DNA of 36,295 nucleotides from Candidatus Galloscillospira excrementipullorum (GTDB taxonomy: Bacteria > Bacillota > Clostridia > Oscillospirales > Feifaniaceae): NCBI GenBank assembly GCA_018714125.1, contig DVNV01000055.1:1-36295 (forward strand), given 5' to 3'. Positions within the stretch are counted from its first letter, which is position 1. Each line of letters begins with the position of its first letter. The notes under the pieces were generated by a model. It saw nothing but the letters and a program-made list of their open reading frames with translations, did not search any database and was not told the DNA's origin. Made by a program: the position numbers and the translations under genes. Of this stretch, positions 1-36,295 are shown piece by piece.

Positions 1-100
1 GCCCCGCCGGGCCTTTTTTGCCTGCGGCAAAAAAGCCGGGGAATTTCCCTTTCGGGAAATTCCCCGTTCAAAGCGGCGGCGCCGCTTTTCCCGGCGGGGC
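1..100. repeat. Cloverleaf-like set of four perfect inverted repeats
   Basis: Bases 1-10 are an exact inverted repeat of 91-100 and would close a junction holding three hairpins. Arm 1 pairs 13-22 with 26-35 around a TGC loop. Arm 2 pairs 38-49 with 54-65, 12 perfect base pairs around a TTTC loop. Arm 3 pairs 70-77 with 81-88. Almost every base of the 100 is in a stem. No protein gene is credible here, and the nearest one ends at 235. It could be a structured RNA, a palindromic mobile repeat or a cruciform. The strand is undetermined, and the closing stem may continue beyond the window edge. The pairing is directly visible; any function is unknown. Confidence 0.6.
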
Positions 101-234
101 GGGAGAAAAGGGCGCCTCTTCCTGCAGGCTGCGCGGCGTCCGACGCGCCTTTTTGCCCCTCTCTTCCCTCTGCGGCAGCGCGGGCGGGCTTGCGCACCCC
201 GGGAAAAGGGCAGCCAGAGGCCCCTGCGCCCCCT

Positions 235-501
235 TCAGGCGCCGCCCCTGCCCTGCCCGGACGAGGCGGCAAGCTGCAGCTTTTGCTGTCGGCTCAGGCG
301 CTTGACGGCGGCCTCCCGCCGCAGTGCCGCAGAGCGGTCGGCGCAGCACTCCCGGTAAATTTCACACACCGGACGCCGCCCTCTCGTATATTTTGCACCC
401 TTTCCCTCATTGTGAAGGGCAATGCGGCGCGTCACGTCCAGCGCCGTGCCGGTGTAGAGCGTGCCGTCCGCGCAGCGCACCATATAGACATACCAGGCCA
501 A
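235..501 (-). CDS. GIY-YIG superfamily nuclease-like protein (YhbQ/UPF0213 type)
   Basis: A small (88 aa) single-domain GIY-YIG protein. The start of the fold is visible as YVYMVRCADGTLYTG, followed by the RR-ALHNEGKGAKYTRGRRP region and a conserved Glu/Arg-rich segment, in the order expected for the YhbQ/UPF0213 group. Members of this group are small predicted nucleases of poorly defined role, while related domains sit in UvrC. The preferred start is a TTG at 499-501, because AAAGGAG lies about 10 bases upstream and translation from it begins directly at the domain. Upstream in-frame ATGs would add a low-complexity leader and run back toward ftsZ. It lies 223 bases downstream of ftsZ, beyond a hairpin, so it may be transcribed by read-through from the dcw cluster or separately. 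Confidence 0.8.
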   Translation of the reverse strand: MAWYVYMVRCADGTLYTGTALDVTRRIALHNEGKGAKYTRGRRPVCEIYRECCADRSAALRREAAVKRLSRQQKLQLAASSGQGRGGA

Positions 502-724
502 AACCGTCTCTCTCCTTTCCGGGGGGCCGTCCCGCAGCATCCTTTTGAAGGCCCTCCAACGCCCCGAAAGGCGCCGGCATCGCCCCCTCCTGCGGACAAA
601 CCAAAGGCCGGCGCTTTGCGCCGGCCCTTTGTTGCCGTTTTTTAACGCCCTCCCCCGCCCCTGTGCCTGAAGCGGCCCGAGCGGGAGGGCTCCTGCGAAG
701 CCGCAAAGCCGGCAGGGTGCGTTT
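502..724 (-). other. Gap between ftsZ and the GIY-YIG gene
   Basis: No gene is visible in these 223 bases. They contain a perfect GGCCGGCGC/GCGCCGGCC hairpin at 606-626 (listed separately), a second weaker hairpin around 670-705, and the ribosome binding site of the GIY-YIG gene near 514-520. Confidence 0.5.
606..626 (-). terminator. Probable weak terminator after ftsZ
   Basis: A 9-bp perfect stem (606-614 with 618-626) has a 3-base loop, followed on the minus strand by TTTGGTTTG, a broken T tract. It lies about 100 bases after the ftsZ stop codon and is the first candidate end for the dcw transcript. The short, interrupted T run suggests incomplete termination. Confidence 0.5.
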
Positions 725-1951
725 TTATCCGCGCTTTTTGAAAAAGCTGAGGATGGAATCAATGTCGTTGATGTCGTCGTCGCTGATCAGGCGCTTGGAA
801 TCCCCCTCGGAGCCCGAAGCTGCCGCCTCGCCCTGGGAGGCTGCGGGAGCCTGGGGCTGCGGGGCAAAAGGCGTGTTGAAGGGCTTGTGGGTGCTGGGCA
901 CGCCGTCAAACTGGGGGGCGCTGCCTGCCGGGGCCTTGGCGGCGTCCTGTGCCGTGGCCGCAGGGGCTGCCGCACCGGCGGGGGCCGCAGTGGCCAGCGT
1001 CTCAAAGCCGGTGGCGATGATGGTGACGCGCACCTCATCGGACAGCTCGTCGTCAAAGGAGACGCCGAAAATGATGTTGGCCTCGGGGTGGGCCGCCGCC
1101 GTCACCACGCTGACGGCATCGTCCACCTCGCCAAGGCCGATGTCGGCCGGGGCGAAGATGTTGATGATAACGCCGCGGGCGCCGTTGATGGTGGTCTCGA
1201 TGAGGGGGCTGTTGATGGCCTCGAGCACGGCTTCGGTCATCTTGTCGCGTCCGGTGCCGTGTCCGACGCCCATGTGGGCGTAGCCGGCATCCTTCATGAC
1301 GGAGGAGACGTCTGCAAAGTCGAGGTTGATGTATCCGGGCACGTTGATGAGGTCAGACAGGTTTGCCACGCCCAGGCGCAGCACGTCGTCGGCCTTTTCG
1401 AAGGCGTTGAAGAGCGTGATGGGGGTGTCGCTGACCAGCTTGAGGCGCTCGTTGGGGATGACAATGAGCGAATCCACCTGCTCGCGCAGCATGCGGATGC
1501 CCTCTTCAGCGGCGTTCATCCTGCTCTTTCCCTCAAAGTGGAAGGGCTTTGTCACAATGCCGACCGTGAGAATGCCCATCTCCTTTGCAATGTTGGCCAC
1601 AACGGGCGAGCCGCCGGTTCCGGTTCCGCCGCCCATGCCGGCCGTAATAAAGACCATGTCGGCGCCCTTGATGGCGGCGGCCAGCTCTTCCCTGCTCTCC
1701 TCTGCCGCACGGGCCCCCTTTTCGGGGTTGGTGCCGGCGCCCTGCCCCTTGGTCAGCTTTTCTCCGATTTGGATTTTCTGCGTGGCCCGCGAGGAGTTGA
1801 GGTCCTGCTTGTCCGTATTGACAGAGATAAACTCCACACTGGTAATTCCGGAAGAAATCATCCGGTTGACGGCATTGTTTCCCCCTCCACCGATACCGAC
1901 GACTTTAATGTTGACGGGAGATACTGCGCTGGAATCAAAATCAAAAATCAT
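725..1951 (-). CDS. ftsZ: Cell division protein FtsZ
   Basis: Tubulin-like GTPase that polymerises at mid-cell and recruits the divisome. The 408-aa protein has the expected layout: N-terminal nucleotide-binding strand with [13 protein letters not shown] (about 19-31), the tubulin signature GGGTGTG at 107-113, VIPNERL near 164-170, and the synergy (T7) loop NLDFADV at 209-215. An Ala/Pro/Gln-rich linker follows (about 322-385), then a C-terminal peptide [17 protein letters not shown], which matches the anchor for FtsA/SepF-type partners. After the signature the sequence reads GGSPVVA, where many FtsZ have GAAPVIA; this is a mild variant. The ATG at 1951 has AGGAGG seven to eight bases upstream. 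It is the last gene of the dcw cluster and has a candidate promoter of its own in the 91-base gap after sbp. No spoIIGA/sigE/sigG genes follow it here. Confidence 0.98.
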
Positions 1952-1996
1952 GTCTGTTCCTCCTGGTGTCGGTCAAATGGCGGCGATGCGCCTGAT

Positions 1997-2010
1997 CACA
2001 AAATATTGTG
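1997..2010. promoter_or_regulatory. Near-palindrome in ftsZ leader (possible operator)
   Basis: CACAAAATATTGTG is an imperfect dyad (5 of 7 arm pairs plus the central A-T) between the candidate ftsZ promoter and the ftsZ start codon. Its CACAA/TTGTG arms recall redox-type operators of Firmicutes, but the match is too short to name a regulator. Confidence 0.25.
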
Positions 2011-2030
2011 TCTGCTCGAAGCATCTTTTC

Positions 2031-2058
2031 TTTATAGTGTAGCTTATTCTGCATTCAA
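2031..2058 (-). promoter_or_regulatory. Candidate sigma-A promoter for ftsZ
   Basis: On the minus strand a -35 TTGAAT (2053-2058) is separated by 16 bases from a -10 TATAAA (2031-2036). The -35 lies inside the last codons of sbp. It would give ftsZ expression independent of the long upstream operon, as is common for ftsZ. This rests on hexamer match and spacing alone. Confidence 0.45.
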
Positions 2059-2382
2059 ATTCAAGAGGTTTCTCCGCAAAATCGCAAGGTTCTGGAAGAT
2101 ACGGGTGGCAAAAACCAGCATGGCGGCCAGTTCAAGCTGCAGGTTGATACGTTTTCCAAAATATGTCATCGCCGCAGCCAGCAGTGCGTTGATGAAAAAA
2201 CCCGAGATAAAAATACTGTCGTTATACTCCCCGAGCGCACGGGCGCGCAGGCCGCCGATGATGGAATCGGCGCAGGCGATGAGCATCACGCCCATGTAAT
2301 CGGAGAGGGTTTCGGGGAAATACCCGGGAAAGACAAAACCCAGTCCGATGCCGATGGCAAGACCAATCACACCAAGAAGCAT
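2044..2382 (-). CDS. sbp: Small basic protein Sbp (DUF1290), membrane
   Basis: A 112-aa protein of the small basic (DUF1290) family. It has an N-terminal hydrophobic segment (about 1-18, MLLGVIGLAIGIGLGFVFP), the conserved YMGVMLIACADSIIGGLRA region (about 29-47), a second hydrophobic block around 57-75, and an amphipathic tail with LVFATRIFQNLAILRR. The family is found near ftsZ in many Firmicutes; its biochemical role is not established. The ATG at 2382 has AAAGGAG eight bases upstream. Only 3 bases separate it from the DUF881 gene, so the two are almost certainly co-translated. The gene symbol follows the Bacillus subtilis usage for this position in the dcw region. Confidence 0.9.
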   Translation of the reverse strand: MLLGVIGLAIGIGLGFVFPGYFPETLSDYMGVMLIACADSIIGGLRARALGEYNDSIFISGFFINALLAAAMTYFGKRINLQLELAAMLVFATRIFQNLAILRRNLLNLNAE

Positions 2383-2385
2383 GGT

Positions 2386-3261
2386 TTACTCTCCTTTCTC
2401 CTGCGACGAATTATCTTTATATTCCTGCGCGTACTGGAAGGTGGTTTTTCCGGTGTAGGCGCGGATGAGCACCTCTTCCGACTGCTGGACATCGACCTGG
2501 ATATCCCAGATGGAGAGCTGGTCAATCACGCCGCCGCGCATGCTCAAAGCGGAGCTCATGGCCGCAGGGTCTCCGATGGCGCGGATGACATAGGGCGCGG
2601 CGTAGCGGTTGTTGTTGACGCTGACAATCGAGCCGGCGCACCGGATTTCGCTGGTGGCCAGCAGGCGCTCGCCGTTGATGCTCAGGGCCTCGGCGCCGGC
2701 ATCGCGCAGCTCGTTGACCACCTGGAGGATGTCGTTGTCGTGGATGATATAGTAGCTGGGGTCGGCGGTGGTGTCGGCGGGGTTTTTGGTGGAGTCGCTC
2801 ATGGTGACGATAAGCCCCGGGCCGACCACGTCGGTGAAGCCGGCGGCCAGCTCGGCACGGGCCAGCTCGTCGGCCAAAATGGCGGCATAGTCGCCGCTTT
2901 GCAGCGCCTGGTCGCGGTACTGGGACAAATCGTCCTTGCCGCGCAGCAGCTCCTCATAGAGCTCCTGGTTTTTTTCGCGCTCCTTGTTGAGCAGGCTCTG
3001 CAGCTCCTCGGCGCGCAGCTGCTGGCTGGTGAGGGCGTTGCTCGAGATGTCCACGCTCTTAAACTGCATGGAGAGCAAAAACCCAAACAAAATACAGGCC
3101 AAAAACACGCCGAAGGCCACGGGGCGCCTTGTCTGCACCGGCTCCTGCGGCGGCACCTGCTGTTCTTTTGCAACGACAAGCGGGCAGTCGGAGAGCACCT
3201 CTCCCTGCACGGCGTCGTCCTGTTCGGGGACCGGGTTTTGCCCGTTGTGATTATCCGTCAT
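2386..3261 (-). CDS. DUF881 family membrane protein
   Basis: A 291-aa single-pass protein of the DUF881 (YlxW/YlxX) family. A roughly 46-residue acidic/polar cytoplasmic segment precedes a membrane helix at about 47-65. A coiled-coil stretch follows (about 78-115, QLRAEELQSLLNKEREKNQE), then the extracytoplasmic domain containing GPGLIVTMSDS, a HDNDILQVVNELRDAGAEALSINGERL-type block and IRAIGDP. The function is unknown; the family is regularly encoded between ftsQ and ftsZ in Firmicutes, and a role at the septum is inferred from that position only. The ATG at 3261 overlaps the 3' end of ftsQ by 11 bases, and longer in-frame extensions would overlap ftsQ much further. sbp follows after 3 bases. 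Confidence 0.9.
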   Translation of the reverse strand: MTDNHNGQNPVPEQDDAVQGEVLSDCPLVVAKEQQVPPQEPVQTRRPVAFGVFLACILFGFLLSMQFKSVDISSNALTSQQLRAEELQSLLNKEREKNQELYEELLRGKDDLSQYRDQALQSGDYAAILADELARAELAAGFTDVVGPGLIVTMSDSTKNPADTTADPSYYIIHDNDILQVVNELRDAGAEALSINGERLLATSEIRCAGSIVSVNNNRYAAPYVIRAIGDPAAMSSALSMRGGVIDQLSIWDIQVDVQQSEEVLIRAYTGKTTFQYAQEYKDNSSQEKGE

Positions 3262-4321
3262 CCTGTGTCTCCCCCTCCAAAGGTTGTGTCTGCTGCGCAT
3301 CTTCCGTCTCGTCTTGCGGCGTCCCGTCCTGCGGGAGCCCGTCTTGCTGCGCCTCATTGTCGGGCGGCGTCTCATTTTGCAGGGGCTCGTCCTCCTTCGG
3401 GGCGGAGGGCGGGCTGACGGTGCCCGGCTTATGAATGACCCGTCCGACCGTGGAGGCGTCAAGCGTGCCGGTCTGTGTCTCGTCGAGCCGTTTGATGCTC
3501 TCGGCCACCATGCGCAGCTTTTCGGGGAGCGAGAGGCTGTCTCCCAGCTTTACGAGAAAGCGGTCTCCTATCATAACAGTCAGCTCCGAAGGGTTGCGCA
3601 GGTCGACCTCGGACACCCCTTCCAGTAGCTCATTATCCTGCAAGGCGGCAAAAATGTCAACACAAATTCTGCCGTCGCTTTCTGTCTCATAGGCAAGAGT
3701 TTTCGCGATTTCAACCGGGCTGACAAAATTCCCCAAAAGAAGGGGCACGCCCGAAGACGCGGGGTCCTCCTCAAGGTAGCCCAGGACCTTTCCGTCGGCC
3801 GCCACATAGAGCTGCCGTCCCCCGTCCGAAACGCGGTAGGCGGGCTGCGCCTTTGTCACCGTGAGCTGCACGGTGCCGGGCAGGTGCCGGCGGATTTCCA
3901 CCGACTCCAGCCAGGGCATGCGGGCCAGCAGGGTTTTTTCCATGGCGTTTGGCCGCAGCAGCAGCAGGGCCTGTCCCTCGCTCAGCCCGCAGGTCTCGAG
4001 CAGCAGCTCGTCGCTGTAGGGGCTCTCCCCCTCCACCACGATGTCCGTGACCGGCAGGCTTTTGACGGCATATCCCATCAGCACACACAGCCCGGCAATG
4101 AGCGCCAGCAGCGCCAGCAGCAGCAGACGGCGCAAAAGGCGTCTGCGCGCCGCGCGCCTTCGTTTTCGCGGGTCGCGCCGGGCTTGTCCGCCGGAGCCGG
4201 AGCGGCCGGCTTTGGCGCGTGCGCGCTCCAGGCGGGCCCGCTCTTTTTTCTCCATGCGCTTTTGCGCCTTGCGGGCGCGTTTTTCCATGCGTTTTTTGGC
4301 CTTGCGGTTTTTTTTGCCCAT
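3251..4321 (-). CDS. ftsQ: Cell division protein FtsQ/DivIB
   Basis: Bitopic divisome protein of the FtsQ/DivIB family, which links the cytoplasmic and septal parts of the divisome with FtsL and DivIC/FtsB. The 356-aa protein has an extremely Lys/Arg-rich N-terminus (about 1-65), a membrane helix at about 66-84, and a POTRA domain at about 90-160 beginning VTDIVVEGESPYSDELLL. The FtsQ beta domain continues to about 300. The last ~55 residues are a Gln/Asp/Glu/Pro-rich tail with the repeated motif PQDGTPQDE. The ATG at 4321 is preferred over the GTG at 4330 because AAGGGGGT lies seven bases ahead of the ATG but directly abuts the GTG. It sits 27 bases downstream of murA and overlaps the DUF881 gene. 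Confidence 0.9.
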   Translation of the reverse strand: MGKKNRKAKKRMEKRARKAQKRMEKKERARLERARAKAGRSGSGGQARRDPRKRRRAARRRLLRRLLLLALLALIAGLCVLMGYAVKSLPVTDIVVEGESPYSDELLLETCGLSEGQALLLLRPNAMEKTLLARMPWLESVEIRRHLPGTVQLTVTKAQPAYRVSDGGRQLYVAADGKVLGYLEEDPASSGVPLLLGNFVSPVEIAKTLAYETESDGRICVDIFAALQDNELLEGVSEVDLRNPSELTVMIGDRFLVKLGDSLSLPEKLRMVAESIKRLDETQTGTLDASTVGRVIHKPGTVSPPSAPKEDEPLQNETPPDNEAQQDGLPQDGTPQDETEDAQQTQPLEGETQDDG

Positions 4322-4348
4322 ACCGGCCACCCCCTTTCTCCCTGTGGA

Positions 4349-5617
4349 TTATGTAGGCAAATCCTCCCCTGTGCTCACCCTTATGGCTGCGCCAAGGGAA
4401 TTCCATCTCTGCGCAAGCCGTTCATAGCCTCTGGCGATGTGGCCCGCGTCGCACACGGTGGTCACGCCCTGCGCCGCAAGGCCGGCCAGCATGAGCGCCG
4501 CGCCGCCGCGCAGGTCCGCAGTCTGCACCCTTGCGCCGGTGAGATTTGTGCCGCGCACCAGCGCCACGCGGTTTTGCACCTCGATGTCGGCCCCCATTTT
4601 GCGAAGCTGCTCCACATGGTGAAAGCGGTTTTCAAACATGCTTTCGATGAACACGCTGCCGCTCTGGGCGGCGGCGGCCAGCGCCAGGAAGGGCGCCTGC
4701 AAATCGGTGGGGAAGCCGGGATAGGGCATGGTGCGCACCACCCCGAAGCCCGACAGGCGCTTTGGTGCGCTCAGCCAGACGGTGTCCTGCGTGGAGAGCA
4801 CGGCGCAGCCGGCATGGCGCAGCAGCTCCAGCGCGCTGCCCATGTGGCGGGTGTTGACGTCGCACAGCGTCAGGCTGCCGCCCGTGATGGCGGCGGCGCA
4901 CAAATCGGTGGCGGCCGCAATGCGGTCGGACAGCGCCCGGTGTTGCACGCCATGGAGCTCTTTTGTCCCGCGCACCGTGATAACGTCGCCGCCCGCTCCC
5001 TCCACCGCAGCGCCCATTTCGCACAGCATGTGCGCCAAATCCACAATCTCGGGCTCCCTGGCGGCGCCGCGCAGCACGGTGACGCAGGGAATGGCGGCCG
5101 CCAGCAGCAGCACGTTTTCGGTGGCGCCCACGCTGGGGAAGGGCAAAGCGACGTCGCTGTCGCGCGCCGCATCCAGCGTGGCGGTCAGCTCGTCTTGCTG
5201 CCAGTCGATGCGCACGCCCATATCGGAAAAGGCCTTCAAATGAAAGTCAATGGGCCGCGCGCCGATGGCGCAGCCGCCGGGGGAGTGGATGACGCCCCGG
5301 CCGTGACGGCCCAGCAGAGCGCCCAGCACCATGACGGAGGAGCGCATGCGGCCCATGAGGGCGCGCGGCACCTCAAAGCCCTCTGCCCCGGCCGCGTCAA
5401 TGGTCAGGCGCTCGCCCTCCCGCGTGACGCGGCAGCCCAGCGTTTCCAGAATCTGGGCCTGCACGTTGACGTCGTCGATGTCGGGGCAGTGCTCGAGCAC
5501 CGACACCTCCCGGCTCAGCAGCGCCGCCGACAGCAGCGGAAGCGCCGCGTTTTTTGCGCCCTGCGCCGAAAGCTCGCCTTCGAGCCGACGGCCGCCTTCC
5601 ATCTCATATATCGTCAT
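4349..5617 (-). CDS. murA: UDP-N-acetylglucosamine 1-carboxyvinyltransferase MurA
   Basis: Catalyses the first committed step of peptidoglycan synthesis, transfer of enolpyruvate from PEP to UDP-GlcNAc, in the cytoplasm. The 422-aa length is normal. Visible active-site residues correspond to the E. coli set: Lys22-Asn23 in AQGAKNAALP, Arg92 in MGRMRSSVMVLG, catalytic Cys116 in PGGCAIGARP and Arg121. The Cys predicts sensitivity to fosfomycin; enzymes with Asp at this place are resistant. Later landmarks are PYPGFPTDLQAPF and the GHIARGYERL block. The ATG at 5617 is chosen because GGAGG lies about ten bases upstream; in-frame ATGs at 5644 and 5692 give extra non-homologous residues. It follows murG after 79 bases and precedes ftsQ. 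Confidence 0.96.
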   Translation of the reverse strand: MTIYEMEGGRRLEGELSAQGAKNAALPLLSAALLSREVSVLEHCPDIDDVNVQAQILETLGCRVTREGERLTIDAAGAEGFEVPRALMGRMRSSVMVLGALLGRHGRGVIHSPGGCAIGARPIDFHLKAFSDMGVRIDWQQDELTATLDAARDSDVALPFPSVGATENVLLLAAAIPCVTVLRGAAREPEIVDLAHMLCEMGAAVEGAGGDVITVRGTKELHGVQHRALSDRIAAATDLCAAAITGGSLTLCDVNTRHMGSALELLRHAGCAVLSTQDTVWLSAPKRLSGFGVVRTMPYPGFPTDLQAPFLALAAAAQSGSVFIESMFENRFHHVEQLRKMGADIEVQNRVALVRGTNLTGARVQTADLRGGAALMLAGLAAQGVTTVCDAGHIARGYERLAQRWNSLGAAIRVSTGEDLPT

Positions 5618-5696
5618 CTCTAGCCACCCTCCATCCTGCCCCATGCTATGCGCCCTGCAGACGGGGGGTTCGAAAAACGCAAAATGCTGCAAAAAG

Positions 5697-6803
5697 TTAC
5701 CGAATCAGCGTCATGATGTTGTCGTAAATGCGCTGGGCGGAATCAAAAATGGCCAGCCCGAGGGCCGCCTCGTGCATGGCGGCAAGGCGCTTGGGGTCGT
5801 CCAGCAGCGCCCTGACGGCGTCATACATCGAGCGCGCGGTGCAGTCCTTTTCCTCCAGCAGCAGGGCCGCGCCCGCCTTGGAAAAGGCCAGGGCGTTGTA
5901 ATACTGGTGGTTGTCTGTCGCATTGGGCGAGGGGATGAGGATGGCAGGTTTTCCCATCACGGCCAGCTCGCCGAGCGTGATGGCCCCGGAGCGGCAGATG
6001 AGCAAATCGGCCGCCGCCATGACGTCTTGCATATCGAAGATATACTCCCTGACGTCGATGAGGGGAAAGGCCTCGGGCGTGATGCCGCGCTCGGCCAGCT
6101 CGCCGGGCAGCCACTTGATGCCGAACTGGCCGGCGGCGTGGACATGTAAAAAAGCATGGTCGCCGCAGTGCAGCGCCATGAAGTCGCGGATGTTCTCGTT
6201 AAAGGGGCGGCTGCCCATGGAGCCGCCGAAGGAGACCACCATGCGCATATCCTTTGCAATGCCCAGCTTTTGGCGTGCGCGGTCCTTGTCTGCAAACAAA
6301 ATCTCCTGCTTGATGGGGTTTCCCACCAGCACGCTGCGCTTGCAGTGCAGGCGCTCCTTTGCATCGTCAAAGCCCAGCATCACAAGGTCGGCCCTGGGGG
6401 CCAGCTTGCGGGTGGTCAGGCCGGGAAAGGCGTTTTGCTCATGGATGGCGGTGGGCACGCCCAGGTCGCAGGCCGCCCACACCACGGGGCCGCTGACGTA
6501 GCCGCCCGTGCCCACCACCAGGTCGGGGCAAAACTCGCGCAGCAGGCGCTTGCTGACCCGGATGGCGCCAAGCGCCTTGGCGAGGTTTTTGATGTTGTCC
6601 ACCGTCAGCCTGCGCTTGAGGCCGTGGACGTCCATTTCGATAAGGGGATAGCCTGCGCGCGGCACCAGCTTTGACTCGATGCCATAGTCGGTGCCGACAA
6701 AGCGGATGTCGGCCTGCCCGTGGCGCGCCCTGATAAAATCGGCAATGGCAATGGCGGGGTTGACATGCCCCGCCGTTCCGCCGCCGCACAGCAATACCTT
6801 CAT
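5697..6803 (-). CDS. murG: Lipid II synthase MurG (GlcNAc transferase)
   Basis: Undecaprenyl-PP-MurNAc-pentapeptide-UDP-GlcNAc transferase (GT28). It adds GlcNAc to lipid I to form lipid II at the inner face of the membrane. The 368-aa protein shows the N-terminal glycine loop GGGTAGHVNP at 7-16 (usual consensus GGGTGGHIxP), HEQNAFPGLTTRKLA, the second glycine loop SFGGSMGSRPFNE, and the nucleotide-sugar signature RSGAITLGELAVMGKPAILI followed by HQYYNA. The ATG at 6803 has GGAGGG seven bases ahead. It lies 12 bases after ftsW and 79 bases before the murA start codon, matching its usual place in the dcw cluster. Confidence 0.97.
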   Translation of the reverse strand: MKVLLCGGGTAGHVNPAIAIADFIRARHGQADIRFVGTDYGIESKLVPRAGYPLIEMDVHGLKRRLTVDNIKNLAKALGAIRVSKRLLREFCPDLVVGTGGYVSGPVVWAACDLGVPTAIHEQNAFPGLTTRKLAPRADLVMLGFDDAKERLHCKRSVLVGNPIKQEILFADKDRARQKLGIAKDMRMVVSFGGSMGSRPFNENIRDFMALHCGDHAFLHVHAAGQFGIKWLPGELAERGITPEAFPLIDVREYIFDMQDVMAAADLLICRSGAITLGELAVMGKPAILIPSPNATDNHQYYNALAFSKAGAALLLEEKDCTARSMYDAVRALLDDPKRLAAMHEAALGLAIFDSAQRIYDNIMTLIR

Positions 6804-6815
6804 ATCCGCACCCTC

Positions 6816-7946
6816 CTATAGCTTTGCCCGTCTTGAGACGCTGAGCACGATGCCCATTTCAAACATCAGCATGATCAGCGAGGTACCTCCCGCCGAGAAG
6901 AAGGGCAGCGAGATGCCGGTGTTTGGCACGAGGTTGCTCACCACGGCGATGTTGAGAATGGTCTGGATGGCCACCTGGGCCGTGATACCGGTCACAACAA
7001 GGGCCGAGAAGCGGTCGGGCGCCTTGAAGGCGATGGTGAAGCCGCGCCAGATGAGCAGGATAAAGAGCAAAATGATGATGCAGGCGCCGATAAAGCCCAG
7101 CTCCTCGCAGACGATGGAGAAAATGAAGTCGTTTTGCGGCTCGGGGATATAGAGGTATTTCTGACGGCTCTTGCCGATTCCCAGGCCAAACAGGCCGCCC
7201 GAGCCGATGGCGTAAAGGCTCTGGATGGTCTGGAAGCCGTCGCCCAGGGGGTCGGAGAAGGGGTCAAGCCAGACCCTGACGCGGGCCATGGCGTAGTCGC
7301 TGATGGCGATGATGCCCAGCGCCGACAGCACGCCCGCCGCGCCAAAGCCGACAAACCAGCGCCAGTCCACGCCGCCCACAAACATGAGCACGGCGCCGAT
7401 GGCAAAGAGCAAAACGGTGGCCGAGATGTGCTTTTCCAGCGCAATCAGGCCGCAAAAGAGCATGAGCAGCGCGCCGCAGGGCAGCAGGCCGCCCTTGAAG
7501 GTGTGGATTTCCTTTCTCTGGCGGCAGAGCAGCCACGACATGCACAAAATGATGGCCAGCTTTGCCACCTCGGAGGGCTGGAAGCCGAAGAGCCAGCGTT
7601 TTGCGCCGTTTCTCACGGTGCCGAGCGGCGTGAGCACCAACACCAGCGCGGTGATGGAAAACACAAAGGCAGGCAAAACCGACATCTGCAGCAGCTTGGG
7701 CGTGAGAAACCTGGCCGTGAGCAGCATGACCACGGTGCCCACCACCGCCCACAGCAGCTGCGGGCGGATAAAGTAGTAGCTGTCGCCAAAGCGGTAGTAG
7801 GCGTTGGCGCTGGAGGCCGAAAAGACCATGACAAGGCCGATGGAGACCAGCAGCATGACCAGCACGAAAAAGGGCAGATCCATTTCGGCCGTCTTTGTTT
7901 TTAAGGGGAGGATGCGCCCCGCCGCGCGCGATTGACTGTTCATCAT
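6816..7946 (-). CDS. ftsW: SEDS-family peptidoglycan polymerase FtsW/SpoVE
   Basis: Polytopic membrane glycosyltransferase of the SEDS family, which polymerises lipid II at the septum together with a class B PBP (here probably the PBP at 10544-12787). About 376 aa, with roughly ten membrane segments. SEDS landmarks visible are GLVMVFSASSANAY near the start, GAKRWLFGFQPSEVAKLA, the conserved loop RVRVWLDPFSDPLGDGFQ, SLYAIGSGGLFGLGIGKSRQK, IPEPQNDFIFSIVCEELGF and PNTGISLPFFSAGGTSL. The start is uncertain: the ATG at 7946 (or the adjacent one at 7943) has ACGGAG seven bases ahead, whereas the ATG at 7967 has no visible binding site. Its position between mraY and murG favours FtsW or SpoVE over RodA. 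murD, normally just upstream, is missing. Confidence 0.94.
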   Translation of the reverse strand: MMNSQSRAAGRILPLKTKTAEMDLPFFVLVMLLVSIGLVMVFSASSANAYYRFGDSYYFIRPQLLWAVVGTVVMLLTARFLTPKLLQMSVLPAFVFSITALVLVLTPLGTVRNGAKRWLFGFQPSEVAKLAIILCMSWLLCRQRKEIHTFKGGLLPCGALLMLFCGLIALEKHISATVLLFAIGAVLMFVGGVDWRWFVGFGAAGVLSALGIIAISDYAMARVRVWLDPFSDPLGDGFQTIQSLYAIGSGGLFGLGIGKSRQKYLYIPEPQNDFIFSIVCEELGFIGACIIILLFILLIWRGFTIAFKAPDRFSALVVTGITAQVAIQTILNIAVVSNLVPNTGISLPFFSAGGTSLIMLMFEMGIVLSVSRRAKL

Positions 7947-8004
7947 GTGAAGACTCCGTTTCTGCATCGCATTTCAGGCTCTGCCTGCGCAAAAGCGCCC
8001 CGCC

Positions 8005-8997
8005 TTACAGCATGGGGAAATAGCGGACGTAGGCCAGCCAGGCTAAGGCGCAGCCGGCCACCGACACCAGCGTAAAGAGCAGGTCGATGCGGCCCTCGCT
8101 CAGGCCGCACAGCTCAAAGTGGTGGTGAAGCGGCGCCATTTTGAAAAGGCGCTTTCCGCCGGTGGCCCTGAAGTAGCCCACCTGCAGGATGTCCGAAAGG
8201 GCCTCCAGCACATAGACGATGCCGCACAGGGCCAGCAGCACCGGCATGCCGGCCAGAAAGGCCAGCGCCGCCACGGCGCCGCCCAGGAAGAAGGCGCCGG
8301 TGTCGCCCATGAAGACCTTGGCCTTGGGCAGGTTGCTGGGCAGAAAGCCCGCCACGCCGCCCAGCAGGGCGCTGGAGGCCACAAAGAGGTCTCCCGCGCC
8401 GGTGCGGCGCCCAATTGCGGCAAAGAGCAGCGCAACGGGCAGCGTGACGCAGGAGGCAAGGCCGTCGAGCCCGTCGGTCAGGTTGACGGCGTTGACCGTG
8501 CCGATGACGATGACGGCGGCAACGGGGTAGTACAGCAGCGAGAGCTCAATGCTCTTGTTCCAAAAGGGGATGGCAAGCGACGTGGAGCTCCAGCCCGCGA
8601 TGCGCGCCGCCCACAGGAAGGCGGCGGCGGCCAGCACCTGAAGCACCAGCTTTTGCGCCGGGGTGAGCCCCAGGTTGCGCTTTTTCACCACCTTGATATA
8701 GTCGTCGATAAAGCCCACAAAGCCAAAGGAGAGGGCGCAAAGCAGCACCAAAACGGCGTTTGTGGGCATGCGCCCCAGACAGACGAAGCCGCCCAGCAGG
8801 ACGCCCGCCGTGGTGCCGGCCACAAAGGCCAGGCCGCCCATGGTGGGCGTTTTGCCCTTGGCGTTGTGCCAGGTGGGGCCGTTTTCGCGGATGGTCTGGT
8901 CGAATTTGAGCCGGTGCAGATAGGGGATGAGCACCGGCGAGATGCCCATGCACAGCAGTGCGGAAAAAACAAAGGGCGCAAGGGCGGAAAGTTCCAT
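8005..8997 (-). CDS. mraY: Phospho-MurNAc-pentapeptide transferase MraY
   Basis: Integral membrane enzyme making lipid I from UDP-MurNAc-pentapeptide and undecaprenyl phosphate. The 330-aa protein has about ten membrane helices and the family motifs in order: KTPTMGG at 49-55, the Asp pair in FIDDYIKVVKKRN (98-99), NAVNLTDGLDGLA (Asp175, Asp178), KVFMGDTGAFFLGG, and the triple histidine in MAPLHHHFE. The ATG at 8997 has GGAGGA eight bases upstream. It lies 43 bases from murE and 58 from the ftsW start; murF before it and murD after it, both frequent neighbours, are absent. Confidence 0.97.
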   Translation of the reverse strand: MELSALAPFVFSALLCMGISPVLIPYLHRLKFDQTIRENGPTWHNAKGKTPTMGGLAFVAGTTAGVLLGGFVCLGRMPTNAVLVLLCALSFGFVGFIDDYIKVVKKRNLGLTPAQKLVLQVLAAAAFLWAARIAGWSSTSLAIPFWNKSIELSLLYYPVAAVIVIGTVNAVNLTDGLDGLASCVTLPVALLFAAIGRRTGAGDLFVASSALLGGVAGFLPSNLPKAKVFMGDTGAFFLGGAVAALAFLAGMPVLLALCGIVYVLEALSDILQVGYFRATGGKRLFKMAPLHHHFELCGLSEGRIDLLFTLVSVAGCALAWLAYVRYFPML

Positions 8998-9040
8998 GCC
9001 AAGATTCCTCCTTCACCGGGGCGCCGCCGCAGCAGGCCCC

Positions 9041-10483
<1,443 letters not shown>

Positions 10484-10543
10484 TCTTCTCCTCCACATTT
10501 TTCACTTTTTGCGGGACGCCATTGCCCCCGCATGCTGTTTTTG

Positions 10544-12787
10544 TCAGTATTCCACATTGACCCATTCCGATTCGGACTCATGCACAAAATCCACCTTCAC
10601 AACGCTGCCCGCCTCGGCCAGCGTTCCCGCCGCCGGCGACTGGGTGGTGGCATAGACCTCGTCTTCGGTCAAATCCTTTCCGTCGCTGCTCATGTTGAAT
10701 CCGGCCGCCTCCAGCGTGCTGGAAGCCTGCGCGAAGGACATGCCCGCCACGCTCGGCACCTCCTTGAGCGTGGAGGTCTCCTGCTCGGTGGTGTAGAGAA
10801 TCACCTTGCCGCCCTGGGCCAGCTTCTGCCCGCTTCGCGGCACCTGCTCGAGCACCTCCTGGCCGTCGCCCATCACCGAAGGGGTAAAGCCGGCGTCCTT
10901 GAGCTTTTCGCGGGCGTCGGCCACCGCCATGCCGGTCACGTCGGGCACGCTCTTTTCAAGCGAGGCCAGCTCCTCTTCGGTATACTGGGGCATGATGCCA
11001 AGGTAGGGCAGGATGTCTTCAAACATCTTGCGCACGGTGGGGGCCGCGGTGAGGCCGCCCGTCACCTCGTCGACCTCCGGCTCGTCCATGAGCATCAAAA
11101 TGGCAATCTGGGGGGCGTCTGCGGGGGCGATGCCGCAAAAGGACGAAACGCGCTTGTCGGCCACGCCCTCTTCGTTTTTCTCGTCAATCTTTTCCGAGGT
11201 TCCCGTCTTCCCGCCGATGCGGTAGCCCTTGATGTAGGCGTTCTTTCCGGTGCCGGTGGCGACCACCTGCTCGAGCATGGAGGCCACGGTCTTGGAGGTC
11301 TCCTCCGAGATGACCTGCCGCTTGACGCTGGGGTCAAACTCCTGCACCACGTTGCCCTCGTCGTCGACAATCTTGCTGACCAGATAGGGCTGGTTGAGGT
11401 AGCCGCCGTTGACGCAGGCCGAAACGGCCGTGATCATCTGGATGGGCGTGACCTTGAAGGTCTGGCCGAAGGCGGCCACCGCCGTCTCCACCACGCCGTT
11501 TGCAATGGTGTCCTTGTCAAAGAAGATGCCCTCGGCCTCGCCGTAGAGGTCGATGCCGGCGGGCTCCAGCAGGCCGAAAGCCTCGGCATAGTCGTAAAAC
11601 GAGGCGCCGCCGATGCGGGCGCCCAGCTCCATGAACACGGGGTTGCAGGAGTTCTTCACGCCGGTCAGCACGTCCTGCGTACCGTGGCCCCCCGCCTTCC
11701 AGCAGGAAATCCTCGTGCCGGCCACCACCTTGTAGCCGGGGCAGTTGAAGGTCTCGTGCAGCGAGACCACGTCCTTTTCCAGCGCCATGGAAACCGTGAT
11801 AATCTTGAAAACGCTTCCCGGCTCATAGGTGTCGGCAATGGCCTTGTTGCGCCACATGCTCTGCCAAATTTCCATCTGACGGGTTGAATACTCCTCCCCC
11901 TCCAGCGCCTCCAGCTCGGCCAGAAGCTCGGGGTCGGTGATTTCGCGCGGGTTGTTGAGGTCGTAGTCGGGCTTGGTTGCCATGGCCAAAATGGCGCCGG
12001 TGTTGACGTCCATCACAATGGCGGTGGCGCGGTTTTGCACGTTGTATTCCACCACCGCGTTTTCAAGCTGCTTTTCCACGAAGTGCTGCACCGCCTCGTC
12101 GATGGTCAGCACCAGGTTGTAGCCGTTTTGGGCGTCGATGTACTGCTCGTAGCGGAAGGGCATGTCGGTGCCCCTGGCGTTTTTGGCCGTGATGATGCGC
12201 CCGGGCATGCCCACCAGCACGTCGTTGTAATACATCTCAAGGCCCTCGATGCCCTCGCCGTCGACATTGGTAAAGCCGATGATGTGGGAGGCGAAGGCGC
12301 CGTAGGGGTAGTAGCGCTTGGAGTCTTCCGCCAGCGCCACGGAGGCAAGGTCATACTCCTGCTTGAACTCGCGCACCTGGTCGGCCGTCTCCTTTTCGAC
12401 CTGGCGCTTGATGACCTCGTAGTAGTTGTCGGCCTGGGTCTTTTTGAGGATGCTCTCCTCGCTGACGCCCAGGATACGGGAGAGCTCCCTGGCGATGAGC
12501 GCCGCCTCCTCATCGTCCTTAATGGACTTGGGCGCGATATACACGGTCTCTGCCGAGGCCGAAACGGCCAGCGTCTTCATGTTGCGGTCGTAGATGGTGC
12601 CGCGCTTGGGCGTCACGGTGGTGTCCCTGACCTGCTGGTCGATGGCCTTGGCCTGATAGAGCTCGTGCTGCATAATCTGCACATAAAACAGCCGCACCGT
12701 GAGAGCCACGAAGCAGACCGCCAGAAAAATAAACAACACAAACAGCATCCTGCGTTTGGTTGCCGAATCAAGCGATGCCTTTTCCAA
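10544..12787 (-). CDS. Class B penicillin-binding protein with two PASTA domains (FtsI/SpoVD type)
   Basis: Septal transpeptidase that cross-links peptidoglycan outside the membrane, partner of FtsW. From the preferred TTG start it is 747 aa: one membrane helix (about 14-34), a dimerisation region beginning RGTIYDRN, and a transpeptidase domain with catalytic Ser325 in EPGSVFK, SCN (380-382) and KTG (527-529). Two PASTA repeats follow (about 614-668 and 676-736, VPDVTGM and VPSVAGM). TTG at 12785-12787 lies eight bases after AAGGGGGAG; the ATG at 12823 is in frame but has only a weak binding site. PASTA domains fit SpoVD, Pbp2B or the FtsI of Gram-positives; which of these cannot be decided from sequence. 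A 169-base untranslated gap with a long hairpin separates it from ftsL, unusual within this compact cluster. Confidence 0.93.
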   Translation of the reverse strand: MEKASLDSATKRRMLFVLFIFLAVCFVALTVRLFYVQIMQHELYQAKAIDQQVRDTTVTPKRGTIYDRNMKTLAVSASAETVYIAPKSIKDDEEAALIARELSRILGVSEESILKKTQADNYYEVIKRQVEKETADQVREFKQEYDLASVALAEDSKRYYPYGAFASHIIGFTNVDGEGIEGLEMYYNDVLVGMPGRIITAKNARGTDMPFRYEQYIDAQNGYNLVLTIDEAVQHFVEKQLENAVVEYNVQNRATAIVMDVNTGAILAMATKPDYDLNNPREITDPELLAELEALEGEEYSTRQMEIWQSMWRNKAIADTYEPGSVFKIITVSMALEKDVVSLHETFNCPGYKVVAGTRISCWKAGGHGTQDVLTGVKNSCNPVFMELGARIGGASFYDYAEAFGLLEPAGIDLYGEAEGIFFDKDTIANGVVETAVAAFGQTFKVTPIQMITAVSACVNGGYLNQPYLVSKIVDDEGNVVQEFDPSVKRQVISEETSKTVASMLEQVVATGTGKNAYIKGYRIGGKTGTSEKIDEKNEEGVADKRVSSFCGIAPADAPQIAILMLMDEPEVDEVTGGLTAAPTVRKMFEDILPYLGIMPQYTEEELASLEKSVPDVTGMAVADAREKLKDAGFTPSVMGDGQEVLEQVPRSGQKLAQGGKVILYTTEQETSTLKEVPSVAGMSFAQASSTLEAAGFNMSSDGKDLTEDEVYATTQSPAAGTLAEAGSVVKVDFVHESESEWVNVEY

Positions 12788-12956
12788 GAAAAAAACTCCC
12801 CCTTCCCCCGGCCTGCCGGGCATTCTCTTTGTCTGCCTGTATTGCTTTCAGTATAGTATTTCCCGCCGCAAAATATGAGGCATTTCCCATTTCCCCTCAT
12901 TAGAGGCGGCATGTGGTGTGCCGTCCCGCACGGACAGCACACCACCGTTGCAGTCA
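12788..12956 (-). promoter_or_regulatory. Leader between ftsL and the PBP gene with a 14-bp hairpin
   Basis: This gap holds no gene. On the minus strand a stem of 14 pairs, one of them G-U (12932-12945 with 12913-12926), has a 5-base loop and lies just 11 bases after the ftsL stop. It has no T tract, so simple termination is unlikely; mRNA processing or stabilisation is possible. Further down, AATACTAT/TATACT (12850-12860) could be a -10 element, but no convincing -35 at the right distance was found. The PBP ribosome binding site AAGGGGGAG ends the region. Confidence 0.5.
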
Positions 12957-13469
12957 TTATTCCATCCACTCGGCCACATGCAGCGAAATGCCGCGCAGTG
13001 CATCGAAGGCCCTGGCAAACAGGCTGTCCTGCTCCTCCACCACGGTGGCATAGTCGTCGCCCGTCAGCCGGACGTAGACAATCTGCTCCTGCTCGAGCTT
13101 TTGCATGTAGAGCTGCTCTGTGGCGATGTTTTCGATTTCCGCAAGGTCGAGCTGCATGTCGTAGAGCGCCATGAGCCGCTTTTGCTCGCTGAGCAGCTCC
13201 TCATTTTCACTCTTGAGGGAGGAAGCCCTTGCCGTGAGCTCGTTGAGCTGTGTGGCACTGATCAGGATTCCGCTCAGCATGGCCACGCCAAAGCAGCACA
13301 GCAGCACGTTTTTGAGCATGTTGCGCAGCGCCATGCGTTTCCTGCGTTTCTGGACGATGGAAACCACCCTGCTGCGGGCCCGCTTTGTCGTCCTGGCGTC
13401 GTAAGCCGAGAGGTCATGGGCCGTGCTGACGTTGCCCCACTGAGACTCATATCTTACCTGCTCTTGCAT
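12957..13469 (-). CDS. ftsL: FtsL-like cell division protein
   Basis: Bitopic septum-assembly protein that pairs with DivIC/FtsB and FtsQ. Sequence conservation in this family is low; the call rests on layout and position between rsmH and the PBP gene. The 170-aa protein has a basic cytoplasmic segment (ARTTKRARSRVVSIVQKRRKR near 25-45), one membrane helix at about 52-71, and a coiled coil at about 74-105 (LNELTARASSLKSENEELLSE). An extracytoplasmic tail of about 60 residues is longer than in many FtsL. The ATG at 13469 has AGGAAGGA about ten bases upstream. It follows rsmH after 24 bases. Confidence 0.85.
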   Translation of the reverse strand: MQEQVRYESQWGNVSTAHDLSAYDARTTKRARSRVVSIVQKRRKRMALRNMLKNVLLCCFGVAMLSGILISATQLNELTARASSLKSENEELLSEQKRLMALYDMQLDLAEIENIATEQLYMQKLEQEQIVYVRLTGDDYATVVEEQDSLFARAFDALRGISLHVAEWME

Positions 13470-13493
13470 GCTACATGTTTCCTTCCTCTTGTT

Positions 13494-14438
13494 TTATGTC
13501 TGCCGGCCGTCCAGCAGCTTTTCCGCCACGCGCAGCCTGGCGCTGCGGCTGCGGGGGTTTTGCTCCAGCTCCTGCTCCGAAGGGGTGACGGGCTTTCTGC
13601 CCACCAGCTTCACCACCGGCCTTTTCCCGCATACGCACACGGGGAAATCCTTGGGACAGGTACACCCCTGCGCCAGCGACGCAAAGGTCTCCTTGACGAT
13701 GCGGTCCTCCAGCGAGTGAAAGGTGATCACGGCCATGCGCCCCCCGGGCGCCAGCCGGTCCGCCGCGTCGCGCAGCGTTTTTTCCAAAATGCCCAGCTCG
13801 TTGTTGACCTCAATGCGCAGCGCCTGAAAGGTGCGCCGCGCGGGATGCTGCGCCTCTCTGCGCGCCGCCGCCGGCATGGCCTGCGCCACAATGTCGGCAA
13901 GCTGGGTCGTGGTCTCAATGGGCCGCTCCTGCCTGTGCCGCACAATGGCGGCCGCGATGCGCCGGGCGTGGCGCTCCTCGCCGTAGCGAAAAAGGATGTC
14001 TGCCAGCTCGCGCTCGTCCCGGCCGTTGACGATGTCCCCCGCCGTGACGGGGCCGCTCCGGTCCATGCGCATGTCGAGCGGCGCCTCCTTGGTGTAGGAA
14101 AAGCCGCGCGCGGCATCGTCAAGCTGGAAGGAGGAAACCCCCAAATCCAGCAGCAGCCCGTCGATGGCGGGCAGCCCGAGCCTGTCCAAAATCGCGGCAA
14201 GATTGCAAAAGTCGTCCTTCACAAAGCTCACGCGCTGCGCCACCGGCGCAAGCCGCTCCCGGGCGCGCGCATGGGCATAGTCGTCCTTGTCAATGCAGAT
14301 GAGGCGCCCCGTCGTCAAACGCTGCGCAATGGCAAGGCTGTGCCCGCCGCCGCCCATCGTGCCGTCGACATAAACGCCCTGCGGCTTGATGTCAAGCGCC
14401 GCAACCGCCTCGTGCAGCAGCACCGGAACATGGGTCAT
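13494..14438 (-). CDS. rsmH: 16S rRNA (cytosine1402-N4)-methyltransferase RsmH (MraW)
   Basis: SAM-dependent enzyme methylating N4 of C1402 in the 16S rRNA P site. The 314-aa protein begins THVPVLLHEAV and has the SAM-binding loop VDGTMGGGGHS (24-34), CIDKDDYAHARARERL, DGLLLDLGVSSFQLDD and RRTFQALRIEVNNEL. It also has PGGRMAVITFHSLEDRIVK and a C-terminal segment with Cys residues (CTCPKDFPVCVCGKRP), all typical. The ATG at 14438 has GGGAGG seven bases ahead. It is the second gene of the dcw operon, 15 bases after mraZ. Confidence 0.97.
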   Translation of the reverse strand: MTHVPVLLHEAVAALDIKPQGVYVDGTMGGGGHSLAIAQRLTTGRLICIDKDDYAHARARERLAPVAQRVSFVKDDFCNLAAILDRLGLPAIDGLLLDLGVSSFQLDDAARGFSYTKEAPLDMRMDRSGPVTAGDIVNGRDERELADILFRYGEERHARRIAAAIVRHRQERPIETTTQLADIVAQAMPAAARREAQHPARRTFQALRIEVNNELGILEKTLRDAADRLAPGGRMAVITFHSLEDRIVKETFASLAQGCTCPKDFPVCVCGKRPVVKLVGRKPVTPSEQELEQNPRSRSARLRVAEKLLDGRQT

Positions 14439-14453
14439 GACGCCGCCTCCCCG

Positions 14454-14873
14454 CTAGAATCCACTGCGCGACAGCGCCGCAATGACGTCCTCGTCCTCCA
14501 CGCTGCCCTCCACACGCTCCCAGGCCTGCGCGTCCCAGACCTCCACATGCGACTCAACGCCCACAATCACAACTTCCTTTTGGAGCCCCGCCAGCTGCCG
14601 CAGCTTGGCCGAAATCAAAACGCGCCCCTGCGAATCGGGCTGCTGCTCCTCGGCAAAGCCGAAAAAATATCTCTGCATCGTGCGCCCCTCCGCAATGGGC
14701 GCCGACCGGATTTGCGCGGCCAGACGGTCCCACTCCTCCAGAGGATACAGCGACACGCACCCGTCAAGCCCTCTGGTGGCGACAAACCGGTCTCCCAAAT
14801 CGCTGCGGAATCTCTGCGGAATGATGAGTCTTCCCTTGGCGTCAAGGCTGTGTTGCACCTGGCCGATGAGCAC
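14454..14873 (-). CDS. mraZ: Transcriptional regulator MraZ
   Basis: DNA-binding ring protein with two AbrB-like (SpoVT/MraZ) half domains that regulates the dcw operon. The 139-aa protein shows the first half as SLDAKGRLIIPQRFR with GCVSLYPLEEWDRL. The second half is DSQGRVLISAKLRQLAGL, followed by EVWDAQAWERV. The start is a GTG at 14873 with AGGGGGG about seven bases upstream. Immediately upstream lie its likely own operator, four 10-bp repeats at 14946-14985, and a promoter at 14995-15022, so autoregulation is expected. Confidence 0.96.
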   Translation of the reverse strand: MLIGQVQHSLDAKGRLIIPQRFRSDLGDRFVATRGLDGCVSLYPLEEWDRLAAQIRSAPIAEGRTMQRYFFGFAEEQQPDSQGRVLISAKLRQLAGLQKEVVIVGVESHVEVWDAQAWERVEGSVEDEDVIAALSRSGF

Positions 14874-14945
14874 GGCTTGTCCCCCCTTTCGGCAAAACGG
14901 TGTGAAGAAAAAAGAACATTCGTTTGTATTTTTATACTTTCGGGA

Positions 14946-14985
14946 AAATCCCCACTCGGCTCCCTTTTGCTCCCTTTTGCTCCAC
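14946..14985 (-). promoter_or_regulatory. MraZ box: four 10-bp direct repeats
   Basis: On the minus strand four consecutive 10-base units read GTGGAGCAAA, AGGGAGCAAA, AGGGAGCCGA and GTGGGGATTT, a strict one-helical-turn period with a (G/A)(T/G)GGxG core. MraZ is known to bind TGGG-type repeats spaced 10 bp in front of its own gene in several bacteria, so this is its probable operator. It begins about where transcription from the promoter at 14995-15022 should start, so bound MraZ should block initiation or early elongation. The repeats are seen; the binding is inferred. Confidence 0.8.
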
Positions 14986-14994
14986 TATGACATC

Positions 14995-15022
14995 AGTTTA
15001 CCATAGATTTTGAAAATTGCAA
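14995..15022 (-). promoter_or_regulatory. dcw operon promoter (sigma-A, extended -10)
   Basis: Minus strand: -35 TTGCAA (15017-15022), a 16-base spacer ending in TGG, and -10 TAAACT (14995-15000). The TGn before the -10 makes it an extended type, compensating for a 4/6 hexamer. It lies about 120 bases before mraZ and runs directly into the MraZ box. This is the only good promoter seen for the dcw cluster before ftsZ. Confidence 0.6.
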
Positions 15023-15060
15023 CTACAAAATAATCCAGCCGGCCCTTTTTTTCATAAAAG

Positions 15061-15088
15061 AAAAGCGTCTTCCCCGAAGACGCTTTTT
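15061..15088 (-). terminator. Strong intrinsic terminator after the coiled-coil gene
   Basis: A 12-bp perfect stem (15061-15072 with 15076-15087) has a 3-base loop and T-rich flanks on both strands. It closes the uvrC-rsmD-coaD-coiled-coil unit and insulates the dcw promoter lying just downstream. It could work in either direction. Confidence 0.85.
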
Positions 15089-15132
15089 CCTATTATGTAT
15101 AATTATTCTGTTTTTTGACGAATATTCATGCC

Positions 15133-15684
15133 TTACAGGCGTGCCGACTTGAAATTCTGCTGCGCCTGCCTCACGTCGGCCACGGCCTGGCTGAGGCTCT
15201 TGTCCACCATGGCCAGCACCTGCTCGACATATTCATTGGTGGTGGTGCGCAGCTCCTTGACCCGCGCATTGGTGTCGGCCACCTGCTCGGCCACCTGCTT
15301 TCCGGCCAGCTCGAGCTGCTCGGTGGCCTGCTCGGTGGCCTGCTTGAGCACATCGCTTGCCTGCCGCTTGGCCTCGAGCAGGATTTCATTGGCCTCGCGG
15401 TTGGCCGCCGCCACAATTTCCTCGCGCGACGTCATGAATTTGGCCTTTTCCTCTGCGTTTTTGAGCATCACCTCGGCCTCGCGGCGCGCCGTGGTGACAA
15501 TCTCCTTTCGCTCCTCCACAATGCGCCGCGCCTGCTCCAGCTCCACCGGCAGGTTGGAGCGCAGCTCGCGCACCAGCTCGGTGGCCTCCAGCACGTCCAC
15601 CACGGCCTTGCCGTTGGACAGGGGCATGCGCCAGGACTCCTCAAACAGCTCCTGCAACCGGTCAAACAAATCCTCTAAATTCAT
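15133..15684 (-). CDS. DivIVA-like / ATP synthase b-like coiled-coil protein
   Basis: A 183-aa almost entirely helical soluble protein. After MNLEDLFDRLQELFEESW comes an extended coiled coil rich in Glu, Ala, Gln and Lys (about 35-165, for example RREAEVMLKNAEEKAKF and ATEQATEQLELAGKQVAEQV). No membrane segment is visible. Genes like this follow coaD in many Clostridia and are usually annotated as ATPase or DivIVA-like from coiled-coil similarity; the real function is not known. The ATG at 15684 has GGGGAGG upstream, and a longer in-frame start would overlap coaD. A C-rich hairpin sits directly before that binding site. The gene ends the unit, 45 bases from a strong terminator. Confidence 0.75.
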   Translation of the reverse strand: MNLEDLFDRLQELFEESWRMPLSNGKAVVDVLEATELVRELRSNLPVELEQARRIVEERKEIVTTARREAEVMLKNAEEKAKFMTSREEIVAAANREANEILLEAKRQASDVLKQATEQATEQLELAGKQVAEQVADTNARVKELRTTTNEYVEQVLAMVDKSLSQAVADVRQAQQNFKSARL

Positions 15685-15699
15685 GATTCTTCCTCCCCG

Positions 15700-15716
15700 C
15701 TCCCCCGAAGGGGGAG
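15700..15716 (-). promoter_or_regulatory. Intercistronic hairpin next to a ribosome binding site
   Basis: A 7-bp stem (CTCCCCC 15700-15706 with GGGGGAG 15710-15716) lies between coaD and the coiled-coil gene. In the minus-strand RNA it can form a UUCG-type loop and ends just before GGGGAGG, the downstream binding site. On the plus strand it is followed by seven T's and would look like a terminator, but no plus-strand gene precedes it. Confidence 0.45.
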
Positions 15717-15721
15717 TTTTT

Positions 15722-16207
15722 TTATCCCTTCCGATAGGCCTTGGCCACCTGCTCCAAAATAACAGGCGGCACAAAGGCCGAAATGTCGCCCCCGTAGGAG
15801 GCCACGTCGCGCACGATGGAGGAGCTCAGGTAGACAAACTCCTCCTGCGTCGGCAGCAGCAGCGTGTCGACCTGCCCCTGCGACGCCTCGCGGTTGGCAT
15901 AATACATCTGGGTTTCCACCACCATGTCTGCGGCGTCGCGCACGCCCTTGACAATGAATTTGGCTCCGCACTGCACGGCATACTCGGCCAAAAGGCCGCC
16001 GCAGGCGTCGACCCTGACGTTGGGCAGATGGGCCACCGACCGCTCAATCCAGTCCACCCTCTGCTGCGCCGAAACGTGGTAGGTCTTGGCGGCGTTGTGC
16101 ATGACCACCACCACCACCTCGTCAAACAGGCGCGAGCAGCGTTCAAAGACGTTGACATGCCCTCTCGTGACGGGATTGAAGCTCCCGGGGCAAATCACTT
16201 TTGTCAC
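15722..16207 (-). CDS. coaD: Phosphopantetheine adenylyltransferase CoaD
   Basis: Penultimate enzyme of coenzyme A synthesis, ATP + 4'-phosphopantetheine to dephospho-CoA. The 161-aa length is normal. The nucleotidyltransferase signature is GSFNPVTRGH (8-17), followed by VKGVRDAADMVVETQMYYANR and VYLSSSIVRDVASYGGDISAFVPP, equivalent to the usual ISSSxVRExxxxGGDVSxFVP. The VVETQM stretch departs from the more common DFEYExQMA, a mild divergence. The start is GTG at 16207, overlapping the rsmD stop codon as GTGA, which indicates translational coupling. rsmD-coaD is a widespread gene pair. Confidence 0.95.
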   Translation of the reverse strand: MTKVICPGSFNPVTRGHVNVFERCSRLFDEVVVVVMHNAAKTYHVSAQQRVDWIERSVAHLPNVRVDACGGLLAEYAVQCGAKFIVKGVRDAADMVVETQMYYANREASQGQVDTLLLPTQEEFVYLSSSIVRDVASYGGDISAFVPPVILEQVAKAYRKG

Positions 16208-16761
16208 TTTCCTTCCCCCAGTCCCACCGTCCGATACAAAAAGACGCGGGTATTGCCGTATTTTGTCGTCTTGGACAGCACAAGCGGGCCCACCTGCTCA
16301 GGCAGCGTCTCCTCCGGCGCCGTCTCGCACACGACAATGGCATGGTTTGCCAGATGCCCCCCGCACAGCGCCTCCATGGCCGCAAGGCAGAGCCCCGAGC
16401 GGTAGGGCGGGTCGAGAAAAATCAGGCTGTAGCGGGTCTTGGAGGCGGCCAGAAAGGCGTCCCACGTCCTTTGATGGACGGCCGCCCGCTCGGTCATGCG
16501 GCACTTTTTGAGGTTTTCCGTCACCACGCGCACCGCGCCCGGCGCACTGTCCACAAAGTCGCACCGGTGCGCCCCGCGCGACAGCGCCTCAATGCCGAGC
16601 TGCCCGCTTCCCGCAAACAAATCCAGCACCGTGCGCCCTTCAATCTCAAACTGGATGGCGCTGAACATGGCCTCCTTGACCCGCTCGATGGTGGGCCGCG
16701 TCGCCTCACCCTCCAGCGTCTGCAGCCTTGTCCCGCGCGCCGTCCCGGTAATCACTCTCAT
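16204..16761 (-). CDS. rsmD: 16S rRNA (guanine966-N2)-methyltransferase RsmD
   Basis: SAM-dependent methylation of G966 of 16S rRNA. The 185-aa protein starts MRVITGTARGTRL, typical of RsmD, then TRPTIERVKEAMFSAI, the SAM loop VLDLFAGSGQLGIEALSRGA, and the catalytic LIFLDPPY motif. The ATG at 16761 is preferred because the domain starts there and GGAGGG lies about 11 bases ahead; longer in-frame reading would add a non-homologous segment overlapping uvrC. It overlaps coaD by 4 bases. Confidence 0.95.
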   Translation of the reverse strand: MRVITGTARGTRLQTLEGEATRPTIERVKEAMFSAIQFEIEGRTVLDLFAGSGQLGIEALSRGAHRCDFVDSAPGAVRVVTENLKKCRMTERAAVHQRTWDAFLAASKTRYSLIFLDPPYRSGLCLAAMEALCGGHLANHAIVVCETAPEETLPEQVGPLVLSKTTKYGNTRVFLYRTVGLGEGK

Positions 16762-16801
16762 GTGCGACACAGCCCTCCTTGCACCGCTTGTGCGCTGCTT
16801 G

Positions 16802-19021
16802 CTACTCCTTATTGTACTTGCTTTTGCCCGTTTGGTCAACATCTTCCATATTCTGTAATTCTTCCCCGTGGAAATAGCGCCACACGGCCTGCGCCGCCGT
16901 GCGGTTCATGCCGGGCACCCCGGCCAGCTCCTGCGGCGTGGCCGCGCGGATGGCGTCAAGCGTCTTGAGCTCCGAGAGCAGCGCCGCCGCCCGGGCCTTG
17001 CCGATGCCCGGGATATTGGAAAGCTGGGAGGAGAAGGTCTTTTTCCCGCGCAGCGCCCGGTGGTAGGCGATGGCGTAGCGGTGGACCTCCTCCTGAATTT
17101 GGGCCAGCAGCACGAAGGCGGGGCTGACGGGGCGCGGCGTGATTTCCCCCTGCTCGCCCACCAGGCCGCGCGTGCGGTGCCTGTCGTCCTTGACCATGCC
17201 GAAGACGGGAATGTCTATCTCAAGCTCATCGAGAATTTCCCGGACGGCCGAGAGCTGCCCCTTGCCGCCGTCGAGCAGCAGCAGGTCCGGCAGCGTGTCA
17301 AAGCCGGCCTCGCCCTTCTGGAAGCGGCGCATGCGGCGCCACACCACCTCGCGCATGGATTCGTAGTCGTCCTGACCCTCCACGGTCTTGATTTTGTATC
17401 GCTTGTAGTCCTTTTTGGAGGGCCTCCCGTCCACGAAGACCACGATGCCGCCCACCACCTCGCTGCCGCTCGTGTTGGAGATGTCCACCGCCTCGATGCG
17501 GCGCGGCGGCTGTGCCAGCCCGGTCAGCGCGCCCAGCTCGGCCACGCCCCGGCGCACCTTTTCCTCGCGGTCGGACAGCCGGGCAAGGCTCTGCTCCGCA
17601 TTGCGCTCGGCAAGCTCCAGCACGCGGCGCGCCTCGCCGCGCTGCGGCACCCGCAGATGCACCCTGCGCCCCGCCCTGCCCGTGAGATACTGCTCGAGCA
17701 GGTCCGCTTCGTCGGGCAGCACCGAGAGCAAAATCTCGCGCGGGATGTCGGTGCGCTGCAGGTAGTGCTGCTTGACAAAGGCCGACATGCCGGCCTCCGG
17801 CGGCTCGAGCTGGGCGCGGTCAAAGAGGAAGCTGTCTGCCAGGGTCAGCCGCCCGTTTCGGATGGTGAGCACCACCACGGCGGCGTTTTTGTCGTCAAAG
17901 CGCAGGCAGATGACGTCGCGCTGCACGCTGGGTGCGTCGACCACCTTTTGGCTTTGCTCGAGCTTTTGCAGCGCCTGCAGACGGTCGCGCAGCCGCGCCG
18001 CCTCCTCAAAGCGCAGCTGCTCGGCGGCCTGCTCCATGCGCTGCGACAGCTCCTTCACCAGGTCCCCCTGCTTTCCCTCCAGAAAGGCCACCGCCTCGCC
18101 CACCGCCTCGAGATACTGCTCTTGCGTCACCTTGCCCGAGCAGGGAGCCATGCAGGTCTTGATGGCGGCGTTGAGGCAGGGCCTGCCCTTGCCGATGTCG
18201 CGCGGGAACACGCGGCTGCACGAGGGCAGAAGAAAGGTCTTTTGGATGGTCGAGACCACGTCCCTGACACTGCCGCTGTATGGCCCGAAATAAAGGCTGC
18301 CGTCCTCCTCCCGGCGGCGGGTGAGCGTCACGCGCGGGTAGGGCTCCCCCACCGTCACCTTGATGTAGGGATAGCTCTTGTCGTCCTTGAGCAGGATGTT
18401 GTAGTGGGGCATATACTGCTTGATTTGCGAGCACTCCAGCACCAGCGCCTCGAGCTCGTTGGCCGTGATGATGGTGTCAAAATCGTCCACCTGCGCCACC
18501 ATCGAGGCCACCTTGGGCGTGTGGCTCTCAACGCCCACAAAATAGCTCGACACCCGGTTTCGCAGCGCCTTGGCCTTGCCCACATAGATGATTTTCCCTT
18601 CGGCATTCTTCATGAAGTAAACGCCGGGCAGCAGGGGCAGCGCCCGCGCCTTGCGGCGCAGCCGCGCAAGGCGCTGCGCCCCGTCCTCCTGCGCCCCGGC
18701 AGCCGCTCTGCCCCGGGAAGCCCGCGCCGGCGCGGCCCCTCCGGCGGGCACCTCTCCCCCCGGCGCCGCACCCTGCGCGGCATCCCTCTCTCCCGGCAGT
18801 TTTCCCTCTGCGGGAGCCGCCACTGCCGGCGCGCTCTCCCGCCCGGGCTCCCTCTGTGCCGGCGCGGCCCCTCCGGCGGGCACTTCTCCCCCCGGCGCCG
18901 CACCCTGCGCGGCATCCCTCTCTCCCGGCAGCTTTCCCTCTGTGGGAGCCGCCACTGCCGGCGCATCGGGCTTTTCCTCAGGCTGCGTCTTTGGACGCGC
19001 CGCTTCTTTCCGGTCCGCCAT
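16802..19021 (-). CDS. uvrC: UvrABC excinuclease subunit C with repeated N-terminal extension
   Basis: UvrC makes the dual incision in nucleotide excision repair. After residue ~125 the architecture is standard: GIY-YIG nuclease (LPGVYFMKNA and KIIYVGKAKALRNRVSSYF, about 131-210), a UVR motif (EQLRFEEAARLRDRLQAL) that contacts UvrB, an RNase H-like nuclease half with VDISNTSGSEVVGGIVVF and LLLDGGKGQL, and a C-terminal double helix-hairpin-helix (IPGIGKARAAALL, VPGMNRTAAQAVW). The total is 739 aa against about 600 for the family. The excess is a roughly 120-residue Ala/Pro/Gly/Glu-rich N-terminus with two near-identical 36-residue copies (20-55 and 64-99). The ATG at 19021 has AAAGGAGG four bases ahead, so the extension is probably translated. 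It lies just after the ptsH terminator. Confidence 0.95.
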   Translation of the reverse strand: MADRKEAARPKTQPEEKPDAPAVAAPTEGKLPGERDAAQGAAPGGEVPAGGAAPAQREPGRESAPAVAAPAEGKLPGERDAAQGAAPGGEVPAGGAAPARASRGRAAAGAQEDGAQRLARLRRKARALPLLPGVYFMKNAEGKIIYVGKAKALRNRVSSYFVGVESHTPKVASMVAQVDDFDTIITANELEALVLECSQIKQYMPHYNILLKDDKSYPYIKVTVGEPYPRVTLTRRREEDGSLYFGPYSGSVRDVVSTIQKTFLLPSCSRVFPRDIGKGRPCLNAAIKTCMAPCSGKVTQEQYLEAVGEAVAFLEGKQGDLVKELSQRMEQAAEQLRFEEAARLRDRLQALQKLEQSQKVVDAPSVQRDVICLRFDDKNAAVVVLTIRNGRLTLADSFLFDRAQLEPPEAGMSAFVKQHYLQRTDIPREILLSVLPDEADLLEQYLTGRAGRRVHLRVPQRGEARRVLELAERNAEQSLARLSDREEKVRRGVAELGALTGLAQPPRRIEAVDISNTSGSEVVGGIVVFVDGRPSKKDYKRYKIKTVEGQDDYESMREVVWRRMRRFQKGEAGFDTLPDLLLLDGGKGQLSAVREILDELEIDIPVFGMVKDDRHRTRGLVGEQGEITPRPVSPAFVLLAQIQEEVHRYAIAYHRALRGKKTFSSQLSNIPGIGKARAAALLSELKTLDAIRAATPQELAGVPGMNRTAAQAVWRYFHGEELQNMEDVDQTGKSKYNKE
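18725..18964 (-). repeat. Two 108-bp tandem repeats, 132-bp period, inside uvrC
   Basis: 18857-18964 and 18725-18832 are nearly identical (about three base differences seen) and encode the same 36-residue Pro/Ala/Gly-rich unit, separated by 24 bases. The near-identity at DNA level, including silent sites, points to recent duplication. Confidence 0.85.
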
Positions 19022-19057
19022 GGGCCCTCCTTTCCTCCGGCATCGCCTCTACAGTTC

Positions 19058-19086
19058 AAAAAGGGCAGGCGACTTATCGCCTGCCC
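19058..19086 (-). terminator. Intrinsic terminator after ptsH
   Basis: A 10-bp perfect stem (19063-19072 with 19077-19086) with a 4-base loop, followed on the minus strand by TTTTT (19058-19062). It lies 27 bases after the ptsH stop. The uvrC ribosome binding site begins about 30 bases further on, so uvrC is either read through from here or starts in a very short space. Confidence 0.85.
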
Positions 19087-19113
19087 TCATAACCTGTGTC
19101 TTTGCCGACCCGG

Positions 19114-19377
19114 TTATTCGCCGAAATTGTTGTTCACCAAATCGAGAAGTCCGGCAACGGCCGCATCCTCATCCTCGCCATCGGCCGAAAGCAAAACGGT
19201 ATCCCCCGGGGCCACGCCCAGGGAGAGCACGCCCAGCAGGCTCTTGGCGTTGACGCGGCGATCCTTCTTTTCCACCCAGATCGAGCTTTTATACTCATTG
19301 GCCTTCTGAATGAAGAAGGTCGCGGGACGGGCATGAAGGCCCACTGAATTGTTCAATACCAGTTCTTGCTTGACCAT
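19114..19377 (-). CDS. ptsH: Phosphocarrier protein HPr
   Basis: HPr passes phosphate from enzyme I to sugar-specific EII proteins of the phosphotransferase system. The 87-aa protein has the phospho-acceptor His15 in GLHARPA and the regulatory Ser46 in NAKSLLGV, the site phosphorylated by HPr kinase in Firmicutes for CcpA-type catabolite control. Having both residues makes it HPr and not the His-less Crh paralogue. It has its own promoter (19461-19489) and terminator (19058-19086), so it is a monocistronic gene; ptsI is not adjacent. The ATG at 19377 has AAGGGGAC a few bases upstream. Confidence 0.95.
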   Translation of the reverse strand: MVKQELVLNNSVGLHARPATFFIQKANEYKSSIWVEKKDRRVNAKSLLGVLSLGVAPGDTVLLSADGEDEDAAVAGLLDLVNNNFGE

Positions 19378-19460
19378 GTTTTGTCCCCTTCCCCGCCGCA
19401 GCGGCGCAGGGCGCACAGCCGCGCTCTGCCCGCAGTTTTCACGGTATTTTCTATATAACC

Positions 19461-19489
19461 ATAATAGACAATTTTTTGTGACAAGTCAA
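19461..19489 (-). promoter_or_regulatory. Sigma-A promoter of ptsH
   Basis: Minus strand: TTGACT (19484-19489), a 17-base spacer, TATTAT (19461-19466). Both hexamers match consensus at five of six positions. The implied leader is about 75 bases and very GC-rich near the start codon, suggesting some secondary structure around the ribosome binding site. Confidence 0.85.
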
Positions 19490-19540
19490 CAAGTCGGGCG
19501 CCGTTTTTTTGCACAATATTTCAACCAAAAGAGCCCGTCT

Positions 19541-20044
19541 TTATGAGACAACCTCCACGGTATCGAAGGTTCCGGTGGTGTCCAGCCTGGTGGAGGCCAG
19601 CTTGATGGTGCCGCCGGGGGAGCACAGGCGCGAGCCGTCGAGCAAAACCCCGATTTCACTGGTTTTGCCCGGGCCCTGCGCAACGACAATCAGGGTGAAG
19701 TACTCGGGGTCGGGGCTTGTCACAATGGAGCCGTCGGCCAGCGTGACCTCCCTCATATAGGGGGTTGCGGACACGCGGGTCACGGTGCCGATGCGGGTGC
19801 CGGTCTCGTTGTCAAAGAGGGGGTCGCCCTCCTCCACGGCCATATAGGTCATGACGCGCACCGGCTCAATGCGCACCGAGAACTCCACCGTCACATCGTC
19901 GGCCGTGCTTCCGAGCTGGTCCTTGACGTTTCCGCGAAAGGCCAGCGCCGCTCCCAGCGACAGCAAAAAGAGCAAAATGATGAGGTCAAGGATGTTGAGC
20001 ACGCCAAACAGCTTGCCTCTTTTTTCCGAAGTTTTCTTTCCCAT
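19541..20044 (-). CDS. DUF4330-type single-pass membrane protein (second copy)
   Basis: A 167-aa protein: short basic cytoplasmic end (MGKKTSEKRGKLF), one membrane helix at about 15-37 (NILDLIILLFLLSLGAALAF), then an extracytoplasmic beta-rich domain with VTVEFSVRIEPVRV, a GDPLFDNETGTRIGTVTRV block, and FTLIVVAQGPGKTSE. This resembles the DUF4330 family, whose function is unknown. It shares the layout N-terminal anchor, EV/EFxVxIxxV strand, (I)GxxTxVSAxP with the gene just upstream, so the two are probably paralogues. The ATG at 20044 has GAGGAGG six bases ahead. It ends the Wzy-GT4-DUF4330 module. Confidence 0.75.
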   Translation of the reverse strand: MGKKTSEKRGKLFGVLNILDLIILLFLLSLGAALAFRGNVKDQLGSTADDVTVEFSVRIEPVRVMTYMAVEEGDPLFDNETGTRIGTVTRVSATPYMREVTLADGSIVTSPDPEYFTLIVVAQGPGKTSEIGVLLDGSRLCSPGGTIKLASTRLDTTGTFDTVEVVS

Positions 20045-20055
20045 ACGCTGCCTCC

Positions 20056-20562
20056 TCACTGCTCTGTCTCAACGTAGTCAAGCGCCACGCAGTAGCCCAC
20101 GCCCGAGATGCCTGCCGACTGCAGTGCCACCTGCGTGCCGACACCCATCGTGTACTCGTTGATGACCACGCGGCCGTCGCGAAGCTGCCCTTGCGCCTTG
20201 CAGGTGACGGTGACGTTATAGCGTCCCTCGATTTCGGCGCGCTTGACTTCGCCGGTCTCCATGTCCGCCTTCATCTGGAAGGCGGGGCTTGCGCTGACCT
20301 CGGTAATCTCGCCCAGCATGCTCTTGCGCACTCCGTCGCGCACCGCCACGCCGGCCTTTGCCGAGTCGCGCACCTGCTCGCTGACATTTGAAATTTCCAC
20401 CTTGTAGGTCACTTCGATGGGGGTGCCTCCCGTCGCGGGCAGCACCCGGGTGCCCCGGATGAAGTAGGCGGCAAGCAGCCCCACCGCCACCACCAGCAGC
20501 AGCACAAAAAGATCAAAGAAATTCACGCCGCGCCTGCGGCGGCTCCCCTTATTCCCATTCAC
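20056..20562 (-). CDS. DUF4330-type single-pass membrane protein (first copy)
   Basis: A 168-aa protein with an Arg-rich cytoplasmic start (GSRRRRG), a membrane helix at about 14-35 (FFDLFVLLLVVAVGLLAAYF), then an extracytoplasmic domain with VTYKVEISNVSEQVRDS, RKSMLGEITEVSASPAF and VTVTCKAQGQL. It is a DUF4330-like fold with no known enzymatic motif. The likely start is GTG at 20562, overlapping the glycosyltransferase gene by 14 bases; its binding site is weak, and a GTG 12 codons later is possible but would bring the helix to the extreme N-terminus. The downstream paralogue follows after 11 bases. Overlap with the glycosyltransferase gene suggests a role in the same envelope process. Confidence 0.75.
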   Translation of the reverse strand: MNGNKGSRRRRGVNFFDLFVLLLVVAVGLLAAYFIRGTRVLPATGGTPIEVTYKVEISNVSEQVRDSAKAGVAVRDGVRKSMLGEITEVSASPAFQMKADMETGEVKRAEIEGRYNVTVTCKAQGQLRDGRVVINEYTMGVGTQVALQSAGISGVGYCVALDYVETEQ

Positions 20563-21658
20563 ACCCTGTCACCAGCTTTCTGTAAAGACTGTCTGTCTGC
20601 CGCGCAAAAACCTGCGCCGTAAAAGTTTGTTCAAAGCGCGCCCTGGCGGCCGCTCCCAGCCGAAGGCGCAGCGCGCTGTCGTCCGCAAGGGCGCGCAGGG
20701 CGCGCGCCGTGCGCTGCCTGTCCTGCGGCGCCGTGAAGAGCGCCGTTTCGTTTTCCCGCGCCGCCTCCGACATTCCGCCCACATCGCTCAAAAGGGCCGG
20801 CAGCCCCGCCGACATGGCCTCGAGCACCGTGAGCGGCATGTTTTCGCTGTGCGAGGTCAGCACAAAGAAGTCTGCTGCGGCGTAGACCGGCGCCACGTCC
20901 TCGCGCTCGCCCAAAAAGAGGACCTTGTCCCCGCCCGGCAGCCGCGCGGCCAGGGCCTCGAGAGGCTGCCGCAGCGAGCCGTCGCCGCACAGCAGCAGCG
21001 TCAGGGGCGGGCCGTCCCCGCAGGCCGCCTGGGCAAAGGCCTCGAGCAGCATGCGGTGGTTTTTCACCGGCTCCAGCCTTGCCACGCAGGCCGCCACGAT
21101 GCCGCCCTGCGGGATGCCCAGCGCCTCGCGCGCCCTTTTCTTTTGCTCGGGGCCCGCCGGGGAAAAGCCGGTGATGCCGTTGTAGATGAGAAAAACCTTC
21201 GAAGGGTCAAGGCCGTCCTGCAGGAGGTTGTCTTGCGCCGCGCGCGAGACGGCGATGACGGCGTCGGTCACGCGGTTGTCCAGGGCGGCCGCCGCCCTGC
21301 CCTTGATTCCCCTTCGCGGCGGGCTGAGCGTGTGCTTGGTGTAGACCGTCTTGCAGCGCCCCGCCAGCCGCGCCGCGATGCGCCCCGACAGGCTGCCGTG
21401 GGTGTGCACCACGTCGGGCGAAAAGGTCTCGATGCAGGTGCGCAGCACCGCCACGTCGTGCCGGTTAAAGGAGGTGTCGGCGTGCAGCGCACACTCCACC
21501 ACCTGCGCGCCCGCCCGGCGCAGACGTCCCGCCATCATGGCCCCCTGCGGCAGCGCCGCCACAATCTCCGTGTCGGGCGAGGCGTTTGCGGCGTAATTTT
21601 CCAGATAGGCGCCCGCGCCGCCCCGGTTGGAATCGCTGAGAATCTCAAGCACTCTCAT
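20549..21658 (-). CDS. GT4-family glycosyltransferase
   Basis: A 369-aa GT-B fold glycosyltransferase of family 4, probably transferring a sugar from a nucleotide donor at the cytoplasmic face. The N-terminal Rossmann half starts RVLEILSDSNRGGAGAYLENY, where the glycine-rich loop binds substrate, and contains VVHTHGSLSGRIAARLAG. The C-terminal half has ACVARLEPVKNHRMLLEAF and the donor-binding EX7E signature SENMPLTVLEAMSAGLPAL. The acceptor and sugar cannot be predicted. The ATG at 21658 has GGAGG upstream and overlaps the O-antigen-ligase-like gene by 14 bases; the 3' end overlaps the first DUF4330 gene. These overlaps argue for a coupled four-gene unit. Confidence 0.9.
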   Translation of the reverse strand: MRVLEILSDSNRGGAGAYLENYAANASPDTEIVAALPQGAMMAGRLRRAGAQVVECALHADTSFNRHDVAVLRTCIETFSPDVVHTHGSLSGRIAARLAGRCKTVYTKHTLSPPRRGIKGRAAAALDNRVTDAVIAVSRAAQDNLLQDGLDPSKVFLIYNGITGFSPAGPEQKKRAREALGIPQGGIVAACVARLEPVKNHRMLLEAFAQAACGDGPPLTLLLCGDGSLRQPLEALAARLPGGDKVLFLGEREDVAPVYAAADFFVLTSHSENMPLTVLEAMSAGLPALLSDVGGMSEAARENETALFTAPQDRQRTARALRALADDSALRLRLGAAARARFEQTFTAQVFARQTDSLYRKLVTGCEWE

Positions 21659-23564
21659 GGGGTTCCTCCCGTCTTCTCCTGGCGTCGGACAGGCCGTCGT
21701 CGCGGCCCATGCCGATGACAAGGCCCATGAGCAGCCAAAAGAGCAGCACAATGCGGTAGTTGTACCAGACGTTGTCGGTCAGGCCCTGCACCAGCAGCGC
21801 AAACACGCCAAGGCCCATCGCCAGGATGGTGGTGGCCTGCGCGCGGTCGTCCAGCGTCCTGTAGCAGGAGAAGACGCTGCGGAAAAAGAAAAACAGCATG
21901 AGCACAAACACGGCAATGCCCACCACGCCCAGCTCCACGAAAATCTGCAGATACAGGTTGTGGGCGTGCAGCGCATAGGCCGCGCCGCCCAGCGCGTAGG
22001 CGGGATAGACGGCCGAAAAGGCGGCCGAGCCGGTGCCGATGCCCGAGCGGAAGATGTCTTTGAGCATGTTGACGCTGGCCGTCCAGATGGAGACGCGGTA
22101 GGCCGTGGAGGTGTCTGCCAGATTGCCGATGCTGGTCAGGCGGCTGAGGATGGCCGAGGGCAGCGCGGCCGCCACAAAGGGCAGCGCCACAATGGCCGGC
22201 ACCACCAGGCGCAGCAGCACGGCGTGATAGAGCACCAGCAGCAGCCCGACGGAGGCCATGGCGCCCAGCCAGGCCCCGCGCGACCAGGTATAGACCAGCG
22301 CCGCGCCGGCCGCCAGCGTCACGGCGGCGCCGATGAGCCTCTGCGCACCGCGCCGCGCAAGGATGAGCGAGATGGCAAGCGGCAGCAGCATGATGAGGTA
22401 TTCCCCAAAGACGTTGGGGTTGTCGAAGGGCCCGACGACGCGCGCGCCGATTTCGGCGAACATCTCGCTGTCAATCCAGCTTGCCGTGCTCTCCACGCCG
22501 GCGAAATTCTGATAGACGCCCAGCATGGAAGCGGCAAAGCAGGAGAGCATGAGGGCCAGCACCGTCTTTTGCGCCATCTGCCTGCTGCGCACGCTGTTTG
22601 CCGCCATGAAGTAGGTCAGCATAAACACTCCGTAAACGGCCACCTGGCGAACGCTCTGCGCCGGGCGCAGCGAGGTCAGCCCGCCCAGCAGCAGCTGCAC
22701 CACGCCAAACGCCGCAACGCCGAGATCCACAGCCTCCAGCCGCAGCACCCGCTTGCAGCGCAGCAGCTTGAAGAAAAAGGCCATGTCGACATACAGGCAG
22801 GCCGCCGTCAGCAGCATGGTGGGCAAAAAGGGCAGGGCCAGCAAAATGAGCACCAGCCCCGTCTCGGGCACGCACAAAATGAGCGCCGCGCCCACCACGG
22901 CCGCCGCCCCGAGGAACAGATACAAAATGCGCAGCTTCAGCGTGAGCAGCCCCAAAAGGATGCCTGCCGCCACCGGGACAAAGAGGCTGTGCTCCGCCCT
23001 GCCGACCGACAGCGACGACTTGCGCACCCCGACAAAATCCACCAGCAGCCAGCGCAAAACGCCGCTGTCGAGCAGCATTTCGCCGAGCGGCTCCCGGCAG
23101 GTGGCGCACAGGAAGCCTCCCAGCACCGAGGCGGCGGCAAAGGCCGCCTGAACGCCGTAAAAGCTCTCGATTTCCCCCTGAAGGGCGCGCAGGCCGGTCA
23201 CGCCCAGCAGCGTGATGCCGAAGGCCAGGAGCCCCCCGCCCCACGACACCATGTCCAGCGCCAGAAGATGCCTGACAAAGCCTGTCCACAACCGGACCAG
23301 CAGGCTGTTTTCCACCTGCTCCGCAAGGCCCAGCCGCAGCCTCTTGCAGAGGGCGGCCGGCTTTCCCAAAAACAGCTCGTGGAACAGCCCGTCTCCCGGC
23401 AGCACGGTGGCCTTTGACAGCCAGCGCACCAGCCAGCTGTTCATGGCGCCCCGGTAGATGGCGCCGCCCACGGCCGCCGACAGACGGTAAAAAAAGCTGT
23501 CACGAATGAGCGCGAGCACGGCCGGTATTCCACCGGACGAGGCCCTCTTTCGTCCTCCTTCCAC
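21645..23564 (-). CDS. O-antigen ligase / Wzy-like polytopic membrane protein
   Basis: A 639-aa protein with about 12 or more hydrophobic segments and the two hallmarks of the Wzy_C/O-antigen ligase family: TWSRGAWLG, and the large-loop motif LHAHNLYLQIFVELGVVG with the conserved His. In Gram-negatives such proteins ligate or polymerise O-antigen. In Firmicutes homologues act on capsule, teichoic-acid-like or other surface glycans, so the substrate here is unknown. The GTG start at 23564 is chosen because AAAGGAGGG lies about eight bases ahead. An unusual roughly 100-residue N-terminal segment (RDSFFYRLSAAVGGAIYRGA onwards) precedes the first strongly hydrophobic stretch. The overlapping glycosyltransferase gene follows. 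Confidence 0.85.
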   Translation of the reverse strand: MEGGRKRASSGGIPAVLALIRDSFFYRLSAAVGGAIYRGAMNSWLVRWLSKATVLPGDGLFHELFLGKPAALCKRLRLGLAEQVENSLLVRLWTGFVRHLLALDMVSWGGGLLAFGITLLGVTGLRALQGEIESFYGVQAAFAAASVLGGFLCATCREPLGEMLLDSGVLRWLLVDFVGVRKSSLSVGRAEHSLFVPVAAGILLGLLTLKLRILYLFLGAAAVVGAALILCVPETGLVLILLALPFLPTMLLTAACLYVDMAFFFKLLRCKRVLRLEAVDLGVAAFGVVQLLLGGLTSLRPAQSVRQVAVYGVFMLTYFMAANSVRSRQMAQKTVLALMLSCFAASMLGVYQNFAGVESTASWIDSEMFAEIGARVVGPFDNPNVFGEYLIMLLPLAISLILARRGAQRLIGAAVTLAAGAALVYTWSRGAWLGAMASVGLLLVLYHAVLLRLVVPAIVALPFVAAALPSAILSRLTSIGNLADTSTAYRVSIWTASVNMLKDIFRSGIGTGSAAFSAVYPAYALGGAAYALHAHNLYLQIFVELGVVGIAVFVLMLFFFFRSVFSCYRTLDDRAQATTILAMGLGVFALLVQGLTDNVWYNYRIVLLFWLLMGLVIGMGRDDGLSDARRRREEPHESA

Positions 23565-23623
23565 CGCCGCATCCCTCCTTTGTTTTTGCGTCGATTTCCC
23601 CTGCGGCCCCCTCTCGGGCGCCG

Positions 23624-23639
23624 CCCTTTCACAAAAGGG
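23624..23639. repeat. Intergenic palindrome of the CCCTTT..AAAGGG family
   Basis: CCCTTT (23624-23629) and AAAGGG (23634-23639) form a 6-bp stem around CACA. It lies within the 157-base trmD/Wzy gap, which also has a GGCCGG/CCGGCC hairpin and a CAGGAC/GTCCTG hairpin near 23675-23710. Similar units occur near 25832, 29601 and 31572. Confidence 0.5.
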
Positions 23640-23721
23640 AGCCCTGCCAAACAGCGTCTCCCGACGCGCCGGCAGGACATGCCGTCCTGCGGCAGGCCGG
23701 CGCACCGGCCCCCTTCTTTTT

Positions 23722-24477
23722 TTACACCTCTTCCCGTGGCAGCCCTGGCCACAGTCCCCGTTGCCGCAGCATGTCCTTTTCCTGCGGCGTCAGCGCCGCC
23801 GCCGCCAGCAGGTCGGGCCGGCGCTGCGCCGTCACAATGAGCGACTGCTCGCGCTGCCACCTTGCAATCTCGCCGTGGTTGCCGTTTCGCAGCACCTCCG
23901 GCACCTCCATGCCCTCAAAAACGGCAGGCCGCGTATACTGCGGATATTCGAGCAGCCCTGAATAAATGGATTCGTTTTCATAGCTCTCGGCCCCCGCCAA
24001 AACGCCGGGCACCATGCGCGCCACGGCGTCGATGATGCAGAGCGCCGGCAGCTCGCCGCCCGTCAGCACGAAGTCGCCCAGCGAGAGCTCCTCGTCGACC
24101 ACGGTGTCCAAAATCCTCTGGTCCACGCCCTCGTAGTGCCCGCACAAAAAGAGCAGCTCGTCATAGGCCAAAAGCTCCCTGGCGACGGCCTGGCTGAACA
24201 CCCGGCCCTTGGGGGACAGGTAAATGGTGTGGGGCCGGTGCCCGTAGTCTGCCGTCACGGCGTCCACGGCGGCCTTGAGCGGCTGGGGCGTCATGAGCAT
24301 GCCGCCGCCCCCGCCGAAGGGGTAGTCGTCCACCCGCCGGTGGCGGTCGGTCGAATACTGGCGGATGCCCCGGATGTCGGTGTGCAAAATGCCCTTGTCG
24401 GCAGCCCGCCCCAAAATGCTCTCGCCCAGCACTGCGGCACACAGCTCTGGAAAGAGCGTCAGCACAATGAAGGTCAT
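23722..24477 (-). CDS. trmD: tRNA (guanine37-N1)-methyltransferase TrmD
   Basis: SPOUT-class enzyme making m1G37, which prevents +1 frameshifting. The 251-aa protein shows the TrmD hallmarks: MTFIVLTLFPELC, DIRGIRQYSTDRHRRVDDYPFGGGGGM, LCGHYEGVDQRI, the trefoil-knot SAM loop SLGDFVLTGGELPAL, and GLLEYPQYTRPAVFEG. The ATG overlaps the rimM stop codon (ATGA, 24474-24477), so translation is coupled. The ribosomal protein gene rplS, which normally follows trmD, is absent; the next gene is the Wzy-like protein 157 bases on. Confidence 0.97.
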   Translation of the reverse strand: MTFIVLTLFPELCAAVLGESILGRAADKGILHTDIRGIRQYSTDRHRRVDDYPFGGGGGMLMTPQPLKAAVDAVTADYGHRPHTIYLSPKGRVFSQAVARELLAYDELLFLCGHYEGVDQRILDTVVDEELSLGDFVLTGGELPALCIIDAVARMVPGVLAGAESYENESIYSGLLEYPQYTRPAVFEGMEVPEVLRNGNHGEIARWQREQSLIVTAQRRPDLLAAAALTPQEKDMLRQRGLWPGLPREEV

Positions 24478-24974
24478 AGGTCAAACAGCCCCTCCATCGG
24501 CGTGATTTTCATGGTCTTGGAGGCCACGTCGACCTCCCGCACCACCTGCGGGATGGCGGGCGCCAGCAGCAGCCTGCCGTCGGGCGCCTTGATGTGGTAG
24601 ACGTCGTTTGCCCCCGTGGGCTGCACCTGCACAATCACGCCGTAGCACTCGCCGGTGTCGCTGTCGAGCACCCGCATGCCCAGCAAATCCTGGATGAAAT
24701 AGGTGCCCTCGGGCAGCGAAACGGCGTCCTTGTCGATGTGGAGCACGGTGCCAATCAGCGTCATGGCGCTGTCGATGTCGTCGTAGCCCTTGAATTTCAG
24801 GTTGACCGCCCCCCGGTGCACACGGCTGCGCTCCACCACAAGGCTGCTGCCGTCCGCCCGGTAAAACACGGGGTAGTCCAGCAAATCCTCCAGCGCGTTG
24901 CTCCAGGCCTCGGCGCGCACCTCTCCGCGCACGCCGTGGGTCGTCACAATTTTTCCGGTCTCCAGAAGTGTCAT
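24474..24974 (-). CDS. rimM: Ribosome maturation factor RimM
   Basis: 16S rRNA processing factor that binds S19 during 30S head assembly. The 166-aa protein has the N-terminal RimM barrel (ETGKIVTTHGVRGEVRAEAW, then RVHRGAVNLKFKGYDDIDSAM) and the C-terminal PRC barrel (YFIQDLLGMRVLDSDTGE to LLLAPAIPQVVREVDV, then GLFDL). The ATG at 24974 has AAGGGGAGG upstream; reading further upstream in frame gives Arg/Gly-rich sequence without similarity to the family. It sits 188 bases from khpA, an unusually large gap holding a hairpin, and overlaps trmD by 4 bases. Confidence 0.95.
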   Translation of the reverse strand: MTLLETGKIVTTHGVRGEVRAEAWSNALEDLLDYPVFYRADGSSLVVERSRVHRGAVNLKFKGYDDIDSAMTLIGTVLHIDKDAVSLPEGTYFIQDLLGMRVLDSDTGECYGVIVQVQPTGANDVYHIKAPDGRLLLAPAIPQVVREVDVASKTMKITPMEGLFDL

Positions 24975-25100
24975 GGCCCTCCCCTTCCGCCGGGAGGCGG
25001 TGCCGCCCCGGCGCGTTGTCCCGCGCGCAGGGCGGCGTCCGCCCCGTCCCCGGCACGCGGACACACGCCCCGCGCCCCGCGCGTTTTTGTCCTTTTAAGG

Positions 25101-25156
25101 CAAGCGATGCATCAAACAGCGCGGCATGGCCGCCCTCTGTCAGCTGCATCGCATTG
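25101..25156 (-). promoter_or_regulatory. Long three-step hairpin between khpA and rimM
   Basis: Nested inverted repeats pair 25104-25111 with 25145-25152 (GCGATGCA/TGCATCGC), 25116-25119 with 25137-25140 and 25121-25125 with 25129-25133. The outermost CAA/TTG adds three pairs across a bulged A. It starts six bases after the khpA stop and lies about 125 bases ahead of rimM. There is no T tract, so it is not a plain terminator. It may control mRNA stability or expression of rimM-trmD. Confidence 0.5.
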
Positions 25157-25162
25157 CACGGT

Positions 25163-25399
25163 TTATCCAACAATATCCACTTGGATTTTCTCGCCGGCCT
25201 TGGTCGCGGCGGCCTTCATGACCGAGCGGATGGCCTTGGCAATCCGCCCCTGCTTCCCGATGACACGCCCCATTTCCCCCTGTGCCACGCGCAGCTCGTA
25301 GAGCACCGTGCCGTCCTCCTTCGTGGAAACGGTGACGGACACCGCGTCAGGGTTGTTGACCAGATTCTTCGCCAGGCAAATTAAGAGTTCCTGTAACAT
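25163..25399 (-). CDS. khpA: KH-domain RNA-binding protein KhpA
   Basis: A 78-aa single KH domain protein (YlqC/KhpA). It works with KhpB/Jag as an RNA-binding complex linked to cell elongation and division in streptococci. The RNA-binding GxxG loop is GKQG in GRVIGKQGRIAKAIRSVMKAA, and the N-terminus (LQELLICLAKNLVNNPDAV) is typical. The ATG at 25399 has GGAGG ahead. It follows rpsP after 33 bases, the standard Firmicute order. Confidence 0.95.
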   Translation of the reverse strand: MLQELLICLAKNLVNNPDAVSVTVSTKEDGTVLYELRVAQGEMGRVIGKQGRIAKAIRSVMKAAATKAGEKIQVDIVG

Positions 25400-25432
25400 G
25401 GGGATTCCTCCACAAGCAACAATGGCGCCCGC

Positions 25433-25675
25433 TTAGAGAACACCGTTTTTCTTGAGCAGCGCCTTGACGGTGTCGGTCGGCTGCGCGCCGTTGCGGATCC
25501 AGGCCTGGACCTTCTCGGCGTCAACCTTGAACTCGCTGGGGCTGACCAGCGGATTGTAGGTGCCCAGCTCCTCGATGAAGCGCCCGTCTCTGGGATAGCG
25601 GGAGTCGGCCACGACCACTCTGTAGAAAGGATTTTTCTTGGCGCCCATGCGGCGCAGTCTGATTTTCACTGCCAT
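25433..25675 (-). CDS. rpsP: 30S ribosomal protein S16
   Basis: An 80-aa protein, full length for bacterial S16. It begins [20 protein letters not shown] and continues [20 protein letters not shown], both diagnostic. GAGGTGG lies six to seven bases before the ATG. It is separated from ffh by a 210-base hairpin-rich gap that may include a promoter or leader for rpsP; none is convincing. Confidence 0.98.
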
Positions 25676-25885
25676 TGTTGTTCCACCTCAAACAAAAATA
25701 TTTTTTATTGTGTAAACTGCCTTCGGCTAATGGGTTGCTGTTTTTTGTGCCTTGGAATGAGGGAGGCCGCTTTTCCAAGGGAGGCACCCCCTTTGCGCGC
25801 CCCGCTTTGCTGCGGGCCGCCGGTGCCTTGCGGCCCTCTGTCAAAGGGCCTTTCCTGCGTGCGCCCTCCCGGGCTTTCCCCCGGC
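25676..25885 (-). other. Hairpin-rich gap between ffh and rpsP
   Basis: No gene is seen. On the minus strand the final ~50 bases before rpsP are AT-rich (25681-25720), a likely leader with possible TTTACA and TA-rich elements but no properly spaced promoter. The remainder carries at least four short GC hairpins, among them CCCGC/GCGGG (25801-25816), GGCCGC/GCGGCC (25816-25836) and GGCCCT/AGGGCC (25832-25850). The last belongs to the CCCTTT..AAAGGG-like family. Confidence 0.5.
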
Positions 25886-27223
25886 TTAAAAGGGGAATCG
25901 GATGGCGCCCCGGCGCTTTCCCTTGGCCAGGCCGCCGAGCTGCTTTGTCAGCGTGACAATCTGCTCAAACTGGCGCAGCAGGCGGTTGACGTCCTCCACT
26001 TTGACGCCGGCCCCCGCCGCGACGCGGCGCTTGCGGCTGGCCCCAAGGATTTCGGGATGGGCGCGCTCCTTTGGCGTCATGGAGGTGATGATGGCCTCCA
26101 CGCGCGCCAGCGCCTTCTCGTCAAACTCGGCGTCCTTGAGGGCCGAGGCCTTGACGCCCGGCATCATGGCCGCGAGCTGCTCCACGCCGCCCATCTGCTT
26201 CATCTGGCGCATCTGCTCCAAAAAGTCGTTCAAATCGAATTTCTGGGCGCGCAGCTTTTGCTCCATCTCCTGGGCCTTTTTCTCGTCAAAGGTCTGCTGC
26301 GCCTTTTCAATGAGCGTCAGCATGTCGCCCATGCCGAGGATGCGCGAGGCCATGCGGTCGGGGTGGAAGACCTCGATGTCCGAGAGCTTTTCCCCCGTTC
26401 CCACGAATTTGATGGGCTTTCCCGTGATGTGCTTGACCGAAAGGGCGGCGCCGCCGCGCGTGTCGCCGTCCATCTTGCTCATGACGATGCCCGTGATGTC
26501 GAGCAGCTCGTCAAAGCTCTTTGCCACGTTGACGGCATCCTGCCCCGTCATGGCATCGACCACCAGCAGAATCTCGGTGGGCGACACGGCCTCCTTGAGG
26601 CGCCTGAGCTCGTCCATGAGCGCCTCGTCAACATGCAGGCGGCCGGCGGTGTCCAGAAAGACCATGTCGTTGCCGTGCTTTTTGGCGTGTGCCACCGCGC
26701 GCTTTGCGATTTCCACCACGTCGGTCTCGCCCGGCTCGGCATACACCGGGACGCCCACGCCCTCGCCCACCACCTTGAGCTGGTCCACGGCGGCCGGACG
26801 GTAGACGTCGCAGGCGGCCAGCAGGGGCCGCTTGTTCTGCTGCCTGGCATACATGCCGGCCAGCTTGGCGGTGTTGGTGGTCTTTCCCGAGCCCTGCAGC
26901 CCCACCATCATGACAACGGTGGGCGGCGCGGAGGCGATTTTGAGCTTTGTGCTCTCGCCTCCCATGAGCTTGACAAGCTCCTCGTTGACAATCTTGATCA
27001 CCTGCTGGGCGGGCGTGAGGCTCTCAAGCACTTCGGCCCCCGTCGCCCGCTCGGTGACGGCGGCCACAAAGGCCTTGACCACCTTGACGTTGACGTCGGC
27101 CCCCAGCAGCACCAGGCGCACCTCGCGCATGGCCTCCTTGACGTCGGCCTCGGTCAGCTTGCCCTTGCCGCGCAGCCGCTTGAAGGCGGCCGACAGACGC
27201 TCAGACAGCGATTCAAACGCCAT
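25886..27223 (-). CDS. ffh: Signal recognition particle protein Ffh (SRP54)
   Basis: SRP GTPase that, with 4.5S/scRNA, targets nascent membrane and secreted proteins to FtsY. The 445-aa protein has the N domain (1-100), the G domain with P-loop GLQGSGKTT (108-116), DVYRPAAVDQL, DTAGRL, and SKMDGDTRGGAALS where TKxDGxxRGG is usual. A methionine-rich M domain follows (EQMRQMKQMGGVEQLAAMMPG). It ends with a basic tail. The start at 27223 overlaps ylxM by 11 bases and has a G-rich binding site. The ffh-rpsP neighbourhood is conserved in Firmicutes. Confidence 0.97.
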   Translation of the reverse strand: MAFESLSERLSAAFKRLRGKGKLTEADVKEAMREVRLVLLGADVNVKVVKAFVAAVTERATGAEVLESLTPAQQVIKIVNEELVKLMGGESTKLKIASAPPTVVMMVGLQGSGKTTNTAKLAGMYARQQNKRPLLAACDVYRPAAVDQLKVVGEGVGVPVYAEPGETDVVEIAKRAVAHAKKHGNDMVFLDTAGRLHVDEALMDELRRLKEAVSPTEILLVVDAMTGQDAVNVAKSFDELLDITGIVMSKMDGDTRGGAALSVKHITGKPIKFVGTGEKLSDIEVFHPDRMASRILGMGDMLTLIEKAQQTFDEKKAQEMEQKLRAQKFDLNDFLEQMRQMKQMGGVEQLAAMMPGVKASALKDAEFDEKALARVEAIITSMTPKERAHPEILGASRKRRVAAGAGVKVEDVNRLLRQFEQIVTLTKQLGGLAKGKRRGAIRFPF

Positions 27224-27611
27224 TTGCCGCCCCCCCTTCCTGCGCCTTGGCGCCCGTGAGGCAGGCCGCCTCGCGCACGCGCCGGCTCAAATCGGCCAGA
27301 GGCTTGACATAGACGTTGTCGGCAGCATAGCGCTCAAGCTCCTCCGACAGCGACACCACGTCCTCCAGCGCCTGCTCCAGCGCCCGGATGCGCGCCATGA
27401 GGCCGAGCTTTTGCTCCATTTCGAGCAGCTGCGCCTCGCCGCGCTTGATGCTGTCGCGCACACCCTGGCGCGTGATGCCGGCATGCTCGGATATCTCGGC
27501 CAGCGACAGGTCCTCGTTGTAATAGAGGTCGACCACCTCACGCTGCTTTTCGGTCAGCATCCCGCCGTAGTAGTCAAGCAGATAGGCAACTTCCAGATTC
27601 TTTTCGTGCAT
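27213..27611 (-). CDS. ylxM: YlxM-like SRP-associated HTH protein
   Basis: A 132-aa protein of the YlxM/p13 family (UPF0122), with a sigma-70 region-4-like helix-turn-helix: LTEKQREVVDLYYNEDLSLA, then EISEHAGITRQGVRDSIKR. A coiled-coil tail follows. In streptococci YlxM binds SRP components and modulates Ffh GTPase activity; a DNA-binding role is also conceivable because of the HTH. The ATG at 27611 has AAGGAGGG upstream; it overlaps ffh. A strong promoter and a palindrome lie directly ahead. Confidence 0.92.
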   Translation of the reverse strand: MHEKNLEVAYLLDYYGGMLTEKQREVVDLYYNEDLSLAEISEHAGITRQGVRDSIKRGEAQLLEMEQKLGLMARIRALEQALEDVVSLSEELERYAADNVYVKPLADLSRRVREAACLTGAKAQEGGAANGV

Positions 27612-27630
27612 GGTCAACCCTCCTTTTTGT

Positions 27631-27649
27631 GTAAAGCGTTTTGCTTTAC
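27631..27649. promoter_or_regulatory. Palindrome in the ylxM-ffh leader
   Basis: GTAAAGC (27631-27637) and GCTTTAC (27643-27649) form a perfect 7-bp dyad around 5 bases, starting a few bases after the predicted transcription start. It could be an operator for an HTH protein or a 5' hairpin protecting the mRNA. YlxM itself has an HTH and is an obvious candidate ligand, but this is inference. Confidence 0.6.
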
Positions 27650-27659
27650 AACTTTGCTT

Positions 27660-27688
27660 ATTATACCCGAAAGAGGCGGGGAAGTCAA
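27660..27688 (-). promoter_or_regulatory. Sigma-A promoter of the ylxM-ffh operon
   Basis: Minus strand: TTGACT (27683-27688), a 17-base spacer and a perfect TATAAT (27660-27665). This is the best promoter in the window; the start should be near 27653, about 42 bases before the ylxM ATG. It probably drives ylxM through trmD. Confidence 0.92.
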
Positions 27689-27713
27689 GGGCGTTTTGCA
27701 CAAAAAGCTCATG

Positions 27714-27741
27714 AAAAAAGACGTCTCTTGGACGTCTTTTT
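27714..27741 (-). terminator. Bidirectional-looking terminator after the GtrA gene
   Basis: AAAAAGACGTC (ending 27725) pairs with GACGTCTTTTT (27731-27741) around TCTTG, with a T run on either strand. It ends the GtrA-like gene and insulates the ylxM promoter 26 bases further on. Confidence 0.85.
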
Positions 27742-27755
27742 CCGTCGGCCGGGTT

Positions 27756-28214
27756 TCAGCCCTCCTGCCGGCGGGCGGTGTGTTTTTCCCGAAAGATGAG
27801 AAAGCGGCTGATGAGGTAATTCCAGAGAAAAATCATGCCCATCACGGCGATTTTGCACAAAGGCAGGGGCAGGCCCAGCCGCTCGGTGAGCTGCCCCATG
27901 ACAAAGCTGGACAAAAAGATGTTGAAGGTCATGAGGGCGGCGTAGCCCGCCGCCTGATGCCAGAAGCGGCCCGGGGAGCGAAAGCTCCAGCTCCGGTTGA
28001 GCAGAAAGCAGTAGGCCGCCCCCACCAGCATTCCGGCGGCGTTGGCGGCGCCCCGGGCAAGGGAGGGCACCAGGCCGCGCATGGCCTGATGGCTGAGCAA
28101 AAAGACCAAAAAGTCCACTGCGGCGCCGCTCGCGCCCACCAAAACATAGCGCAGGAAGCTCCACTGAAGCAGCCTGCGCCAAAGCGGCTGCTCCTGCTGC
28201 GGCTGTTTTGTCAT
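27756..28214 (-). CDS. GtrA-like polytopic membrane protein
   Basis: A 152-aa protein with four membrane helices and the GtrA-family pattern FLRYVLVGASGAAVDFLVF, then FLLNRSWSF and FLWNYLISRFLIF. GtrA-like proteins are associated with moving or attaching lipid-linked sugars for surface polysaccharides; substrates are rarely known. The ATG at 28214 has AAAGGAGG nine bases upstream and is preferred over a TTG eight codons earlier. It stands alone, bounded by a hairpin-rich 333-base gap upstream and a strong terminator downstream, so its transcription start is unknown. Confidence 0.88.
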   Translation of the reverse strand: MTKQPQQEQPLWRRLLQWSFLRYVLVGASGAAVDFLVFLLSHQAMRGLVPSLARGAANAAGMLVGAAYCFLLNRSWSFRSPGRFWHQAAGYAALMTFNIFLSSFVMGQLTERLGLPLPLCKIAVMGMIFLWNYLISRFLIFREKHTARRQEG

Positions 28215-28547
28215 GTCCTCAGCCCTCCTTTGCCCCAAAAGGCCTCCTCTTTTTTTGCCTGCACTTCCTTAAGTTAGGGGCAGGCTCCCCTTCCCTCCCG
28301 GGGAGAGGGCGGCCTTTGCCCTGGCTTTGCCGCCCCGGAAGAAAAAGCGCGCACGCCCTCTTTTTTTGCAACGTGCAAACCGCCTCCCGCACGCCGCTCG
28401 GGACGTGCGGGAGGCGGTGGGTTTCCCGATTGCGGGCGGCGTCCCCTGCGCGCCGCACCCTAAGGCCGCGCGCAGGGGCGGGGGAACAGTGGTCCCGGCC
28501 CCCGGCCGGCGCACGGGCGCAGCCGTGCCCGCCGTTCCGGCGCCGTG
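28215..28547. other. 333-base gene-free region with long hairpins
   Basis: No coding sequence is credible. It contains a 15-bp perfect stem with a 10-base loop (28379-28393 with 28404-28418), an 11-bp perfect stem (28443-28453 with 28468-28478) and a 6-bp GCACGG/CCGTGC stem near 28513-28530. These may include the end of the upstream fumarylacetoacetase-family transcript, but neither long stem is followed on the minus strand by a T tract. Confidence 0.6.
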
Positions 28548-29423
28548 TTACACCAGCACGTTGCGCAGCTTGCCGATGCCCTCGATTTCCACGACCACCT
28601 CGTCGCCCGGCTTGAGCCAGGGCTTCTTGTCGGGGTCGAGCTTCATGCCGCTGATGACGCCGGCGCAGGTGCCGGTGAAAATCAAATCGCCCGGCTTCAT
28701 GGTGACAAACTGGGAGATGTAGCTGACCAGGGTGGGGATGTCAAAAATCAGGTCGTTGGTGTTGGAGTTTTGGCGCAGCTCGCCGTTGCACCACAGGCGG
28801 ATGGGCATGTTGCCGCCGTCGATGGCGTCCTTGGTGACAATGCAGGGGCCCACGGGGCCGAACTTGTCGGGCGACTTGCCGATCAGCCACTGGCTGACCC
28901 TGCCCTGCTGCTCGCGGGCGGTGAGGTCGTTGCCCACGGTGTAGCCGTAGACATAGTCCATGGCCTGCTCCTTGGAGACGCATTTGGCCTCCTTGCCGAT
29001 GACGATGACCATTTCGGCCTCATAGTCAAAGCGGCTGCCCGCCTTGGGCAGGGGGATTTCCTCGTTGTGGGCGGCAAGGGCCGTGTTGAACTTGCTGAAG
29101 ACTTCGGGCACCACGGGCAGGCGCCCGCTGCCCTCCATGGCGTGGGCCAGATAGTTGAGGCCGATGCAGAAAATCTTTTCGGGCTTTGTGACAACGGGGG
29201 CATAGGTCAGCTCCTCGAGCTTTTTCTTGGGGGCCGTTTTGGCAATCTCCTCGGCCTTCTTCTTGCCCTCTTCGCCTGCTGCGATGAGCGTCTCCATGGT
29301 GCCAAGCGCCTTGCAGTCCTCACAGCCGCACGCCTTGACGGCGGCCGTCAAATCCGCAACGCCCTGCTCGGTGATGACGCCGACGTGAACTTCGCCGTCC
29401 TGCCAGAAATTCATGAGTTTCAT
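28548..29423 (-). CDS. Fumarylacetoacetate hydrolase (FAH) family enzyme
   Basis: A 291-aa member of the FAH superfamily, cytoplasmic metal-dependent enzymes that cleave or isomerise beta-dicarbonyl acids (acylpyruvase, HHDD isomerase, ureidoglycolate lyase and oxaloacetate decarboxylase activities). The catalytic core is clear: IFCIGLNYLAHAMEG, metal-binding Glu residues in FDYEAEMVIVIGKEA, NDLTARE, the FGPVGPCIVTKD segment, and LIFTGTCAGV. The about 75-residue N-terminal domain is Lys/Glu-rich. Substrate cannot be assigned from sequence. The ATG at 29423 has GGAGG 12 bases upstream. No catabolic partner genes lie next to it. Confidence 0.92.
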   Translation of the reverse strand: MKLMNFWQDGEVHVGVITEQGVADLTAAVKACGCEDCKALGTMETLIAAGEEGKKKAEEIAKTAPKKKLEELTYAPVVTKPEKIFCIGLNYLAHAMEGSGRLPVVPEVFSKFNTALAAHNEEIPLPKAGSRFDYEAEMVIVIGKEAKCVSKEQAMDYVYGYTVGNDLTAREQQGRVSQWLIGKSPDKFGPVGPCIVTKDAIDGGNMPIRLWCNGELRQNSNTNDLIFDIPTLVSYISQFVTMKPGDLIFTGTCAGVISGMKLDPDKKPWLKPGDEVVVEIEGIGKLRNVLV

Positions 29424-29600
29424 GGGGGGGAAACGCCTCCTTTATTGTTTTGTCATTCGTTTTGGTATGGCATCGTATCGGGCTGCTCCGGGGGTTTGCG
29501 GAAAAGGGGCGTCAAAAGCCTGGAGGCCTGCCCGTGGCGGCCTCTTGCCGGTGCAGGCAGCTCCTCGCCTCGCGGCAGCTCTTCCCCATGGCGCCAAAGG

Positions 29601-29620
29601 CCCCCTTCACACAGAGGGGG
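29601..29620. repeat. Intergenic palindrome of the CCCTTT..AAAGGG family
   Basis: CCCCCT (29601-29606) pairs with AGGGGG (29615-29620). The same G run can pair instead with TCCCCC at 29627-29632, so two mutually exclusive stems exist. It lies in the 267-base gap between the nitroreductase-like and FAH genes. Confidence 0.5.
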
Positions 29621-29642
29621 ACTCTCTCCCCCTGCACAAAGA

Positions 29643-29661
29643 CCCGCCCGCCTCGGGCGGG
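29643..29661 (-). terminator. Probable terminator after the nitroreductase-like gene
   Basis: An 8-bp perfect stem CCCGCCCG/CGGGCGGG with a 3-base loop, 29 bases after the stop codon. On the minus strand it is followed by TCTTTGT, a weak T tract; on the plus strand by CTTTTG. Confidence 0.6.
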
Positions 29662-29690
29662 CTTTTGAGGGGCGCCGCAGCCTTCCTGCC

Positions 29691-30203
29691 TTACCATCGG
29701 TCGGCATGCACGCGCGAGGGCTCATACCGGCCCCTGGGCTCGGGGTGCTCGGCCGGCTCGCCCACGCAGATGAGCCCGAAGGGCACCACGTCCTGCGGCG
29801 TGCCGACCACCTGCGCCACGCGGCCCACCATGCCCTCGTCGGGGTAAACGCCGCACCACACGGCGCCCAGCCCCATGGCCGTCGCCGTCAGCCAGATGCT
29901 CATGGCCACGGCGCCGCAGTCCTGCGGGAAAAATCCGGGGCAGATTTCCTGACGTCCCGGCAGGGCGCAAATGACAATCACGGCGCCGGCCTGCGCGGCC
30001 ATGCCGGTGTATTTCCCGCAGGCCGCAATGCGCGCAAGCTGCTCCTTGTCGCGCACCACCACAAACTCCCAGGGCCGGCAGTCGCAGGCCGAGGGGGTGG
30101 CCATGGCGGCCTCCATCAGGTGCCTCACCTGCTCGTCGGTCAGGGGCTTGCCGGTGTAGCGGCGCACGCTGCGCCTGGTTCGAACGGCCTCGTCCAGTGT
30201 CAT
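29691..30203 (-). CDS. Nitroreductase-fold FMN protein
   Basis: A 170-aa flavoprotein of the nitroreductase family, probably dimeric and using NAD(P)H to reduce an unknown substrate. Diagnostic features are the N-terminal FMN-binding TRRSVRRYTGKPL (8-20), ATPSACDCRPWEFVVV, the middle IWLTATAMGLGAVWCGVYP, and a C-terminal VPFGLICVGEPAE. The ATG at 30203 has AAAAGGAG ahead; a start 18 codons earlier would add a non-homologous stretch. It has its own promoter (30273-30301) and probable terminator, so it is likely monocistronic. Confidence 0.92.
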   Translation of the reverse strand: MTLDEAVRTRRSVRRYTGKPLTDEQVRHLMEAAMATPSACDCRPWEFVVVRDKEQLARIAACGKYTGMAAQAGAVIVICALPGRQEICPGFFPQDCGAVAMSIWLTATAMGLGAVWCGVYPDEGMVGRVAQVVGTPQDVVPFGLICVGEPAEHPEPRGRYEPSRVHADRW

Positions 30204-30272
30204 GACAGCATCTCCTTTTTGCCGCTTGTCCGCCGCCAATGCAAGAGCGCGGCGCACAAGGCTCTTTTTTCC

Positions 30273-30301
30273 AATATATCACATGCCCCTCCCGATTGCA
30301 A
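30273..30301 (-). promoter_or_regulatory. Sigma-A promoter of the nitroreductase-like gene
   Basis: Minus strand: TTGCAA (30296-30301), a 17-base spacer ending TGA, and TATATT (30273-30278), an extended -10 promoter. The leader is about 65 bases. Confidence 0.8.
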
Positions 30302-30333
30302 GGGCGCGCACAGGCCCTGCGGCCGCTCGCCGC

Positions 30334-31527
30334 TTAGGGGCGCACCCCGCTTTCGGCGCCCGCCTGCACGGGGGGCTTTTTGGCGTCGGGCACAAAATAG
30401 GAGGCAGCGCCCGCCACCGCCGCCATGCCAATCAGAATCCAGAGCACCCGCTCCACACCGGCCCCGTCTGCAATCTTGCCCAAAAAGGGAGAGACCACGC
30501 CGCCAAAGCTGCCGGCCAGGCCCATCGTGATGCCCGAGGACAGCCCCAGATGGTTGGGCACGAATTTCTGGCCCAGCGTCACCGAGGGGCTGTAGGCCAG
30601 ATTGAGGGCGGCGGCGGCGGGCACCAGCAGCAGGGTGGAGAGCAGCACCGAGCGCGACAGCGTGACGCTCAGCAGGCAAAGGGGCAGCACCGTCAGCCCC
30701 GCGCGGATGACCCTGTTGCAGCCCAGGACGTCGGCCATGCGGCCGCCGACCAGCGTTGCCACGGCGCCCGACAGCGCCAAAACGGTGGTCACGCTGCCCG
30801 AAACCTGCTCCGACTGCATGAGCACCCCCTGCCAGAACAGAGGCAAAAAGGTGCTCATGCCGGTGGCGATGGTCGAGCGCAAAAACACAACGCCGGTCAG
30901 CTTTGCAAAGGATTTCCAGTCGTCCCTTTGCCCTGCGGCGGCGGCCGCAGCCGTCTCGCGGCCGCCCTGCGCGGCAAATTCGGCGAAGCGGCCGTGCTGC
31001 GTCACCATGAAAAGGGTCATGGCCACGGCCGGCAGCGCCAGCACCGCCGTGCCCCTGACGCCGAACACGGTCATGCCCCAGACCACCAAAACGGGGCCCA
31101 GCGCGCCCCCCATGTTGCCGCCCACCGAGAAGTTGCTGATGCCCTTTCCCTTGGCCTCGCCCGCCACATAGTTTGCCATGCGGCCTGCGTCTGGGTGGAA
31201 GAGGGCCGAGCCGATGCCGGTCAGCATGACGGCGGCAAACATGGCCGGATAGCTGTCGAGAAAGCCCAGCATGGACACGCCGCAGCCCGACAGCAGGATG
31301 CCAAGCGACATAAGCCAGGGGCGCGACGTCCTGTCGGCCATCGAGCCGAAGAGCGGCTGGATAAGCGAGCCCACGCTGCTCAGCGCAAAGGTCAGCCCGG
31401 CGGCCGCCTCATAGGTGATGCCCCTGTCCGCCACCAGGAAGGGCAAAATGGCGGGCAGCGCCCCGCCCCCCAAGTCGGCGCACAGGTGCCCAAGCATGAT
31501 AATATAGCTGTAACGCTCCTTTTTCAC
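30334..31527 (-). CDS. MFS transporter, Fsr-like
   Basis: A 397-aa major facilitator protein with about 12 membrane helices. It begins LGHLCADLGGGALPAILPFL and has GSMADRTSRPWLMSLGILLS (motif A region) and ALFHPDAGRMANYVAGE with FSVGGNMGGALGPVL. These match the fosmidomycin-resistance (Fsr) subfamily of drug-proton antiporters. The real substrate is unknown. A GTG start is used at 31527; the binding site is weak (AAGG about seven bases ahead). It follows the ABC-F gene after 126 hairpin-rich bases. Confidence 0.9.
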   Translation of the reverse strand: MKKERYSYIIMLGHLCADLGGGALPAILPFLVADRGITYEAAAGLTFALSSVGSLIQPLFGSMADRTSRPWLMSLGILLSGCGVSMLGFLDSYPAMFAAVMLTGIGSALFHPDAGRMANYVAGEAKGKGISNFSVGGNMGGALGPVLVVWGMTVFGVRGTAVLALPAVAMTLFMVTQHGRFAEFAAQGGRETAAAAAAGQRDDWKSFAKLTGVVFLRSTIATGMSTFLPLFWQGVLMQSEQVSGSVTTVLALSGAVATLVGGRMADVLGCNRVIRAGLTVLPLCLLSVTLSRSVLLSTLLLVPAAAALNLAYSPSVTLGQKFVPNHLGLSSGITMGLAGSFGGVVSPFLGKIADGAGVERVLWILIGMAAVAGAASYFVPDAKKPPVQAGAESGVRP

Positions 31528-31571
31528 GGTGTTGCCTTGTCCCCTTTCCCCCTGCGGCGCCGGCTTGTCCC

Positions 31572-31597
31572 CCTTTGCCCTTTGCGAAGGGCAAAGG
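31572..31597. repeat. 11-bp perfect hairpin between ABC-F and MFS genes
   Basis: CCTTTGCCCTT (31572-31582) pairs with AAGGGCAAAGG (31587-31597) around TGCG. It is followed by a CCCGCC/GGCGGG stem. There is no T tract on the minus strand, so termination is doubtful; it belongs with the other intergenic palindromes. Confidence 0.6.
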
Positions 31598-31653
31598 CCC
31601 CCCCTCCCGCCGGACGGGCGGGGCGGGGGCGGGGCGCCCTGTGCGCGCGCAGG

Positions 31654-33612
<1,959 letters not shown>

Positions 33613-33665
33613 GTCGTTATCCGTAGTCCCTTTGTTTTTCCTTTCTCATTTGCGGCTTCTCCCCC

Positions 33666-35144
33666 TCAAAAAGGGGGCTGCGCCTCCAGAAACGGTGCAA
33701 TCTCCTCAAAGAAGGGGCGCAGCAGCTTTTCCATGCAGGCCACGCCGTCGGGGTGCTCGGATTCCAGGTTGAGCACCAGCACGGGGTCGTGCAGCGACTG
33801 ACGCAGCAAAAACCAGCCGTCCCCGGCCTGGGGCGCCACGTTGACGCGCAGGCCCTCGTGGTTTTCGGGCGCAGGCGACAGGGCGGGATGCCGCTCCACA
33901 AAGCCGCTCAGCCGGGCAAGCAGCTCCTCCTGCGGGAGGTCGGACCCTTTTTTCAAGGGAATGCGGTATTCCGCGCTTTGGGCGGGCTCGCGCAGCCCTT
34001 CGATGAGCCCGGCCAGCTCCTCTCCCCGCCTGCGGCACTGCACCATGGCGGCCACAAGGCGCGTTGCCAGATACATGCCGTCGTCAAGGAAGCGGTTTTC
34101 CAGCAGCGCGGCGTGGCCGCTCGTCTCGATGGCAAGCGGCACGCAAAAGCCGGCGTCGCTCAGCCTGCGCGCCTCGTCGATGACGTTTTGATAGCCTCGC
34201 TTAAAGCGATGGTGCACAAGCCCCTGTTTTCCCAAAAACTGCGTCAGGCCCGAGGAGGTCACCGAGTCGGTCACGACGATGCCGCCGGGATACTGCGGGG
34301 CCAGCACGGCGGCCGCCAGCGCAATGAGCCGGTTGCGGCTCAGGCACCGGCCCTGCGCGTCGATGAGGGCGGCGCGGTCGGCGTCGGGGTCAAAGGCGAT
34401 GCCGAGCTGCGCGTTTTGCTCACGCACGGCGCGGGACAGCGCGGCCAGATTTTCCTCCTTTTCTGGGTTTGGCTCGTGGCCGGGGCAGCATCCGGCCGGC
34501 TCGAGGAAAAGGCTGCCTGACACGTCGGCCCCCAGCTCGCACAGCACGTCCTGTGCGTAAAACCCGCCGGCTCCGTTGCCGGCGTCCACCAGGATTTTCA
34601 GTCCCGAAAGGGGACGGCGCAGCCCGGTCTGCTTTCGCACCAGCGCGCACAGCATGCGGGCATAGTCCGGCACCACCGGCCGGCACTCATACCGGCCGCC
34701 CTGCGGACGCCTCTCCTGCGCCAGCTCCAGCACGGCGCGCACCGTCTGCCTGCCGCAGCCGCCCTCGGGCGTGAAGAACTTAAAGCCGTTTTTGTCGGGC
34801 GGCAGATGGCTCGCCGTCACCATAACGGCGGCCTGTGCGCGAAATTCAGGGGCGGCGCAGGCCAGATACATGGAGGGCGTGGTGGACAGTCCCGTCAAAA
34901 AGGGCCGGCAGCCTGCCAGGGCAAGCCCGTCCGCAACAGCCTGCGCCAGCGCAGGGCCGCTCTCCCTCGGGTCGTGGCCCACCGCCACAGACGGCTGCGC
35001 GCCGCCCGTCTTCTGCACCAGCAGGCGGCCGAAGGCCTCTCCGATGCCCGCCGCCGCGCAGGGCGTCAGCACCGCCCCCTCCCCCATGGCAGGGCCCCTG
35101 ATGTCACTTCCGTTTTGAAGCGCCAGCCACTCGCTTCGCTCCAT
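33666..35144 (-). CDS. Phosphoglucomutase/phosphomannomutase-family enzyme
   Basis: An alpha-D-phosphohexomutase of 492 aa, interconverting 1- and 6-phosphates of a hexose or amino sugar in the cytoplasm. The catalytic phosphoserine is Ser112 in VTASHLPPDKNGFKFF, where TASHNP is more usual. The Mg-binding loop is DPDADR (252-257). The sugar-recognition loop is ETSGH (340-344), close to the GEMSGH of phosphomannomutases. The C-terminal phosphate-binding domain is recognisable by NHEGLRVNV near 430-445. The ATG at 35144 has GGGGGAG six bases ahead. The ABC-F gene follows after 53 bases. Substrate choice between glucose and mannose cannot be settled here. Confidence 0.92.
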   Translation of the reverse strand: MERSEWLALQNGSDIRGPAMGEGAVLTPCAAAGIGEAFGRLLVQKTGGAQPSVAVGHDPRESGPALAQAVADGLALAGCRPFLTGLSTTPSMYLACAAPEFRAQAAVMVTASHLPPDKNGFKFFTPEGGCGRQTVRAVLELAQERRPQGGRYECRPVVPDYARMLCALVRKQTGLRRPLSGLKILVDAGNGAGGFYAQDVLCELGADVSGSLFLEPAGCCPGHEPNPEKEENLAALSRAVREQNAQLGIAFDPDADRAALIDAQGRCLSRNRLIALAAAVLAPQYPGGIVVTDSVTSSGLTQFLGKQGLVHHRFKRGYQNVIDEARRLSDAGFCVPLAIETSGHAALLENRFLDDGMYLATRLVAAMVQCRRRGEELAGLIEGLREPAQSAEYRIPLKKGSDLPQEELLARLSGFVERHPALSPAPENHEGLRVNVAPQAGDGWFLLRQSLHDPVLVLNLESEHPDGVACMEKLLRPFFEEIAPFLEAQPPF

Positions 35145-35335
35145 TCCAAGCTCCCCCTTTCGGAAACTCTGCGGCTTTTCCGGGGGGCACGCGCTGCGGA
35201 CGCCGCCCTTCCCGCCGTGGCGCCCCGCGCTCTCCCGCACCGTCAGGGGAGTTGCTCCCGCCGGGCCTTAAGCCTTTTCCTGCCGCAGTCCCTTTTTTGA
35301 AAAGGTATGCGCTCTTTTGCAAAACAGAAGAAACA

Positions 35336-35358
35336 CCGCCGCGAAAGCAGTGCGGCGG
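35336..35358 (-). terminator. Probable terminator after the metallo-hydrolase gene
   Basis: CCGCCGC (35336-35342) pairs with GCGGCGG (35352-35358) around 9 bases, followed on the minus strand by TGTTTCTTCTGTTTT. It lies 27 bases after the stop codon. The remaining gap to the phosphohexomutase start at 35144 has no gene. Confidence 0.65.
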
Positions 35359-35385
35359 CGTATCCGTTTGGCCGTATTTTCGTTG

Positions 35386-36030
35386 TTACAGAAGGATGCC
35401 CTCCACGCCGTCAAGCAGGGAGAGGAATCGCTCTCCGTCCTCCCGCACACCCACGCCCTCCACATCGCCGAAGTGGAAGGGGATGACAAGCTTTGGCTTC
35501 ATCTGATTGATTGCCTGTGCCGCCTGCTCCACGTCCATGGTGTAGGTGCCCCCGATGGGCACGAACACCACATCGGCATCGGCCTCCAGGAATTCCGGCG
35601 TCACATCGCAGTCGCCCGGCAGATAGTAGGCCCCGTCGCCCGTGCGGATGATATAGCCCACCCAGCCGTTTTCCTTGGGATGGTAGGGCTTTCCGACGTT
35701 GTAGGAGGGCAGAACCTCAATGCCGATGCCGCAAAAGGACAGCATATCCCCCGCAGCCACCTCGCGCAGCCTGGCCCCGGGGAAATCGACAGCCAGCTTT
35801 TCGCAGACGTCATGCGGCGCGACAAAGGTGGTGTCTTCCCGCATGACGCGCCGGATATCGTCGGGCGAGTAGTGGTCATAGTGTGCATGCGTGATGAGGA
35901 TGCAGGCGGCATCGCCCGTATCGGTCAGCAGATTGAAGGGGTCCACATAAATCACGCATTCCTTCTCCAGGCGAACCCCCGCCTGTCTGAGCTTTTTCAC
36001 TCCGCGCAGCAAAGTCATCTTGTCTGACAT
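35386..36030 (-). CDS. UlaG-like MBL-fold metallo-hydrolase
   Basis: A 214-aa metallo-beta-lactamase-fold hydrolase of the UlaG/YtkL type. The zinc/manganese ligand motif is THAHYDHYS (HxHxDH at 48-53), followed by YYLPGDCD and a late His in LVIPFHFGDVEGVG. Proteins of this group include L-ascorbate-6-phosphate lactonase but most are of unknown substrate. The ATG at 36030 has AAGGAG eight bases ahead. It has its own promoter (36117-36145) and terminator, so it is monocistronic. Confidence 0.92.
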   Translation of the reverse strand: MSDKMTLLRGVKKLRQAGVRLEKECVIYVDPFNLLTDTGDAACILITHAHYDHYSPDDIRRVMREDTTFVAPHDVCEKLAVDFPGARLREVAAGDMLSFCGIGIEVLPSYNVGKPYHPKENGWVGYIIRTGDGAYYLPGDCDVTPEFLEADADVVFVPIGGTYTMDVEQAAQAINQMKPKLVIPFHFGDVEGVGVREDGERFLSLLDGVEGILL

Positions 36031-36295
36031 CTTGACTTCTCCTTCGCACCCGCCCGCCCCGAAAGCCGGGCGGGCGGCGGTTTCCCGTATGGTTTTTCTC
36101 TTGGATGGTATTTCCTATTTTATCAGGTGGCAGGGCAAAACGCAACATGCTTCTTGACGCCCCCACAGGCGAATTTTGAAAGTTTTTGCCTTTTTTAAGG
36201 CCGTATCCCGCTTTTTGGAGGCTGCGGCAGGCAGGGCAAAGGCCGCGAAAAGCATAAAATGCCCTTTTCCCCGGCAGGGCGGGGGCCCTGCACCC
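36031..36295 (-). other. Leader and upstream region of the metallo-hydrolase gene
   Basis: No gene is visible in these 265 bases. The mRNA leader (about 36031-36110) holds a GC-rich hairpin (CCGCCCGCCC with GGGCGGGCGG, about 36050-36076) just before the binding site. Further right are small hairpins GCCTT/AAGGC near 36198-36211 and GCAGGG/CCCTGC near 36273-36291. Confidence 0.5.
36117..36145 (-). promoter_or_regulatory. Sigma-A promoter of the metallo-hydrolase gene
   Basis: Minus strand: TTGCGT (36140-36145), a 17-base spacer ending TGA, and TAAAAT (36117-36122), an extended -10 promoter. It implies a leader of about 80 bases. Confidence 0.75.

Follow-up and report, generated by a model that had tools for sequence, protein, structure and literature searches.

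The first 100 bases of the window, by which is meant the whole 36,295-nucleotide stretch of DNA that was analyzed, are a copy of a real, lineage-restricted dispersed repeat family with an unusual closed cloverleaf shape. The general kind of element, the structured small repeat, is known, and the literature search, which had most subscription journals outside its scope, returned no description of a cloverleaf element of this closed shape. The explanation that we prefer, and hold with moderate confidence, is that the family is an old MITE- or BOX-like non-coding hairpin-structured repeat of approximately 100–120 bp that spread in an ancestor, is now apparently immobile, and has its arms kept at the DNA level.

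Structure of the element

The predicted RNA minimum free energy of bases 1–100 was −72.3 kcal/mol, compared with −43.7 (sd 3.81) for shuffled sequences (z −7.51), and none of the 200 shuffles was as good. Folding with DNA parameters gave −48.4 (z −8.58) and an identical structure, and the original prediction of more order than expected by chance was therefore borne out with both parameter sets. The predicted bracket string contains 42 pairs that involve 84 of the 100 bases, with loops of 3, 4, and 3 bases, which agrees with the earlier description of an element that is nearly completely paired and has loops of 3–4 bases. The stem lengths that had been counted by inspection were right for hairpins 1 and 3, while the outer stem has 11 pairs rather than 10 and hairpin 2 has 13 rather than 12 (Table 1).

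The ends of the element are GCCCC and GGGGC. Ten of the 11 outer stem pairs were invariant across seven aligned copies, and the two arms, GCCCCGCCGGG and CCCGGCGGGGC, are near-constant across copies. The core of hairpin 1 (a T-run plus GCC on one arm, GGC plus an A-run on the other) is common to the copies, hairpin 3 has A-U to G-C double changes between copies, and hairpin 2 is the part that varies the most between loci. A structure-only scan found one strict closed three-hairpin element within the window.

Base 1 of the window is also the first base of contig C39 of this genome (1,608,930 bp in 99 contigs), and the element had been suspected to be part of something larger. This is not the case. 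The orthologue in G003, a genome of the same genus, is closed and complete inside a 235,773-bp contig and has DNA on both sides, and therefore the element is complete at base 1. The same internal copy rules out the end of a larger element or of the chromosome.

Table 1. Positions of the parts of the element, of the neighboring genes, and of single closed units in G003
Feature	Position	Strand	Remarks
Outer stem, 5′ arm	1–11	+	pairs with 90–100, 11 bp; RNA and DNA folds
Hairpin 1	13–35	+	13–22 with 26–35, 10 pairs, loop of 3 bases; fold
Hairpin 2 (middle)	37–66	+	37–49 with 54–66, 13 pairs, loop of 4 bases; fold
Hairpin 3	70–88	+	70–77 with 81–88, 8 pairs, loop of 3 bases, GC-rich core; fold
Outer stem, 3′ arm	90–100	+	pairs with 1–11; RNA and DNA folds
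GIY-YIG domain protein gene	235–762	−	PF01541, E 8e-16; coordinates are of the longest ORF, start putative
ftsZ	725–1951	−	PF00091, PF12327
Single closed unit, G003	C4:29293–29439		three or more hairpins, other outer stem
Single closed unit, G003	C4:91035–91166		three or more hairpins, other outer stem
Single closed unit, G003	C4:177476–177597		three or more hairpins, other outer stem
Single closed unit, G003	C4:214341–214437		three or more hairpins, other outer stem
Single closed unit, G003	C13:10085–10183		three or more hairpins, other outer stem

Family members and their distribution

When the same genome was searched at the DNA level, a second copy (89%) emerged where contig C16 terminates, and contig C11 gave a partial match. 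The outer arm pattern occurs at 23 places in this genome, compared with 12 for a reversed control pattern; eight of the 23 pair into four elements, and a ninth belongs to a decayed copy. A covariance model built from seven copies (R1) recovered four intact copies in this genome (74–100 bits) and five copies in G003 (63–99 bits), and the one further copy in this genome, on contig C85, is decayed. The outer stem and the side-hairpin cores are common to nine copies in the two genomes. Among the weaker hits of the model in this genome, with E values from 0.01 to 10, are opposite-strand echoes of the known copies, the decayed copy, and a stretch that overlaps the end of a tRNA (C11:7294).

With the covariance model, the same-genus draft G001 gave only one weak match (E 0.5) and the draft G002 gave none, and under stricter filters the element was present in two of the 295 genomes searched in the order and in two of the eight genomes of the family. 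The DNA search returned a match at E ≤0.01 in 13 of 40 relatives, the best outside this genome and G003 being 3.2e-4 over approximately 30 bases. No match to bases 1–100 was observed in plasmid and phage records with the settings used, and viral contigs contained no exact match to the outer stem plus its spacing. Chance in GC-rich DNA was weighed as a source of such elements and rejected. The outer stem with its spacing was recovered from 59 loci across the genome collection. Three of these are from G003, and they fold with three hairpins and 0.82–0.84 of their bases paired. Of the other 56 loci, 12 have three or four hairpins in their fold, but the arms are imperfect and the paired fraction does not exceed 0.76 (L129, for example, has 0.74); the rest have one or two hairpins. 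Within the named loci of 8 kb, 12 units passed the tight rule, four of which are from G003; the remaining eight compare with six in one shuffle.

Multiple copies with compensatory changes had been named in advance as the finding that would speak for a functional or mobile element. Such copies are present, and they support a palindromic dispersed repeat whose dispersal suggests mobility in the past.

Conservation and change between orthologous copies

The identity of each element and of its 100-bp flanks was determined over all columns between this genome and G003, a comparison in which random pairs score 45%. The window copy is 92% identical (flank 50%), the C16 copy 86% (flank 64%), the C11 copy 90% (flanks 67% and 49%), the intact C85 copy 70% (flanks 52% and 44%), and the decayed C85 copy 65% (flanks 68% and 47%). 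Conservation of the element above its flanks is thus clear at three loci, moderate at the fourth, and absent at the decayed one.

Hairpin 2 has from about 11 to 22 pairs and differs between loci, yet stays paired; the window and C16 copies are alike in this part, and the others are not. For the intact C85 copy, a register set by hand gave 6 double changes among the 17 pairs of the middle hairpin and no one-sided change. The automatic gapped alignment of the same pair of copies gave 3 double changes, 7 broken pairs, and 6 gapped pairs. The automatic count for all five orthologue pairs was 182 pairs the same, 7 double, 2 one-sided, 10 broken, and 10 gapped. In four cases the loop of one orthologue is the exact reverse complement of the loop of the other, namely in window hairpin 1 (TGC/GCA), window hairpin 2 (TTTC here, GAAA in G003), C16 hairpin 1, and C11 hairpin 3 (CCT/AGG). 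On the sequence alignment, in which MAFFT misplaces the middle hairpin, formal covariation was unconvincing in either direction, with 6 double-changed pairs compared with 5.0 in shuffles, 15 cells with double changes compared with 7.2 (with fewer pair types than in the shuffles), and a score of 0.183 compared with a higher score of 0.256 in the control slid by −1.

Structural RNAs are usually richer in G-U pairs. In the family, 5 of 393 pairs are G-U, compared with 10 of 217 in tRNA acceptor stems (p 0.014, with pairs that are not independent). Homogenization of arms and inversion of the spacer by template switching are described in the available text of two papers (PMC8604942, PMC8794818). 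Double changes with hardly any G-U pairs, together with loop inversion, are the traces attributed to this process, and the upkeep of the arms can therefore be at least partly mutational. When 22 ordinary hairpins in corresponding DNA were scored, 266 pairs were the same, 10 were double-changed, 1 was G-U, and 11 were broken, and 1 of the 12 loops that differ was an exact reverse complement. Four family hairpins in the same test had 45 pairs the same, 2 double-changed, and none broken, and 1 of their 3 differing loops was a reverse complement. Because the ordinary hairpins have as many broken as double-changed pairs, give or take one, and few inverted loops, template switching between the arms is considered plausible rather than proven. 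A DNA-level process of this type may explain part of the compensation. The constancy of the outer stem across five loci is not accounted for by arm upkeep; it suggests that the copies have a common origin, that their sequence is constrained, or both.

Genomic position and possible roles as RNA or DNA

Each of the five loci in this genome has a counterpart among the five of G003, as established by BLAST alignment. The neighbors in G003 are flavodoxin/GIY-YIG and ftsZ at the window locus, and A2M/S9 peptidase, S9 peptidase/HAD hydrolase, DUF5131/ABC transporter, and MATE/DegV at the others. In this genome, the element forms the border of contigs C39 and C16, so that the window and C16 copies have one flank each on the same contig, and the other side of the window locus is contig C1, whose start is next to the flavodoxin gene. 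Of the four intact copies here, two (at window base 1 and at the end of C16) lie exactly at a contig end and are cut at the identical base of the element. The first 38 bp of C1 (L209 1–38) duplicate an internal segment of the flavodoxin gene and are followed by the terminator hairpin of that gene, which looks like an assembly chimera at the hairpin. Short degenerate GGGGAGGGAGGCCCC-like repeats form a run in L160 at about 10300–10500, and contig C99 of this genome (L259) stops there.

The five G003 copies are located on one contig within 141,455 bp and have a single orientation; for five random points on a 1.5-Mb circle, such closeness has a P of 0.0004 in a post hoc test. Three of the copies are between convergent genes and two between co-directional genes. 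Naive ORFs of at least 80 aa overlap all five. In the only overlapping ORF that was tested, of 747 aa, the Pfam match (S9 peptidase) falls near the C-terminal end and does not reach the copy, and because the neighboring genes are Pfam-supported, these ORFs are judged to be spurious chance frames of GC-rich DNA.

A structured non-coding RNA was among the possibilities originally proposed. The element would then be a 3′-region element, an antisense terminator, or a small RNA, with a fold kept by selection, and we regard this as unlikely. The G003 copies all start 98–209 nt past the stop codon of a co-oriented gene, and the arms stay paired between orthologues, as would be expected of such an RNA. 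Read from the other strand, the middle hairpin together with the hairpin 1 T-run that comes after it had a terminator-like score in the three scanned stretches, and this score leaves room for an RNA role. Against this, no Rfam 15 family matched at its gathering score, a permissive search of bases 1–600 remained far below the gathering scores, and the only Rfam matches in the family loci were tRNAs elsewhere in those loci. No sigma-70-type promoter match was observed in the three stretches scanned, and in G003 a terminator-like hairpin is already present between the flavodoxin gene and the element (with a weak one on the DegV side of the MATE/DegV locus). The scarcity of G-U pairs, the restriction to two genomes of the order, and a formal covariation on the sequence alignment that is no higher than in the slid control also speak against an RNA, and ordinary hairpins are double-changed as well. 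Identity as a tRNA or tmRNA was dismissed, as ARAGORN found no match. No specific sign of a recombination site, another of the original proposals, was observed.

A function as a DNA site, either at the level of the chromosome or as a cruciform or single-strand hairpins bound by a protein, appears distinctly improbable. The clustering and common orientation of the G003 copies, the nearly invariant outer stem, and the few G-U pairs are in keeping with a site. However, dnaA is on another contig, which tells against an origin-proximal site, one copy has decayed in this genome, and the element is absent from two draft genomes of the same genus.

Other cloverleaf units in related genomes

The structure-only scan of the 235,773-bp contig C4 of G003 returned eight strict elements, compared with three in eight dinucleotide shuffles together. 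One of the eight (210414) is weak and is located inside a 245-aa ORF, and the units at 15120 and 177476 of G003 miss the strict rule. In other G003 stretches, four tight units were found in 391,892 bp, compared with none in one shuffle. The only tight units in 303,919 bp of this genome were the four known copies, and samples of G001, G002, G005, G006, and G007 and the first sample of G004 (59 to 127 kb each) contained no cloverleaf. Comparison of the other G003 cloverleafs with the examined stretches of this genome, in which one region stops at a contig edge, matched only the 143690 unit.

A second family, with the same layout and a sequence unrelated to that of the window family, consists of G003 C4:231277–231403 and C13:4147–4263. 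The two copies are 85% alike over 136 columns, a similarity that spans the element plus 11–18 bp on one side, and their 20-pair middle hairpin has three double and no one-sided changes. The C4 copy is within GC-rich DNA that resembles a simple repeat. In G004, which belongs to another genus of the same family, a different multi-hairpin repeat was observed in a larger sample (L229 3849–4139 and L245 3174–3344), with two tandem units at some distance past the ftsZ region and a third unit on a separate contig; the stems differ between the units and the pairing is kept.

Two readings bear on these units. In the first, there would be a shape-defined class of cloverleaf DNA with at least two sequence-unrelated families in one lineage, in which an outer inverted repeat encloses two side hairpins and an exchangeable middle hairpin, and the shape would be a substrate or site for a hairpin-recognizing enzyme or a chromosome-organizing protein. 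We consider this a rather remote prospect. In the second, which seems very unlikely, the cloverleafs would be by-products of hairpin-forming mutation in GC-rich, terminator-rich intergenic DNA and would have no mobile past. It would account for the closed multi-hairpin units of G003 that have no common sequence, some of which consist, by eye, of terminator-like hairpins, and for the double changes in ordinary hairpins. It would not account for one outer-stem sequence and one set of side-hairpin cores common to five loci, which independent origin would not give, nor for the second pair of units, which match beyond the element on one side. The common outer stem is strongly against it for the window family; the single closed units (Table 1) may be such by-products or chance assemblies of terminators.

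Proposed origin and maintenance of the repeat

A structured dispersed repeat that spread long ago is the preferred explanation. The repeat would have spread by a non-autonomous route before two species of a single uncultured Clostridia genus diverged from their ancestor, and its copies would now be fixed in intergenic DNA on the downstream side of genes. Its constant parts are the outer inverted repeat and the side-hairpin cores, and its variable part is the middle hairpin. The perfection of the arms would probably be kept up on the DNA itself, with template switching from one arm to the other during replication as a contributor; one such event can both homogenize the arms and flip the loop. 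As RNA, the element would have little or no role.

In common with MITEs, the family has several dispersed non-coding copies of similar length and terminal inverted repeats, here the 11-bp outer stem. It does not have 5′-TA-3′ ends, which, in the portion of the review available (PMC2229807), "most" are said to carry, and no target-site duplication was evident in the flanks as read by eye. All five copies are common to both genomes, and therefore no recent movement is seen. No empty site was found. No such element follows the MATE match in G001 or G004 within approximately 300 and 700 nt, respectively; the G002 contig and the ftsZ contig of G001 end too early for comparison, and G002 has other neighbors beside ftsZ. 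The copies are few, have one orientation, and lie within 141 kb, an arrangement that is not predicted by free transposition and that counts against the preferred explanation.

The family is a compact natural case of multi-hairpin DNA in which the loops flip and the arms remain paired because pairs change as a whole, in a setting where ordinary hairpins are double-changed too. Compensatory changes alone are therefore no proof of a selected RNA. With its five matched copy pairs, the family can be used to distinguish mutation from selection as the force that preserves shape, and if the shape itself is recognized, this would point to a new DNA-hairpin partner.

Comparison with known systems

The Correia/NEMIS, ERIC, RUP, and RPE repeats, as presented in the available part of a review (PMC2229807), form long stem-loops that are in most cases A+T-rich, end in TA, and are flanked by target-site duplications. 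They are similar to the present family in being non-coding, about 100–200 bp, intergenic, and highly paired, with terminal inverted repeats. In contrast, the present element is a closed four-way cloverleaf that is GC-rich, has no TA ends, and exists in very few copies. The CIR repeats of Caulobacter, from the same part of that review, are also intergenic and have more than one hairpin arm, but they consist of two arms and a linker with a GANTC motif, and an outer closing stem is not mentioned there. Stem-loop repeat families in a survey (PMC2267715, available in part) are likewise intergenic with a common predicted fold, and some are double hairpins or complex folds; the word cloverleaf has no occurrence in its main text, and its novel families comprise 9–164 elements compared with five loci here.

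REP/BIME elements with RAYT transposases (PMC2817692, available in part) resemble the family as dispersed extragenic palindromes. REPs usually have more than 100 copies, however, compared with five loci here, and the Y1-type transposase (PF01797) was found in none of the five genomes searched, which are drafts that may miss genes (the control was positive in 5 of 14); a REP/RAYT system was rejected on this basis. Hairpins maintained by template switching, according to the accessible text of PMC8794818 and PMC8604942, have double arm changes and loop inversions, as does the family. Those reports concern a mutation process, whereas the subject here is a family of elements.
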